Below, one piece after another: positions 1-64,000 of a DNA stretch of 64,000 nt. The notes below the pieces were generated by a model that was given only the letters and a program-made list of their open reading frames with translations, did no database searches and was not told the DNA's origin. Each line of letters starts with the position of its first letter. Position 1 is the first letter of the stretch. The DNA is taken from contig NZ_JHAL01000002.1 of assembly GCF_000738005.1 (NCBI RefSeq), forward strand, positions 804,634 through 868,633, written 5' to 3'. Position numbers and translations under genes: made by a program. The stretch comes from Bifidobacterium crudilactis (GTDB lineage: Bacteria; Actinomycetota; Actinomycetes; Actinomycetales; Bifidobacteriaceae).

Positions 1-1
1 A

Positions 2-892
2 GTGGTGTTCGAACAGGGCAGGGTCCAGTCCTGGGTTGTTGGTTCCGGAGTCCCGGCGGAAGCGAAACCCGGCGCCCACGGAACACTCGGGGACGAGGAT
101 GCCGAGCAGATTCGCCACATCAAGGAACTGTTGCAGTGCTATGCCGCCGATGCCGTCACACTTGGCCATCCCCGCGAGGAAAACGATGATACCGGCGTCG
201 AGGGCACAGGTAACACGGATACCCCGTCCTTGCCTCCTATCGTTGTTGATGCAGGAGCGTTGCCCTACCTCCCCCGCCATGTGCTCCCCTCCGTGGTGAT
301 CACGCCTCACGCCGGTGAACTGGCCCGCCTCCTGCAATCCTTGGGCGAGGATGTGGACGCTTCGGGCGTAAGCGACGAGGCCGTGCGCTGGGCCACGAAG
401 GCGTGCCGGCTCACCGGAGCGACCGTACTGCTCAAAGGCGCCGTCACGGTGATTGTCGGCGATGACGGTTCGGCAGAGCCAAGGCTGATGACCGTCGGGC
501 GTGCTCCCGCATGGCTGTCGACCGCCGGAGCAGGGGATGTTCTGGCTGGTGTGCTCGGTGCGATGCTGGCGCAGAATGCCGATACCATCGAGAAACATCC
601 CGAACTGCTGACCGACTATGTAGCTGCAGGAGCCTATGTCCATGCTTTGACCGCGGCCGTGGCAAGCGCTTCCGCGCAGTCGGGCTGGTCTTTGCCGGTG
701 ATGGCCGACGCGGAGGATCTGCAGGCCTTCACCGATGATTTCGACAAGCGTGTTCAGGCAGTCAGCGCCGGCGATGGTCCGTCGCTCGGGCATCCGATTA
801 CCGCCGGCGATTTGATTACGGCCATACCCGAGGCCTACGCCTTGCTGCTCAGCCTCTACGACGACCCCGTACCGGAAGAAGCGACGCTATAG
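2..892 (+). CDS. nnrD: ADP-dependent NAD(P)H-hydrate dehydratase (Nnr C-terminal domain), 5'-truncated by the window
   Basis: This is the carbohydrate-kinase-like NAD(P)HX dehydratase that repairs hydrated NADH/NADPH using ADP. Visible signatures are a PIVVDAGALPYLP segment, TPHAGELARLL, LLKGAVTVIVGD and a glycine-rich STAGAGDVLAGVLGAML motif, which is the phosphate/active-site loop of this fold. The C-terminus is complete (stop at 890-892). The reading frame is open to the window edge and the first residues (RVQSWVVGSG) match an internal part of the family, so the gene begins before base 1. It is probably the dehydratase half of a bifunctional Nnr protein with an N-terminal epimerase; the epimerase is not in the window. 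gpmA follows on the same strand after 39 bp. Confidence 0.85.
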   Translation: MVFEQGRVQSWVVGSGVPAEAKPGAHGTLGDEDAEQIRHIKELLQCYAADAVTLGHPREENDDTGVEGTGNTDTPSLPPIVVDAGALPYLPRHVLPSVVITPHAGELARLLQSLGEDVDASGVSDEAVRWATKACRLTGATVLLKGAVTVIVGDDGSAEPRLMTVGRAPAWLSTAGAGDVLAGVLGAMLAQNADTIEKHPELLTDYVAAGAYVHALTAAVASASAQSGWSLPVMADAEDLQAFTDDFDKRVQAVSAGDGPSLGHPITAGDLITAIPEAYALLLSLYDDPVPEEATL

Positions 893-931
893 CCCAGCGG
901 TTCCGCCACATGACAAGGAGAGAAGCCGAAG

Positions 932-1759
932 ATGACACCGACCACAGCCACATTAATCGTCATGCGGCATGGCGAAAGCACATGGACCGATAAACGCATC
1001 AACCGTTTTGCCGGTTGGGCCGATGTTCCCCTCACTCCCAGGGGCGAGGAACAGGCACGCCATGCGTCGGCGCTGCTGTCCGACGCCGGGCTGAAACCCG
1101 ATGTCCTGTTTACCTCGGTGCTGCGCCGTTCGATACACACCGCCGATATCGTGCTGGACGGCATAGATAGGCTCTGGATTCCGGTGGAACGCAGCTGGCG
1201 CTTGAACGAACGTCATTACGGAGCGTTTCAGGGCCAAACCAGGCCCGCAATGAGGGAACGCTACGGGGAAGAGCGATTCAACATGTATCGTCGCTCATAC
1301 GATGTCAGACCACCTGACATCGACTCCGCATCACCGTACTTCCAGGGAAGCGACGATCGGTATTCCGCTCGATTCGCGGACGGCCTTGACGCCTTGAATC
1401 CCGCGGAGATCCGCAGTGAATGCCTGCAGGACGTCTGGCAGCGTCTTGAACCGCTGTGGCGCGCACGCATCGTTGCTCAACTGTCGCATGGCAACACCGT
1501 TCTGGTGGTGACCCACGGCTCCGTGGTGCGCTCGCTGGTCAAACATCTGGAGGGAATCAGCGATGCCGATATCGCTTCGGTCAATATCCCCACCGGAGTC
1601 CCCATGCTGTTCGACTTCTCTATTGCCTCGGATGGAACAATCCGTGCGGACGGGGCCGGACGATACCTGGACCCGGAAGCGGCGCAACAGGGCATCGCTG
1701 AAACCAGCGCCCTGGGAGCGGCGACCGCACCACTGCCTTCACCCGAGACAAGACCGTGA
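932..1759 (+). CDS. gpmA: 2,3-bisphosphoglycerate-dependent phosphoglycerate mutase
   Basis: This cofactor-dependent phosphoglycerate mutase interconverts 3- and 2-phosphoglycerate in glycolysis (the lower part of the bifid shunt). The catalytic RHGES motif lies near the N-terminus, followed by FAGWADVPLTPRGEEQA. LNERHYGAFQG is the proton-donor region, and the second histidine lies in VVTHGSVVRSLVKHLEG. The family-specific NIPTGVPMLFDF segment near the end separates it from broad-specificity histidine phosphatases. At 275 residues it is longer than the usual 245-250, with the excess in a C-terminal tail rich in Ala and Thr. The start is supported by AAGGAG about a dozen bases upstream. Confidence 0.9.
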   Translation: MTPTTATLIVMRHGESTWTDKRINRFAGWADVPLTPRGEEQARHASALLSDAGLKPDVLFTSVLRRSIHTADIVLDGIDRLWIPVERSWRLNERHYGAFQGQTRPAMRERYGEERFNMYRRSYDVRPPDIDSASPYFQGSDDRYSARFADGLDALNPAEIRSECLQDVWQRLEPLWRARIVAQLSHGNTVLVVTHGSVVRSLVKHLEGISDADIASVNIPTGVPMLFDFSIASDGTIRADGAGRYLDPEAAQQGIAETSALGAATAPLPSPETRP

Positions 1760-1851
1760 CACCCCGACCATCGCACTGACGGTCATGGCATGCCGACACC
1801 CGAATCCGTGCGCACAGGGGTATAAGCGAGTTTCGTGTGTATATCCTCTGG

Positions 1852-1857
1852 TATAAA
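1852..1857 (+). promoter_or_regulatory. Candidate -10 element for a leaderless LysR transcript
   Basis: TATAAA lies 8 bp before the ATG at 1866, and no purine-rich ribosome binding site is seen between them. A consensus -35 box is not apparent. This is an inference from spacing only. Confidence 0.35.
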
Positions 1858-1865
1858 TTCAATGT

Positions 1866-2789
1866 ATGACACTGCTGCAATTGAAATACATCGTCAAAAT
1901 CGTGGAATGCGGTTCGATGAACGAGGCATCCCACGAACTCTATGTTTCACAGCCTGCTCTGAGCTCCTCCGTCAAAGAGCTGGAGAACGAATTGGGTATC
2001 GAGATTTTCACCCGCTCGTCTCAGGGTATCGCACTGACCGTTGACGGCGCTGAATTCCTCACCTATGCGCGTCAGGTGCTCGACCAGTCGGCTCTGCTCG
2101 AAGAGCGCTACAAGAACGCCAAACCGCGCAAGCAGCTCTGCCGCGTTTCGACACAGCATTACATGTTCGCCGTCGAAGCCTTCGTGGAAATGATTAATTC
2201 GACCAAATCCGACGAATACGAATTCACTATACGGGAGACGCGCACCAGAGACATCATCAATCAGGTCGCGAACATGCAATCGGAGGTCGGCATCATCTAC
2301 CTGTCCGATTTCAACAAGGATGTCATCGGCAAACTACTTCGCGAGAAACATCTCGAGTTCCACCCGCTCTTCCGCGCAGGACTGCATGTGTTCCTCTCAC
2401 GCAACAACCCTTTGGCGATGAAGAAGAAAATCACCATGAAGGACCTGGAACCATATCCCTTCATCCAATACGAGCAGGGCGACGAGGGCAGTTTCTACTT
2501 CGCGGAGGAAGCCGTGTGGCCGGAGTACTCCCCCAAGCAAATCAATGTGACGGACAGAGCGACCATCCTCAACTTCATCGTCGGACTCAACGGGTACACG
2601 GTGTGCACGGGGATAGACAACGAGGACCTCAACACCGAGAAAATCGTGACCGTACCCTTGGACTCCGACGAGTCGATGCTGCTCGGATGGATTACCAACG
2701 AACGCGCGAAGATTTCGGCAGCTGCAGGACTGTATCTCGACAAGCTCAAAAGCGTCGTCGCCGACCACGGATACAACATCATCGAATAG
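1866..2789 (+). CDS. LysR-family transcriptional regulator
   Basis: This 307-residue protein has the standard LysR layout: an N-terminal winged helix-turn-helix (residues about 1-60, with GSMNEASHELYVSQPALSSS and ELGIEIFTRSSQG) and a periplasmic-binding-like effector domain (about 90-295). The effector is not identifiable from sequence. It stands alone on the plus strand between gpmA and the convergent pyr operon, so its target cannot be inferred from operon context. No Shine-Dalgarno sequence precedes the ATG. A TATAAA hexamer lies only 8 bp upstream of it, which would place transcription start at or near the start codon. Confidence 0.88.
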   Translation: MTLLQLKYIVKIVECGSMNEASHELYVSQPALSSSVKELENELGIEIFTRSSQGIALTVDGAEFLTYARQVLDQSALLEERYKNAKPRKQLCRVSTQHYMFAVEAFVEMINSTKSDEYEFTIRETRTRDIINQVANMQSEVGIIYLSDFNKDVIGKLLREKHLEFHPLFRAGLHVFLSRNNPLAMKKKITMKDLEPYPFIQYEQGDEGSFYFAEEAVWPEYSPKQINVTDRATILNFIVGLNGYTVCTGIDNEDLNTEKIVTVPLDSDESMLLGWITNERAKISAAAGLYLDKLKSVVADHGYNIIE

Positions 2790-2854
2790 CGTCGACCATC
2801 GCCGTACCACCATCGCGTCACTTGGATGACGTTACGGAGATACGGCGATGCCGT

Positions 2855-2962
2855 TTGTGTAGGGAGTATTTTGCAGCCGTTCTTTCGCGCGAGTTCTGAT
2901 TACCGCTGTTCCGCCAATTATGAGATGTTTCTACCCCGAGATACTCAGGAATCCCTACACAA
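2855..2962. repeat. About 110-bp intergenic inverted-repeat element, copy A
   Basis: The copy is bounded by perfect 11-bp inverted repeats, TTGTGTAGGGA (2855-2865) and TCCCTACACAA (2952-2962). A TTCCGCC heptamer starts 43 bases after the left arm. It shares arms, heptamer and spacing with copies at 21956-22064 and 43287-43397; the rest of the interior differs. It lies between the convergent LysR and pyrE genes. No open reading frame of note and no clear flanking duplication are visible. Confidence 0.8.
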
Positions 2963-3009
2963 TCGTTCATCCGAGAAAATTCCAGGGCGCCATACGCATC
3001 ACGCGTGCT

Positions 3010-3729
3010 TCAGCGCGAACCGTAGGTATCCAGATAGCGTTCGGCTTGCGCCTGCACCTCACTGGTGAGGATTGTCTTGCCATCCGAAGCGGTGATATGT
3101 GATGCCGCATCGAAAATCTCACGTATGTTGGCGATGCTCAGTACGGGGAATCCGAATTCGTCCTCAACCGCCTGCACTGCCGAGATGTCGCCGTCACCGG
3201 AACGTTCCATGCGGTCGACCGACAGCACCAGACCCACCACGTTGATATTCGCTTCGGCCTTGAGCTTGGGGATGGATTCACGCACTGCGGTTCCCGCCGT
3301 CATCACGTCGTCGACCATCACCACGTTCATACCGTCGCGCAGGGCCGTTCCGACGAAGGAACCGCCGTCGCCATGGTCCTTCTTCTCCTTGCGGTCGAAG
3401 GTGTATCCGATGGGAAAGTCGTGAGCGCTCGTCAAGGCTATCGCCGTGGACACGGCAAGAGGAATACCTTTGTATGCCGGTCCGAACACGGTGTCGATGC
3501 GTTTCGGGAACAGGCCATCGGCGATGGCGTTCTGGACGACGGTGGCGTAGAACTCCCCCAGCAGCGCTATCTTCGCACCGTTGTCGAAGGCACCGGCATT
3601 GATGAAGTACGGCGATTGCCTCCCGGATTTCAACGTGAAATCGCCGAAGCGCAAGGCACCTGACTGCAGCAGAAACTGCGTGAAGCGATGTTGCAACGAT
3701 GTGTCCTGTGGTGATGCCACCTCTACCAT
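3010..3729 (-). CDS. pyrE: Orotate phosphoribosyltransferase
   Basis: PyrE joins orotate to PRPP to give OMP, the fifth step of UMP synthesis. The 239-residue product has [16 protein letters not shown] near the N-terminus, [12 protein letters not shown], and the PRPP-binding loop [17 protein letters not shown]. The start chosen is the ATG at 3727-3729, which gives the family length; the frame is open further upstream but only inside pyrD. This ATG overlaps the restored stop codon of pyrD, so translation is probably coupled. It is the last gene of the pyr operon. Confidence 0.93.
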
Positions 3730-4720
3730 GTTTTTCCTTCCATGAGCTTCGCCGCGAGCTGCGGTCTGCTGTCCAGCAATGACTCGAGTTCCGTAGCGAT
3801 GCGCAGCGGCGCAACGGGTCGAACAACGCCGCCGCTCCCACCTCAACGGCATTCGCCCCTGCATACAGAAATTCCAACGCATCCTCGCCCCGACTGATGC
3901 CGCCGATGCCGATGATGGGGATATCAGGCAGGGCCTGACGGACTCGCCATACGAACGACAAGGCGATGGGCAGTATGCACGGTCCGGACACCCCGCCGGT
4001 GGCATTCGCCAGAATCGGCTTGCCGGTCGTGATGTCCAAACGCATCCCGACCAGCGTGTTGATGAGGCTCAGAGCATCAGCACCGGCATCGACGCAGGCT
4101 CTCGCGATGGCCACGATATCCGTGACATTGGGAGAAAGCTTCACGACCATCGGCTTGTCGCTTAATTCGCGCAGTCTGCTTATCAGCCGGAAGAGGGCCA
4201 GAGGGTCGGTGCCGACCGACATGCCCCCGTGCGAGACGTTGGGACAGCTGACATTGATTTCAAGCATATCCGCCGGGCTGTCTGCCAGCTTCGCCACGAC
4301 TTCGGCGTAATCGTCATCACTGTGACCAGCCACGTTGGTGACGACGGTAGCGCCCAAGGCCTTGAGCTTGGGTAACTCGTCGTGCAGGTAGTGGTCCACG
4401 CCGGGATTCTGCAGACCTACCGCATTCACCGTGCCACAAGGTGTTTCGGCGGTACGCGGTGTGGGATTGCCCTCCCAAGGCACCGGAGAGACTCCCTTGG
4501 TGCTGATCGCACCCATCTGCGATACGTCGTAGTAGGGGCCGCAGGCCGCCAGATTGAAGGTGCCCGAAGCGGTTCCCACCGGATTCTTCCAGGGGACGCC
4601 CGCCACGACGGTGGAATGCCGCCAGCGGCGTTGCGTAGTCGCGTCCAGGCAATCCTCACACGTGAGGCCGGTCCGGGCTGTGCGATGCTCCTGTTGCTGC
4701 GTCGTCGTCATGGTGTTCAT
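3723..4720 (-). pseudogene. pyrD: Dihydroorotate dehydrogenase catalytic subunit (class 1B), frameshifted near the C-terminus
   Basis: PyrD oxidises dihydroorotate to orotate and in class 1B enzymes works with PyrK. Residues up to ALFDPL match the family well: [55 protein letters not shown]. Just after FDP (about 3811-3818) the reading frame changes. The original frame runs on through pyrE sequence to 3278 in an unrelated frame. A different frame gives the expected ending [16 protein letters not shown], stopping at 3723-3725 exactly at the pyrE start. One extra G in the coding strand (CCGGTTGCG rather than CCGTTGCG) would restore the reading D-P-V-A-P-L-R-I-A. The cause is either a real mutation affecting roughly the last 30 residues or a sequencing error. 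The start ATG (4718-4720) overlaps the pyrK stop. Confidence 0.85.
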
Positions 4721-5526
4721 ACCGCCCATCCCAGATTCTCCGCCGTGAAGACCGGCCCGTCCAGACAGACCTTCTTTCGTCCGTCCACGGTATCCTGCAC
4801 GCACACCACGCAGGTACCGAATCCGCATCCCATACGCGCTTCGAGACTCAGCTGAGCGGGTATGCCACGGGTCGATGCCCACTGGGCCACCGCCTTCATC
4901 ATCGGATGCGGACCACAGGAGAGGATGCTGAATGCTTCGGCGTTCTGCGGGTCGGAGTCAATCACCCTGTTCAGCAAGGTGATGACATTCCCTTCCCTTT
5001 CGTCGATGCTGAGCACCTTGTCGCACAGTTCGGCGGCGAAGGCATCGGCAAAACGCGTGTCTCTATAGCCGAACAGCGCCACAGCTCCCTGTGCCGCCGG
5101 GGAATCGTGTATCTGCTGTGCCGCGTACAGCAGCGGAGGTATGCCCAGACCGCCGCCCACCAACAGAACAGTGCGCTCTCCTGACAGATCGAAGCCATGT
5201 CCCAAGGGCCCAAGCACGTCTATGCGATCGCCCGCCTCAAGCAGAGAGAAATCTCTGGTGCCGGAGCCGACGGTGGCAAATATCACACTGAAGGTATCGT
5301 CCTCGATTCCGGCCACACCGAAGGGACGCGGCATCATACGGGCGCTGTCCTGGGTGTAGAGATTGACGAACTGCCCCGCTGCGGCGTGAGTCGCGACGTA
5401 TGAATCCTGAATCACCAAACGGGTGATTGTAGGCGTCAGATGCTCCACACGGAGTATCGCGGCGCTATGTCTGGGTTTGAGGAATGCGGTGCGCAAGCCG
5501 CCATCAGGCTCATCGACCTTCGTCAT
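4717..5526 (-). CDS. pyrK: Dihydroorotate dehydrogenase electron-transfer subunit
   Basis: PyrK is the FAD and [2Fe-2S] subunit that passes electrons from PyrD to NAD+. It has a ferredoxin-reductase-like FAD domain (MMPRPFGVAGIED, GPLGHGFD), an NAD-binding segment (VLLVGGGLGIPPLLYA, ILSCGPHPMMKAV) and a C-terminal cysteine cluster (GCGFGTCVVC, then a later Cys) that ligates the iron-sulfur centre. Its length of 269 residues is normal. Its stop overlaps the pyrD start as ATGA, and its start overlaps the pyrF stop. This fits co-translation of the PyrD-PyrK complex. Confidence 0.93.
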   Translation of the reverse strand: MTKVDEPDGGLRTAFLKPRHSAAILRVEHLTPTITRLVIQDSYVATHAAAGQFVNLYTQDSARMMPRPFGVAGIEDDTFSVIFATVGSGTRDFSLLEAGDRIDVLGPLGHGFDLSGERTVLLVGGGLGIPPLLYAAQQIHDSPAAQGAVALFGYRDTRFADAFAAELCDKVLSIDEREGNVITLLNRVIDSDPQNAEAFSILSCGPHPMMKAVAQWASTRGIPAQLSLEARMGCGFGTCVVCVQDTVDGRKKVCLDGPVFTAENLGWAV

Positions 5527-6506
5527 GTTCTGTCCTTTCCTTGTGCGGACAAGGCATGGCGCAAGGCCTCTTTCATGGAAAGGGCGGCCTCGCGTGAGGA
5601 CCTGGACACAAGCGTGAAGGCATCCTCGGCTGTCAGCGTCGTGTCGTATTCAGGGCTCTTCCGCCACGATCCGATGATGCCTCGCGAGGAATTCACGACG
5701 GCACCGGAGCCGTGAACATCGAACATCGCGGCCACATCATCTGCGGAGCCGCCTTGTGCGCCGAATCCGGGTATCAGGAAGAAGGTGTGCGGCATTCGTC
5801 GGCGCAGGGCCTGCCCCGCCTTCGGGTGAGTCGCCCCCACCACTGCTCCGACTCGCGAGTATCCGTGTGCGGCGATGCTGTCATCACCCCAGGAGCTCAC
5901 CAGATCTGCAACGCACTCGTAGACCTTGCGTCCGTCGGTCAAGGCAAGCTCCTGGATTTCATCGCTCGAGGGATTGGATGTGCGAACCAGCACGAACACG
6001 TCTTTGTCGCGTTTGTTGGCGGCATCGACGAAAGGAAGGATGCCGTCCGAGCCAAGATAGGGGTTCACCGTGATGCCATCCTCATGCCAGGGGGACGACT
6101 CGGACACTCCTGCGATTCCGCTGAGATGACCCGCATACGCCGCCGCTGTCGAACCGATGTCACCCCGCTTGATATCGCCGAGTACGTAGAACCCCATGCC
6201 CTGAGCCAGTGAGCAGGTCGCGATATACGCTTGGATACCCGCCGCGCCCAAGGCCTCGTACATGGCGATCTGGGGTTTCACCGCCGGAACGATGCCCTGT
6301 ATGCCCTGCATTACGGCTTCGTTGAATCTGAGATAGGCCTCCGCCAGCCTCGCTGCGGAATCTGCGGATTCCGGCTGACCGTCACCCACTTGATATGCTT
6401 CGTTCCCCAGGAATTGTGATGGCAGCAAGGCCGGCGTCGGGTCCAGGCCGACCACGCTGGGATTCCCCGTTGCGGAGATCGCTTCAATCAATCCGTCCAA
6501 ACTCAT
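5523..6506 (-). CDS. pyrF: Orotidine-5'-phosphate decarboxylase (type 2)
   Basis: PyrF converts OMP to UMP, the last step of the pathway. The 327-residue product belongs to the longer actinobacterial/type 2 group. Evidence is the N-terminal VVGLDPTPALLPSQF segment, VPAVKPQIAMYEALG, the catalytic motif DIKRGDIGSTAAAYA and the C-terminal phosphate-binding FLIPGFGAQGG. The ATG at 6504-6506 is chosen because it overlaps the pyrC stop and starts at the conserved N-terminus. The frame is open farther upstream only within pyrC. Confidence 0.92.
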   Translation of the reverse strand: MSLDGLIEAISATGNPSVVGLDPTPALLPSQFLGNEAYQVGDGQPESADSAARLAEAYLRFNEAVMQGIQGIVPAVKPQIAMYEALGAAGIQAYIATCSLAQGMGFYVLGDIKRGDIGSTAAAYAGHLSGIAGVSESSPWHEDGITVNPYLGSDGILPFVDAANKRDKDVFVLVRTSNPSSDEIQELALTDGRKVYECVADLVSSWGDDSIAAHGYSRVGAVVGATHPKAGQALRRRMPHTFFLIPGFGAQGGSADDVAAMFDVHGSGAVVNSSRGIIGSWRKSPEYDTTLTAEDAFTLVSRSSREAALSMKEALRHALSAQGKDRT

Positions 6507-8074
6507 GACTCGCTTTCGATGCTGTTTCTGGTGCTGATACGTGAAGCCGGGATACGTGAGAACGCGAAGGACGACGCTATCAGCGTCGCCATAGGACGCC
6601 CGGTAACCGTCCACGACGCGAAGGGTGTGTTGCGTGCACGCGAATGGAATTGCTCAGGGTCGATTGTCCAACGTTCCCCGGGTGCGAGAATACTGAGTTC
6701 AGAGGCGAGCCGCGCGTTGCCCTGGCGCAGATCCAGAACTCGCGAGGAGTCCGTGGACTCCCCGACCGTCAACAGCGAGTCGACATCTGCCGTGTCTTCG
6801 CCCATCAGCCGTGCGGGAGCGACGGACATCAGCTCTATCAACCTACGGTCGTCGATATATCCGCCGTCGACCAACACGTGGTGGCACACGCCGTAAGCGG
6901 TTTCCAGTCCGATAATCCCGTTCGGCGCGTCCAACAAGGACTGCGCCTTCTCACAGACCGTGTGGGGAGCGTGGTCGGTGGCGAGCATATCCACCGTACG
7001 GTCACGCACCGCCTCGATGGTCGCCTCCCGGTCGGCGGCGCTTCGCAACGGTGGGTTCATCTTCGCCAAGGTGCCATGCTCGAGCACATCCTCGTCGCAC
7101 AAGGCCAGGTAATGGGGTGCCGTTTCGCAACTTACCTGCAGCCCGTCACGTTTGGCCTGCCGAATCGCCTCGAATGCAGCGGCGGTGCTGACATGCTGCA
7201 AATGCACATGCTGCCCTGTCCTGCGCGCCAGAGCGATATCCCTCTGGACGATGGTGAGTTCGGTGGAGGCAGGAATTCCAGGTACGCCAAGTTTGCGGGA
7301 AATCCTGCCGTCATTGATAACACCGCTGTCGTGATGCTCGCAGTGGTCGACGACGGGAATGCCCGCCTGCCGCGCATTGGCGGCGACCTCATCCAGAATG
7401 CCGTCCGTGATGGCCGCACCGTCATCGCTGATGGCCACAATCGGATGTGTTTCCGTGGATTGATTGCCATCGGAACCGCCATTACGCAGATACGGCTCCC
7501 AATCCTGCAGACGGCTGGCCACCTGTCCTTCACGACCCGTTGAGGCAGCCACGCACAATTCGTAGCGCACGGGCAGTGACTCGCCGCTGAATTCCGCATA
7601 ATGCTGCAGATAGTCGACGACGGAGTCGAATCCGGCATCGAGCACATCCTGTGCCCCGTCCATACCCGGGTGAAGTCTCCTGCCGTCCAACGCGGGTACG
7701 GTATTCGGCATAATCAGCACGTTGGTATATCCCCCGCTCGCCGCTGCGGCACAGCCGGAGGTCATGCTCTCCTTCTGTGTCTGCCCGGGGTCGCGGAAGT
7801 GCACGTGCGGGTCGCATAAGCCCGGAGCCAGGGTGTATGCGGAGCAATCCACCACCACGTCGACTGCTTTGCCTGCCGCCATGGACCGTGTTGCCGACTG
7901 GATTGCGGCGCGGAGCGCACCATCGTCATCCAGCAGCGCCGGTCCAGAGGCATCTTCAGTGGCGGCTTTCCGCGTATCCGTAGCGAGTGAGGCAAGTGGC
8001 AGCCTCACACTGATATGCTCGCCGGTATCCCAAAGTGTGAGGTGTTGCAGGATGATGCTCGCCTTGCCGGCCAT
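6503..8074 (-). CDS. pyrC: Dihydroorotase
   Basis: PyrC cyclises carbamoyl aspartate to dihydroorotate. The metal-binding DPHVHFRDPGQTQKE motif marks a class I dihydroorotase. Further signatures are MPNTVPALDG, VDHCEHHD, HLQHVSTAAAFEAI and the late metal ligand in MLATDHAPHT. At 523 residues it is longer than the typical 420-440. The additional sequence is a Ser/Thr/Ala-rich N-terminal stretch of about 90 residues before the first metal motif and a loop before RYELCVAAS. The ATG at 8072-8074 lies just inside pyrI. An in-frame ATG at 8093-8095 is an alternative start. Confidence 0.92.
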   Translation of the reverse strand: MAGKASIILQHLTLWDTGEHISVRLPLASLATDTRKAATEDASGPALLDDDGALRAAIQSATRSMAAGKAVDVVVDCSAYTLAPGLCDPHVHFRDPGQTQKESMTSGCAAAASGGYTNVLIMPNTVPALDGRRLHPGMDGAQDVLDAGFDSVVDYLQHYAEFSGESLPVRYELCVAASTGREGQVASRLQDWEPYLRNGGSDGNQSTETHPIVAISDDGAAITDGILDEVAANARQAGIPVVDHCEHHDSGVINDGRISRKLGVPGIPASTELTIVQRDIALARRTGQHVHLQHVSTAAAFEAIRQAKRDGLQVSCETAPHYLALCDEDVLEHGTLAKMNPPLRSAADREATIEAVRDRTVDMLATDHAPHTVCEKAQSLLDAPNGIIGLETAYGVCHHVLVDGGYIDDRRLIELMSVAPARLMGEDTADVDSLLTVGESTDSSRVLDLRQGNARLASELSILAPGERWTIDPEQFHSRARNTPFASWTVTGRPMATLIASSFAFSRIPASRISTRNSIESES

Positions 8075-8075
8075 A

Positions 8076-8495
8076 TCAGAGTTTCGCTTCCTCATCGCAG
8101 TAATCGCAACGATATTCGTGGCGCTCACTATGGGCAAGATGGAATCGCTGGCTGATGCCGGGCTCAGTGGTGGTCACACAGCGCGGGTTCACGCAGGAAA
8201 TCACATCGACAAGATGTTCCGGCAGATTCGGCTGATGCTTGGCGACGATGCTGCCGCCTCTGACGATGTCAACCGTTGCCTGACGCGCCACAAAACCAAG
8301 CACATCGAGGTCGACGTCCTGCTCGTCCTCGATTTTGATGATGTCCTTGCAGCCATAGCGGCGGCTATCGGCGTTCATGATCAGCGCAAGCTTTGCCGTG
8401 GCCGGGTCGATGTGCAGATATTGCAGGACGGTCAGGGCGGTTCCGGCCGGTACGTGGTCGATGATGATGCCGTTGTTGATGCTAGTGACTTCCAT
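8076..8495 (-). CDS. pyrI: Aspartate carbamoyltransferase regulatory subunit
   Basis: PyrI is the allosteric nucleotide-binding chain of aspartate transcarbamoylase. The N-terminal allosteric domain shows VTSINNGIIIDHVPAGTALTVLQYL. The C-terminal zinc domain has the four-cysteine pattern CVNPRC...CDYC that contacts the PyrB chain. The length of 139 residues is shorter than the enterobacterial protein (about 153) but includes both domains. The start is the ATG at 8493-8495, which shares a base with the pyrB stop (TGATG). Its presence suggests feedback control of the first committed step by pyrimidine/purine nucleotides. Confidence 0.92.
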   Translation of the reverse strand: MEVTSINNGIIIDHVPAGTALTVLQYLHIDPATAKLALIMNADSRRYGCKDIIKIEDEQDVDLDVLGFVARQATVDIVRGGSIVAKHQPNLPEHLVDVISCVNPRCVTTTEPGISQRFHLAHSERHEYRCDYCDEEAKL

Positions 8496-9577
8496 CAGAC
8501 CAGCTCCTCCTTGTTCGCCCAAGCCGCATAGCCTGGGAGTTCATCACCCACCAGGGTGCTTTCCAAAGCCATGCGCATCAGCATGCCGTTGCGAACCTGC
8601 TCGAAATATGCCGCCCTCGGGTCCTTGTCGACATCCACGGCTATTTCGTTGACGCGTGGCAGGGGATGCAGTACAGCCATGCTCGGCTTGGAGAGCTTGA
8701 GCTTTTCAGCATCAAGGATGTAGGTATCCCGCAGTCGCAGGTAGTCGTCCTCGTTGAAGAAGCGCTCCTTCTGCACCCTGGTCATGTACAGCACGTCAAG
8801 ATCGCCGATGACGGACACGAGGTCCTTGACTTCGGTATACGAGCAGCTTGCCGTCTCGTCGATGCGGTCCAGCACATATTGCGGCGTTTTGAGTTCTTCG
8901 GGGCTGACCAGCACGAAATGCACGTTGCCGAATCTGCACAGGGTCTCGATGAGCGAGTGCACGGTGCGACCGAAGGTCAGGTCGCCGCATAGTCCGACGG
9001 TGAGGTCAGTGACTCGCCCGAAACGTGACTTCAGCGTTGCCAGATCGGCCAGGGTCTGCGTCGGATGCATGTGGCCGCCGTCACCGGCGTTGATGACCGG
9101 AACCGATGCAGCCTGTGAGGCGACCAATGCGGCGCCCTCCTTCGGATGCCTGATGGCCACCACGTCGACATAGTTGGAGACGGTCTTCAATGTGTCCCCT
9201 ATGGACTCGCCCTTTGAAACGCTGGAAAGCTGCGCTCCTGCGAAGCCGATGACGTTCCCTCCGAGCCGAAGCATCGCGGTTTCGAAGCTCAGCCGGGTCC
9301 GTGTGCTCGGTTCGTAGAAAAGCGTAGCGAGTATTCTGCCGTCGCAGGTATGAGACACCTGAGCACGGTGGGTGTCGATATATCGTGCTTTCAGCAGTAG
9401 ATCTTGTATTTGTGCAGTGGTGATGTCATCCAGCGTGACGACGCTGCGACCCACTAGTGAGGAAGTCTCGGAAATACCGCCGGAAACCTTGTCTCCGTCG
9501 GACTCCGAAATGCGTTCTTGCTGTTGCTGTTCGGACAAAGGCTCACCTTTCGCTTGTGTCAAGGTGGCCACCTTCAC
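8495..9577 (-). CDS. pyrB: Aspartate carbamoyltransferase catalytic subunit
   Basis: PyrB condenses carbamoyl phosphate with aspartate. The carbamoyl-phosphate loop FYEPSTRTRLSFETAM, the AGDGGHMHPTQTL motif and HPLPRVNEIAVDVD are all intact. Starting from the GTG at 9575-9577 the product is 360 residues with a Gln/Ser-rich N-terminal extension of about 40 residues. An internal GTG at 9452-9454 would give 319 residues, the usual family size, beginning right before the conserved VGRSVVTLDD. Neither start has a strong ribosome binding site. This is the first gene of the pyr operon. No PyrR-type attenuator was recognised in the roughly 100 bp upstream. Confidence 0.92.
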   Translation of the reverse strand: MKVATLTQAKGEPLSEQQQQERISESDGDKVSGGISETSSLVGRSVVTLDDITTAQIQDLLLKARYIDTHRAQVSHTCDGRILATLFYEPSTRTRLSFETAMLRLGGNVIGFAGAQLSSVSKGESIGDTLKTVSNYVDVVAIRHPKEGAALVASQAASVPVINAGDGGHMHPTQTLADLATLKSRFGRVTDLTVGLCGDLTFGRTVHSLIETLCRFGNVHFVLVSPEELKTPQYVLDRIDETASCSYTEVKDLVSVIGDLDVLYMTRVQKERFFNEDDYLRLRDTYILDAEKLKLSKPSMAVLHPLPRVNEIAVDVDKDPRAAYFEQVRNGMLMRMALESTLVGDELPGYAAWANKEELV

Positions 9578-9674
9578 GTGACCTAGTCGAATTTACGCTG
9601 GAGGCAAGACAGCGTTGTCGGACCGAACGGGAATGGCATGATTCGAGACCCGTGATGCTTGGGATTACGGTGTG

Positions 9675-12600
9675 TCACTGTCCGGTACCGTAGAACAGGC
9701 GCTCCATCACCTCACGGCAGCGGCGCATGGACGACAGGATGTCGTTTTCGAACAATTGCCCACGGTGGGCCTCTCGCCCTAGGTATATGGCTATGCCCCC
9801 AAGCGAATAGGAATCATCGGGAAGGATGTCTGCCTGCTTCGCCCGTCCCGACCACAGATAATTGCCGTTGCGGGCGTTGGTGCACACCTTCCAGCCCTCC
9901 TCCAGCGTGGCGGCATCGTCTTCGGCGATGAAGCCCAGATCGGTGAGCGCATGCAGGGCGGGCAGAGTTTGCGTGGTGTGCAGTTCCTCAACCATGCCGG
10001 CATGCTGGAGTTGCAGCAGCTGGACCGTCCACTCCACATCGGAAAGCCCTCCCTTGCCGAGTTTCAGGTGACGGTCCCTTCGGACTCCTCTCGGCAGACG
10101 TTCCGCCTCCATACGCGCCTTCAGCCTGCGAATTTCACTCAGCTCGGATTGGCTGATTTCCGAACGCGGATAGCGTACCGGGTCGGCGATGTCTCTGAGG
10201 AAATCCTCGGCCAGCGACTTATCGCCGGCGGCATATCTGGCCCGAAGCAGCGCCTGATGCTCCCAAACGCTGGACCAGCCGGAGTAATACTCACGGTAGG
10301 AGTCGAAGGACCTGACCAGCGGTCCGTTCTTGCCTTCCGGCCGAAGATCCATATCCAAGTCGATTTTGGGTTCCACGGTCAGCGGCCCCCCGGTCACGGC
10401 CCTCGTGATTTCGATGACCGCTCTGGCGAAGGCGTTCGCGCTGGTATCGTCGCACCCCGACCGTGGCCTGTATATGGCGATGACGTCGGCATCGGAGCTG
10501 AAGTTCACTTCGGAACCTCCATAGCGCCCCATGGCGATCAGGCAGATGTCCGCTGACGGTTCATTCGCGCCGAGAGCCTTCATGACATGCTGTATCGACC
10601 AGGACAACACCGAATCGAGAATGGCGTCGACCACATTGGTCATGCCTTCAAGGCATTCGTGTTCGTTCAATGTTCCGCTCATCCACCCAAGACCGATGCG
10701 TTCGATCTCATGTCTGCGCATGGCCCGTATCGAAGTGGCGAAGTCCTGTTTGCGGTCGGCGAAACGCATCTGCGCGGAATGGGTCTGCGTGCGCAGACTC
10801 TCAAGACTTCTCGTACCGAGTTTCGCATCGTCGCCAAGCCAGGTGACCGATTCCGCGGATTTGCTCAACGCATCCATCAGAAAGCGCGAATTGGCCAGGA
10901 TGTGACACAGCCGCTGGGCCGCCGAAGGCGAGTCTCGAAGGAATCCGAGGTAGTTGTTGCCGGAGCCGAAACGCTCCTCGAGAGTCCTCCACCCAAGCAG
11001 TCCCATGTCGGGATTCTGCCCTTCACCGAGCCATTGGAGCACGGCCGGAAGCAGAATCTTGTTGATTTTCGCAGCTCGGGACAATCCCGAGGTCAACACC
11101 TGAACGTGTCTCATCGCACTTTGCGGGTCCTGGAAGCCGATTGAGGCAAAGCGGACCATCGCAGCTTCAGGGCTCAGACTGATCTCGTCCTCTTCGAGTT
11201 GGGCGTTGATGGGCAGCATCGGCCGGTAATAGATGTCCTGATGAAGATTCCTGACTTCCCGACGGGTGGCGTCGAAAGCTTCGACCAGCTCATCGGCGTG
11301 GTAACCGAAGCTTCTGGCCAATCTGCGCAATTCAGGATTGGCGTCCAGCGACTCGCGGTTCAGTTCTCGTTTGCGTTCGATGCCGCCGATATTGCCTTCC
11401 GCCAGATCAGGGAACAGGTGCGTGCGTTTGAGCGACCACATCTGCTGCCGGTGTTCAAGAACTCGTTCGAAGCTGTAATCCCTGCTCAGACGGCTTGCCT
11501 GCGTTCTTGACACATACCCGCCGTCGGCCAACGCCTGCAGGGACTCCAATGTGGAGGAAGTCCGAAGTGATTCGTCGGTGCGCCCGTGGACCAGCTGCAG
11601 CATCTGGACGGTGAACTCCACATCTCTGAGTCCTCCTTTGCCGAGTTTGATCTCCCTGTCCTTCAGCTGGGCCGGTATGAGTTGCTCCACCCTTTTGCGC
11701 ATCTGCTGGCAGTCATACACGAAATTATCGCGCTGTGAGGCCTTCCACACGAACTCCTGGGCCATGGCCCTGTACTCACTGCCCAATGCCGCATCACCTG
11801 CCACGGGCCTCGCCTTGAGCAATGCCTGGAACTCCCAGTTCTGCGCCCAGTGCTCGTAATAATCCTTATGAGATTCAAGGGTCCGGACCAACGGTCCGTC
11901 CTTGCCTTCGGGGCGCAGGGCGGTGTCAATCTGCCATAATGCGGGCTCGTTCACGCCCGCTATCACCGATTGGCAGATTTTCTGCATCAGTGTGGCCAGT
12001 TTGCTTCCCAAGCGAATCAGCCGCTGATGGTCACCGGAGGGTTGCCGGCATTCCACAACGTAGATGAGATCCACGTCGGACACGTAATTCAATTCACGGG
12101 CGCCGAGCTTGCCCATCCCGATAACGGCGAATCGGCACTCCCGAGCCTCCGGAAGTTCCTGACGAGCCACCGCCAGCGCCGCATCCAGGGATGCGGACGC
12201 CAGATCGGACAGGGCCTTGCTGACTCTTGGCTGCACTGCTATGGGGTCGGGCGAACAGGTATCGAAGGCCATGATGGACATCAGCTGACGAAGATATTCT
12301 GCGCGCAGATTCGAGGTTCCTTCACTCAAGGACAATGCTGAAACGGGCATGGGTTCAGCGTCGGTCGCCTCGACCGCCTGCATCAGCTTCCTATGCAACT
12401 GCTCGCTGCTCGGCAGACTCACGGGTCGGGCGGCCTGCCTGACCAGCTCCGGTCTGGTGCGCATCAGGACGCCTACGGCCTCCGAAGCACCCAGAACGGA
12501 TACCAGCGTCGCCCATGCCGAGGCATCCGGAAGGAGTTCGTGCATGCGGATACCCTGATGATGAACGGCATCGGTGATGAGCAGCAGATTCTGCAGCGCC

Positions 12601-12767
12601 ACATCAGGATCGCATACACTGGCCAGGGACCGCAGCAAGGCCTGAAGACATGTCTCGTTCAGTCCTGCTTTGCGGAGCAGTTCGCAACGCCGACGAGCCT
12701 CGTCGATATTCTGGAATCCGGCCTGTATCAGAGCATGGGCGCTCAGTGGGAGTGAATCATCGGTCAT
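9675..12767 (-). CDS. glnE: Bifunctional glutamine synthetase adenylyltransferase/deadenylase
   Basis: GlnE attaches AMP to glutamine synthetase and removes it, in response to nitrogen status. The 1030-residue protein has two nucleotidyltransferase domains. The first has GMGKLGARELNYVSDVDLIY (residues about 217-236) and the second AMGRYGGSEVNFSSDADVIA. Each is followed by an HD-like helical region with a KLGKGGLRDVEF or KLGKGGLSDVEW motif. The ATG at 12765-12767 is preferred because the sequence upstream of it (MAGYDGRPSERL...) is not conserved-looking. It is the last gene downstream of metE-metF, 135 bp after metF, and probably has its own promoter. Confidence 0.93.
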   Translation of the reverse strand: MTDDSLPLSAHALIQAGFQNIDEARRRCELLRKAGLNETCLQALLRSLASVCDPDVALQNLLLITDAVHHQGIRMHELLPDASAWATLVSVLGASEAVGVLMRTRPELVRQAARPVSLPSSEQLHRKLMQAVEATDAEPMPVSALSLSEGTSNLRAEYLRQLMSIMAFDTCSPDPIAVQPRVSKALSDLASASLDAALAVARQELPEARECRFAVIGMGKLGARELNYVSDVDLIYVVECRQPSGDHQRLIRLGSKLATLMQKICQSVIAGVNEPALWQIDTALRPEGKDGPLVRTLESHKDYYEHWAQNWEFQALLKARPVAGDAALGSEYRAMAQEFVWKASQRDNFVYDCQQMRKRVEQLIPAQLKDREIKLGKGGLRDVEFTVQMLQLVHGRTDESLRTSSTLESLQALADGGYVSRTQASRLSRDYSFERVLEHRQQMWSLKRTHLFPDLAEGNIGGIERKRELNRESLDANPELRRLARSFGYHADELVEAFDATRREVRNLHQDIYYRPMLPINAQLEEDEISLSPEAAMVRFASIGFQDPQSAMRHVQVLTSGLSRAAKINKILLPAVLQWLGEGQNPDMGLLGWRTLEERFGSGNNYLGFLRDSPSAAQRLCHILANSRFLMDALSKSAESVTWLGDDAKLGTRSLESLRTQTHSAQMRFADRKQDFATSIRAMRRHEIERIGLGWMSGTLNEHECLEGMTNVVDAILDSVLSWSIQHVMKALGANEPSADICLIAMGRYGGSEVNFSSDADVIAIYRPRSGCDDTSANAFARAVIEITRAVTGGPLTVEPKIDLDMDLRPEGKNGPLVRSFDSYREYYSGWSSVWEHQALLRARYAAGDKSLAEDFLRDIADPVRYPRSEISQSELSEIRRLKARMEAERLPRGVRRDRHLKLGKGGLSDVEWTVQLLQLQHAGMVEELHTTQTLPALHALTDLGFIAEDDAATLEEGWKVCTNARNGNYLWSGRAKQADILPDDSYSLGGIAIYLGREAHRGQLFENDILSSMRRCREVMERLFYGTGQ

Positions 12768-12902
12768 GGTACCAATGTAGACCACGAGCCGACGGACATC
12801 CACGAGTCGCTCGGATGGACGACCGTCATAACCCGCCACTTACCCACTCTGCGAGCGGTGCTCGAGGCGAGCCGAGTGCAGGGCCGAGATCATCGAGATG
12901 TA

Positions 12903-13748
12903 TTAATGTTCCAGCAGGAACTGCGTATTCTGCCAGATTCTGCGAGTTGTTCCCGCGTGGTTCATGGTGTACAGGTGAATGCCGTCAACACCGTCCGCAA
13001 TCAGGTCGCTGATCTGTTCCGAGGCGTAGATGATGCCGGCCTCGCGCAGGGCATCACGGTCACCGCCCCACTTGTCGAGAATCTTCTCCAACCTGGGTGG
13101 GATTCTGGAACCGCACATCGACACCATTCTTTTGATCTGCGCTGCGCTGGTCACCGGCATGATGCCGGCCTCAATCGGCACGGAGACACCCGCGCACCTC
13201 GCCTTGTCGATGAAACGCAGGAAATCCGCATTGTCGAAGAACAGCTGCGAAATGAGGCGGTCGGCCCCGGCATCGACCTTGATTTTCAGATGTTCGATGT
13301 CCTCGTCCATATTTTTGGCCGCAGGGTGGCACTCCGGATAGCAGGCCGCGAACACCTCCATATCCGGTTTATGCTGGCGTATGTATCTGACCAGGTCGCT
13401 CGCATAGTGAAACACCCGCGCCGGTTCCCTGTCGGGCAGCACATTGCCGCCAAGCGCCAGAACCGCGGAAACCCCGGCTTTTTCGAAAAGTTCGAGCTCT
13501 TCGTCGATGTCTGCCTGATCGGCATACAGAGCCGTCAGATGTGCGACGGCGGGAATGGAGTATTCCTCTTTGATCGTATGGGCGATTCTGGCGGTGATCG
13601 TCCTGTCGGTCTCCTTGCCGGTTCCGAAGGTAACCGAAATGAAATCGGGGTTTACCCCCTGCAATCCGTCCAAGGTGTCATAGATGGTTCCCACCGGAGT
13701 GTCCCGTTTGGGCGGGAACACCTCCAGGGAAAAAGTTGTCGAATGCAA
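12903..13748 (-). CDS. metF: Methylenetetrahydrofolate reductase
   Basis: MetF reduces 5,10-methylene-THF to 5-methyl-THF, the methyl donor used by MetE. The FAD-dependent TIM-barrel markers are SLEVFPPKR, PDFISVTFGTGK, VAHLTA and ISQLFFDNADFLRFID. The start proposed is a TTG at 13746-13748, directly after the metE stop (13750-13752), with GGAGCGG upstream inside the end of metE; it yields 281 residues, the normal size. A longer reading frame from 13829 overlaps the end of metE and looks non-native. The pair metE-metF is a functional operon. Confidence 0.88.
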   Translation of the reverse strand: MHSTTFSLEVFPPKRDTPVGTIYDTLDGLQGVNPDFISVTFGTGKETDRTITARIAHTIKEEYSIPAVAHLTALYADQADIDEELELFEKAGVSAVLALGGNVLPDREPARVFHYASDLVRYIRQHKPDMEVFAACYPECHPAAKNMDEDIEHLKIKVDAGADRLISQLFFDNADFLRFIDKARCAGVSVPIEAGIMPVTSAAQIKRMVSMCGSRIPPRLEKILDKWGGDRDALREAGIIYASEQISDLIADGVDGIHLYTMNHAGTTRRIWQNTQFLLEH

Positions 13749-13749
13749 G

Positions 13750-16062
13750 CTACCGCTCCAGACGCTCACGGACGGCCTTGGCGGCGGCAACCATGTGTTC
13801 GAGGCTCGGCCATGTCTCGGCATTGCCACGCGTCTTCAGGCCGCAGTCGGGATTGATCCACACCGACGCCTTGTCCATCTTGGCGAGGATATCCCCTATG
13901 CGGTCTTCGATCTCCTGCTGGGATGGAATTCGCGGCGAATGGATGTCGTAGACTCCCGGACCCGCTTCGGTTTCGAAATGCGCCTCCTGTATGGCATCGA
14001 GCACCGTCAGATCGGAACGGGACGCCTCGAAGGAGATTACATCGGCATCCATGGCGTCGATATCGCGGATGATGTCGTTGAACTCCGAATAGCACATATG
14101 CGTATGAATCTGCGTGCCGGCTTTCACACCTGAATGCACCAGTCTGAAGGCCGGGATGGCCCAGTCAAGATACTCTTTGTGCCAATCGCTTCTGCGCAGG
14201 GGCAGCTTTTCGCGCAAGGCCGCTTCATCGATCTGAATGACCTTGATGCCTGCCGCTTCCAGGTCCAGCACCTCGTCTCGTATGGCCAGCGCCAGCTGAG
14301 TGGTCTGCTGTTCATGCGTGATGTCCTCACGTGGCCACGACCAGTTGAGAATCGTGACAGGTCCAGTGAGCATTCCCTTGACGACGCGGTCGGTGCGCGA
14401 CTGCGCATAGGCGCTCCACGCCACGGTGATCGGCTGTGCGCGGGATACGTCGGACCATACGATTGGAGGCTTCACGCAGCGAGTGCCGTAGGACTGCACC
14501 CAGGCGTTCTTGGTGAAGAGGAAGCCGTTGAGGTTCTGACCGAAGTATTCGACCATATCGTTGCGTTCGAATTCACCGTGTACCAGCACATCAAGGCCGA
14601 TGGCCTCCTGCTTGGAAAGGACATCATCAATCTGCGATCTGATGAAGGCGTCGTAATCATCCTGGCTGATTTCCCCGTGGCGAAGCCTGGCACGCTCTGC
14701 ACGCACCTCCTTGGTCTGCGGGAAGGAGCCGATGGTGGTCGTGGGCAGCAACGGCAGGTGCAATTCCTCACGCTGCAGACGCTGGCGCTCGCTACGGGCC
14801 GGTTTACGGTTGAATTCGCCTTCCGACAATCCGGCTATGCGTTTGCTGACGGCGGCATCGGCCTTCACCCGGTGTCCATCGAACAAGGCCTGGTTGTCTG
14901 CCAGTGCCTTCGAGGATTTGCGCTCCTCGTCATTGTCCTGCACCAGTTCGGCCAGCTCGCCGATCTCATCGAGCTTCTCCACTGCGAAGGCGAAATGACG
15001 TCGCACCTCGGCATCGAGCCCGTCCTCCCGCGCCACGCTGAAGGGCACATGAAGCAGGGAGCTCGCCGTGGAAACGGCAACGCGGTCGGTCACCTTTCGC
15101 ACCGCATCCAGCACGCCGAGACTCACGGCATAATCGTTGCGCCAGATGTTACGGCCATTGACCACACCGGCGAAAATCGTGGTGTTCTCGGACACCCCGA
15201 ATTCCTCGAGTGCAGCGAGATTCTCGTTCCTGCCTTCCACGAAGTCCAGGCCAAGTCCGTCGAATCCAAGCAGTCCCAGGGTTTCGTATGAATCCCTCAC
15301 ATGCCCGAAGTAGGTCTGCAGCAGCAGACGTACGGTACCGTTCGTAGACTTTCGGTGCGGAAGAATCTTGGTATAGAGGCTCTTGAAGAGCTCCAGGTCC
15401 CCACGTTCCTTGTCGAGGACCAGATAGGGCTCGTCGAATTGCACCCAGTCGACGCCTAGACCTGCGAAACGTTCCAGCACGTCAGCGTACGCCTTGGCGG
15501 TCTGCTCTATAAGACCCCGATCGATGGCCAGAGGGGCGCCTTCAGGACGTCGGGCAAGTTTGAGGAAGGTGTACGGGCCTATCAGCACGGGTTTCGTGGT
15601 GATGCCCAGAGCCTTGGCTTCCGTGAATTCCTCGAAGGGTTTATCGCTGCTGAGGGAGATGCTGACCGAATCATCAATTTCGGGGACGAGATAATGGTAG
15701 TTCGTGGTGAACCACTTTTTCATGGGCAGTGCGGTGACGTCCCCCTTGTCGCCCTGATATCCACGCCCCATGGCGAACAAGGTGTCCTCGGCATCCAAAG
15801 ACAGCCGCTTGTACCGTTGGGGAACCACTCCGAGCAGAATCGCGGTGTCCAGCATCTGGTCGTAATAGCTGAAGTCGTTGCTGGGGATAAGCGAAATCCC
15901 CGCCTGCTGCTGAATCTTCCAGTGTCGTTCGCGCAGCAACTTCGCCGTGGCCTTCACATCCTCGATGCCGTGTTTGCCTCTCCAATACCCCTCGATGCTT
16001 TTCTTCAGCTCCCTATCGGAACCAATGCGCGGGAAACCGACAACTGATGTGGGCACAGACAT
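13750..16062 (-). CDS. metE: Cobalamin-independent methionine synthase
   Basis: MetE transfers the methyl group from 5-methyl-THF (polyglutamate) to homocysteine. The 770-residue product has the two-barrel organisation: N-terminal [24 protein letters not shown] and a C-terminal catalytic barrel with the zinc ligands in [10 protein letters not shown] and NPDCGLKTR, plus TIGSFPQT between them. The start ATG (16060-16062) has an excellent ribosome binding site, GGAGGTTTC. The region 16063-16236 upstream shows no recognisable B12 or SAM riboswitch. Confidence 0.95.
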
Positions 16063-16236
16063 GAAACCTCCAAAAGGACTTAGACGACTGTTGCAGACTA
16101 GCAAAGGTGAGCGGCAGGGAAGTAATCAAGACGATTAAGGTGTCGCCATAAGCTGCATTTATAACGTTGCTGATTACGACGGCGACGGATGCACCGCAAT
16201 CAGCCCCACCTGGCGGCCGACCGAAGAAGGTAACGT

Positions 16237-16791
16237 TCAGAAATCATGGGGTCCCAGGACGGCCAGCAGGGTGGCGCTGTGGATTTGCCAATCCTTGAAG
16301 GGCTCGTTCGAACCGAAGATGGCCAGATTGGCAGGAGACATGCCCAGGTTCAGCAGGTCGAGCCGTTCCGGGTCGGAATCCGAGGTTGCAAGCCACTGGC
16401 AACTGATGGAAACCGTCGGCTCATGTCCAAGCACCATCAGTACTTTGCGTTTGGTCTTCGTGGACTTCAGTTCATCCAGAACGGACTGCACGCCGCCTTC
16501 GTAAAGACTTTGCCGCATATCCACCTTGGGTTTGTCACCGAACACCTTGAGCATGCGATCGAGTGTCTGCCGCGTTCTGTCCGCTCCTGAACAGGCGATT
16601 CTGTCCGGGACCAGATCCAGATCCGACAGGCCTTTGGCAACCACCTTCGCCTGCTTCACGCCCTTGTCGGTCAATTGCCGCTGTCTGTCATCTCCGTTGC
16701 CGAAGGCCTCGGCCTTGGCGTGACGCATGACTATCAGCACATACTGGTATGCGTGCGCACGTTTCGCGACCTTGCTCATTTTGACACCCAT
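16237..16791 (-). CDS. SixA-type phosphohistidine phosphatase
   Basis: This 184-residue member of the histidine-phosphatase superfamily carries the reduced RHA variant of the RHG motif (VLIVMRHAKAEAF) typical of SixA. It is followed by RQLTDKGVKQAKVVA, CSGADRTRQTLDRM and the second histidine in VLGHEPTVSISC. The natural substrate cannot be given; E. coli SixA dephosphorylates histidine-phosphotransfer proteins. The ATG at 16779 (MSKVAK) is an alternative start. It is upstream of metE on the same strand but 174 bp away. Confidence 0.85.
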   Translation of the reverse strand: MGVKMSKVAKRAHAYQYVLIVMRHAKAEAFGNGDDRQRQLTDKGVKQAKVVAKGLSDLDLVPDRIACSGADRTRQTLDRMLKVFGDKPKVDMRQSLYEGGVQSVLDELKSTKTKRKVLMVLGHEPTVSISCQWLATSDSDPERLDLLNLGMSPANLAIFGSNEPFKDWQIHSATLLAVLGPHDF

Positions 16792-16890
16792 ACAGCGTAC
16801 CTTTCAATAACCACGCCCCTACCGCAGGCGCAACACCGCACGAGCCTTCAGTCCTCGGATTCCGGCGTATCCCCTATGACGCCAGCGCAG

Positions 16891-17934
16891 TCAGTTCCCC
16901 TGCTTCGATTCGAGCACGGAACGCTGATGATCCAGATCCCGAATGACCTTGCGCAGCTTGCGGTCGGAGATGTCCCTGAGCCCAAGTGATTCAAGAGCCT
17001 CCGGACCCTGTTCACGATCAATATCAGTATACGTGTCTTTTGCGCCTCGTTCGCGCCTACGCAATGCGGGCGCACCTTCCGCCATCAGCCTCGACAACAC
17101 CAGAAACCCCGTATGCCCTATCATCTGATGGTCCGGCCTCACAGACAGACCCTGAGCTTTCCAACTGCGTTCCAGCGTTTCGTCGATTTGAGGCTCTGTC
17201 CATCTCTCGGAGTTTCGTAAGGCTTCGGCCAGTCGGCTCATCTGCGTGGTTGTGGTGATATAACTCAGAAACACCCCTCCGGGAGCCAGCACCCGTTCGA
17301 TCTCCGAAAGCCTGTTCCACGGGTCCAGCATATCGAGAACAACACGGTCGTAACCGTCAGCGGGCAGTGTTGCGGCGACCGAGTCGAAATCACCCTGCAG
17401 CAAGGACCACCAACCGGGGTCTCCCCCGAAGTACACCGTCGCATTGGCCCGGGCTATGTGCGCGAATTCCGGTCTCAACTCGATGGTGGTCAGCTCTCCA
17501 AGTTCACCGACCGCATCCAGAAGGTGGATGCTCAAGGCACCTGAGCCTGCGCCTGACTCCAGCACGCGCATTCCTTTGCGGATGTCTCCAAGGCTCAGCA
17601 CCTGAGCGATGTCCTTCGGATACATGATCTGAGCACCCCGCGGCATCGACAGCACGTAATCAGCCAGTCGCGGGCGCATGACGGCATACTGCCAGCCGCC
17701 TATCGAACGAGCGGCCTTCCATGGCTTTTTCTTGTCGACATCCTCTGCACGCCTGGGTGTGGTCTGGGTGGTTACCACGCTTCCTTCGCTCATGCCTATC
17801 AGATCGTCGTGCAGGATGTGCCCGTGTGGGGTCTGCACCATAGCACCTGATTCGATCTGGATGGTGATCATATTGCCTTTGCGGTCGGTCAGCTGAACTT
17901 TTTCCCCAAGTTCCAAAGGTCCGCGCAACGCCAT
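16891..17934 (-). CDS. trmI: tRNA (adenine-58-N1)-methyltransferase
   Basis: TrmI methylates adenine 58 in the T-loop of tRNAs. The N-terminal small domain (GEKVQLTDRKGNMITIQIESG, THG-like TPHGHILHDDLIG) precedes a Rossmann domain with SAM motif I VLESGAGSGALSIHLLD, TTIELRPEFAHIA and VVLDMLDPW. At 347 residues it is longer than most homologues. A C-terminal acidic/basic tail follows the catalytic domain (residues about 290-347, RRRERGAKDTYTDID). In actinobacteria this gene often lies near the proteasome-associated arc gene, but no arc gene is present here. Confidence 0.9.
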   Translation of the reverse strand: MALRGPLELGEKVQLTDRKGNMITIQIESGAMVQTPHGHILHDDLIGMSEGSVVTTQTTPRRAEDVDKKKPWKAARSIGGWQYAVMRPRLADYVLSMPRGAQIMYPKDIAQVLSLGDIRKGMRVLESGAGSGALSIHLLDAVGELGELTTIELRPEFAHIARANATVYFGGDPGWWSLLQGDFDSVAATLPADGYDRVVLDMLDPWNRLSEIERVLAPGGVFLSYITTTTQMSRLAEALRNSERWTEPQIDETLERSWKAQGLSVRPDHQMIGHTGFLVLSRLMAEGAPALRRRERGAKDTYTDIDREQGPEALESLGLRDISDRKLRKVIRDLDHQRSVLESKQGN

Positions 17935-18013
17935 GTAACACCCTTCCGTAAAGGCCTGTGTGTGATGCAGGCACCGGTGCAGGTCACAAGAGAGGGACCT
18001 GCACCGTAGGACA

Positions 18014-19957
18014 CTACTCCTGAGACTGCGTGAACTGTGAATTATACAGGGTGGCGTATGCGCCGTCCTGTGCTATCAGTTCGTCATGGGAGCCCTGTTC
18101 GACGATTGATCCGTGGTTCACCACCAGAATGAGATCGGCATCGCGAATGGTGGACAGACGGTGGGCGATGACGAAGCTGGTGCGGTTCTCGCGTAGAGCG
18201 TTCATGGCCTGCTGCACCAGCAGTTCCGTTCTGGTGTCCACGGAGCTCGTCGCCTCGTCGAGTATCAGGATGTCAGGGTCGGAAAGGAAGGCCCTGCATA
18301 TCGTCATCAGCTGACGCTCCCCCTGACTCAGCTCGGAACTGTCCTCGTTGAGCACGGTGTCGTAGCCATTGGGGAGTCTGCGGATGAACTCGTCGACATG
18401 GGTCGCCCTCGCTCCTGCAAGCATCTGCTCTTCGCTCAGTTGCCTGCCTTCCTGGACACCATACAGCAGGTTGTCGCGCACGGTGCCGTCGAACAGCCAG
18501 GTATCCTGCAGAACCATGCCGAAATGTCTGCGAAGACTGTCCCTGGTGACCGTCGCGGTATCCACGCCGTCGATGGTGATGGCGCCTCCCTGAATTTCAT
18601 AGAAGCGCATCAGCAGGTTCACCAAGGTTGTTTTCCCTGCTCCGGTGGGGCCTACGATTGCGACCGTCTGCCCAGGTTTTGCTTCCAGGGAGAGATGCTG
18701 AATCAGGGGTTCATCGGAACGATAGGAGAAGGACACATCATCGAAACGGACATGACCTTCGATGTTGCCGCCCGTGAGCTCGCCGATTTCGTGTGCATCC
18801 ACCGGGTCGGGCTGCTGCTCCTCCTCATCCAGGAATTCGAAGATGCGCTGGCAACTGGCCAAGGAGCTCTGGAGCATGGTGCCCATGGAAGCCAATTCGC
18901 CGAGTGGCTGGGAGGACTGTCGGGAGTACTGCGTGAACGCCTGCAGATCACCCAGGCTCAAGGTGCCGGAAAGCACTTTGACACCACCGAAGATAACGAC
19001 CAGCACGAAACTGAGGTTTCCGAAGAAGGTCGTTACCGGCGTGACCAGAGACGAGAGGAACGACGCCTTGAACGAGGCGTCGTACAGTTGACGATTGCGC
19101 TTGTCGAACTCTTCTTTCGCGGCGTCCTGTCTGCCGTATGAACGCACGATCATATGCCCGGAGAACATCTCCTCGACATGGCTGTTGACCTCTCCGGTCT
19201 TGGCCCACTGTGCGATGAAGTTCGGCTGGGTCTTCTTCATGATGAATGCGGCGCACAAGCCCATCACCGGAATGATGACGAAAGCCACCAGCGTGAGCAT
19301 GGGCGAAATCGAGAGCATCATGATGAAGGTCGCAACCACCATGAATACCGAGAAGAACAGCTCTCCGAGAATCTGCTGCAAGGTCTGGGAGATGTTGTCC
19401 ACATCGTTGGTCGTACGGCTCATGACCTCCCCGCGCGGCGTCCTGTCGAAATACTGCAGGGGCAGACGGGACATCTTGTCCTCGATCTGCGCACGCATCC
19501 GAAACACGGCGTCCGAGACCACACGTGTCATCAGGAAGTTCTGCACCAGTCGCAGCAGAATGGAGACCAGATAGATGGCGATGACGATCAGCAGAATCGT
19601 GCCGAAGGTCGACCAGTCGATGCCTTGGCCTGCTTTGACGTTCATCGAGGCGATCATGTCCGCGAAGGAACCCTTGCCCTGCGCACGCAGGGCCGCGACG
19701 ACCTGTTCGGTCGGCGTTCCTGCCGGGACACCCTGCTTCTGAAGCATTGTGCCGAGGATACCCGAGAAGAGCACATTGGTGGCCTTGCCCAGTATCTTCG
19801 GGCCCAAAGCAACCAATCCAACCGATATCATGCCCGAAATGACCATAATGATCACTCGGATCTTGCTGGCCAGCAGATACTTCAGCAGGCGCTTGATGAT
19901 CTTGCCGGTCTGTCCCTTTTTCTGCATTGGGATTGCAGCTGTCATTCCCTCTGTCAT
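18014..19957 (-). CDS. ABC exporter half-transporter, second subunit (permease-ATPase)
   Basis: The 647-residue fusion has an N-terminal six-helix exporter domain and a C-terminal ATPase. The ATPase has Walker A GPTGAGKTTLVNL, Walker B ILILDEATSSVD with the catalytic glutamate, and a signature written LSQGERQ instead of LSGGQ. The partner 19957-21717 has the complementary defect, so the pair should form a heterodimer with one degenerate and one active ATP site, as in BmrCD or TM287/288. Loss of the second Gly in the signature is visible directly. The substrate is unknown (drug or lipid are common). The start ATG overlaps the stop of the partner by one base. Confidence 0.9.
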   Translation of the reverse strand: MTEGMTAAIPMQKKGQTGKIIKRLLKYLLASKIRVIIMVISGMISVGLVALGPKILGKATNVLFSGILGTMLQKQGVPAGTPTEQVVAALRAQGKGSFADMIASMNVKAGQGIDWSTFGTILLIVIAIYLVSILLRLVQNFLMTRVVSDAVFRMRAQIEDKMSRLPLQYFDRTPRGEVMSRTTNDVDNISQTLQQILGELFFSVFMVVATFIMMLSISPMLTLVAFVIIPVMGLCAAFIMKKTQPNFIAQWAKTGEVNSHVEEMFSGHMIVRSYGRQDAAKEEFDKRNRQLYDASFKASFLSSLVTPVTTFFGNLSFVLVVIFGGVKVLSGTLSLGDLQAFTQYSRQSSQPLGELASMGTMLQSSLASCQRIFEFLDEEEQQPDPVDAHEIGELTGGNIEGHVRFDDVSFSYRSDEPLIQHLSLEAKPGQTVAIVGPTGAGKTTLVNLLMRFYEIQGGAITIDGVDTATVTRDSLRRHFGMVLQDTWLFDGTVRDNLLYGVQEGRQLSEEQMLAGARATHVDEFIRRLPNGYDTVLNEDSSELSQGERQLMTICRAFLSDPDILILDEATSSVDTRTELLVQQAMNALRENRTSFVIAHRLSTIRDADLILVVNHGSIVEQGSHDELIAQDGAYATLYNSQFTQSQE

Positions 19958-21717
19958 TATTCTCCCCTCCCATCCAAGCTCAAGGCCTCCACGTCAGGGC
20001 CCAGACCACCTTGCGACTCAACGATTTCCTGGTAGGTCGGGCATGAGTTCATCAGCTCGTCATGCGTGCCCCTACCTACGATCCTGCCTGATTCGAACAC
20101 CAGTATCTGATCGGCGTCTCTTATGGATGTAGCCCGTTGTGCCACGAGAATCTGCGTCGCATGCCGTGTGACCGGGGCCAGGGCTTCACGCAGTTTCCTG
20201 TCGGTCGCCACATCTAGGGCTGAGAAGGCGTCATCGAAGGTGTAGATCAGCGGCTGCCTGAGTATCGCTCTGGCGATGCACAGGCGCTGCTTCTGTCCAC
20301 CCGAGAAATTGGTCCCTCCTTCGGAAACGGGAGCATCGAGCCCCTGTGGGTTCTCGCGCACGAATTCCTCGGCCTGGGCGATGCGCAGTGCCTGCCAGAT
20401 GTCGTCGTCCGTGGCATGCTCCGCTCCGTACTGCATGTTCGAGCGGATGGTTCCGGAAAAGAGCATGGCCTTCTGCGGCACCTGTCCGAACATCAGATTC
20501 AGTTGGGCCGGATCGTACTCACGCACATCATGGCCGTCGATAAGCACCTCGCCGGAATTCACATCGAACATTCTGTTCATCAGTCGAAGGACGGTGGACT
20601 TGCCCGAACCTGTGGAGCCGATGATGGCAGTGGTTGTTCCGGGTTCCGCAGTGAATGACAGATCGTCGAGCACCGGATCGTCCGCACCGGGATAGGAGAA
20701 GCCGACATGACGGAATTCCACCTTGCCCAGAGGAGCGTCGGCGACGTAGGGATGCTCTGGCGCGGTGATGCTGCTTTTGGCCTCCATCACCTCAGTGATG
20801 CGCTTGCTGGCGACGGATGCACGCGGCACCATAACCATCATCATCGCCGCCATCATCAGACCGATGAGGATAATCATCAGATACTGGATGAAGGCCTGCA
20901 GAGAACCGATCTGCATGCCGCCGGATTCGATGCGCTTGCCACCGAACCACATGATGCCCACATTCGACAGGTTGATGATAAAGAACAGCAGAGGGATCAT
21001 CATGCTCATCAGACGTCCGGTCGACATCAGCGTGTCATACACCTTGCGATTGGCGACATGGAAACGCTGGGCTTCACTGCGCTCACGCACGAATGCCCTG
21101 ATGACCCGAACACCGCTGATCTGCTCGCGGACAAGCCTGTTCACCGCATCCAGCCTGCGCTGCATCTTGCCGAACAGCGGACCCATCTTCGACATCAGTA
21201 TGCCCGCTATCACCAGCACCACCGGCAGAATGACGGCAAGCGACCATGTCAACGGCCTGTCCTGGCGGAAGGCCAGGATCACTCCGCCGACGAACTGCAC
21301 AGGTGCCTGAAGCACGATCAGCAGCATCTGCATGGTGGTCATCTGCACCTGCTGCACATCGTTCGTCGTCCTCGTGATCAGCGAGCCGGCCGAGAAACGC
21401 TCGACCTCCTGCAGACTCATATCCTCTACCGCGCTGAAGATATCCCTGCGCGTCTCATAGCCGAGACGCATGGCCAGTCTGGTCGAGTAATAGACCGCGA
21501 CCAGGTTGGCCAGAATCTGCACCACGGAAATGCCGATCATCTGGAAGCCGTAGCGGTAGATGGCATCCTTGTCTCCTGCGGCAACCCCGTTGTCGATGAT
21601 GTCTGCCTGCAGATTCGGCAGATATAGATTGAGCACTGACTGTGCAATCTGGAATACCACCAGTATGGTGACCTGAAACCAGTATGGCTTGAGGTATTTG
21701 CCCCAAAGTCTTAACAT
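19957..21717 (-). CDS. ABC exporter half-transporter, first subunit (permease-ATPase)
   Basis: The 586-residue half-transporter has membrane helices in residues about 15-290 and an ATPase domain with Walker A IGSTGSGKSTVLRLM, canonical signature FSGGQKQRLCIAR and Walker B LIYTFDDAFSALD. The second Asp replaces the catalytic glutamate after Walker B, typical of the degenerate half of heterodimeric exporters. The start has GGAGG four bases before the ATG. A perfect 9-bp inverted repeat about 26 bp upstream (21743-21763) may be an operator. It is co-transcribed with the downstream half (TAATG overlap). Confidence 0.9.
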   Translation of the reverse strand: MLRLWGKYLKPYWFQVTILVVFQIAQSVLNLYLPNLQADIIDNGVAAGDKDAIYRYGFQMIGISVVQILANLVAVYYSTRLAMRLGYETRRDIFSAVEDMSLQEVERFSAGSLITRTTNDVQQVQMTTMQMLLIVLQAPVQFVGGVILAFRQDRPLTWSLAVILPVVLVIAGILMSKMGPLFGKMQRRLDAVNRLVREQISGVRVIRAFVRERSEAQRFHVANRKVYDTLMSTGRLMSMMIPLLFFIINLSNVGIMWFGGKRIESGGMQIGSLQAFIQYLMIILIGLMMAAMMMVMVPRASVASKRITEVMEAKSSITAPEHPYVADAPLGKVEFRHVGFSYPGADDPVLDDLSFTAEPGTTTAIIGSTGSGKSTVLRLMNRMFDVNSGEVLIDGHDVREYDPAQLNLMFGQVPQKAMLFSGTIRSNMQYGAEHATDDDIWQALRIAQAEEFVRENPQGLDAPVSEGGTNFSGGQKQRLCIARAILRQPLIYTFDDAFSALDVATDRKLREALAPVTRHATQILVAQRATSIRDADQILVFESGRIVGRGTHDELMNSCPTYQEIVESQGGLGPDVEALSLDGRGE

Positions 21718-21742
21718 TCATCCTCCACATAACGCCGAAAAC

Positions 21743-21763
21743 GCGTTGGACACAGTCCAACGC
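21743..21763. promoter_or_regulatory. Perfect palindrome upstream of the ABC exporter operon (candidate operator)
   Basis: GCGTTGGAC and GTCCAACGC form a perfect 9-bp inverted repeat around ACA, 26 bp upstream of the exporter start codon. The size and position suit a dimeric repressor of the MarR or TetR type. No regulator gene is adjacent, so the binder is unknown. It could also be a hairpin in the leader. Confidence 0.45.
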
Positions 21764-21955
21764 AAACCTTGCCAAGACTACTACCGGATACTTTCCCGCC
21801 GTGACATATGCATGAATTATCCATGATTCTGCGCTCACCGTGAAAGACTTGCACACTTGGATGAACTCTGACTTTTAAGCCCTGACCTCTGAACTGTGAC
21901 ATCCGCAAGCCGACCGTAGGTGCTTTGGCACCGTTGCAGGAACTTGTATAACCAA

Positions 21956-22064
21956 TTTGTGTAGGGATTTCGAGAAGCATATGCTCTTGCACACCATTGT
22001 GGACGAGGTATTCCGCCGTTTTTCGACACCTTCAACCAGTGTTACTGTCAATTCCCTACACAAA
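21956..22064. repeat. About 110-bp intergenic inverted-repeat element, copy B
   Basis: Perfect 12-bp terminal inverted repeats, TTTGTGTAGGGA (21956-21967) and TCCCTACACAAA (22053-22064), flank 85 bp of mostly unique sequence. TTCCGCC begins 43 bases after the left arm, followed by GTTTTTCGAC, which is nearly identical to copy C. It occupies the 366-bp gap between the ABC exporter promoter and the end of the next ABC ATPase gene. The remaining gap sequence shows only the palindrome at 21743-21763. Confidence 0.85.
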
Positions 22065-22083
22065 AGACAGCGAAGGCGTCATG

Positions 22084-22968
22084 TCAAACCAGGAATGCGG
22101 ACCAACGACCCTGCTGCTGTGTGGCGTGCAGCTTCATACCGAAAATAGTGCTCAAACGCTCATCGGTAAAACCATGCTCAAGGTCGCCCCGGTACACGAT
22201 GGTTCCCGGTTGAGGATCGGCGCCGGACACTGCATCCTCATGTGCACGGGATTCGTCGCCTTGCTCCCTGCCCATGATGGCCACCTGATTGAATCCCCGT
22301 GGTATTTCCTCGAGCCTATGCGTCACCAGCACCACACTCATGCGGCGGTTCTGCGTACCGATATCGCTGAGCGCACGAATCACCAACTCCCTACCGCCAA
22401 GATCGAGACCAGTGGTGGGTTCGTCCAGAATCAGCAGTTCCGGCTCCGCCATCAGCGCACGACAGATGAGGACGCGTGTACGTTCGCCTTCGGAGAGTTT
22501 GAACATCCGTTTGCCACAGAGGTATTCGATACCGAAACGTGACATCAGCGCACGCGCGCGACCGAATTCCTCATCCGTGTATCTGTCCCTCCACCGTCCG
22601 GTCGTGGCGGTGAGCGCGGTGACCACCGCATCCAGGGGGTCCTCGTCGGGAGGGAAGGCTCGTGACAGTTCCGCCGAACTCAGACCAATACGATTCCTGT
22701 AGGAGAAAACATCCACCTTGCCGAGGCGGTTGCCGAGAATATCAACCGTGCCCGAACTCGGGTATCCCCTGGTGCTCATCATCGCGACGAGACTGGACTT
22801 GCCGATGCCGTTCGGCCCGAACAGCACCCATTTCTCACCGGGCTCGATGCGCAGATCGACATCACGCAGAATCACACGGCGTTGCCTGCGGAATTCCACG
22901 TCCCGCAGGTCCACCGCGGCGTCGGACCACCGCCCATTTCCAAGCGTCGTGTCCATCGCATCACCCAT
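22084..22968 (-). CDS. Stand-alone ABC transporter ATP-binding protein
   Basis: The 294-residue ATPase has Walker A FGPNGIGKSSLVAMM, signature KLSEGERTRVLICRAL and Walker B LLILDEPTTGLD, and H-loop VLVTHRLEEI. No permease gene is adjacent, so the complex it serves is unknown. The sequence style (molybdate/YlmA-like ATPases with FGPNGxGKSSL and THRxEEIP) is consistent with a small ATPase family that often occurs alone. The ATG at 22966-22968 is preferred over the longer frame, which would run into the glycogen synthase gene. An internal ATG at 22953 is also possible. Confidence 0.82.
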   Translation of the reverse strand: MGDAMDTTLGNGRWSDAAVDLRDVEFRRQRRVILRDVDLRIEPGEKWVLFGPNGIGKSSLVAMMSTRGYPSSGTVDILGNRLGKVDVFSYRNRIGLSSAELSRAFPPDEDPLDAVVTALTATTGRWRDRYTDEEFGRARALMSRFGIEYLCGKRMFKLSEGERTRVLICRALMAEPELLILDEPTTGLDLGGRELVIRALSDIGTQNRRMSVVLVTHRLEEIPRGFNQVAIMGREQGDESRAHEDAVSGADPQPGTIVYRGDLEHGFTDERLSTIFGMKLHATQQQGRWSAFLV

Positions 22969-23029
22969 GTGCCATTCCGCCTTCGTCAACTCTTCAACAA
23001 CACCGAAAACCACCGCACCACAATCGAAA

Positions 23030-24265
23030 CTATTGTCGATGCCCCTGCAAAGCCCTGTTGTAGACCTCGAGGGTCTCCTCCGCGATGCGCTCCCAAGAGA
23101 ACAGGTCGCGTGCTCGCGCATACCCGGCTTTGCCCATGGCCTCGGCCCTGGCCGAATCCTCGAACATGGCATCTATGGCGGAAGCCATGTCATGCACGAA
23201 TCTTTCGGGGTCGGTGGGCGTTCCCGTCCCATCGTGAAGCTGATCCAGCGGAACCAGGGTTCCTGTCACGCCATCCTCCACCACTTCGGGAATGCCCCCC
23301 GTGGTGCTGGCCACGACAGGAAGATTGCAGGCCATCGCCTCCAGATTCACGATGCCCAGAGGTTCGTAGATGCTCGGGCAGATGAAAGCATCTGAACCGT
23401 GTTCCAAGGCGCACAGCTCGGGCCTCGGCAGCATCTCTTCGATCCAGATGATATTGCCTCGCTCCTCCTGCAACCCGGCAAAGCCCGATTTCACTTCCTC
23501 GGCTATCTCTGGCGTATCAGGAGCACCGGCGCACAGCACCACCTGAATGCCCGGGTCTATAAGGTGCAGAGCTTGAAGCAGATACGGCAGGCCTTTCTGC
23601 CTGGTGATGCGGCCGACGAAGAGCAGCGTCGGCTTTGAACGGTCGATGCCATAGCGTTCAAACACACCCCATGCGGGCGAATCGTCATCAGGACGCTCGA
23701 AATCACTCATGGTGATGCCGTTATGAACCACATCCACATTGTCGGGATTGACGTTGGGGTAGGCGCTGAGAATATCCTGCTTCATCCCCGCCGACACGGC
23801 GATGATGCGGTCCGCGGACTCGTAGGCGTCACGTTCCGCCCATGAACTCAGCCTGTAACCGCCACCGAGCTGCTCGGCCTTCCATGGGCGGAACGGTTCA
23901 AGGCTATGAGCGGTTATCACCAACGGGACATCGTGCATCTGCGAGGCCAGACGCCCCGCGAGGCAGGCATACCATGTGTGGGCATGAACAAGGTCGGCCT
24001 CCACATCCTGTGCCATCAGCAAATCCACGCCGAAAGTCTTCAGCACGGCATTGGCCTCGGACAACTCGGCAGGGACATCGTACCCGACCACCTCGAGTCC
24101 ATGACCTGATCCATGACTGTCGTAGACGCCGCCACGCGGGCCATCGAAAGCGCGCACGGTCACATCGATGCGTTCCGCCAGCACCTTGGACAGTTCCTCG
24201 ACATGCACGCCAGCGCCACCATAGACATGCGGCGGATATTCACGGCTTAATATGTCAACCTTCAT
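23030..24265 (-). CDS. glgA: Glycogen synthase, actinobacterial GT4 type
   Basis: This 411-residue GT4 glycosyltransferase begins with [21 protein letters not shown] and contains the nucleotide-sugar motif [16 protein letters not shown] and the retaining-enzyme [19 protein letters not shown] segment. It matches the actinobacterial enzyme annotated either as GlgA or as GlgM (which makes maltose-1-phosphate from ADP-glucose). Which reaction predominates cannot be decided here. It has a good ribosome binding site (AGGAGG) upstream of the ATG. It is probably followed co-directionally by the small ABC ATPase. Confidence 0.88.
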
Positions 24266-24288
24266 CGTTGAAGCCTCCTATGCCTGAG

Positions 24289-24738
24289 TTATACAGCAGT
24301 ACCAAAATCATCGAGATTCGGATTCTCCTCAGAAGAGCCCCCGACGAAGAACAGACTCAGCACGCCTACGGCGAAAACTGAGGAAATGGCGATCACCAAC
24401 CACATCGGTACGTTGGATAGCCACATGATTACCAGGAACGAGAGGCATGAAATCACGATGAGCACCCAACTGAGCAGACGAAGCCACTGGCGCGCGCTCG
24501 TGGGCATGTGAATAGGGCTCGATGAGGTCGTGACCGCAGCTGCGGCTGTTTCGGCAATCGGTCCGCCTGATGGTTTCCACTCGCCGTCTTCATGTTCCTG
24601 CAGACGTCTTGAGCGCTCTTGCAATGCGTACTCGTCAATCATTCCCGAGCGTCCGCGACCTTTGGTCTGGTCGTACTGTTCGGGTATGCCTCGACGATTG
24701 CCTCGGGACTGTGCTCGTCGCTGTGCACGGTTAGCCAT
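24289..24738 (-). CDS. Small conserved membrane protein of unknown function
   Basis: The 149-residue protein starts with a strongly basic MANRAQRRAQSRGNRRG segment, then a charged soluble stretch, and ends with two predicted membrane helices (LLSWVLIVISCLSFLVIMWL and MWLVIAISSVFAVGVLSLFF). The final tail is acidic (SSEENPNLDDFG). The layout suggests a cytoplasmic N-terminus and a hairpin in the membrane. It is 23 bp upstream of glgA on the same strand. I do not recognise a functional family. Confidence 0.7.
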   Translation of the reverse strand: MANRAQRRAQSRGNRRGIPEQYDQTKGRGRSGMIDEYALQERSRRLQEHEDGEWKPSGGPIAETAAAAVTTSSSPIHMPTSARQWLRLLSWVLIVISCLSFLVIMWLSNVPMWLVIAISSVFAVGVLSLFFVGGSSEENPNLDDFGTAV

Positions 24739-24770
24739 CCGGGATCCTCCCTGTTTCCTCTGACCTGAAC

Positions 24771-24817
24771 CTGTCGCAGAACCCTGACCGAAGTCATGGC
24801 GCAGAATCCTGCGACAG
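24771..24817 (-). terminator. Hairpin downstream of gltD
   Basis: CTGTCGCAG (24771-24779) and CTGCGACAG (24809-24817) form a perfect 9-bp inverted repeat 14 bp beyond the gltD stop. No U-tract follows, so termination strength is uncertain. Confidence 0.4.
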
Positions 24818-24831
24818 CAAACAGTATCAGT

Positions 24832-26364
24832 TTATCGCGGAAGCATCATTGGGCGCTGCGAGGCGAATACCGGCGCAGGCAGCTCGGTCGCACCGGTGAG
24901 GAAATCATCCACTGCGGCAGCGCAACTGCGGCCTTCGGAAATCGCCCAGACTACCAGAGACTGACCGCGTCCGGCATCTCCACAGACGAACACACCGTCC
25001 TGACTTGTGGCGAACTGGTCGTTTCTGGCGACGTTGCCACGGGGGTCGAGTTCGACGGGAACCTGGTCGACCAAGGTCGTGGTGTCTGGATGCAGAAAAC
25101 CTACGGACAAGAGCACGAGATCCGCTGGAAGCACCCGTTCGGTTCCTTCCTGACGAGTGAAGGGGCCGTTGTCCCCCGGGGCCACGTCAACCACACGCAG
25201 ACCTGTCACATGACCGTTCTCGTCGGCGATGAAACTATCGGCAGCGGTGTTTTCGGTGATGTTGACCTCGGCGCCATTGGCATCCTCGTCGACGAATTCG
25301 ACGGAATCCGTGCTGTACAGGTATGTGCCGCCCTCCTCCATCGAAGAGGTCTTCTGGTAGGTACGTGCATACGTGGGCCACGGATTGGCATCTGGACGCT
25401 CGTTTGGCTCCTGCGGCATGATCTGCAGTACCGTCACCGACTTCGCGCCTTGACGCAATGATGTGCCGAGACAGTCCGAACCGGTGTCGCCTCCACCGAT
25501 GACGATGACGTGCTTGTCCTTGGCAATGATGTCGTTGATCGGCTTCTTGCCCCAGACCCTGCGCGTCGCGTCTGGAAGGAAGTCCATGGCGTAATGAATG
25601 CCCTTGAGCTCGCGGCCTGTGATGGAGATGTTTCGCGGAACGGTTGAGCCGATGGCCACTACGACCGCATCGTAACGGCTGCGCAGATCATCCCAGGTGA
25701 TGTCCTTGCCGATTTCGGTGCTGGTTCGGAAGCGGGTTCCTTCGGCCTCCATCTGCTCCACGCGCTTGTCGAGCAGACCCTTGTCAAGCTTGAAGTTCGG
25801 AATGCCGTACCTCATCAGGCCACCGATGGCATCGGCACGCTCGTACACCACCACCGTGTGCCCCGCTCTGGTGAGCTGCTGTGCGCAGGCAAGTCCTGCG
25901 GGACCTGAACCGACAACGGCAACGGTCATATCCGTCAGTCTCTGCGGTGGCTGCGGTTTGACGTAATCCAGCTCCCATGCCTGGTCGATGATGGTCTGCT
26001 CGTCGAGCTTGATCATCGTCGGCGGCTGATGAATGCCGAGCACGCAAGCCTGCTCGCATGGCGCAGGGCAGATGCGACCGGTGACCTCGGGGAAGTTGTT
26101 CGTCACGGAAAGACGGTTGTAAGCGTCCTCCCATTGCTCCTGACGAACCAAATCATTGAATTCGGGAATGATATTGCCCAGCGGGCAACCGGTCATGCAG
26201 AAAGGCGTGCCGCAATCCATGCAGCGGGCGGCCTGGATGGTCGTCCAGGGCTGCAGACCTTTCTCGGCGTGGACGTCGAACCAGTCCTGAACCCTCTCGT
26301 TGACCGGACGCTCGGCGAGCTCGCGGCGGGTGCGGACCTTCAAAAATCCTCTGGGATCTCCCAT
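24832..26364 (-). CDS. gltD: Glutamate synthase small subunit
   Basis: GltD supplies electrons from NADPH to GltB for making two glutamates from glutamine and 2-oxoglutarate. The 510-residue protein has N-terminal iron-sulfur cysteines (ARCMDCGTPFCMTGCPLGN and GRICPAPCEQAC), an FAD site (VAVVGSGPAGLACAQQL) and an NADPH site (VIVIGGGDTGSDCLG). The C-terminal CGDAGRGQSLVVWAISEGR is the second FAD motif. The ATG at 26362-26364, one base past the gltB stop, is chosen; the longer frame lies inside gltB. Confidence 0.94.
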   Translation of the reverse strand: MGDPRGFLKVRTRRELAERPVNERVQDWFDVHAEKGLQPWTTIQAARCMDCGTPFCMTGCPLGNIIPEFNDLVRQEQWEDAYNRLSVTNNFPEVTGRICPAPCEQACVLGIHQPPTMIKLDEQTIIDQAWELDYVKPQPPQRLTDMTVAVVGSGPAGLACAQQLTRAGHTVVVYERADAIGGLMRYGIPNFKLDKGLLDKRVEQMEAEGTRFRTSTEIGKDITWDDLRSRYDAVVVAIGSTVPRNISITGRELKGIHYAMDFLPDATRRVWGKKPINDIIAKDKHVIVIGGGDTGSDCLGTSLRQGAKSVTVLQIMPQEPNERPDANPWPTYARTYQKTSSMEEGGTYLYSTDSVEFVDEDANGAEVNITENTAADSFIADENGHVTGLRVVDVAPGDNGPFTRQEGTERVLPADLVLLSVGFLHPDTTTLVDQVPVELDPRGNVARNDQFATSQDGVFVCGDAGRGQSLVVWAISEGRSCAAAVDDFLTGATELPAPVFASQRPMMLPR

Positions 26365-26365
26365 A

Positions 26366-29300
26366 TCAGTGAGCTCCTTCCATGACGCGCTCGTACACGT
26401 TCTCCCAAGCGCCAGGTTCATTGAAATCGACATTATCGCGTTGCGCCTGGTCCATGACCTTGGTCATGGCCAGATACTGCGTGGGGACCACATGGGTGAA
26501 GCGTGCGATCGCAGCAGGCCAGTTCGCGAGCAACTCCTTGGCGATGGCTGAGTCGCATTCCTCGGCATGGCGTTTGACCAACTCGTGAACAAGCGATGCA
26601 TGGTTCTCGTCAAGAGGGAGGAACTGCAGCGAACCGTTCACCGCAGCGCTCGGGTTGACATGCGCCATGTCCAGATCAAGCACATAGGCGTTGCCTCCCG
26701 AGAATCCGGCTCCGAAGTTTCGGCCCGTCCTGCCGAGTACGACGACGGTTCCTCCGGTCATGTACTCGCAACCGTGGTCACCGACACCTTCGACCACGAA
26801 GGTGGCCCCGCCGTTGCGGACCGCGAAACGCTCCCCCGCCAATCCAGCGACGAACATCTGTCCGGATGTGGCTCCAAAACCTGTGACGTTGCCGCAGATC
26901 ACATTGCTGTGCGGATCGAAGGTGATGTCCTCCGGAGGTCGAACAATGATGCGTCCGCCCGAGAGTCCCTTGCCTGCGTAATCATTGACTTCCCCATACA
27001 CCCTGAGTGTCTCTCCACGCGGAATGAAGGCTCCGAGCGATTGTCCTCCGGAACCGTGCAGGGTGAGGTCGATGGTATCGTCCGGAAGCCCCTCGGCCTT
27101 GTATCGCCTGGTGATCTCATAGCCCAGCATCGTTCCGACGGTTCGGTTGACGTTGCGGATGGGCATTTCGATTCTGACGGGTTCCTTGCGTTCCAGCGCC
27201 GCCTGAGCAAGTTCGATGAAGCGGTTGTCGATGGCCTTCTCCAAGTCATGCTTCTGGTCGATGGTGTGATGCAGCACGGTACCCGGTGTGGGACCTGCGG
27301 GCGTCAGCACCTTACTGAGGTCTATTCCGCCTGACTTCCAACGCTTGATCGCCTCGTTCTGGTCCAGGCATTCGACGTGTCCCACCGCTTCTTCAAGCGT
27401 CCGGAAGCCGAGTTGCGCCAGAATCTCACGCACTTCCTCGGCGATGAACATGAAGAAGTTCACCACATGTTCGGGTTTGCCGGTGAAGCGTGCCCTCAAC
27501 TCCGGGTCCTGTGTGGCGATGCCCTGAGGGCAGGTGTTCTTCTGGCAGGCTCGCATCATCACACAGCCTTCGACCATCAAGGCCGCGGTGGCGAAACCGA
27601 ATTCCTCGGCGCCGAGCAGAGCGGCGACGACGACATCCCTTCCGGTTTTCAACTCACCATCGCACTGCACGACGATTCTGCTTCGCAAACCGTTGAGGAT
27701 AAGGGTCTGCTGCGTTTCCGACAGCCCGATCTCCCAAGGTGTACCTGCATGTTTGATGGCATTCAGAGGCGCCGCTCCGGTGCCACCGTCATAGCCTGAA
27801 ATCAGCACCACATCGGCATGGCATTTGGCCACGCCTGCGGCGATGGTGCCCACACCGAACTCCGACACCAGCTTCACATGGATGCGAGCCTTGGGATTCG
27901 CCATCTTCGCATCGTTGATCAGCTGCTTCAAATCCTCGATGGAGTAGATGTCGTGATGCGGTGGAGGTGAAATCAGCTCGACACCTGGTGTGGCATGACG
28001 CACCTTGGCAATCCACGGTGGCACTTTGGCACCTGGAAGATGCCCGCCCTCTCCGGGCTTGGCGCCCTGTGCGAGTTTGATCTGCAAATCCGTGGCGGAA
28101 ACCAGATAATCGCTGGTCACGCCGAATCTCGCTGAGGCTAACTGCTTGATACGGCTTGTTCTCGCCGGATCGTTGATGCGGTCGTCGGATTCACCGCCCT
28201 CTCCGGAATTCGAGCGTGCACCCAGCTGGTTCATCGCGATGGCGAGGGTCTCATGGGCTTCCTGCGAGATGGAGCCGTAGCTCATGGCACCTGTCGAGAA
28301 GCGCTTGACGATTTCGGTCGCAGGTTCCACTTCGCTGATATCGATGGGTTTGCGCCCTGAATCGAACTTCATCAGTCCACGCAAGGTCATCAGACGATTG
28401 GAGGTGTCGTTGATATGCGCGGAATACTGCTTGAACATATCGTAGTTGCCACGTTGCGTGGACTGCTGCAGGAGGAAGATGGCATCAGGGTCATTGAGAT
28501 GGTCTTCCCCGGTTCGGCGCCATTTGTAGTCTCCGCCGGTCCGCAGATTCCTATGAGGACGTGCCGTCCACTGAGTCGGATAGGCGACGCGATGCCTGAT
28601 CGCGACCTCTTCGGCCAGTTCGGTCAGACCGACGCCACCGACGCGTGAGGTGGTACCGGTGAAGTACTCATCGACGGTCTGTTCACTCAATCCGACGGCT
28701 TCGAACAATTGTGAGCCACGGTAGGACATGATGGTGCTCACGCCCATCTTGCTCATGATTTTGAGCACACCAGTGCTCAGGGCCTTGATGAGGTTTTCGG
28801 AAGCTCGTGCAGCACTGACCTTCACATACCCCTTGGCCGCAAGGTTCTCGACGGATTCCAAGGCGAGGTACGGGTTGACACAGGCGGCGCCGTAGGCGAT
28901 AAGCAGAGCCACATGGTGAACCTCCCTCACATCGCCGGCCTCCACGGCCAAGGAGACCTGGGTGCGGGTGTGACGTCGCAGAAGATGATGCTGCACGGCG
29001 CTCGTGAGCAACAGGGACGGGATCGGACCCCAGGTGTGGTTTGAATCGCGGTCCGAAAGCACGATGAAGTTCTTGCCATCGGCTATCGCCGCGTCGACCT
29101 CGGAGAAAATCTCCTCAAGACGGCGGTGCATCGCCTCGCCGCCGCCCGCAACCTGATACAGGCCACGTACGGTGTAGGGCTTGTAATATCCACCGAGAAT
29201 CTTCGCCTTGTCCAGACGCTTCAACTGGGCCATCTGGTCGGAATCGACCACAGGCAGAGGAATCAGAATCTTCTTCGCGTGCAGCTCGGAATCCTCCAGC

Positions 29301-30946
29301 AGATTCGGCTCCGGCCCAATCGCCGATTCGAGCGAAGTCACGATCTCCTCGCGTTCCCAGTCCAAGGGAGGATTGGTCACCTGGGCGAACTTTTGCGTGA
29401 AGTAATCGAAGAGCATCCTCGACCGTGAAGACAGCACCGCCATCGGCGCGTCATTGCCCATCGAGCCGAGAGGCTCCTTGCCGGTATTGGCCATCGGAGC
29501 CAACAGCAGCTTCAAATCCTCTTCGGTGTAACCGAAGGCACGCTGTCTGCGCTGCACGGACATTCCAGAATGGCTGACATGTTCGCGGGTCGGCAATTCG
29601 TTCATTTCGACGCTGTTGCCCTCGACCCACTGACGGTATGGATGCTGCGCCGCCAGATTGCTCTTGATTTCCTCATCGGGAACGATACGCCCGGACGCGG
29701 TGTCGACCAGGAACATGCTTCCCGGTTCAAGACGTCCTTTGGCCACGATGTCCTGTTGCGGAATCTCGTTGAGCACACCGGCCTCTGAAGCCAGCACCAC
29801 ATGGCCGTCCTTGGTGAGCTGCCAGCGACCAGGACGCAAACCGTTACGGTCGAGCTGGGCTCCCACCAACGTGCCGTCGGTGAACACGATGTTCGCCGGG
29901 CCGTCCCACGGCTCGATCAGCGTGTTGTTGTACTCGTAAAAGGCCCTGACATCGGGATTGAGCGTCTGGTCCTTTTCCCACGCAGGCGGCAGCATCATCA
30001 GCACCGCATGAGGCAACGACCTGCCCGCAAGATGCAGAAGTTCCAATGTCTCGTCAAAGGTTCCGGAATCGGAATAGCCGGGCGTGTTGATAGGGAGCAA
30101 CGGCGCCATCTCGCCGAGAGCCTCGGAACGTAGGCGACCCTCACGTGCCGAGACCCAGTTGCGATTGCCTTGAATCGTGTTGATTTCCCCGTTATGCGCC
30201 AACAGACGGAAGGGCTGAGCCAGCGGCCAGCTCGGGAAGGTGTTCGTCGAGAACCGAGAATGCACGATGGCGATTCGTGCCTTCATGCGCTCATCGGAAA
30301 GATCGGGGAAGAAGGGACGCAACTGTTTGGTCGTCAGCATGCCTTTGTACGTCAAGGTTCGCGTCGACAGCGAGGCGAAATACACACCCACCTCATGCTC
30401 GGCACGCTTGCGGACGCGGAATACGCGCCGTTCAAGATCGAATCCGGAAATATCCCCTTCAGCGGAGGCAAGGACCAGTGTCTTGAACGACGGCATCGTC
30501 GCCAAGGCCTGCAATCCAAGACCATCGGGATTAGTGGGGACCACACGCCAGGCGAGGACGGTCAGCCCCTCATCTCCCGCGATGTCGGCGATGCGCTGTT
30601 CCTGCTGGCTGCTGGTGGCAATGTCGCGGTCCAAAAAGGCCACACCTGCCGCATAGGCTCCCAATGCCGGCAATTCAACGTCTATGGTGGCACGCATGAA
30701 TTCATCGGGCATGCTCACCAGAATGCCCGCGCCGTCACCGGTGTTCTCCTCGGCACCCACGGCACCGCGGTGATCGAGATTCATCAAAACCTCAATGGCG
30801 TTCTCAACGATTTGGCGTTCATCCGCCTTGTTGAGCGTGGCGACCATACCAACACCGCATGCGTCATGCTCCGCATTCGGGTCGTACATCCCGTGTGGAG
30901 CGTGGATCGTGAGATCTAGCGGGGCTTTTAAGGTCACCGAAATCAC
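26366..30946 (-). CDS. gltB: Glutamate synthase large subunit
   Basis: The 1526-residue GltB carries an N-terminal glutaminase domain with the nucleophilic Cys30 in HDACGVGMVATL; the preceding residues are presumably removed. It then has a central domain, the FMN-binding synthase domain (GEGGESDDRINDPARTSRIKQLASARFG, LISGYDGGTGAAP) and the [3Fe-4S] cysteines in MMRACQKNTCPQGIAT near residue 1130. The C-terminal GXGXG beta-helix includes VICGNVTGFGATSGQMFVAG. It leads the gltB-gltD operon. The 254-bp region upstream (30947-31200) contains no gene I can support. Confidence 0.95.
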   Translation of the reverse strand: MISVTLKAPLDLTIHAPHGMYDPNAEHDACGVGMVATLNKADERQIVENAIEVLMNLDHRGAVGAEENTGDGAGILVSMPDEFMRATIDVELPALGAYAAGVAFLDRDIATSSQQEQRIADIAGDEGLTVLAWRVVPTNPDGLGLQALATMPSFKTLVLASAEGDISGFDLERRVFRVRKRAEHEVGVYFASLSTRTLTYKGMLTTKQLRPFFPDLSDERMKARIAIVHSRFSTNTFPSWPLAQPFRLLAHNGEINTIQGNRNWVSAREGRLRSEALGEMAPLLPINTPGYSDSGTFDETLELLHLAGRSLPHAVLMMLPPAWEKDQTLNPDVRAFYEYNNTLIEPWDGPANIVFTDGTLVGAQLDRNGLRPGRWQLTKDGHVVLASEAGVLNEIPQQDIVAKGRLEPGSMFLVDTASGRIVPDEEIKSNLAAQHPYRQWVEGNSVEMNELPTREHVSHSGMSVQRRQRAFGYTEEDLKLLLAPMANTGKEPLGSMGNDAPMAVLSSRSRMLFDYFTQKFAQVTNPPLDWEREEIVTSLESAIGPEPNLLEDSELHAKKILIPLPVVDSDQMAQLKRLDKAKILGGYYKPYTVRGLYQVAGGGEAMHRRLEEIFSEVDAAIADGKNFIVLSDRDSNHTWGPIPSLLLTSAVQHHLLRRHTRTQVSLAVEAGDVREVHHVALLIAYGAACVNPYLALESVENLAAKGYVKVSAARASENLIKALSTGVLKIMSKMGVSTIMSYRGSQLFEAVGLSEQTVDEYFTGTTSRVGGVGLTELAEEVAIRHRVAYPTQWTARPHRNLRTGGDYKWRRTGEDHLNDPDAIFLLQQSTQRGNYDMFKQYSAHINDTSNRLMTLRGLMKFDSGRKPIDISEVEPATEIVKRFSTGAMSYGSISQEAHETLAIAMNQLGARSNSGEGGESDDRINDPARTSRIKQLASARFGVTSDYLVSATDLQIKLAQGAKPGEGGHLPGAKVPPWIAKVRHATPGVELISPPPHHDIYSIEDLKQLINDAKMANPKARIHVKLVSEFGVGTIAAGVAKCHADVVLISGYDGGTGAAPLNAIKHAGTPWEIGLSETQQTLILNGLRSRIVVQCDGELKTGRDVVVAALLGAEEFGFATAALMVEGCVMMRACQKNTCPQGIATQDPELRARFTGKPEHVVNFFMFIAEEVREILAQLGFRTLEEAVGHVECLDQNEAIKRWKSGGIDLSKVLTPAGPTPGTVLHHTIDQKHDLEKAIDNRFIELAQAALERKEPVRIEMPIRNVNRTVGTMLGYEITRRYKAEGLPDDTIDLTLHGSGGQSLGAFIPRGETLRVYGEVNDYAGKGLSGGRIIVRPPEDITFDPHSNVICGNVTGFGATSGQMFVAGLAGERFAVRNGGATFVVEGVGDHGCEYMTGGTVVVLGRTGRNFGAGFSGGNAYVLDLDMAHVNPSAAVNGSLQFLPLDENHASLVHELVKRHAEECDSAIAKELLANWPAAIARFTHVVPTQYLAMTKVMDQAQRDNVDFNEPGAWENVYERVMEGAH

Positions 30947-31200
30947 CTCTTCTATGGGCAGGGGAGAACCACAAGGGTCTCATTGACATTCCTTCACAGA
31001 TTACAGCCTCCACACTCCAAACCCGGTTTTGACGTCCAAATTACGGCGGAGCGAGTCGCGCAAGCACAACTTCACCGGCCTGAAACACCAGTGATTCCAA
31101 GGAATTGGCACTGCTCATACGCACGAGCTCAATCCCTTGCCTACGCGCGGATAACATCGAACCATCCTGTCCGTGGATGAACATTCCTCTTCTATGAATG

Positions 31201-32424
31201 TCAGCAGTCGACCGCTTCCAGCACACGGGCAATCAAGGCATCGTTGAGCAAACGACCCCTGAGGGTCGGGACGATGACGGTTGAAGGCTCCTCGATAAGA
31301 CCCTCATCATGCAGCTGCCTTAAGACTGATGCAGCTGGCTTAGAGGCGGAGACTTCCTCGATGCGGGACAAGGGCAAACCTTCGCGAAGTCGCAGACCCA
31401 GCATGACGGTCTCTTCGATATTCGCGGTACGGTGGATAATCTCGGTATCCTTCCACGGCAGAGCAGCTTGATTGAGTTGATGCGCCCAGACACGTGGGAA
31501 AGCGATATCCCAAGCTCTGATGCCGAAACATTCATCCATGTTGTGCTCGGGCAAGGATTCGTCAGTCAGATGACGACCTGTGCTTCGAGCATAATGCGAG
31601 TGGGCCCCTGGTCCGATGGCGGCCCAGTCAACATTGCGCCAATATCCCAGGTTGTGCCTTGACTCGAAACCAGGTACCGACCAGTTGGAAATCTCGTACC
31701 ACCGCAGACCGGCATCGCCGAACAACCGGTCCGCAATCTCGTACTTGCTCGCCTCATCGTCGTCATCGGGCGAGGGCAACTCACCACGACGTACCTGACG
31801 TCCCATTTTGGTCGTAGGCTCCAATGACAACGCATATGCCGAAATATGGTTGACCTCGAGTTCCAGTGCTGTCTCGACGCTTACACGCCAATCTTCGACG
31901 CTCTCCCCCGGTGTGCCGTAAATCAGGTCGACGCTGACCTCAAGACCCACGCGCTTCGCGGCCGCCACATTCGCACTCACGTTCTCCGGAGTATGCGTAC
32001 GATCCAAAGTCTTCAGCACATGCGGGACGGCCGACTGCATGCCGAAGGAGACTCTGGTGAATCCGCCGTCTTTCAACGCCGCCAGATACGATTCATCAAC
32101 GGTATCGGGATTGGCTTCAGTGGTGATTTCCGCATCGGCTTCTATTCCCCAGGTATCCTTCACAGCCCTCACCATCCTGACCAGATCATCAGCGGGCAGA
32201 GTGGTGGGAGTGCCACCGCCGAAGAAAATCGTCGAAATCGGCGGTTCGCTGATGCCGTGTTCAAGCTGCCAGTGCCTGAGAATACCCATTTCCTTGATGG
32301 CCATATTCGCGAAATTCGACCTACTGGCACCCTCGCCAAGGTCTACCGCCGTATAGGTGTTGAAATCGCAGTATCCGCAGCGTCGGAGGCAAAACGGTAC
32401 ATGCACGTACAATTCAAAGGTCAC
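31201..32424 (-). CDS. hemW: HemW-like radical SAM protein (heme chaperone family)
   Basis: The 407-residue radical SAM protein binds a [4Fe-4S] cluster through Cys12, Cys16 and Cys19 (PFCLRRCGYCDF). It has the HemN/HemW features FFGGGTPTTLP, EANPDTV, SFGMQSAVPHVLKTLDR and VDLIYGTPGES. HemW proteins are heme-transfer chaperones, not oxygen-independent coproporphyrinogen oxidases, although often annotated as the latter. Its position just downstream of lepA is the common arrangement in many bacteria. Confidence 0.9.
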   Translation of the reverse strand: MTFELYVHVPFCLRRCGYCDFNTYTAVDLGEGASRSNFANMAIKEMGILRHWQLEHGISEPPISTIFFGGGTPTTLPADDLVRMVRAVKDTWGIEADAEITTEANPDTVDESYLAALKDGGFTRVSFGMQSAVPHVLKTLDRTHTPENVSANVAAAKRVGLEVSVDLIYGTPGESVEDWRVSVETALELEVNHISAYALSLEPTTKMGRQVRRGELPSPDDDDEASKYEIADRLFGDAGLRWYEISNWSVPGFESRHNLGYWRNVDWAAIGPGAHSHYARSTGRHLTDESLPEHNMDECFGIRAWDIAFPRVWAHQLNQAALPWKDTEIIHRTANIEETVMLGLRLREGLPLSRIEEVSASKPAASVLRQLHDEGLIEEPSTVIVPTLRGRLLNDALIARVLEAVDC

Positions 32425-32575
32425 GGTTTTCCCTCACCTATTTCTTCCTACACCGGCGCGGATTCAAAGTCCGCGTGATACCAAAATCTTTGCCTTCGCG
32501 CCTTTAGCAGGCGCTCACCAAGCCTATGCAAAGTGCACAGCACTTCGCACTTCACGGCTCGGCAAAGTGTAGGAC

Positions 32576-32644
32576 ATAACTGCACTAAAAGGACAGCTTT
32601 GTGCCAGGAAATCCAACGAAAAGCTGTCCTTTTATTGCAGTTAT
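32576..32644 (-). terminator. Long bidirectional hairpin between lepA and hemW
   Basis: Two 25-base arms (32576-32600 and 32620-32644) pair with a single mismatch around a loop of about 19 bases. The stem core AGGACAGCTTT is followed on either strand by TTTTA. It lies 19 bp beyond the lepA stop, so it should terminate lepA on the minus strand. Being symmetric, it could also stop plus-strand transcription. Confidence 0.75.
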
Positions 32645-32662
32645 CTTTTTCTTCCCTGCTGC

Positions 32663-34540
32663 TCAGCCTTCCTTCTTGGCTGCGGCGCGGATTTTGTCCT
32701 TGGTGTCGCGGTCAGTGGAATCATCCGTACTCAATGCGGCGATGAAAGCCTCTTGCGGGACTTCCACCCTGCCAAGCATCTTCATGCGTTTCTTTCCGGC
32801 CTTCTGCTTTTCCAGAAGCTTGCGTTTTCTGGTGATGTCGCCGCCGTAGCATTTGGCCAGCACATCCTTGCGTAGCGCCCGAATGGTTTCACGCGCGATG
32901 ATGCGCGAGCCAATCGCCGCCTGAATAGGAATTTCGAACTGTTGGCGAGGAATGAGCTCACGTAGCTTCTTCGTCATCATCACGCCGTATGCGTACGCCT
33001 TGTCGCGATGCACCACTGCGCTGAAGGCATCGACTTTCTCTCCTTGGATGAGGATGTCCACCTTGACCAGATCGGCGCTCTGTTCACCCGACTCGTGATA
33101 ATCGAGACTGGCGTATCCCTTCGTACGGCTTTTCAGTTGGTCAAAGAAATCGAACACGATTTCCGCCAGCGGCATCGTGTAGTGCATTTCCACGCGTTCC
33201 GTACTGATGTACTCCATCGTACCCATCTGGCCGCGATGGTCCTGACAGAGCTCCATCACCGCACCGATGAACTCCTTGGGCGTGATGATGTCCGCGGCGA
33301 CTACGGGTTCGACGATCCTTTTGACCTTCCCCTCAGGGAATTCGCTGGGATTGTTGACATGGTGCAATGTGCCGTCCTCCATCGTCACGTCGTACGTGAC
33401 ATTGGGGGCGGTCGAAATCAGGTCGAGATCGAACTCGCGGCTCAGCCGTTCGGCGACAATCTCCATATGCAGCAATCCGAGGAACCCACATCGGAAGCCG
33501 AACCCCAAGGCCACCGAGGTCTCGGGTTCGTAAATCAACGCGGCGTCGTTCAGCTTCAGCTTATCGAGAGCGTCCCTCAAGTCGGGGAATTGAGCGTTGT
33601 CGATAGGAAACAGACCCGCGTACACCATCGGTTTCGGATCACGATACCCGGGTAATGGAGCATCCGCACGGCGGCTTTCCGCGGTGATGGTGTCGCCGAC
33701 CTTTGACTGACCGACATCCTTCACGCCGGTGATGACATATCCGACCTCGCCTGCGCCAAGGGCTTTCGTCGGCATCATATCCGGACTGATGACACCCAGT
33801 TCGATTGGGTCATGCACGGTGCCCAGACCCATCATGCGTATCTTCTCACGGGATTTCAGCTCGCCGTCGACCATACGGATATAGGTCACGATACCTCGGT
33901 ACGAGTCATACACCGAGTCGAAAATCAGCGCACGGGCCGGAGCCGAAGCATCTCCCGAGGGTGCCGGGACCTCCTGCACGATACGGTTCAGCAGCTGCTC
34001 GACACCTTCGCCCGTTTTTCCCGAGACTCGAAGTACGTCACTGGTGTCGCAACCGATGAGACCGGCGATCTCTTCGGCATGCTTCTCAGTTTCGGCACTG
34101 GGCAAGTCAATCTTGTTGAGCACCGGGATGATGGTCAAATCATGCTCTATGGCCATGTACAGATTCGACAGCGTCTGTGCTTCGATACCTTGGGTGGCAT
34201 CCACCAGCAGCACGGCACCTTCGCATGCGGCAAGTGCTCGTGACACCTCGTAGGTGAAGTCGACGTGACCGGGGGTGTCGATCATACCGAGCGTATATTC
34301 CTGACCATCAACGGTCCAAGGGACACGGACAGCCTGTGATTTGATGGTGATGCCGCGTTCCTGCTCGATGTCCATGCGATCAAGGAAACGATCGCGCATC
34401 TCACGGTCGGAGACGATATTGCTCAACTGCAATATGCGGTCGGCCACAGTTGATTTGCCATGGTCGATATGCGCGATAATGCAAAAATTGCGGATAAGCG
34501 ACTGGTCGGTGAAACCAGCTTGGTTATTCGGCTCAGACAC
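32663..34540 (-). CDS. lepA: Elongation factor 4 (back-translocase)
   Basis: LepA is a ribosome-dependent GTPase related to EF-G. The G motifs are complete: [40 protein letters not shown]. The family-specific C-terminal domain is present ([61 protein letters not shown]). Its length of 625 residues is usual for actinobacteria. It is followed by a strong hairpin and then hemW on the same strand. Confidence 0.95.
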
Positions 34541-34623
34541 CAGAGTTGACTCCTTAACAGTTCTCGGGCCGCCTACGCAGCCCGATGTTCAACTCTACCC
34601 TGCTTCGCCTACGTCCCGGGTAC

Positions 34624-34694
34624 CGAAACTGTGCAATCAGGCACGCGACACGCTACCGAGCCCACGCACCCCCATGCCGGATTGCACAGTTTCG
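34624..34694. repeat. GAACTGTGC two-stem hairpin element, solitary copy
   Basis: CGAAACTGTGCAATC (34624-34638) and GATTGCACAGTTTCG (34680-34694) are perfect 15-bp inverted repeats. The left interior begins AGGCACGCG like the four copies at 52829-53167. It lies between the lepA start and the end of the giant adhesin gene (stop at 34719). Confidence 0.8.
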
Positions 34695-34718
34695 ACGTCA
34701 ACGATGTTGTTTGGAGAA

Positions 34719-37700
34719 TCAGGAGCGTCCGGCGAAACTCCTGGATACCAGTGCGAGAACGCAGAACAGCGCAAGAGCGAAGAGGAATGGCCGAATCGGC
34801 GCACCTGTCGACGCGATACGCCCGCCATGCGGCGGATTCGCCCGTGTTCCCGGCGGGTTATCCGGGTCATTCGGCGTGGGGTTGTCCGGTGATGGCGTTT
34901 CGGGTATCGGCACATCGAGGAATAGAGCACGATGCAGATTCGTGCTTCCAGCGTTGCTGCTGTCTATGACGATAACCTGGGAGTATAGGTTTTCGGGCAG
35001 TAGATAGCCCTGAGGTGCCTCAGTTTCCTTCCAGAAATATGTGCCGAAAACCACATCACCGATGGAGCATCTGCCACTGGCATCGCTGTCGCAGCGACCT
35101 ATAGGTACGGAAGCTGCCTCGAGTGCGCTATCGACCGGCAATGACGAGGCGTCGCCGTCATAGCGGAACAACGCGAAGCCTGCGCCGGAAAGAGCACGTT
35201 CCGGATTATCCGCATCGGCTTTATGAACGGTCAGCGTCGAGCGTATCTGTTGGTCTGCGAGCGCCAAGGACGCGACTGCCGTGCCCGCATTCTCGGCGGT
35301 GACGTTCACCGCTCCCACCCACTGCGCATCATGCTGATACCCCTTCGGAGCGCTGCGCTCGGTAAACAGGTAGCGTGCAAAGTCATCGACGAATACGGTG
35401 CACATGCCGTCAAGTCCCGAAGTGCAGCTATTGATATACGCATCGCCATCGTCGACCTCACCATCGCCGTTGCTGTCCAGTGTGAGGTCGAATACGGCTC
35501 CTGCCAAAGCTTCGCCGGTCTGTGCATCGCTTTTGCGCACCTGCAGACTGGTTGTGGACTTCCTATCGCTCACCACGGTCGGAATCAGCAGATCAAGTCC
35601 GTCACCGGCGTTGAAGGGCTCGACATGCACCGTTCCCACCACGCCTTGCCGCAGCTCATATCCTGGTGGCGCAACGCTTTCGACCCACAGGAAGCTGCCG
35701 AAACCGTCCACTTCCACAGAGCATCTGCCGTCAGGATTGGCTGGGATAACTTCGGTGGTGCAGCTGTTGACCGCTGCATCGGCATCGTCGACCACTCCGT
35801 TGCCGTTGATATCCCGGAACAACGTGAACCGTGCCCCGGATAACGGCGTGTAATCATCGGCATCGACCTTGAGTACCGACAGCCGTGAACGCTTCGGCGC
35901 ATCGCTTACCGTCCGGGTCAGAGATGTGATGGTGTCACTCAGCGTGAGTTCATACACCTCGTCCGAAAGCGTATACCCCAGAGGAGCGGAGAGCTCCCGC
36001 AGATAATAGCGTTGCCCAACGGTATTGACTGCGAGGTCTTCGAAGGTGCAGCTGCCATCGGCATAGGATGTGGTGCACTCACCCATGCGACTGTCTTCCG
36101 GTGTAAGCGCACCAGGGGTGTGGTCGTCGATGAACAGGACGTACCGTGCTCCGCCCAGTCTACGGCCGACATCGTCCGTGGCGGTCTTCACCACGGTGAT
36201 GCTGCCGGGATTTCTGGGATTGGTGAATCGCAAGGCGGGGATTGCAGTACCGGCGTTCTCCGGGGTAATGTGCACCAAAGCCGATGTTCGATCCGCGGGC
36301 AGGGTATGCGCAGGAGGAGCAACCGTTTCCTCCCAGTAATACGAGCCGAATGCCAGACCGGTGACCTCGCAGATTCCGCTGCCGTCACTGGTGCACGAAG
36401 CGACCTTGTCGTCCCCGCTGTGATGGGTGTCTCCCGGAGTGACCGTGGGGTCGGCAGCACGATACAAATCGAATTGCGCTCCGGCCAACGGCGCTTGGGA
36501 TATATCAACTTTCAGCAATCGCAGTGCCGTCTGTTTTGCCTCGTCCTCGAAGATGGTGGGTGCACTCTCGTTATGCGTGTCCGGCACCGTTATGCGATTC
36601 GGGTCGCCAACCACCTGCGAGGGCAGCTCATATCCGACAGGAGCCTGAACTTCCTTCCAGAAATAGATGCCAAGGTCCAATCCAGTGACCGTGCAACTGC
36701 CGGTTTCCGCAGCCGTCGTCACGCACGCATTCACCAGGCTCATCGTGCTTGGGTCGTACACACCAGTGCCCGAAGTGTCCCGATAGAGTTCGAACTTCGC
36801 TCCATACAGCGGTGCAGTCGTCTCCGCGTCGATTTTGCGCACAGTCAATGAACTCGGTTTCGCTCTATCCGCAACGGTGTACACGAATTCGGTCACTTCC
36901 GGATTGCCCTGCGCATCGTAACCCTCATCACTCAGGACGATAACCGGACTCACGCTCCTGGCGGGCAACTCGTACCCGAGGGGTGCCGTTCGTTCCTCAA
37001 CGAAATATGCGCCGGGCGCCAATCGTTCGAATGAGCATTCACCCGATGAGGATGCCGTCCGACAGTCGTTCAGTTCCATATCGACAGCCGCCTCATATTG
37101 ACCGTTGCTATTGCTGTCTGCATGCAATACGAATACGGCGCCTCCCAAGGGTTTTGAAGTGTCGGAACCACCATCGTCACCTCGGGCGAATTTCCGAACC
37201 TTGATGCTCCCGGAGGCCACAGGATCGTGGAACGCCACGGTCGGCAACTGGGTTCCGGCATTGCTCGCATCCACCGTAATCAATGCCGTTGTACGGTCCT
37301 TCGGCAAGGCATATCCGCTCGGAGCGCCGACTTCCTCCCAGAAATACGTGCCGAAGGGCAGTTGCGAGACCTCACATATCCCTGTGGCGTCACTGCTGCA
37401 TTGCCCGACTTTCAGGTCCTCCGCAGCATGCTGATCTCCTGGCTGCTGCCCGGTATTCGCCGCACGGTACAAGGCAAATGAAGCACCTTCAAGAGCCGTC
37501 GAACTGTCACTCGCATATTTTTTCAGCTTGAGGTCGGTGAGTTTCTGCTCGTCGGACATAGTCACTGCGGAAGAGACACTGCCTCCCTGAGTGATTGACA
37601 CCACCTCGCTCAGAGGATTGTCAGGTAGCGCGTACCCTTGTGGTGCGGCAATCTCCTTCCATACATAATTTCCGAAGTCCTCAAGCTCCACGGCACACGA

Positions 37701-40700
37701 ACCGTAGAGTTCAGTACCTGGTTGATCGCCACGCGTTGTGCAGGAATCCACCGGACCGCCCACCGGTGTGTTGTCACTCACGCCACTCGCCTTATAGAGT
37801 TCGAATACGGCGCCCGCGAGCGCCGTGCCCTCGCTCTCATCGATTTTCCTGACCAATACCGAACTCTTCTGCGGAACATTGCCGACATGGTATTCATAAG
37901 TTGCCGCGTCGTCACCCGGTTCACCGGACACGGTGATGGCATTGCTGACCGGATTCGCCGGCAACTGGTATTCCTGCGGGGCATCGGTTTCGACCACGAA
38001 GTAGCTGTTCACACGATTGTTGGCGGTCGAGGTGTTGAGGTCCTGCACGGAACAGCTGCCGAAGCCGTCAGGGTCCGGTGTGTGCACATCCGATGTCGTG
38101 CAGCCGCCGACCTGTTTGTCATGGGCGATGTCAAAGTCCCCGGAGGAATCCGTGTCTTCGTAGACCATGAACGTCGCATCTGCGAGCGCTGTGGAGGTCA
38201 GCACGCCTTCACTGGTGCTGCGGAATTTGCTGATGACGATTTTCCCAGGATTCCTGGGATTGTTGAAGGTGTACTCCTGGTTCGTCCAAGCTGTCGTCCC
38301 GGCATTGCCGCTGTCTATCACAATCAGTTCCGAGGTCACCCTATGAGGCAGTTCGTAGCCTTCAGGCGCTATCTCTTCCACCCAGTAATACTTTCCCCAG
38401 GGCAATTGACCGACATCACACGTACCACTGGCATCAGTCGTGCAATCGTCAATTCTGGCGTCCGCAGGGTCAGGCGTTTCAGGGGCAACGCTGCCGGAGG
38501 GATCGGAATCCATGCGGTACAGGGCGAATTTCGCACCTTCCAGCGGGGCACCGCCTACGAGTGCAGTTTTGCGGATGCTCAGGGTGGTCCATGTCTGCCA
38601 ATCATTCGCGGTCGTGACGGCGAACTGAGTAGCCTGCCCCACATTTCCTGTGGTTACTACTATCGGACTGAAACCACTGAGGCAATCAACATAGAAGCCT
38701 GTGCTATTCGGAAATGGACATGGGTTGAGATCGTAACCGCTTGGAGCGGTGATTTCCTTCCAGTAGTACCGGCCAAGTGTGGGTGCATTGACGGTACAGT
38801 TCTTGAGTGCGCCGCCCGTGGTGCATCGCCACACCTCGTCGTCTGACGCGCCGGGATTATTGCCTGCCATGCGGTATAAGCCATAGGTGGCACCGTCGAC
38901 TATCTGCAGATCGTCAAGGCTCACTTTGGCGACCGTCAATGGCGTCGGCAACGCCGTATTCGACACTTCGGCGTCGCTTATAGCAATCGCATCCGGTTCG
39001 CTGGGCGTGTGCACGGTGATGCCGGAGAGTGCCGAACAGCCGTTCTCAACCACGACATAGCCAAACCCACTCGGTGCTTTGCACTCGCGGTATACATAGT
39101 CTCCTGGTGCCAAATCCTCGACACTGCAGCTACCGTCGGCGCCGGTCGTGCAGCTGCCCTTCAACTGGCCTTTGCTCACCCCGCCCGCATCGCTCCATAC
39201 TTCGAATACCGCTCCCGCCAGCACCAGAGAAGTGTTCTGGCTGTCATCAGGGTCCTGCGCATATTTCAGGAAACGTATCTGACCTGGATTGCGTGGGTTA
39301 TAGAACTGCATGGGACTTGGCGACGTGCCTGCGTTTGAGGCATTGATGTGCATTATCGCGGAGGTTCGACGCTCAGGCAGTTGCTCTCCTGCCGGAACCC
39401 CGGTCTCCTCCCAGAAGAAATCCCCGAAATCGGTGATGTCGAGGGAGCACACGCCGGTGATATCGGCGCTGGTGCAACTACCGATGAGGATGTCCGAGAC
39501 GTCATGAACATCCCCTAAAGCCGTTGTTGGGTCTGCCTTGCGATACAAGGCGAAGGTGTAGCCCCCCGCCTTGTGGTACGAGGTCTCCAACAGTTGTTTC
39601 GCCCACTTTTCGACGGTGAGCGTGCTTCGTTCAGGCAGGTTCTTCATCACGATGGTTTTCTGAATGGAAAAGCCGAAGGTGATTTCGTTGTCCTGCCATG
39701 CGCCTTGCGATGCCGAATCCCATGCTTCAGGAGCTGAAGAGTTGTCGGTGGGGAACATGGCGAAACTGGCATAACCCGAGTCAACCGTCACATGGGTGGA
39801 TTCACCGGCCTGCACGTTCCGGTACTTGCCCTCTGCCTGGGTCACCCAGGTGGCGGTATGGTCCTGTGGTCCAGTGCAGGGAAGATTTGTGGTGACCCCG
39901 CTTTCAGCGCGGGCGCATGTATCTTGGCCATAGTCGTAGGTCAACGCCAACGCTGTGCCGCTGTCCGCCCATTGTGACCTGTCGAACGACGATGCGCTTG
40001 GCGCTGTCTGTCCGAGCCCAAGCGTGAAGAGCTTCCCGGTAACACTGCTCAGATTCGCCAGTCTGTCGATGCCGGTGACCGGATCGTTCTGCCCTCGACC
40101 GACGATGGGAGCTTTGATGCGATTGAGCTCCAGTTCGACGGAGACCACGTTATCCGGGTCGTAGCTCCGAGCCGTGTACGCTTCACCTGCCGAAGGATTA
40201 TTGGCACTGAGGTCACTGGTGCCTGCATCGGCGAAGTACCCTCCAGTCGAGTATGTCAGCGTAACCGCATTCGGATTGCTCTGGAAACCTTCGACTGGCG
40301 GAGTGCTTTCCTTGAGATAATACTGCCCGTACGAATACGGGTTCAGCACATCCGCCGCGGTGAAGGTCACGTATCCGTTCTCATCAGTGAATTTTCTGAT
40401 GTCAGGGTCTGCGCTTCACTGCATGTACCCGCCTGCGTCGCCTCGGCGCACTGTTTGTCGGTGAATATGGTGAACCCAACATTGCGCAGCGGATTGCCGT
40501 CGACATCGACTTTACGCACTCTGATGAGCTCCGGGGTGTTGGGAATGATGATATCCGACACGCGCTGTCGTGAGAATGAGTTGTAATCCAGCAAAATCTT
40601 CTCCCCACCGTTGCCGGTGTCGAGATAGTACAGCACGTCGAAGTTCAGCTCGGTACGGTTCGGAATGTTGTAATCCGTGATCATGCCGGGGAGGTCGGTG

Positions 40701-42691
40701 GCTCCGACTCTGAACGTCGAGCCGTAGGGGTCGAAATCGTACACCTTCGCACTGCTGATGTCGGAGTTTTTCAACACCCCTGCGCTGTCCGTAGTGACGG
40801 CCATATATTGTCCCGCGGCGATATCGGTTTCCGGCATGATTTTTCGCCATCCGGTGGTGCTGGAACCGTTCATCAGATGGTAGCCGGTATGCTGCCACGA
40901 GCCAGAGGCATCCGGATTCGTCACCTGCGTATCGGCGTCGGGAAAATCCACATCATGATCGCCCGGAGCGTGCACCACGACGGCTTTCAATCCGCCCCCA
41001 TCGGTGACGGCCTGCCTCACGTCGTTCAGGTCGAATACCGTTTTCGTTCCCTCGGGACATTGCCCGGAGGTGTTCTCGTTGTATCCCGGGCTGTCGCTTT
41101 CGCCCGGGCACCAACGGTATATCGATGAGTTCACCGGAGTGGCCCACGAGTCGAAACTGGTTTCCACACCGGTCTCGTAATAATTCACCACATTCAGAGT
41201 GCCGGTTCCTGGTATTACCGTGCCGTCCGCCTGGCTCACAGGAATGAATTCGAGTTTGATGGCATTAAGCAGCAGCGCATAGCCGGGTGGGGATTTCGTC
41301 TCTTTCAGCACGAAGTATGGTGTGGGGAATCTGCCGAAGTTCATCTGGGCTCCGGTCTGCTCATCCACGAAAGTGATGGCACCGTCCTCGTCCGTACTGA
41401 AACTCCCGACTTTCGTAGCTTCGTCCCCGGCAATGTCGTAGTCGGCGGCGGTATTGTACAAATCAAACTCAGCGGACTGCCCAGCCGGCGTCTGGACATT
41501 GTTCCCGGCGATGTCCGTTTTTTGAATATGGGCTGCCGGCATGTAATTCAGATTCGTCGTAATCTCCAGATTGGACTGGTAATTGCCACGTTCCAGGTAG
41601 AACAGTGAAAAGCGGTGTCGCGTGCCGTCGACGAAGGTCGAGCCCTGCCAGCCAGATGGAGGCGTCAGTCCCGCTGCGCTGTACTGCTGCTGCAGCGTGG
41701 TGGAGGTGATGACCTGACCGCTGTTGCCTTTGACGGTGACCTGACCCGTACGAAAATTTATGGACCCGCTCGCAGGCGCGTGAGACCCACCAAGATCGAG
41801 TATCAATGCGCCGTCGATGAAAATCCACATATCGTCGTCGCCCGAGAAATCGAACACCATGTCATCGCTGCCGACGACTCCCCCCAGCGGCTGTGTGAAG
41901 GTGGAAAGCATCCCGAGTCCGAAGAAATGATTGATTTTGGCATCCGTTGCACTGATGTCATTTGCTTCGCCATTGCTAAACACCTGCTCCGCAGTGTTGA
42001 AGGGGAAGAACTGTCCGACATTCGAACCGGTCTGTACCGCAGGCTTGTTGTACACGTCGAATTGGCTGGTTTCCTTGTTGTAGGACGCGAAATTCTCCTG
42101 GGAATTGTATTTCAGGTAGTTGCCGTCCATTTTGAAGAGGTTCGCACCGGTGACTTCGTAGTTCGCACGCCCTTCGTGCGGGACTGCCGGATTGAACAGA
42201 TACGCCAATGAACCGTTGCCGTAACCGTTGAGAACGGGAAAATCGTCCTGCAGCGCCGGTTGAACTATTCCCTGCTTGACGGAATTGCCTGCGGAAAGAT
42301 TGGTGGCATTCGACCCCCAGTTCGTCAGATTGCAACCCGAAGGCGGCCATTTCAAATCCTTTGCGAATTTCAACGCCTCGCCTTGAACACCCCCGCTGTT
42401 CAACGAGGCTGGCCCGTTGATACCCGATGTCAGAGCGCTCTTCCAGGCATTGCAGGTGGTCGGCGGCGTATTGTCCGGGACATCTTCGGCTGTCGTCCAG
42501 TAGTCGAAAAGTTGCATGGACGTCGAAGGCATGCTCACTGTGTCAATGGTGTTCAGTTCTGCGGCATATGCCGAATCAGGAGGTGCGACCATCAGGGCAA
42601 TCAGCATCGCCACCACCATCAGTGCGGACACCATCACCCTGTTGCCTCTGTTGAACCTGACCGACAATGAGGTATCGGTGATGTCCGTCAT
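34719..42691 (-). pseudogene. Giant sortase-type adhesin: fibro-slime head plus at least 14 Cna_B/SpaA-like repeats, interrupted by a frameshift
   Basis: The first reading frame (ATG 42691, ribosome binding site GGGGAG, to stop at 40367) encodes 774 residues. These are a signal peptide ending AYA-AE, a fibro-slime-type domain with FSGDDDMWIFIDGALILDLGGSHA, and two Cna_B-like modules. The second frame (40370 to 34719, 1883 residues, GTG first) continues with TFTAADVLNPYSYGQYYLKE, at least 14 Cna_B/SpaA repeats with E-box motifs such as WKEITAPSGY, a Pro-rich wall segment, an IASTG sorting signal (residues 1852-1856), a hydrophobic span and a basic tail. Translation upstream of the GTG in the second frame reads DPDIRKFTDENGYV, which fits the repeat pattern, so a one- or two-base indel near 40400-40420 is likely. 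Intact, it would be about 2,700 residues. Confidence 0.85.
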
Positions 42692-42764
42692 AGTGACTCC
42701 CCTGCCCTTGCAAGTCGCAAAGCTCTGTGACTTGCCGTAACCGAAGCCAAGCCATACACGAATC

Positions 42765-42779
42765 ATACATATTGTATGT
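42765..42779. promoter_or_regulatory. Inverted repeat upstream of the giant adhesin
   Basis: CATACA-TAT-TGTATG is a perfect 6-bp inverted repeat, in an AT-rich stretch (42760-42800) 74 bp before the adhesin start. It is the most promoter-like region there and the repeat could be an operator. Nothing in the window identifies a binding protein. Confidence 0.35.
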
Positions 42780-42893
42780 TTTGATACATATAGAATAGCG
42801 TATGTCGAATGTTTCGTTCGTCCACAAGAAGGCACCGACTTTGGAATGGTCGACGGGACGTAGACCGTTGATGCCTTATCCGCCCATGCGTGT

Positions 42894-42899
42894 TAGACT
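42894..42899 (+). promoter_or_regulatory. Candidate extended -10 promoter for rpsT
   Basis: TAGACT is preceded by TG one base upstream, an extended -10. TTGATG at 42868-42873 is a possible but over-spaced -35. The rpsT GTG is 48 bp further on. Confidence 0.4.
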
Positions 42900-42946
42900 G
42901 TGTCTTTGTCTGTCAAGAATTAGCACACACGTCGTTTGGAGTAACA

Positions 42947-43207
42947 GTGGCAAACATTAAGTCGCAGAAGAAGCGCGTCATCACTAACGATAAGGCGCAC
43001 GAGCGCAACATCGCCGTCAAGAGCTCAATCAAGACGGCTGTGCGCTCAGTACATGAAGCCGTTGAGAGTGGCGACAAGGCAGCTGCCCAGTCCGCATATC
43101 AGCTCGCGGCCCAGCGCCTCGACAAGGCAGCCGGCAAGGGCGTGATTCACAAGAACCAGGCCGCAAACCGTAAGTCAGGTCTGGCATCGGCGATCAACGC
43201 GCTCTGA
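42947..43207 (+). CDS. rpsT: 30S ribosomal protein S20
   Basis: The 86-residue, lysine/arginine-rich S20 binds 16S rRNA early in 30S assembly. It reads [20 protein letters not shown] at the N-terminus, and [13 protein letters not shown] is the conserved ending. The GTG at 42947 with a GGAG ribosome binding site is chosen because the conserved [10 protein letters not shown] begins there. The frame is open to 42890 but that part is not S20-like. A strong terminator follows. Confidence 0.95.
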
Positions 43208-43235
43208 TTCGCACAGCCTCACGGTTGTACGAGTG

Positions 43236-43269
43236 AATCCCCGCACCAACAGGTGCGGGGATTCTTGTT
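43236..43269 (+). terminator. Intrinsic terminator of rpsT
   Basis: A perfect 12-bp stem, AATCCCCGCACC and GGTGCGGGGATT, around an AACA loop, followed by CTTGTTTTT. It starts 29 bp after the rpsT stop. Confidence 0.9.
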
Positions 43270-43284
43270 TTTGGACTTCATTGT

Positions 43285-43399
43285 CGTTTGTGTAGGGTTT
43301 TGCCATGAAGGGCAGTACATTCCGCTTACTGAAATCCCTGCGTTCCGCCGTTTTCGACGCTGCGATCTCCTAAAACTACCGCCAATCCCTACACGAACG
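43285..43399. repeat. About 110-bp intergenic inverted-repeat element, copy C
   Basis: The arms CGTTTGTGTAGGG (43285-43297) and CCCTACACGAACG (43387-43399) differ by one base. TTCCGCC lies 44 bases after the position equivalent to the arm end in the other copies, followed by GTTTTCGAC as in copy B. It lies between the convergent rpsT terminator and the TRIC-family gene. Confidence 0.8.
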
Positions 43400-43416
43400 A
43401 CGGCTGGCGTAAAAAA

Positions 43417-44193
43417 TCACGCGGTCTCATCCGGATTATGGGTGATCGAAACATCTGCTTCATGGTCAGAGGGCTCGTGTATCTGCGGGTGCACCACAGG
43501 TCTCCGCAGATACCGCGACCGCATCCTCAGATGTGCCCGTTCGCGTTCCATGGCACCGGGAAGCATGATGTTGAACTTCACCGACAGCAGTCGCAGGGCC
43601 ACGATCAACGCCACGATTGCGAGGTCGAGTACCATCTCGCCTCGAAGATTGATTTTCCCCGCCTCGACGAATTTCCCGACGATGACGGTCAGGACGCAAC
43701 CAATGAAGGACGGCACGGCATACCAGTGTTTGTCGCGGATGACGGAAGGCACTTCATTCAGCAAGGTGTCCCTGATCACACCTCCTGCCAACGCGGTGAA
43801 CATGCCCATGAACACCGCTGTCATACCGGAGGTGTGGAAGGCCATGGCCTTCGCAGTGCCGTTGACTGCAAACAGGCCAAGCGCCATCGCGTCGACCACG
43901 ATCATGGATCTTGTAAGATTACCGATTTCAGGATGGGCGAAGGCAATCACTATTCCCGAGAGCAGAGCTGACAAGACGTAGCCCTTGTCGGTAATACCGA
44001 CTGGCGGAAGACTGCCGAGAAGCACGTCCCTGACGATTCCACCGCCCAGGGCGGTAACCCAGGAAATCATGAGAATGGTAAATATGTCATAGCGCTTACG
44101 AGTGGCCGCCAACCCTCCGGATAGCCCTGAACAAAAGATCGCCATGTATTCGATGGCAACAAACACCGCATTGCTCTCCAACGCAACCGACAT
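43417..44193 (-). CDS. TRIC-type (UPF0126) seven-helix membrane protein
   Basis: The 258-residue protein has the duplicated glycine-rich repeat of the UPF0126/TRIC cation channel family: a first copy with TALGGGIVRDVLLGSLPPVGI and a second with TALAGGVIRDTLLNEVPSVIR. Hydrophobic helices separate them. Prokaryotic TRIC homologues conduct monovalent cations, but the physiological role is not established. The ATG at 44191-44193 has GGGAGAG seven bases upstream and is preferred over the upstream ATG at 44238. The C-terminal 40 residues are hydrophilic. Confidence 0.82.
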   Translation of the reverse strand: MSVALESNAVFVAIEYMAIFCSGLSGGLAATRKRYDIFTILMISWVTALGGGIVRDVLLGSLPPVGITDKGYVLSALLSGIVIAFAHPEIGNLTRSMIVVDAMALGLFAVNGTAKAMAFHTSGMTAVFMGMFTALAGGVIRDTLLNEVPSVIRDKHWYAVPSFIGCVLTVIVGKFVEAGKINLRGEMVLDLAIVALIVALRLLSVKFNIMLPGAMERERAHLRMRSRYLRRPVVHPQIHEPSDHEADVSITHNPDETA

Positions 44194-44288
44194 AGTTCTC
44201 TCCCACAACATCAGCGATATCAGCTTTGCCAACAGCACCCGGAATCAACCGCGACTCGCGATGAGGTGTCGGTGATTTACGTAACACC

Positions 44289-45344
44289 TCAGATCAGGAC
44301 CACCGGTTTGATCAGATCGCGAGGTTTCTCCTTCATCAGCGCAACCGCGTCCTCGATATGTTCGAATCCTTCGAAGCGATGAGTAATCATCATGGAAGGG
44401 TCTACCCGGCCGTAGACCACAAGACTCGCCAGCCGCTCCATCCTCAATCTTCCACCTGGCATCAAGCCCCCATGGATGGTTTTATGCCCCATTCCCACAC
44501 CCCAGTCCAGTCTGGGGATCTTTACGTAGTCACCGCTGCCCAGATAATTCACGTTGCCGATGGCTCCCCCTGGCTTGAGCATGCGAATTGCCGGTTCGAA
44601 GGTATCGACATCACCGCCCGCAATAAGCACGCGGTCAACACCTTCGCCACCGGTCAGTTCAAGAATCTGGTCGTCTATGGGGCCGTCTTTGTAACTGATG
44701 GTGTCCGTCGCCCCGTATTTTTTGGCGACCTCGACGCATATGGGTCTTGACCCGACGCCGATCACCCGTGACGCACCCCGAAGAACCGCACCCCGCACGC
44801 ACATCAAGCCGACCGGACCTATACCGATCACACATACGGACTCTCCATAGGCGACTTTAGCCATCTCGGATGCGTGGAACCCTGTCGGCATCATGTCGGA
44901 AAGCATGCAACCAGCCTCATAGCTGATTTCCTTGGGCAACAAAGCCAGATTGGCGTCAGCCTCGTTGATGTGAATTTTTTCGGCGAAAACACCGTCCTTG
45001 CCATTGGAGAACTTCCAGCCTCCAAGCATTCCTCCGGAGTGCACCGGATACCCGCGCTGAGCTTCACGCGAACCCCAATCCGGGGTAATGGCAGGCATGA
45101 TGACAACATCCCCCGGTGAAAAATCTCTCACCAATTCGCCTACCTCGATCACCTCTCCCACACCCTCGTGCCCCAACACCAGATTATGCCGTTCGCCAAG
45201 GGCTCCTTCCCACACCGTGTGCACATCCGAAGTGCAGGGAGCCAAAGCCACGGGTCGGCAGATGGCATCGAGCGGGCCGCAAACGGGATCATCTTTCTCA
45301 ATCCACCCGGCAGTGTGTAGCCCGAGCATCGCATACGCCTTCAT
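44289..45344 (-). CDS. NADP-dependent secondary alcohol dehydrogenase (zinc-type, CbADH/TbADH-like)
   Basis: The 351-residue medium-chain dehydrogenase matches the Clostridium beijerinckii / Thermoanaerobacter secondary ADH along its whole length. The catalytic zinc ligands are in place at the same numbers: Cys37 (APCTSD), His59-Glu60 (GHE) and Asp150 (MLSDMMPTG). The NADP-selecting residues Gly198, Ser199, Arg200 and Tyr218 are also conserved. Known members reduce acetone and other ketones or oxidise 2-propanol with NADPH/NADP+. No partner gene is adjacent. Its neighbours are a TRIC-type protein and ilvE, so the metabolic role (redox sink or ketone detoxification) is an inference. Confidence 0.9.
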   Translation of the reverse strand: MKAYAMLGLHTAGWIEKDDPVCGPLDAICRPVALAPCTSDVHTVWEGALGERHNLVLGHEGVGEVIEVGELVRDFSPGDVVIMPAITPDWGSREAQRGYPVHSGGMLGGWKFSNGKDGVFAEKIHINEADANLALLPKEISYEAGCMLSDMMPTGFHASEMAKVAYGESVCVIGIGPVGLMCVRGAVLRGASRVIGVGSRPICVEVAKKYGATDTISYKDGPIDDQILELTGGEGVDRVLIAGGDVDTFEPAIRMLKPGGAIGNVNYLGSGDYVKIPRLDWGVGMGHKTIHGGLMPGGRLRMERLASLVVYGRVDPSMMITHRFEGFEHIEDAVALMKEKPRDLIKPVVLI

Positions 45345-45479
45345 GGCGTTGTCCTTTCGTACGTGGTCCTCGTTGACCAGATAACGCTTGGTGATGATGT
45401 TCAGTTATGACATCAAGACTTCATGATAGCAAAGTATACAATGGGTGCATATTTGATACCGCGGCAATCATTGCTAAAT

Positions 45480-45520
45480 GATGAGATGGGCGTCACCCAT
45501 CGGGTGACGCCCATCTCATC
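45480..45520 (-). terminator. Hairpin downstream of ilvE
   Basis: A perfect 19-bp inverted repeat (45480-45498 and 45502-45520) with an ATC loop, starting 23 bp after the ilvE stop. On the minus strand it is followed by ATTTAG rather than a long U-tract, so it is a moderate terminator or mRNA-end stabiliser. Confidence 0.7.
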
Positions 45521-45543
45521 GCATAATCGCAACTCTGCCGAGC

Positions 45544-46671
45544 TCAGCAGACCTTCCACATCCAATTATGGGGGTCTTCGCGCTCACCCAGCTGAATGCC
45601 AAGCAGCTCATCACGGAGCTTGACGGTCAAGTCGCCCGATTCACCGTCGGCCACGGTCACATCGAAGGTGTCCGACTTGAAGCGGCCGATAGGCGTGATG
45701 ATGGCCGCGGTTCCACAAGCGAAGACCTCGGTCACCTCTCCGGACTTGATGTCGGCCAGCAAATCCTCCAGCTTGATCATCGTCTCCACCACATCGCGCC
45801 CCTGATCCTTGAGCAGCTGGATCAGCGAATCACGAGTGATGCCCGGCAGGATGCTGCCGGTGAGGCTAGGCGTTTCGAGATGTCCGTCCTTGTGGACGGC
45901 GAACATGTTCATACCGCCCAGTTCCTCAAGATAAGTCTTGGTCGCAGCGTCCACGAAGCAGACCTGCTCGCAGCCGTTTTCGAGACCACGGTATTCACCG
46001 AGAAGGGAGGCGGCATAGTTGCCTCCGCACTTCGCGAATCCTGTGCCCCCCGGCCCGGTACGGAACCACTTGTCTTCGACCCAGATGCTGACGGGCTTCA
46101 CGCCGCCCGGGAAGTATGGTCCCGAAGGTGATGCGATGACGCAGAAATCCACTTCCTCCGGTGCTCGAACACCGAGGAAGGGTTCGGATGCGAACATGAA
46201 GGGACGCATGTACAGGGTGTATTCACGACGGGTGGGCACCCAGTCGACATCCTGCTTGACCAGCGCGGCCACGGAGCCGAGGAAATCGTCGATTCCCAAC
46301 TCGGGAAGGTACAGGCGCTTGGCGGAGTTCTGAAAACGTCGGGCATTGGCATCCGGCCTGAACAGCCATGTGGAACCGTCGGCGTGACGATAGGCCTTCA
46401 GTCCTTCGAATACTTCCTGCGCATAGTGGAGAACCGAGGCACCGGGATCGAGCTTCAACGGCGCATAGGGCTCGACGCGGCGGTCGGACCAGCCTTCGCC
46501 CTTCGTCCAGCTGATGTGGCTCATATGGTCGGAGAATACCTGGCCGAATGCGGGCTTGTCGATAAGTTCTTTTCGCTTCGCTTCTGAGGCGGGCTCAGTG
46601 TTTGCCAGAATGGTGAATGCCTTGGCTTGTGCTTCCAAGGCCTCGGGATCGTGATGTGATTGCTCTGTCAT
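45544..46671 (-). CDS. ilvE: Branched-chain amino acid aminotransferase
   Basis: IlvE makes or degrades leucine, isoleucine and valine by transamination with glutamate. The 375-residue fold-type IV PLP protein carries the Schiff-base lysine in GTGFAKCGGNYAASLLG, and the substrate-entry motifs YAQEVFEGLKAYR and YLRPEF-equivalent LYMRPFMF. The C-terminal FACGTAAIITPIGR completes the cofactor site. It stands alone; the leader 46672-46810 has no recognised attenuator. Confidence 0.93.
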   Translation of the reverse strand: MTEQSHHDPEALEAQAKAFTILANTEPASEAKRKELIDKPAFGQVFSDHMSHISWTKGEGWSDRRVEPYAPLKLDPGASVLHYAQEVFEGLKAYRHADGSTWLFRPDANARRFQNSAKRLYLPELGIDDFLGSVAALVKQDVDWVPTRREYTLYMRPFMFASEPFLGVRAPEEVDFCVIASPSGPYFPGGVKPVSIWVEDKWFRTGPGGTGFAKCGGNYAASLLGEYRGLENGCEQVCFVDAATKTYLEELGGMNMFAVHKDGHLETPSLTGSILPGITRDSLIQLLKDQGRDVVETMIKLEDLLADIKSGEVTEVFACGTAAIITPIGRFKSDTFDVTVADGESGDLTVKLRDELLGIQLGEREDPHNWMWKVC

Positions 46672-46810
46672 GCTCTATCTTGCTTCTTCGTGCTCTTGCC
46701 GCAGATGCGGCTTGTCCATTCGGGTCCTATGGCTTCTGGCTTGGCACCCTTGTACCTGTACTATCACACAGCTGAGGTATAGCCATATGTTACGGCCCAT
46801 ATATTGAAAA

Positions 46811-46841
46811 CGCACGGCCGTGTCGAACGGCCGTGCGCGGT
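46811..46841 (-). terminator. Intrinsic terminator of rplY
   Basis: CGCACGGCCGT and ACGGCCGTGCG form a perfect 11-bp stem around five bases. On the minus strand it is followed by TTTTC. It is 18 bp after the rplY stop. Confidence 0.82.
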
Positions 46842-46858
46842 ATTGACGAAAACGCGAA

Positions 46859-47491
46859 CTACTCTGCGTCTGCTGCTGCGGCATCGCCGTCTGCAGGAGC
46901 ATCGGCTGCTGCAGGGGTTTCGGTCGGAATCTCCGGCTCAAGGGACTCTTCCTTAGGAACCTCGACCGTGACGACGGAATCCTCGGGATCGTCGATGACG
47001 AGCTCGGAACCTTCCGGCAGCTCCACGTCCTTGGCAAGGACCTTCTCGCCGTCCGCGAGACCCTCGACGTTGACGACGATGCGCTCAGGCAGGTTGGTGA
47101 CGTCAGCACGGACCTCAAGGTTCTGCATATCGACGAATGCCACTGCCGCACCCTTGGTCTCGCCTTCCACGAAGACAGGGACCTCGACGACGACCTTCTC
47201 GCCTGCGCGGACCTCGAGGAAGTCGATGTGCTCGATCTGACGCTTGACAGGGTTGCGCTGCACATCCTTGACCACGGCCATCTTGGAGCCGTCATCGTAC
47301 TTCAGCTCGAACAGCGCGTTGGTGCGACGCAGCGCATTGGTGGTTTCCTTCATCGGCAGTGCGATGAACGTAGGCTCGGTGCCGCCTGCATAAATCGTCG
47401 CAGGAATCTGCTGAGCAACGCGCATACGGCGAGCTGCGCCTTTACCGAACTCGGTACGGTTGGAACCTTCGATGCGAATGGTGTTTGCCAT
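46859..47491 (-). CDS. rplY: 50S ribosomal protein L25 (general stress protein Ctc)
   Basis: The 210-residue L25/Ctc binds 5S rRNA through its N-terminal domain (IRIEGSNRTEFGKGAARRMR, YAGGTEPTFIALPM), followed by the beta-barrel Ctc domain (VPVFVEGETKGAA, NLEVRADVTNLPERIVVNVEGL). The acidic Ala/Asp/Glu-rich C-terminal tail is common in high-GC members. The ATG at 47489-47491 has AAGGAG in place and is preferred to the longer frame. Confidence 0.93.
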   Translation of the reverse strand: MANTIRIEGSNRTEFGKGAARRMRVAQQIPATIYAGGTEPTFIALPMKETTNALRRTNALFELKYDDGSKMAVVKDVQRNPVKRQIEHIDFLEVRAGEKVVVEVPVFVEGETKGAAVAFVDMQNLEVRADVTNLPERIVVNVEGLADGEKVLAKDVELPEGSELVIDDPEDSVVTVEVPKEESLEPEIPTETPAAADAPADGDAAAADAE

Positions 47492-47626
47492 AATGATCTC
47501 CTTGTTGAATATCGTGTACTCGATGCATCTTCGACGCATCAACGCGCCGAGACATCCCAACAAGAAGTGGTCTGGTCGCCGAGTCGATTACGGAATCCAT
47601 ACTGCATTCCCTCGCCAAAGCTCTGC

Positions 47627-47655
47627 TAAGTATGGTACCACGCCGGGTGCGACAA
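47627..47655 (-). promoter_or_regulatory. Candidate rplY promoter
   Basis: On the minus strand TTGTCG (47650-47655) and TACTTA (47627-47632) are spaced by 17 bases, about 135 bp upstream of the rplY start codon. The -10 is only a partial match. Confidence 0.35.
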
Positions 47656-47660
47656 CACCA

Positions 47661-47708
47661 TCGAGCACCTCATGGCTGAGAAAACACGGCGTTCAGCCAG
47701 GTGCTCGA
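47661..47708 (-). terminator. Hairpin downstream of the pnt operon
   Basis: TCGAGCACCT (47661-47670) and AGGTGCTCGA (47699-47708) pair perfectly, extended by GGCTGA/TCAGCC after a three-base bulge. It starts 13 bp past the pntB stop. There is no clear U-tract. Confidence 0.55.
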
Positions 47709-47721
47709 AATCAGACCAATC

Positions 47722-49128
47722 CTAAGCGTCGAGTTCCTTCACAGCCGCGATGATGGCCTGCAACTCCGCTTTGGCGTCACCGAAGAGCATCTGCGTGTTC
47801 GGGGTGAAGTAGAGCTCGTTCTCGATACCCGCATAGCCCTTTCCTCTGCCACGCTTGATGACCACAACGTTCTGTGCTTTGTCGACATCGAGTATCGGCA
47901 TTCCCGAAACCGCGGTTCCGGGCTTCCTGGCCGCTGGATTGGTGACATCATTCGCTCCGACGACCAGGGAAATCGAAGCCCCGGGAAACTGCGGATTGAT
48001 GTCATCCAAATCGACGAGCTCCTCGTACGGCACATTCGCTTCGGCAAGCAGCACGTTCATGTGGCCGGGCATGCGACCTGCGACAGGGTGAATCGCGTAC
48101 AGCACTTCAATGCCTCGTGCTTTGAGCAACTCCCCCAAATCCGCGAGTTCACGTTGCGCCTGCGCCTGAGCAAGTCCGAACCCAGGTGTGAAAATGACCT
48201 TTTGCGCATAGGCAAGCTGAACGGCCACATCATCAGCAGTGGTCTCGCGCATGCTTCCTTCCGGGCCGTCCGCATCGTCGTGACTGGTCGAATCTCCGAA
48301 ACCACCGAGCAGAACGCTCGAAAGCGGACGATTCATGGCCTTGGCCATCAGTACCGACAGCGTCACGCCCGCGGCTCCCACCAAGGCGCCCGCGATAATC
48401 AACGCCACATTGTCGATGGCCAGACCACTCATGGCCACCGCTGTACCCGTGCAGGCGTTGAGCACGGAAATGACCACTGGCATGTCCGCTCCGCCAATCG
48501 GGAACACGAAGAGCAGGCCGTACAGCAATGCGAACAATGCCGTCAGAACGGACCAGAGCAGCCTCTGTTCGGGTCGAAGGACCAGCATGACCACGCTCGC
48601 CACAGCAAGGACGGCACATGCAAGGTTCCACAGATTCTTGGCCGGCAGCGCCAACGGCCTGCCTGGAATGATTCCCTGAAGTTTGCCCGCCGCAACCAAC
48701 GAGCCGGTGAAGGTCACGGAGCCGATAAGCACACCGAGCCCTGCCGTCACCAACACGACAGTATCGGGGGTCTTTGCCGAGGCAAGGATGTCGTTCAAGG
48801 CAACGAGCGCCGCAGCGCCTCCGCCAACGGTATTGAAGACGGACACCAATTGCGGCATATCCGTCATCTTGACCTTCTTGGCGGAGTAGACACCTGCCAC
48901 ACCACCGACTGCCACACCAGCCACCAGGACGATGACAGCCGTGGAGGAGATGAAGCCTGCTGCGAAAAGATGGGCAAAGGCCATAATCACGGCAATCACC
49001 ATACCCGCCGCGGATATCTGATTGCCTTTGCGCGCGGATTTAGGCGAGTTCATGAAGTGCAGTCCGATTACGAACATCACAGCCGCCAGAAGATATACGA
49101 ACCATGCGACGATATCGATGGTGCTCAT
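47722..49128 (-). CDS. pntB: NAD(P) transhydrogenase subunit beta
   Basis: PntB is the membrane and NADP(H)-binding part of the proton-translocating transhydrogenase. The 468-residue protein has about eight or nine hydrophobic helices in its first 280 residues. The C-terminal Rossmann domain has VIFTPGFGLAQAQAQ, VLYAIHPVAGRMPGHMNVLLAEA, SLVVGANDVTNPAA and VIKRGRGKGYAG. Its start overlaps the preceding gene by four bases (ATGA type). Together the three pnt genes interconvert NADH/NADP+ and NADPH/NAD+ at the cost or gain of a proton gradient. Confidence 0.93.
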   Translation of the reverse strand: MSTIDIVAWFVYLLAAVMFVIGLHFMNSPKSARKGNQISAAGMVIAVIMAFAHLFAAGFISSTAVIVLVAGVAVGGVAGVYSAKKVKMTDMPQLVSVFNTVGGGAAALVALNDILASAKTPDTVVLVTAGLGVLIGSVTFTGSLVAAGKLQGIIPGRPLALPAKNLWNLACAVLAVASVVMLVLRPEQRLLWSVLTALFALLYGLLFVFPIGGADMPVVISVLNACTGTAVAMSGLAIDNVALIIAGALVGAAGVTLSVLMAKAMNRPLSSVLLGGFGDSTSHDDADGPEGSMRETTADDVAVQLAYAQKVIFTPGFGLAQAQAQRELADLGELLKARGIEVLYAIHPVAGRMPGHMNVLLAEANVPYEELVDLDDINPQFPGASISLVVGANDVTNPAARKPGTAVSGMPILDVDKAQNVVVIKRGRGKGYAGIENELYFTPNTQMLFGDAKAELQAIIAAVKELDA

Positions 49129-49478
49129 AGTGCTTTGTCCTTCTTTGCGGCGTTTTTCTTGTCTGAGTCAGAGCCTTCGGCGTCTTCCTTCTTCTTCGGT
49201 GTCGATGATTTGAACATCTCCAGCATGCGGTCGGTGACCACATACCCTCCGACCACATTCATCGTGCCGAGCACCGCAGCCAGGAATATGAACACATACG
49301 ACAGCGGGGAATCCGCGTGCGCAGCGACGATGACCACGCCGACGATGACGATGCCGTGTATGGAGTTGGCACCGCTCATCAGCGGCGTGTGCAGAGTGGC
49401 TGGCACCTTGCCGATGACCTCCACGCCCAGCAGCAACGCCAGTATGAACATGGTGATGGGAACTACGAGTTCTTCCAT
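49125..49478 (-). CDS. pntAB: NAD(P) transhydrogenase subunit alpha, membrane part
   Basis: This 117-residue protein holds three hydrophobic helices (MEELVVPITMFILALLLGVEV, IHGIVIVGVVIVAA and the third before TDRMLEMF) and a lysine-rich tail. It corresponds to the membrane end of E. coli PntA, here split off as in Rhodospirillum and many actinobacteria. LHTPLMSGANSIHGI is highly characteristic. It sits between pntAA (2-bp gap) and pntB (4-bp overlap). Confidence 0.92.
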   Translation of the reverse strand: MEELVVPITMFILALLLGVEVIGKVPATLHTPLMSGANSIHGIVIVGVVIVAAHADSPLSYVFIFLAAVLGTMNVVGGYVVTDRMLEMFKSSTPKKKEDAEGSDSDKKNAAKKDKAL

Positions 49479-49480
49479 GA

Positions 49481-50617
49481 TTACTTATCCTCCTCGGCCT
49501 GACCGGCAACGATGAGCGCCCTGTCAAGTTCTCGACTCATGTCCATGTGCAGACCGCCGTTCTCGCCAAGGAAGTGCGCCAAGGTATCGGCGAGGTTGCG
49601 CGACAGCAGCTTAGATGCCGTCGAAGCGACCTCACTGGCGAGATTCGGACATCCCAGAATCGTGACTCCACCCTCGGTAAGCGTGGTTCCCGGAACTGAG
49701 CCTTCGACGTTGCCGCCCAACCCGCTGGCCGCGCAGTCTACGATGACCGCTCCCCTGTGCAGGCCGTTTACGCCGTTCGAAGTCAGCAGCACCGGTGGCT
49801 TTCGGCCAGGAACCTTGGCGGTGGTGATGACGATGTCGAATTGTGCAGCGCTCTCGTCAACCGCCCGCTGCTGTTCGGCCTGTTCTTTATCGGTGAGTTG
49901 GCGCGCATAGCCACCTTCTCCCTGGCCTGAAGACAGGTCAATGCCCAAATCGAGGAATTTGGCGCCCAACGATTCGATTTCCTCACGTGCCGCGGGCCTG
50001 ACGTCATAGGCGGCGACCACGGCTCCGAGACGTTTGGCCGTACCAATCGCCTGAAGTCCCGCGATTCCAGCGCCCAGAACCAACACCTTCGCGGGACGTA
50101 TCGTCCCTGCCGCGGTTGTCATCATCGGCAGAAACGAGCCATAGGCGTTGGCGGCCACAAGAGCGGCCTTATACCCCATCACTGAGTTTTGCGAGGTCAT
50201 CTCGTCCATCGACTGGGCCGAGCTGAGCTGCCTTGGCAGACGTTCCAGCGCGACGGATACGAGTCCGGCAGATTGCAGCTTTTGCAGATACTGCTCATCC
50301 GTGAAGGAAGACAGCATACCGAGAATCCAAGTTCCGGGGGCAAGACCGGAGATGACATCGCCTTCCGGTCTGCCGACGAAGCCGATGGCGTCCGCCCGCG
50401 ACATCACAAATGCTCTGTCCTGCACATCGACATTCGCCTGACGATAGTCATCGTCACTGAAACCCGCCGCCAATCCGGCACCGGACTCGATGCAGCATGA
50501 CACGTTCAGACGCTTCAGTCTGCTCGCCACATCCGGAGTAAGAGCGACCCGCGATTCCTCCGGGGCCTGTTCGCATAGGATTCCGTACATCACCATCAAT
50601 CGGTTTTCTAGACCCAT
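49481..50617 (-). CDS. pntAA: NAD(P) transhydrogenase subunit alpha, NAD-binding part
   Basis: The 378-residue soluble subunit resembles alanine dehydrogenase: CEQAPEESRVALTPDVA at the N-terminus, VLVLGAGIAGLQAIGTAKRLGAVVAAYDVRP as the NAD motif, and IDLSSGQGEGGYARQL for the mobile loop. The C-terminal LARRLADT-like segment and absence of membrane helices show the split type. The first Met at 50615-50617 or an internal one (MVMYGIL) could start it. The gene is divergent from the acyl-CoA ligase gene. Confidence 0.92.
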   Translation of the reverse strand: MGLENRLMVMYGILCEQAPEESRVALTPDVASRLKRLNVSCCIESGAGLAAGFSDDDYRQANVDVQDRAFVMSRADAIGFVGRPEGDVISGLAPGTWILGMLSSFTDEQYLQKLQSAGLVSVALERLPRQLSSAQSMDEMTSQNSVMGYKAALVAANAYGSFLPMMTTAAGTIRPAKVLVLGAGIAGLQAIGTAKRLGAVVAAYDVRPAAREEIESLGAKFLDLGIDLSSGQGEGGYARQLTDKEQAEQQRAVDESAAQFDIVITTAKVPGRKPPVLLTSNGVNGLHRGAVIVDCAASGLGGNVEGSVPGTTLTEGGVTILGCPNLASEVASTASKLLSRNLADTLAHFLGENGGLHMDMSRELDRALIVAGQAEEDK

Positions 50618-50768
50618 CCGATGTCCTTCTTATCGTGCATGCAGGGATTGCATGATTTCACTATGCACAGTGTATACATTATTCGTACAGCGGCATATTC
50701 GTGTGTCTGCGCTGCTTTCTCCATTCCACAGGATAGTGTTGTTAGGTCGTATAGATAGAGGAGAGAGC

Positions 50769-52784
50769 GTGTCTTTAATCACATCTGCGAAATCCCACCT
50801 TGTTGCGATGGCACAACGTGCAGCGACCCTGGGAAGATACCGCGAAACCGAGGAATTTGATGGCAACGAAGCATCCTCTTCTTCGGTGAACATGCCTGCG
50901 GTCACAGAGACCGTGGTGCACGATTGGTCTACAGGATATCCCACCATCACCGAAATCGACTCGAAATCGGGTCTGCTCACCACCTCGACCGCGGGTGCGG
51001 GCGGCATCCCCGACGACATGACGGTGTACGACCTGTACGCTTCCCGAGCACAAACAATGCCCGACGAGCCGATGTATCACTTCCAGCGCAACGGCAAGTG
51101 GGTCAGCAGAAGCACCACCGAAACCCTGAACGACATTCGCTCGACCGCCAAAGGGCTGTTGCACGCAGGTATGCGCAAAGGTGACTCGGTGGCGTTCATG
51201 TGCCACACCAGTTACGAGTGGAATATCGTCGATGCCGCGGTGCTGGCGGTCGGTGGCGTCATCGCCACAATATACGACACGGATTCCGCAGAGCAGATTC
51301 GCTACATCGTGAACAATTCCGATGCGAGCCTGCTGATTGTGGAAACTCGGGAGATGCGCGAAAAGGCCGATGGAGCCATACAGGAATGCGAAAGCCTACA
51401 ACGCATAGCCTGCTTGGAAAACGGCGCTCTGGAAGAGTTGCAGGCTTACGGTGCATCCGTCAGCGACGAGGAGCTCGACGCCCGTCTAGCCTCCATCAAA
51501 GCGAGCGATTTGTGCTCGATCGTATATACTTCCGGTTCGACCGCGGCACTCAAGGGCGTGGAAATGACCCACGCGCATTACTGTAATCTCGCCGTGAACC
51601 TCAATGCGTATATTCCCGACCTTCTGGGAGACACCGACGGTTCGGTGCTGCTGTTCCTCCCCCAGGCCCACTCATTCGCACGAGCGATAAACTACGCCTG
51701 CGCATTCAGTTCGATTCAGATTTTCATCGCCCAAGGCATCAAATCCTTGATATCCGACCTGCAGGTTGCCAAACCAACCGTGATGATCGGCGTGCCTCGC
51801 GTATTCGAAAAGGTATACAACGCGGCATCGCAAAAGGCCGGTCACGGAGCCAAAGGCATGGTGTTCGCCGCCGCTGCCGTCGCGGCTCAGGACTACATGA
51901 GGCAGGTCTCCGAATCAGGCAAGGCGAATACGAGAACCGGCATACGTCGTGCACTCTTCGACCCGGTGGTCTACAGCTCGCTCAGGCAGGCTCTTGGCGG
52001 ACGCGCGAAGTGGATTGTCTCCGGCGGAGCCCCTCTGGACCCGGCATTGCTCAGCTTCTTCCGAGGAGCCGATGTGCCGGTATACGAAGGTTATGGTCTT
52101 ACCGAGACCACGGCTCCCTGCGCCTTCAGCCCCTTGGGCACGCCGTTCCATGAAGGGTCGGTCGGCATTGCCTTCCCTGATTTCTCGCTGCGTATCGCCA
52201 AGGATGGCGAGATTCAGATATCCGGAACGAGTGTGTTCCACAGGTATCACAAGAACGACGAGGCAACCGCAAGCTCCTTCACCGAGGACGGCTGGTATGC
52301 CACCGGTGATTTGGGTCGTTTGGATGGTGACGGTTTCCTGTACATCACCGGCCGTAAGAAGGACCTTATCATCACCGCCGGTGGAAAGAACGTCTCCCCC
52401 GGTCCCATCGAGGAAGTCATTCAACGTTCTGAGGTGGTTTCCCGCGCGGTTGTTCTCGGAGATAAACGCCCGTTCATTTCCGCGTTGGTCACTTTGGACG
52501 AGGAGACACTGCGTCCTTGGCTTGCTTCGAAGGGCCTGAACAAGGATATGCCCGTATCCCAGGCAGCACAGAATGCCGCGGTACGGGCGGAGGTTCAGAA
52601 GTTCGTGGACGAAGCCAATGAAGGCGTCTCCCGTGCCGAGTCTGTCCGTAAATTCATCATTCTGCCGGAAGATTTTACTCAGGAGAACGGTCTGCTGACC
52701 GCCTCGATGAAGGTCATCCGTCCGAAGGTGATTTCGCGATACACCGAGCTGCTCAACACCCAGATGTATACACCGCGCAAGTAA
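50769..52784 (+). CDS. Long-chain fatty acid--CoA ligase (AMP-forming)
   Basis: The 671-residue adenylate-forming enzyme activates fatty acids to acyl-CoA. It shows the P-loop IVYTSGSTAALKGVEMTHAHY, YEGYGLTETTAPC, and the hinge ATGDLGRLDGDGFLYITGRKKDLIITAGGKNVSPGPIEE with the catalytic Lys in the C-terminal domain. The GTG at 50769 is preferred because GGAGAGAG precedes it. The frame is open back to 50490 but that part lies inside pntAA. An internal ATG at 50808 is possible. Bifidobacteria do not oxidise fatty acids, so incorporation of exogenous acids is the more likely use. Confidence 0.88.
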   Translation: MSLITSAKSHLVAMAQRAATLGRYRETEEFDGNEASSSSVNMPAVTETVVHDWSTGYPTITEIDSKSGLLTTSTAGAGGIPDDMTVYDLYASRAQTMPDEPMYHFQRNGKWVSRSTTETLNDIRSTAKGLLHAGMRKGDSVAFMCHTSYEWNIVDAAVLAVGGVIATIYDTDSAEQIRYIVNNSDASLLIVETREMREKADGAIQECESLQRIACLENGALEELQAYGASVSDEELDARLASIKASDLCSIVYTSGSTAALKGVEMTHAHYCNLAVNLNAYIPDLLGDTDGSVLLFLPQAHSFARAINYACAFSSIQIFIAQGIKSLISDLQVAKPTVMIGVPRVFEKVYNAASQKAGHGAKGMVFAAAAVAAQDYMRQVSESGKANTRTGIRRALFDPVVYSSLRQALGGRAKWIVSGGAPLDPALLSFFRGADVPVYEGYGLTETTAPCAFSPLGTPFHEGSVGIAFPDFSLRIAKDGEIQISGTSVFHRYHKNDEATASSFTEDGWYATGDLGRLDGDGFLYITGRKKDLIITAGGKNVSPGPIEEVIQRSEVVSRAVVLGDKRPFISALVTLDEETLRPWLASKGLNKDMPVSQAAQNAAVRAEVQKFVDEANEGVSRAESVRKFIILPEDFTQENGLLTASMKVIRPKVISRYTELLNTQMYTPRK

Positions 52785-52828
52785 CCGGGCGAGCTGCTCC
52801 ACTGTAGCTCACATCTCATCCCTAGAAT

Positions 52829-53167
52829 CGAAACTGTGCATGATGGCACGCGAGGCTTGGTAATTCCTGTGCTTCGCGTGCACTCATGCACAGTTTCGTT
52901 TAGGACAGCTCTCAGAGCGGATGGGAACTGTACATATGAGCATGTGAAGCACGCCGATTTGCTGGCCTAACGTGCTGGTTTGCACAGTTTCAACTCAGGC
53001 TGCTGCGGAACTGTGCGTATGAGCACGCGTGGGAGCCGTATGAGGGTGCTGCGCGTGCTGGTTTGCACAGTTTCGGCTCGGGATGCGCCCACCATCTGCG
53101 GAACTGTGCCTATCGGCACGCCTGGGAGCCATATGAGGGTGCTGCGCGTGCCATTACGCACAGTTCC
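52829..53167. repeat. Tandem array of four GAACTGTGC two-stem hairpin elements
   Basis: Units lie at 52829-52898, 52925-52991, 53008-53074 and 53100-53167, with 16-26 bp between them. Each begins GAA(A)CTGTGC or a close variant, has an inner GCACGC/GCGTGC stem and ends GCACAGTT(T)C. Units 3 and 4 are nearly identical across the apical loop (GGGAGCC.TATGAGGGTGCTG). The first has perfect 15-bp outer arms. They fill the 393-bp gap between the convergent acyl-CoA ligase and pilin-like genes. No U-tract suggests simple termination. Confidence 0.85.
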
Positions 53168-53177
53168 GTGACACTCA

Positions 53178-56100
53178 TCAGATGAGGATGTTGGCGGTGG
53201 CCTCCGCACAGTGCGACAGGTAGTACGGGCGTACCGCGAACATGAGGAACGCGCCGCCGATAATCAGCAGGAGCAGGATGCCGACACCACCCGTGTACGG
53301 CAGGTTCGCCAGACTCTTCGACGGGTCGGCCACCGTCACCGAATGCCCGTCCTGACTCACATACGCGAGGTTCGTGCCACTGGTACGATACGACGCCAAC
53401 TCCACCTCGGTGGCATTCGGGTACCACACGGGAACCACCTCCACACCGAAATCAGACACCTTGAAATACTCGTCAGGAGCCTTCGTCTCCTTGAACGAGA
53501 GTTCACGAGCCTCAACACCCAGCAACGTGAGCTTGCCCGTACCATCCGATGCGGTCTCCACCTCTGCTCCGCCCGTAGCATCCAAGCGATACACCCCGTC
53601 CGACAGCTCCTTGAACTTCAACGGATTCCCGTCACGGCTCACCTTGAACGTCGCGCCACCAAGCTTCTTCGATGCATCATCCTTATCCACCTTCACCACA
53701 TCCACCTTGAACGAATACACATTCGACGCAGCAGTCTTCCACTCCGTGCCATCCTCGTTATCCGCCCAACCGGTAGTCGCCGTACCCGCATGGGAACGAG
53801 TCAGCTTCACCTCATTCACATTCGCCACAGTATTACCACCACCAGGAGCCGCATACCTGGTACCATCCCCAGCAGCCAACACCGCCGCATACCGGACACG
53901 AATCAACGACCCCACAGGCACACTGGTCTTGTTCGCCACCGGAGAAGCACCATCCGTCGCGAACAAGGCCTTCAACCCATCCACACGCAGAGTCTTCCCA
54001 TCACCAGCCACCACGACAGACACCCCAGTTGAAGCAATATCAACCGGCTCGGTGGGCGAGAGCGCATCCACGAACACCTCAACCGTGCCCGACTGCAACA
54101 CCAATCCATCCTTCACCGCATCCTCAACCCCGAACACATACGAGCCATACGACACCGACGACGACGCGAACGCGGTCGACAACTCAGGCACCCGCAACGC
54201 TACCTCAAACTCCACCACACTACCCACATCGAAACCATCCAACCCATCATCGTTTACCACACGCTTCGCCACATCCGTGACGCTCGTCTTCAACGCGGCC
54301 CGGCCCAAACGCGGCTTGCCCTTCACCCCCGCGTCAGCGAAATCCACCATCCCGTCCTCGACCACATCCTCCAACGCCTCGTTGAACACCTTCGTGCCCA
54401 CGATAATCGGCAGAGAACCACCAGACGACTGCGTCGAATCCACAATCAGATACAAACCAGGACCAGACACCGGCAGCGTCTCCGTCGACTCAGGCTGAGG
54501 GAACGTACCAGCGGGCAAACTCCCAGCAGAAGCACCCAAAGCATCCGTATGCTTCGCCAACTCCTGGGCGAACACCTGCAAACTCCCCGCATACGGACTA
54601 AACGCACTCGTCACATCATCCGACAACGGGTCAGTCGGATAGCCAAGCCACTGCGACGCCACCCAACCCATCGGATTACCCGCATCCACATCACTACCAC
54701 CAGCAGTCTCGGCAGCATTCTTCAACACCGTCTTCAACCCACTGGGAACGGTAGGCGTATCCAACCGCACGCTCTTCAACGCACCAGTCTGATCAAACAC
54801 CTCACCGCTGTAATCACCGATTTTGTACGCCGTCAACGCGCCATCAGACCGCCCCGTCAACTCAATGCCATAGGAAGGAGGAGACTTAATATTCAACGCA
54901 CACACACCATCACCATCCGCCGTGACCGTACCCGTCACCGGCACCGTCGCACGATTCGACCAGCCAACAGTATCCGAACCATCCTGCTGACCCCACATCG
55001 ACAAGATGTAATCCTTACCAGGCGTCAGCGTCTCGCACGGCACCACCATATTGCCATCCGACTTCGCCGCCGCATCATAATTCGTCCGCCCCGAAGCCAC
55101 CACCCCACCCGAAACATCCTCAGGGTCAACCAGCTTCCAACCCAACCCAGACTGAGACTCCAGATTCGAAGAACCCTCCAAATCCCTCAACACCCACTTG
55201 CCACCGACACCAGCATCCTGCTCGATATACGGGGTCTTCGACAACACCACACTCGTCTCAGCATCCACAAACGTTAACCGCAACGAATCAGGAGAAGCAC
55301 TGTCCGGAGCATTCAACACCTGAGACTGATTCCCACTATGCGCAGACAACAACAGATTATCAAGCTCCAAACGAACAGCAGGCCGCAACCCGAGACCGGT
55401 GACGTCCGTATAGTAATAGTCCGGGTAACCGTCGTACCTCACACCGAGCGCAACGTATGCGCTGATCCAGTAAGCAGAACGCAACCAAGAGCCAGAAGCA
55501 CCGTTGGCACTATTACAAGCAGTTTCAGGGCACTGACGTTTGTTGTTTTCAGCAGTATTACTAATGCCATCATCGGCATTGAAATACTCTGCCATATCAC
55601 CCGTCGATAACGGAAACACGCGATACGAACCCACAGAATCGGTCTGATCAGAAGAATTAAACCCAGAACTACAGCCCGCAGCCGCGCCCTTGGTACAAAC
55701 CCCGGGCAACTGCGTCGTAGCACCCATCTGGTTCAACTCGACATCAGAATAATACGTGTCAGAACCCAACTGCTGAGACACCTTAGCCACATACGACTCA
55801 ACCGACGCCCGCTTGGTCTCAGTGTCAGCAATACCAGCATCGAACGTGTTACACGGATACCCGCTGCACAGCGAACCAGCAGCAAACGTGAACGGGGTGG
55901 TTATCACGTCATCCGCCCACAACAACACCTCGTTCGGAGCCAACTGCGTCGTCTTCGACCACACCCACGAATAATGCGTATTATTTGCCCTCGGAGAACG
56001 ATTTTCCGTGTTGTCGTTAGGCCCTTTACCCAAAACCAGGTACTTGCCATCAACCTGAGCAGTATCAGCATCACCCGACTCAACCATCTTCGCCGCATTC

Positions 56101-56384
56101 GGTATAGCGCTCCCCGACTTGCCGAACAACACCTTACGAGCACCATCCGCAGTCGCACCCTCAGACCGCATGGGCATCTCACCATCGCTCATAGTGCTGA
56201 AATACCCATCCGGCCCCAAGTCAAATGAATCAGCCTCAGCATGCTCGACCGGCAACGCCACCAGCACTCCGGTAAGCAGCATGAACATAGAAAGTACGAA
56301 TGCGGAAACAGCAAGAGCCCTTCGATGCACCTCGCTCCCTCGGGATACTGGGAAAAGAGCAACAAACGCACGAATCCGACCCAT
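53178..56384 (-). CDS. Pilin-like LPXTG surface protein with a fimbrial isopeptide (D2) domain
   Basis: The 1068-residue protein has a signal peptide (AVSAFVLSMFMLLTGVLV, cleavage near AEA-DSF). An N-terminal region contains GSWLRSAYWISAYVALGV and GLGLRPAVRLEL, which recalls the DUF6273 WWLRS...GVRPA pattern. A D2-like fimbrial isopeptide domain follows (about 695-860), then a SpaA-like domain (VDVVKVDKDDASKKLGGATF to ELSFKETKAPDEYF), the sorting motif LPYTGG at 1028-1033 and a hydrophobic tail. The ATG at 56384 has a weak ribosome binding site. A GTG at 56328-56330 after GAGGGAGCGAG would give a more typical signal peptide (MHRRALAV). A G10 tract lies 31 bp upstream and may control the frame. 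No sortase is adjacent. Confidence 0.85.
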   Translation of the reverse strand: MGRIRAFVALFPVSRGSEVHRRALAVSAFVLSMFMLLTGVLVALPVEHAEADSFDLGPDGYFSTMSDGEMPMRSEGATADGARKVLFGKSGSAIPNAAKMVESGDADTAQVDGKYLVLGKGPNDNTENRSPRANNTHYSWVWSKTTQLAPNEVLLWADDVITTPFTFAAGSLCSGYPCNTFDAGIADTETKRASVESYVAKVSQQLGSDTYYSDVELNQMGATTQLPGVCTKGAAAGCSSGFNSSDQTDSVGSYRVFPLSTGDMAEYFNADDGISNTAENNKRQCPETACNSANGASGSWLRSAYWISAYVALGVRYDGYPDYYYTDVTGLGLRPAVRLELDNLLLSAHSGNQSQVLNAPDSASPDSLRLTFVDAETSVVLSKTPYIEQDAGVGGKWVLRDLEGSSNLESQSGLGWKLVDPEDVSGGVVASGRTNYDAAAKSDGNMVVPCETLTPGKDYILSMWGQQDGSDTVGWSNRATVPVTGTVTADGDGVCALNIKSPPSYGIELTGRSDGALTAYKIGDYSGEVFDQTGALKSVRLDTPTVPSGLKTVLKNAAETAGGSDVDAGNPMGWVASQWLGYPTDPLSDDVTSAFSPYAGSLQVFAQELAKHTDALGASAGSLPAGTFPQPESTETLPVSGPGLYLIVDSTQSSGGSLPIIVGTKVFNEALEDVVEDGMVDFADAGVKGKPRLGRAALKTSVTDVAKRVVNDDGLDGFDVGSVVEFEVALRVPELSTAFASSSVSYGSYVFGVEDAVKDGLVLQSGTVEVFVDALSPTEPVDIASTGVSVVVAGDGKTLRVDGLKALFATDGASPVANKTSVPVGSLIRVRYAAVLAAGDGTRYAAPGGGNTVANVNEVKLTRSHAGTATTGWADNEDGTEWKTAASNVYSFKVDVVKVDKDDASKKLGGATFKVSRDGNPLKFKELSDGVYRLDATGGAEVETASDGTGKLTLLGVEARELSFKETKAPDEYFKVSDFGVEVVPVWYPNATEVELASYRTSGTNLAYVSQDGHSVTVADPSKSLANLPYTGGVGILLLLIIGGAFLMFAVRPYYLSHCAEATANILI

Positions 56385-56414
56385 GAGAGCACCACCACCG
56401 AAGCGAAAACAGCA

Positions 56415-56424
56415 CCCCCCCCCC
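56415..56424 (-). promoter_or_regulatory. G10 homopolymer tract upstream of the pilin-like gene (candidate phase-variation site)
   Basis: Ten C residues on the plus strand read as G10 on the coding strand. A GTG at 56449-56451 opens a frame through the tract. With 10 G it runs out of frame (to 56236), while 9 or 12 G would join it in frame to the pilin-like gene (reading ...GRGGGCCFRFGGGALMGRIRAF). The tract sits between the nearest promoter-like AT-rich DNA (about 56500-56520) and the proposed start codons. Confidence 0.65.
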
Positions 56425-56574
56425 GCGACCGTTCTTAACCCAGCGAAACACCTGGAATCAGCGAAAGGAACATGCGACGAACATGATGAACAATATAGTA
56501 CAGCATGTTCGTATTTACCTCAGCAGCTTAAAGCATTTTATATATCAGAGACAAGCCGTGCCAAGTTCTGCGTA

Positions 56575-57621
56575 CTAAAAGCCCAACCTGGCGAGCTTCT
56601 TCGGGTCGGACTGCCAACCTTTGGCGACTTTGACATGCAGCTCGAGCTTGGCTTTTCTGCCGATGATGCGGTTGACGGGTGTGCGCAGACGCTTCTTCAC
56701 TTGGACGAGATGCTGGGCACCTTTGCCTATGATGATGGGTTTCTGCGAGTCGCGCTCAACATAGATGGACACCAGCACGCGGACCTTGTCCGTGGGATTG
56801 GCGGCTCCCACCGCATTGTTGGCATCACCGAAGGCAGCGCTGTCGTCATCGTCGTCATCGTCGTTATCGGGGTAAATGACCGAGTCCACGACAACAGCCA
56901 GTGAATGAGGCAATTCGTCATCGAGTTCTTCAAGGAATGCACCGCGAACCAGCTCGGCTATGGTGTCCTCCGGGCGTTCTTCGCTTATCTGTTCATCCGG
57001 ATACATCTTCGGGCCTTCGGGCATCGCATTGACCAGCAATGAGCGCACCTCATCAAGGTTGTCATGCTCGAGGGCGCTCACTGGAACGATTTCGGTAAAA
57101 GCGCCGAACTGCTCAACCTCGATGAGTTTGCTGATCAGAGCTTCCCTGTCGAGAGTGTCGATTTTGGTGATGACAGCGATAACAGGAATCTTCCATCCTG
57201 CCTTGCCCTCATCTCCCTTGCCATACTGTGAACGCAGACGCGCCAGAATCCTGGTATCTCCGGGACCGATTTCCTGGTCGGCCGGCAGCAGGAAGGCGAT
57301 GGCATCAACTTCGCTGAGCGACTCATCCACCATATCGTTGAGCCGCTGTCCCAGCAGAGTGCGCGGACGATGAATGCCGGGAGTATCCACCAACACCAAC
57401 TGCGCATGGTCCAGTGTCAGAATGCCACGAATCGCCTTTCGAGTGGTTTCAGGTCGTGAAGACGCTATGGCAATCTGCGTGCCAATCAGCGCGTTGGTCA
57501 GAGTCGATTTACCGACGTTCGGCCTGCCGACCACCGCTACGAAACCTGAACGGTACGCGGAACCATCCGCATCCTCGGCGCTCTCCCTGCCATCGGCCAG
57601 TGGTGTTGCGCTCAAAGTCAT
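56575..57621 (-). CDS. era: Ribosome-assembly GTPase Era
   Basis: Era binds the 3' end of 16S rRNA during 30S maturation. The 348-residue protein has G1 VGRPNVGKSTLTNAL, switch RPETTRKAIRGI, G3 VDTPGI, G4 ITKID and a C-terminal KH domain ending KGWQSDPKKLARLGF. It is longer than usual (about 300) because an Asp-rich loop, DNDDDDDDDS, followed by a 15-residue linker is inserted before the KH domain. Its upstream neighbour's stop lies 4 bp before its start. Confidence 0.93.
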   Translation of the reverse strand: MTLSATPLADGRESAEDADGSAYRSGFVAVVGRPNVGKSTLTNALIGTQIAIASSRPETTRKAIRGILTLDHAQLVLVDTPGIHRPRTLLGQRLNDMVDESLSEVDAIAFLLPADQEIGPGDTRILARLRSQYGKGDEGKAGWKIPVIAVITKIDTLDREALISKLIEVEQFGAFTEIVPVSALEHDNLDEVRSLLVNAMPEGPKMYPDEQISEERPEDTIAELVRGAFLEELDDELPHSLAVVVDSVIYPDNDDDDDDDSAAFGDANNAVGAANPTDKVRVLVSIYVERDSQKPIIIGKGAQHLVQVKKRLRTPVNRIIGRKAKLELHVKVAKGWQSDPKKLARLGF

Positions 57622-57624
57622 TGA

Positions 57625-59025
57625 TTACTCCTGTTCATCCGCTGTTGTTTCGTCATCCTGTGCCACTGCTTCATCCTGGTCATCACGTTGCGTTGCTGCC
57701 GGTTCCACCAGAATCGTCGACACCTTCTTGCGCCTTCCGGCCGAGTCCACCGCAGTCAATCGCAGACCTCTGACCACTGCCGAAGAGCCGACGATGGGAA
57801 CTCTTCCCAGCACCTTCGTCAACAGGCCGTACACGGTGTCGACATCGTCCTCGTCAATGTCAATCTCGAACAACTCTTCCAAATCCGCGATTGACGTTCT
57901 GGCAGGGAGCTTCCACGTCGAAGCGCCGACCTGCTCCGGCTCCTGATGCTGGGTACGGTCGTGCTCATCCTCAAGCTCACCGACAATCTGCTCGATGGCA
58001 TCCTCGATGGTGACCATGCCGGCGATGCCGCCGTACTCGTCGACCACAATCGCCACGTGCTGTCGTGTCTGCTGCATGTGATGGAACAAATCATCCACGG
58101 GCTTCGACTCCGGGACGAGCATGGGCTCCCTGCACACGGAGGCGATGGTGCGCACATCAGCCGCAGGATTGAACGCCACGGTCTTGACGGCATCCTTCAA
58201 ATACGCGACACCGACCAGATCGTCGACATCCTCCCCGATAACCGGGATTCGGGAGAAGCCCGAACGTGAGAACAGCTTCAGGGCCGAGCGAAGGGAAACC
58301 TGTTGGTCCACGCAAATCATATCCGTGCGAGGCACCATGATTTCCCTGGTCAAGGTATCGGACAGTGTCAGCACATTGCGCAGCATCTCCGAAACCTCGG
58401 GGTCGAAACCGTTCGTTTCCACAAGCCTATCGACCATGGCGCGACCCTGTTCGAGCTGGATCTTCTCCAACTCCTCGTCATCGGAGAGACTGACATCCTT
58501 GCCGTGTTTCCTGCCCTTATTGGGATTGCGGGCTTTCGCAAAAGGCGTCAGTCGGGTGGCCACAGCGGTGATTCTGGCATAGGCCAGCATGATGTCGAGG
58601 GGTTTGGAGGCCCCAGCCACTCTGGGCCTGACCAGGATGGAAACGAAAGCCACGATGAGGGCGAAGACCAGTCCGCAGAGCACACCTATCCATAGCGGCA
58701 AGTGGAAGAGCGAGACAATCGCGACCACCAACGCGCCGTCGAGGACATTGCAGACGATACGGAAGAACGCGCAGGACCCTGCCGTGGCGTATCGGTCTGA
58801 TATCAGACGCTGCACACGGTGAATCTTCTCGATTCTCTTCATCCTTGAGAACTGGCCCAAATCCAAATCGGTCTGAACCTCAAGAATCAGATTGTTCAGG
58901 CTTGCTCTGGTAACCCTGGATACCGCTCCCTCGGTGGCAGCCATGATAAGCGACAGCCACACCAACGCCGAGGCAAGAATCACCATCAGCACCACAAGCA
59001 CAAGTAGTTCAGCCTCCATGCTCAC
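57625..59025 (-). CDS. CBS-domain membrane protein (HlyC/CorC/CNNM family)
   Basis: The 466-residue protein starts with membrane helices ([27 protein letters not shown]21-type), followed by two CBS domains ([44 protein letters not shown] and [44 protein letters not shown]) and a transporter-associated C-terminal domain. Family members bind Mg and adenosine nucleotides and transport divalent cations. The Ca/Mg specificity cannot be stated. It lies between era and ybeY, a common arrangement. The C-terminal tail is acidic. Confidence 0.87.
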
Positions 59026-59597
59026 TCCTCAACATCCTTCTTCGGCACGTCGCCGTCTGCCCCGGAAATCCTTGTCGCTCCTTGGCCGGCGGGGCTTGCC
59101 GTCGCACTGCTGTCCCCGTCCTCAAGCCACGCCTGGGTGGTACCTACCGGAAGTTGAGCAAGGAAGGTCAGCAGCAGTTGCCTCTGCAAACCGAACATCT
59201 GCCGTTCCTGCTCGCTGGTGGTGTGGTCGTAGCCCAGCAGATGCAGCATGCCATGGATGGCCAGCAGCAGCATCTCCTCCATGGTCGTATGCCCAGCTGC
59301 GAGCGCCTGCTGGCGCGCAACCTCGGGGCATATGACGATATCGCCCAGAATGCCTTCGACAACGGTTTTACCGTCGCCGGGGCGCAGTTCGTCCATCGGA
59401 AAACTCATGACATCTGTTGGGCCGGAAAGGTTCATCCAGCGTTCGTGGAGTTCCGCGATGGCCTCCGGCTCATAGAACAGCACGGTGAGATCCGACTGCG
59501 TGCTGACCCTCATCTGGTCCAATACCCAGATGCCCAGGTCGGAGAAAATCTTGGGCTCAATATTCCACTGCGTTTCATTGGTGACTTCGACGCTCAT
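59022..59597 (-). CDS. ybeY: rRNA maturation endonuclease YbeY
   Basis: YbeY is the single-strand RNase that trims the 3' end of 16S rRNA and takes part in ribosome quality control. The zinc-binding H-x3-H-x5-H motif is intact in [21 protein letters not shown]. Another marker is [16 protein letters not shown]. The N-terminal 190 residues resemble the family; the last about 40 form an Ala/Gly/Asp-rich tail. It overlaps the CBS gene and phoH by 4 bp at either end (ATGA), indicating translational coupling. Confidence 0.93.
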
Positions 59598-60700
59598 GAT
59601 TCCCTGTCTGCCGGTGCCGTGTCTTTCGCTTGCGAAGGCTTTTCCGGTGAGCCTTGCGCCGACTGTCGTTTCGCTTCACGTTCGAGACCACGCTGCGCCC
59701 GGCGGTCGTACGCCTGCACGATTTTGCCGACAAGCTCGTGACGGACGACGTCGCTCGCATCCAGATGCGCGAATGCGATGTCGTCTATGCCGTGAAGAAT
59801 GCTTTCGATGGTGGCCAGTCCGGACTTAGGTACGGCCAGGTCGATTTGGGTAATATCGCCGGTGACCACCATGCGGGTGTTGAATCCCAATCGCGTCAGA
59901 AACATTTTCATCTGCTGTTCGGTGGTGTTCTGCGCCTCGTCGAGAATCACGAAGGCATCGTTCAGCGTTCTGCCGCGCATGTACGCCAGGGGTGCCACCT
60001 CAATGGTGCCGTCATCCATGTATCTGCGCATCTGGTCGCCGCCCAACATATCGGAAAGCGCGTCGTACAGCGGTCTCAGATACGGGTCTACCTTCTCGTT
60101 CAAGGTACCCGGAAGGAATCCCAGGTTTTCTCCGGCTTCGACCGCTGGCCTGGTCAGGATGATTCTGCTGACTTCCTTGTTCTGGAACGCACGGACGGCC
60201 TTGGCCACAGCCAGATAGGTCTTGCCTGTTCCCGCGGGGCCGATGGCGAAGGTGATGGTATGCGTCTCAATGGCATTGACATAGGAGACCTGCCCTGCCG
60301 TTTTGGGACGAACCGGCACACCCGCCGCGTAGGTGATCACACCAGGCACATTCATGGTTTTCCCCGGCCGCCTGTCTTTGCGCAACAGTGACGAGGCTTC
60401 TCGTTCGACGTTGCGGTGCGTATGAATCTGCTGCGTCTCGATCATGCGTCGGACCGTATCCGCGTCCATCGGCGCGGAGTACGCGGCATCTATGATGGCG
60501 CTCACCACATCCTGCGCCTTGGCGGCCTGCGCCTCTGTCTGCCGGCTTCGCGACATGATAGCCACGCGATTGCCACGAACGATGATGGTGAGTTCGGGGA
60601 AGGCACGTTCCACTTCCCTGATTACCTCGTCGACCGGCCCGAGTACGGCCACCGGATCGAGTTCCGATGGAATCGTGATGGTGCGTGTAGTTGTGGCCAC
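59594..60700 (-). CDS. phoH: PhoH-like ATPase
   Basis: The 368-residue PhoH family protein has Walker [19 protein letters not shown] near residue 153, [30 protein letters not shown] and [19 protein letters not shown], with an N-terminal extension resembling a degenerate KH-like domain ([14 protein letters not shown]). PhoH is generally grouped with ybeY and era and presumed to act in RNA metabolism. The C-terminal tail is Gln/Lys/Ser-rich. Confidence 0.9.
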
Positions 60701-60737
60701 GGAAGCCTTTCTCTATTTCTGTTTCAATGGTAATACG

Positions 60738-61076
60738 CTACTCGTCCAGAACCTCGCCCGTAAGCACATGGGCGTGTGCGTGAAACACCGTCTGACCGGC
60801 ATCCGCGCCGGTGTTGAACACCAGTCTGAAGGAACCGTTGTACCGTTCCCTTGCAATGTCCCGCGCGACATCGACGATATGCGCCAGGGTTCGCGAATCG
60901 CTGTCTGCCAATTCCGCTACGGAGGCGACATGTTTTTTCGGCACAATCAGCACATGCACCTTGGCTTTCGGTGCGATGTCTTCGAATGCGAACACCTGCT
61001 CGTCCTCGTAGACCTTCGTGCTGGGAACTTCCCCTTTGACAATGCTGCAGAACAGGCAGCCTTCACTATCGCTCAT
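60738..61076 (-). CDS. HIT-family nucleotide hydrolase
   Basis: The 112-residue protein carries the histidine triad in FHAHAHVL near the C-terminus and the N-terminal CLFCSIVKGEVPSTKVYEDEQVFAFEDI of the Hint branch. Hint proteins hydrolyse aminoacyl-AMP or adenosine phosphoramidates. The N-terminal CLFC may bind zinc. It sits in the rsmE-phoH cluster as in many actinobacteria. Confidence 0.92.
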   Translation of the reverse strand: MSDSEGCLFCSIVKGEVPSTKVYEDEQVFAFEDIAPKAKVHVLIVPKKHVASVAELADSDSRTLAHIVDVARDIARERYNGSFRLVFNTGADAGQTVFHAHAHVLTGEVLDE

Positions 61077-61179
61077 GCTGACTCCTTCGATAACGTCACT
61101 TCCGGTACCATGCTATTGCCCGAGAGGGATATTCGCCTATATCACGTTCTCCTGTTCATCCACACGCCAACTGGGCGGG

Positions 61180-61977
61180 CTACGACCACCGCCCGAGCGT
61201 CCTGGATAGGAGCGACAAGGCGACGGCTCCGGCGCATGAGGCCCGGAGGATATTGCTGCCCAACACGCAGCACTTCGCGCCCGCATCTCGAAACATGCCG
61301 ATTTCCTCGTCGCTGATACCGCCTTCCGGTCCGACCACGACGGAAACCGTTCGGGGCCGTGCATCGGCAAGACTCCTTGCCGCCATGTCATTGACGGCGT
61401 CTTCAATCTGAGACCAGGTCTCTGTTGCATCCTGATGAAGCACAATCACCACATCCCCGTGAACGTTGGCGCGTTGGCATATCGCCACAATCTGCTTGCT
61501 GCTCACATGATCGGCGAGCTCGGGAAGCCATGAGCGTCGCGACTGTTCGGTTGCGGATTGCAGGGTCTGCGCCCACTTGCGGTCGGTACGGCCTTCCTTC
61601 CATCGCGCGATGGAGCGACCGCTTTGCCAGGGAACAATCGCATCTGCTCCGATCTGCGTGGCCATATCGATGGCCTGCTCGTCATGGCCACCCTTGGCCA
61701 GAGCCTGTATCAGGGCCAATCGCAATACCGGCCGGTCCTCTTTGCCCACGGAGATAATTTTCACCACGCCGGACTGCTCGTTCTCGATGCGAGCCTGGAT
61801 GCGCAGACCTTTGCCGTCTGACAGTTCCAATTCGTCACCCCGGCCGAGTCTCATCACCTGGATGGCATGCCTTCTCACACTCTGCGGCAGTGTGATATTC
61901 CACCCGGAATGCAGCTCATCGCTCTGGATATGGGCATCGTCACTTGTGGGGTCGAACAGGAACAGCGCTTCAGTCAT
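61180..61977 (-). CDS. rsmE: 16S rRNA (uracil-1498-N3)-methyltransferase
   Basis: The 265-residue SPOUT methyltransferase has an N-terminal PUA-like domain (RHAIQVMRLGRGDELELSDGKG), ALAKGGHDEQAIDMATQIGADAIVPWQSGRS, and the trefoil-knot SAM site VVVGPEGGISDEEIGMFRDAG...LGSNILRASCAG. The ATG at 61975-61977 is chosen because the conserved domain starts a few residues later; a longer frame runs upstream. It opens the rsmE-HIT-phoH-ybeY-CBS-era block. Confidence 0.9.
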   Translation of the reverse strand: MTEALFLFDPTSDDAHIQSDELHSGWNITLPQSVRRHAIQVMRLGRGDELELSDGKGLRIQARIENEQSGVVKIISVGKEDRPVLRLALIQALAKGGHDEQAIDMATQIGADAIVPWQSGRSIARWKEGRTDRKWAQTLQSATEQSRRSWLPELADHVSSKQIVAICQRANVHGDVVIVLHQDATETWSQIEDAVNDMAARSLADARPRTVSVVVGPEGGISDEEIGMFRDAGAKCCVLGSNILRASCAGAVALSLLSRTLGRWS

Positions 61978-62115
61978 GGACACCAGAGTACCGTGACCGG
62001 CGAAAGTGCATAGCGAAGGAGCACATCGTTGCTCCAAGCAGCTTCGAACAACGTCGATATCGCAGCATCTTTCATCACCGACACGACACGGGTCACCACA
62101 GGAAAGAATTTGTGT

Positions 62116-62121
62116 TATAGT
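62116..62121 (+). promoter_or_regulatory. Candidate -10 box for tRNA-Leu
   Basis: TATAGT lies 25 bp upstream of the tRNA 5' end. A matching -35 is weak. Confidence 0.35.
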
Positions 62122-62146
62122 TTCATCCGTTGCCTAAACAGCATAT

Positions 62147-62233
62147 GTCCGGGTGGCGGAATGGTAGACGCGCTAGCTTGAGGTGCTAGTGCCTATTTAT
62201 ACAGGCGTGCGGGTTCAAGTCCCGCTCCGGACA
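62147..62233 (+). tRNA. tRNA-Leu (anticodon GAG)
   Basis: The 87-nt gene folds as a class II tRNA. The acceptor stem is GTCCGGG with TTCCGGAC-type closing (one G-T pair), the anticodon loop TTGAGGT has GAG at 62180-62182, the long variable arm is GCCT-TATTTATAC-AGGC and the T-arm is GCGGG-TTCAAGT-CCCGC. The discriminator A is followed by non-CCA sequence, so CCA is added after transcription. Confidence 0.95.
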
Positions 62234-62238
62234 CAGAT

Positions 62239-62268
62239 ATCGGGAGTCTTTATGACTCCCGATTTTTT
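62239..62268 (+). terminator. Intrinsic terminator after tRNA-Leu
   Basis: ATCGGGAGTC and GACTCCCGAT form a perfect 10-bp stem around TTTAT, followed by TTTTT. The TrmH-type gene begins 43 bp further on and probably needs its own promoter or read-through. Confidence 0.9.
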
Positions 62269-62311
62269 GTTTTCACGTATTCGCCTTCACGGCTCAGGAT
62301 GGTGGGATGTC

Positions 62312-63187
62312 ATGCATCTGGTACATATCGACAGCATCGAGGACATGCAGATCGCCGAATACACGCATCTCACCGAGCTTCAACTCCGTAACCGACTCGA
62401 ACCCGAGAAGGGTGTATTCATCGCCGAATCCCCGAAAGTCATCACCCGCGCTCTCGATGCAGGCGTCGAGGTGAAATCCTTCCTCGTCGAGGAACCTTGG
62501 CTTGACGGCATGAGCGACACCTTCGCCTTCGTGGATGCACACTGGGGGCCGGATATACCCGTATATGTCGCTACACCCGAACAGCTCAAGCGCATCACCG
62601 GCTACAGGCTTCACCGCGGTGCGCTCAGCGCGATGAAACGATGGACGCTTCCATCGGTACGGGAACTATGCCGTGATGCCACTCGCATCGCCGTGATGGA
62701 GAACATCGTGGACCACACCAATGTCGGCGCCATCATGCGTTCCGCAGCGGCTCTGAACATCGATGCGGTGCTTCTGACGCCCTCGTGTGCGGACCCGCTG
62801 TACCGCAGGGCGGCACGCGTGTCGATGGGCACCGTTTTCCAGGTTCCCTGGACGCGTATATGCGACGACGACAAATCCGCATGGCCCGAACACGGTGTCG
62901 AAGAGCTGCACGACCTGGGATTCACCACCGCGGCCATGGCTTTGGAACACGATTCGATTTCAATGAGCGCACTGGTCTCCCGCCTGCACGCCGACCCACA
63001 GGACCCTCGGCACATAGGGAAACTGGCACTGATCTTTGGCACGGAAGGCGATGGACTGTCCCACAGGACCATCGCCCATGCCGATTTGACCGTCAAGATA
63101 GCAATGAGCCACGGCGTGGACAGCTTGAATGTCGCCGCCTCCAGCGCCGTGGCCTTCTGGGCTACCTCAGGAATGGAAACCGAATAA
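62312..63187 (+). CDS. TrmH/SpoU-family RNA methyltransferase
   Basis: The 291-residue protein has the SpoU knot motifs IAVMENIVDHTNVGAIMRSAAALNIDAVLLTP (motif 1), LALIFGTEGDGLS (motif 2) and VKIAMSHGVDSLNVAASSAVAFWA (motif 3), with an N-terminal substrate-binding region (RNRLEPEKGVFIAESPKVI). It probably 2'-O-methylates ribose in rRNA or tRNA; the site is not predictable. The ATG at 62312 is chosen because the domain starts there; the frame upstream overlaps the tRNA. Confidence 0.88.
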   Translation: MHLVHIDSIEDMQIAEYTHLTELQLRNRLEPEKGVFIAESPKVITRALDAGVEVKSFLVEEPWLDGMSDTFAFVDAHWGPDIPVYVATPEQLKRITGYRLHRGALSAMKRWTLPSVRELCRDATRIAVMENIVDHTNVGAIMRSAAALNIDAVLLTPSCADPLYRRAARVSMGTVFQVPWTRICDDDKSAWPEHGVEELHDLGFTTAAMALEHDSISMSALVSRLHADPQDPRHIGKLALIFGTEGDGLSHRTIAHADLTVKIAMSHGVDSLNVAASSAVAFWATSGMETE

Positions 63188-63192
63188 GGCCC

Positions 63193-64000
63193 TCACTCAT
63201 GAACGGTTTTCGAGCCTTCGGCTGACGCCGTGGTCGCAACCGTGGTCTCGTCTTTGGCGATTGCACCTGTGGCTCGCCCGATGGCTGTCAATCCGTGGTA
63301 CAGCACCAGGACCGCGACCGAACCGATGGCGATGCCGTTGAAGCTCACGCCGCCGATGGCGAAGGTGAAGTTGGCGATGCCGACAATCATCGTGACGGCT
63401 CCGACCATCATGTTGACGTTCTGCCCGAAATCAACCTTGTTCTCAACCCAGATACGCACACCAAGCATGCCGATCATGCCGTACAGCAGCGTGGTCACGC
63501 CGCCGAGCACGCCTTGCGGAATGGAGTTGATGACCGCCCCGAACTTCGGGCAGAGCGCGAGTATGAAGGCGAAAGCCGCGGCGCACCAATACGCAGCCGT
63601 CGAATAGACTTTGGTGGCCGCCATCACACCGATGTTCTCGGCGTATGTGGTGGTTCCCGAACCGCCACCGAATCCAGCCAGCATCGTACCCAGGCCGTCC
63701 GAGAACAGCGCTGTGCCCATCTGCTTGTCATAATTGCGCCCGGTCATCAGCGACACGGACTTCACATGTCCGATGTTCTCGGCAATAAGCACCAGGACCA
63801 CTGGTATGAACATCGGCAGAATGCTCATGTCGGCTTGTGGAAGATGGAACTTCGGCAGGCCTATCCACGCGGCCTGTTCGATGGCGGACAGCTTCACTTC
63901 GCCTCTGAAATACGCGAAGGCGTAACCGACCAAAACCCCAAGCAGGATGTTCAGCCTGCCAATCATTCCCTTAGATAACACGCCGATGAGCATGACGGCG
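63193..64000 (-). CDS. Uracil/xanthine permease (NCS2 family), C-terminal part
   Basis: This nucleobase:cation symporter carries LIAENIGHVKSVSLMTGRNYD, FSDGLGTMLAGFGGGSGTTTYAENIGVMAATKVYS and SIPQGVLGGVTTLLYGMIG, the TM8-TM10 core of UraA-type proteins. The start is beyond base 64000. It ends in a hydrophilic Thr/Ala-rich tail. Given the nearby pyr operon it may import uracil or xanthine. It is convergent with the methyltransferase gene (6 bp between stops). Confidence 0.88.
   Translation of the reverse strand, partial: AVMLIGVLSKGMIGRLNILLGVLVGYAFAYFRGEVKLSAIEQAAWIGLPKFHLPQADMSILPMFIPVVLVLIAENIGHVKSVSLMTGRNYDKQMGTALFSDGLGTMLAGFGGGSGTTTYAENIGVMAATKVYSTAAYWCAAAFAFILALCPKFGAVINSIPQGVLGGVTTLLYGMIGMLGVRIWVENKVDFGQNVNMMVGAVTMIVGIANFTFAIGGVSFNGIAIGSVAVLVLYHGLTAIGRATGAIAKDETTVATTASAEGSKTVHE

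Follow-up and report, generated by a model that had tools for sequence, protein, structure and literature searches.

A family of probable three-site DNA elements with phased inverted arms, retained at gene junctions in Bifidobacterium crudilactis and a relative

Overview

The three repeats found in the window, the whole stretch of 64,000 nucleotides analysed here, belong to a family of DNA elements with dozens of copies in each of two bifidobacterial genomes; a putative protein probably recognises both ends and the centre together and has retained these sites, which have also moved. They had been noticed in a sequence-only reading of the window as three intergenic copies with shared inverted ends; this observation was confirmed, with positions agreeing within a few bases, and the family is larger than that reading saw. 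Retention at fixed gene junctions, quantisation of length by the helical turn and arms that form species-specific dialects about a common centre had not been foreseen. Read from genome sequences, the elements have a defined geometry, are conserved, are copied as discrete units, are biased in their location and occur in dialects. Copies in the window and their neighbouring genes are summarized in Table 1.

Table 1. Inverted-arm elements of the window and the genes next to them
Feature	Position	Strand	Description
Copy A	2852..2965	none	10-turn class; 104 bp from GTGTAGGG to CCCTACAC (2857-2960)
Copy A, arms	2852-2867, 2950-2965		
Copy A, centre	2909-2915		TTCCGCC
Left neighbour of copy A	1866..2789	+	LysR-type regulator gene, convergent
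Right neighbour of copy A	3010..3729	-	phosphoribosyltransferase-domain gene
Copy B	21954..22066	none	10-turn class; 103 bp from GTGTAGGG to CCCTACAC (21959-22061)
Copy B, arms	21954-21969, 22051-22066		
Copy B, centre	22011-22017		TTCCGCC
Gene downstream of copy B	19957..21717	-	ABC exporter gene
Gene upstream of copy B	22084..23013	-	ABC ATPase gene
Copy C	43285..43399	none	10-turn class; 105 bp from GTGTAGGG to CCCTACAC (43290-43394)
Copy C, arms	43285-43300, 43384-43399		
Copy C, centre	43343-43349		TTCCGCC
Left neighbour of copy C	42947..43207	+	rpsT (ribosomal protein S20), PF01649
Right neighbour of copy C	43417..44193	-	PF03458 membrane protein gene, convergent
Second inverted-arm family	34627-34691, 52832-52895, 53009-53072, 53102-53165		CGAAACTGTGC-N6-GCACGC arms, 64-65 bp

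A large set of dispersed elements in two genomes

By searching the genome of the window (B. crudilactis, G000) with the pattern GTGTAGGG-N65..94-CCCTACAC, 53 places were found, against 0 for the reversed-pattern control. Among the 27 genomes of the genus that were searched, only one other, a second Bifidobacterium genome (G024), contained the pattern, at 77 places, and the remaining 25 gave no match. A wider gap (N95..124), searched additionally, added 3 places in G000 and 7 in G024, giving 56 and 84 exact-arm copies, respectively; arm pairs were thus searched up to 140 bp apart. All 84 copies of G024 and 52 of the 56 copies of G000 were fetched for analysis (136 copies), and the length of one of the four G000 copies outside this set is known (105 bp). 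Among 189 genomes of the bacterial family, TGTAGGGA arms at the family spacing were patchily distributed, being present in 8. In public genomes, mostly not bifidobacteria, the same 8-mers occurred at lengths of 85-114 bp without length classes, except for a bump at 113 bp among the matches listed. This, together with the empty reversed control and with the conserved junctions and the independent dialect described below, leaves a chance or artefactual origin of the repeat set with a negligible probability in our estimation. Literature searches by sequence and topic, with subscription journals mostly outside their scope, returned no report of these elements among the best matches.

Across the 136 fetched copies, the arms are inverted copies of CGTTTGTGTAGGGATT, about 16 bp long rather than the perfect 12-bp ends described previously, and not palindromic by inspection; in copy B, the outermost 2-3 bases deviate from the consensus. 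Weaker conserved positions follow the arm at 17-22 and 29-31. Since eight of the arm bases were fixed by the search pattern, the perfection of the arms in orthologous copies is partly built in. The centre is a degenerate dyad with AATGGCGGAATTCCGCCATT as its commonest form, which we read as roughly YGN-WWWW-NCR (commonest form TGGCGGAATTCCGCCA). The heptamer TTCCGCC, previously taken to be fixed, turned out to be the commonest half of this dyad: it was present in 11 of 52 G000 and 33 of 84 G024 copies, and GTTGCAAT or CTTGAAAT, among other halves, replaced it in some copies. Its start lay 0-1 bp past the exact centre in 39 of its 45 occurrences. The sequence-only reading had named a lack of further copies or a random placement of TTCCGCC as speaking against it, and neither was found.

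Arm-centre distances are quantised close to the helical repeat

Measured between the outer ends of the 8-mers, all 136 copies fell into four length classes, 84 bp (3 copies), 93-95 bp (22), 103-106 bp (101) and 115-117 bp (10), and no other length occurred among them, with 81-140 bp open to the searches. The single overall size of about 110 bp suggested at first is thus replaced by four classes near 84, 94, 105 and 116 bp. The longest class comprised all 10 matches of a 111-140 bp search that was run after the first three classes were known. A line through the class means had a slope of 10.7 bp, and the best single period was 11.1 bp; both values are slightly above the 10.5-bp helical repeat of B-DNA, which counts against the phasing model.

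The distance between arm and centre was quantised on each side separately. In the 105 class the core motif showed a shift of 0 from both arms; for the 94 class the two shifts were about 0 and −11, and for the 116 class about 0 and +10 to +11. In the 84 class, with only 3 copies, the core motif peaked at −11 and, equally high, at −2. The sub-terminal motif kept a constant distance from the arm in every class, and the four one-base arm variants among the matches listed, two per genome, all had in-phase lengths. Each arm-core distance thus equals an integral number of turns, most evidently in the three larger classes, and arms and centre lie on the same side of the helix. Paired sites at integral-turn spacing, a feature of the operator pair of a DNA loop, are found in these elements, and the earlier suggestion that ends and centre are recognised is supported by phasing and conservation. 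Helical phasing is usually demonstrated by mutations in a single promoter or att site, whereas in these two genomes evolution has run the phasing experiment at 136 places, leaving only whole-turn spacings, with the distance from centre to arm scored for each side.

The halves of the element do not covary as an RNA stem would

Compared with shuffled partners, no covariation between left and right was detected in the interior or outside the arms, either in G024 or in G000: identity of left and right over positions 12-40 was 0.305 versus 0.314 expected in G024, and 0.286 versus 0.297 in G000. The single positions that exceeded shuffled partners were position 0 in G024 (z 5.2) and position −24 in G000 (z 2.7). 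This lack of covariation argues for a protein-bound DNA dyad and not an RNA stem, and both an RNA stem and a cruciform were rejected on this ground. In addition, at gathering scores of Rfam the window yielded only a tRNA at 62147-62233 and nothing at the elements.

We regard it as very improbable that the elements act at the 3′ ends of genes as bidirectional terminators or structured RNAs. Their location does agree with such a role, the arms form a stem, position 0 in G024 matches above shuffled partners as given above, and on either strand the three window copies had a more favourable fold than shuffled sequences (z −2.1 to −4.7), but an unpaired RNA interior would give the helical spacing no role, and a putative intrinsic terminator, recognised by eye, already precedes copy C. 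Strong, terminator-like hairpins of 12-21 bp were present in 8 of 52 and 6 of 84 interiors (14/136), suggesting that some copies may serve termination, whereas the remaining interiors resembled shuffled sequence. The initial alternative between a mobile element and a structured RNA or DNA site was therefore upheld as regards recognised ends and centre and mobility, but not as regards structured RNA, for which covariation and an Rfam match are both lacking.

Old copies keep their arms at the same gene junctions

Orthology was assigned by blastn of the 1.5-kb flanks, both of which had to match one G024 copy. By this measure, 28 of the 52 fetched G000 copies share their gene junction with a G024 copy, and the other 24 had no two-sided match, indicating that single sites are gained or lost; the gene junction of copy B holds a 104-bp copy in G024. 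Gene orientation was identical in 28 of the 28 orthologous pairs, the distance to the genes was nearly equal in many of them, and two pairs were one class apart (104 vs 95, 84 vs 94). Orthologous interiors were 62% identical versus 59% for random pairs, and the intergenic DNA just outside the elements was about as diverged as the interiors, indicating that old sites keep their arms though neutral sequence has been overwritten.

In a relaxed scan of 267 kb of G000, all 49 pairs found were known copies, and in 361 kb of G024 two new pairs appeared, each with one changed 8-mer base and both in phase (the tally of 4 extra pairs, or 8 arms, includes two known copies from the overlapping stretches L187 and L188). 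No unpaired arms were present at a threshold of 0.6 in the fetched stretches of G000 and G024; at 0.5, there were 2 hits outside elements in G000 versus 4 in the reversed control. The scan covers the fetched stretches, and one-base variants occur elsewhere. Since these stretches held no unpaired arm and only in-phase variants, the arms seem to be kept by selection.

Regarding location, genes were called with our own hexamer finder. No copy lay inside a predicted gene, and partial overlap with a gene was seen for 2 of 52 copies in G000 and 2 of 84 in G024. Gaps of at least 120 bp with and without an element were then compared within the same stretches. In G000, gaps with an element were convergent in 26 of 50 cases and divergent in 1 of 50, versus 5 of 62 and 21 of 62 for gaps without one; the corresponding values in G024 were 34 and 3 of 81 versus 13 and 28 of 96. 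The elements are enriched in convergent gaps and avoid divergent ones. Evenly spaced sites of chromosome architecture were rejected as an explanation, the positions along the G024 chromosome being random.

The unit has also moved

Seven of the 136 copies, in three groups (two copies in L135 with L138; L145 with L146; two copies in L222), had the whole element in common between unrelated flanks, with homology stopping within about 6 bp of the 8-mers, indicating that the unit has also moved. Element identity was 97.3% for the two L135 copies, 94.7% for the two in L222, 88.8% for L145/L146 and 82-83% for L138/L135, and the three closest pairs lay 3.9, 20 and 9.5 kb apart. The mobile element that had been suggested is supported by this copying, which left no target duplication: for direct repeats of 1-6, 8 or 9 bp, the offsets examined gave no consistent excess, only scattered z values reaching 2.4 in a large number of tests, and no such repeat was seen by eye in the recent pairs. 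We also observed that the copies at L135:2054 and 5961 differ in the inner hairpin loop, where one has TTGATATTTCAA and the other the reverse complement of it, as though the palindrome had flipped.

These movements raise the alternative of a purely selfish, non-autonomous, MITE-like element whose arms and centre would be recognised by a transposase or recombinase from elsewhere, which we consider a serious though unlikely rival. In such an element, the short length would itself force phasing because both ends are synapsed on one small piece of DNA. Copying as a discrete unit between unrelated flanks and the patchy distribution of TGTAGGGA arms agree with it, as does the junction of copy C: the neighbour gene is present in 23 of 27 genomes, and by eye the element is there in two (G000 and G024) and absent in 17 of the 17 others readable, four loci being unreadable. 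However, the 28 orthologous copies keep intact arms despite nearly randomised interiors, the fetched stretches contain neither a decay series nor unpaired arms, no target-site duplication was found, and the Y1 transposase is absent from G000 and G024.

Two loci bear on exchange of DNA between elements. At L135:2054-6064 (G000 C1:133553-137563), two elements in direct orientation with 97% identity flank a 3.8-kb cassette that encodes a GH32 enzyme together with a LacI regulator and a sugar transporter. The whole lies between dcd and a P-type ATPase gene, and in G024 these outer genes enclose a single copy. At L152:2097, the left and right flanks correspond to the respective flanks of two different G024 copies (L216:2001, L226:2001), which indicates a rearrangement boundary at an element. 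Both would agree with a regulated recombination site, in which the arms would be accessory, the central dyad would be the crossover of a site-specific recombinase and the elements would bracket exchangeable segments. Integrase att and resolvase res sites likewise combine a weakly conserved core with arm or accessory sites placed in phase with it, a layout resembling that of the elements, but here there are dozens of symmetric sites per chromosome. Only two such junctions were found, homologous recombination or a nearby second copy could produce both, and 56-84 active crossovers would destabilise the chromosome, yet 28 junctions are conserved; we therefore judge this explanation to be quite improbable.

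Relatives carry other arms around the same core

The same core, accompanied by tandem 19-bp GTGTAGGGA units, was found in Bifidobacterium reuteri, B. myosotis and six genomes of genus g5, among which the first two may be included. In 17 GTGTAGGGA elements, the innermost pairs measured 54 bp (11 elements), 65-66 bp (5) or 73 bp (1), so that the phased lengths recur in other bifidobacteria. The exact core GGCGGAATTCCGCC was present in 54 of 189 genomes of the bacterial family, with 0 for the reversed control; it occurs once in G024 and is missing from G000 because the G000 cores are degenerate. Thirty core loci, drawn from part of the 54 core-bearing genomes, were judged by eye: 17 had matching inverted arms about 20-60 bp out, of about 14 different sequences, and 13 had no matching arms, two of these lying inside a gene in our reading. 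Arms TTCGCACTA, predicted from one locus each in two genomes (G103 and G104), were found there in 18 and 16 copies and in none of the 187 other family genomes; these elements were 77 or 78 bp long at all 22 places listed, with 62-91 bp allowed. Searching a second arm sequence (TTTGGTGTGA) yielded only 2 copies of 94 bp each in G046 and a single hit, 99 bp long, in G081. Within the genus, the stretches examined in G023 (273 kb) and G018 (120 kb) contained no other dialect. Genome G079 (locus L309) apparently has two arm dialects around one core, GTGTAGGGA units and GCGTCGCGTGACAA.

Junctions were also compared across genera, using 43 entries that represent 40 distinct places (L318=L326, L319=L325, L312=L254). 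Seven of the 43 entries matched a G000 or G024 copy on both sides. L318, L326 and L335 were dropped, as they match only L224 through weak ABC-type matches. Exact neighbours agreed on both sides for L255 and L260 and not for L323 and L330, and we base no conclusion on these matches. No gene common to the elements of many lineages, which might have pointed to the binding protein, emerged, the best 25 clusters showing ABC and housekeeping-type genes only.

The combination of a shared core with changing arms poses a testable question, namely how a chromosome-wide set of sites switches its recognition sequence. A speculative reading, which we hold to be possible but rather doubtful, is a family-wide bifidobacterial system that would join a conserved core to arms in a dialect proper to each lineage, spaced by whole turns, and would form micro-loops by the dozen on each chromosome; a fast-evolving arm-binding protein would drive genome-wide replacement of the arms, and the sites would act as insulators or as docks for the recombination of cassettes such as the sugar-use cassette.

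Proposed complex and comparison with known systems

With little better than even confidence, we propose that the elements form a symmetric three-site nucleoprotein complex that has spread by rare movement and is retained at gene ends; protein binding, looping and a benefit to the host are what we infer. A dedicated putative DNA-binding protein would occupy the two inverted 16-bp arms, and the same or a second putative protein would occupy the degenerate central dyad. With the arms 4, 5 or 6 helical turns from the centre, bending or wrapping of the DNA would gather the three sites on the same face in a compact micro-loop. Occasionally the unit would spread as a separate segment, with a preference for the 3′ ends of genes, and selection would then keep it in place, most likely because the complex is useful there, possibly as an insulator or chromosome anchor between transcription units. 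Each lineage would recognise arms of its own. The elements mark gene ends in a group of bacteria with wide use as probiotics, and the GH32 sugar-use cassette lies between two of them.

The element may work in the manner of a looped operator pair or an att-type site. In the GalR-HU repressosome and in LacI loops, two sites about 9-11 turns apart need to be in helical phase, and a bending protein sits at the apex. The arms may be comparable to such paired sites in helical phase; those, however, serve as operators at the promoters of one gene or a few, whereas dozens of elements here avoid divergent promoter gaps.

The nearest known kind is the RIB/BIME-1 element of enterobacteria, described in a section of PMC2817692 (citing Boccard and Prentki 1993) as two inverted REPs around an IHF site at the 3′ ends of transcription units. 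In both cases, as far as that section goes (PMC2817692), dispersed intergenic dyads with inverted outer sequences and a central site lie at gene 3′ ends, a location seen here as the excess in convergent gaps. Unlike RIB/BIME-1, the present elements have non-palindromic arms without hairpin covariation, whole-turn length classes and arms that vary by lineage around a shared centre, and their genomes have no RAYT gene: PF01797 (RAYT Y1 transposase) had no match in G000 or G024, 1 of 18 genomes was positive (G055, 3 matches), and the positive control was found in 5 of 14 known genomes. With non-palindromic arms and no PF01797, RAYT-associated REP/BIME elements were rejected under the definitions in that section (PMC2817692).

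MITEs are characterized in an excerpt of PMC10969869 as short elements of <500 bp that end in inverted repeats of about 4-30 bp, with direct repeats flanking younger copies. By that excerpt (PMC10969869), the elements resemble bacterial MITEs in being short (84-117 bp) and intergenic, with 16-bp terminal inverted arms, and in being copied as a unit to unrelated sites; they differ in lacking flanking direct repeats, in showing no decay series in the stretches read and in keeping their arms in old orthologues. Species-specific variants of a dispersed motif are also known as dialects of the DNA uptake sequences of Neisseriaceae, according to part of PMC3630211, and the arm dialects are similar in this respect (PMC3630211), but here there are tens of copies instead of hundreds to thousands, with a fixed three-part geometry.

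A second inverted-arm family in the window

The window also contains four copies of a second inverted-arm family (Table 1). The pattern ACTGTGC..GCACAGT occurred at 28 places in G000, 26 in G024 and 0-3 in the other 187 family genomes, with 0-2 for the reversed control. The N6 of the left and right arms covaried (0.573 versus 0.417, z 4.7, 32 copies), copies not 62 bp long being omitted (4/17 in G000 and 5/21 in G024 among those listed), so that this second family looks hairpin-like, unlike the main one. Its copies are sometimes arranged side by side (53009 and 53102, and further pairs), 83 or 92-94 bp apart, and these two spacings differ by about one helical turn.
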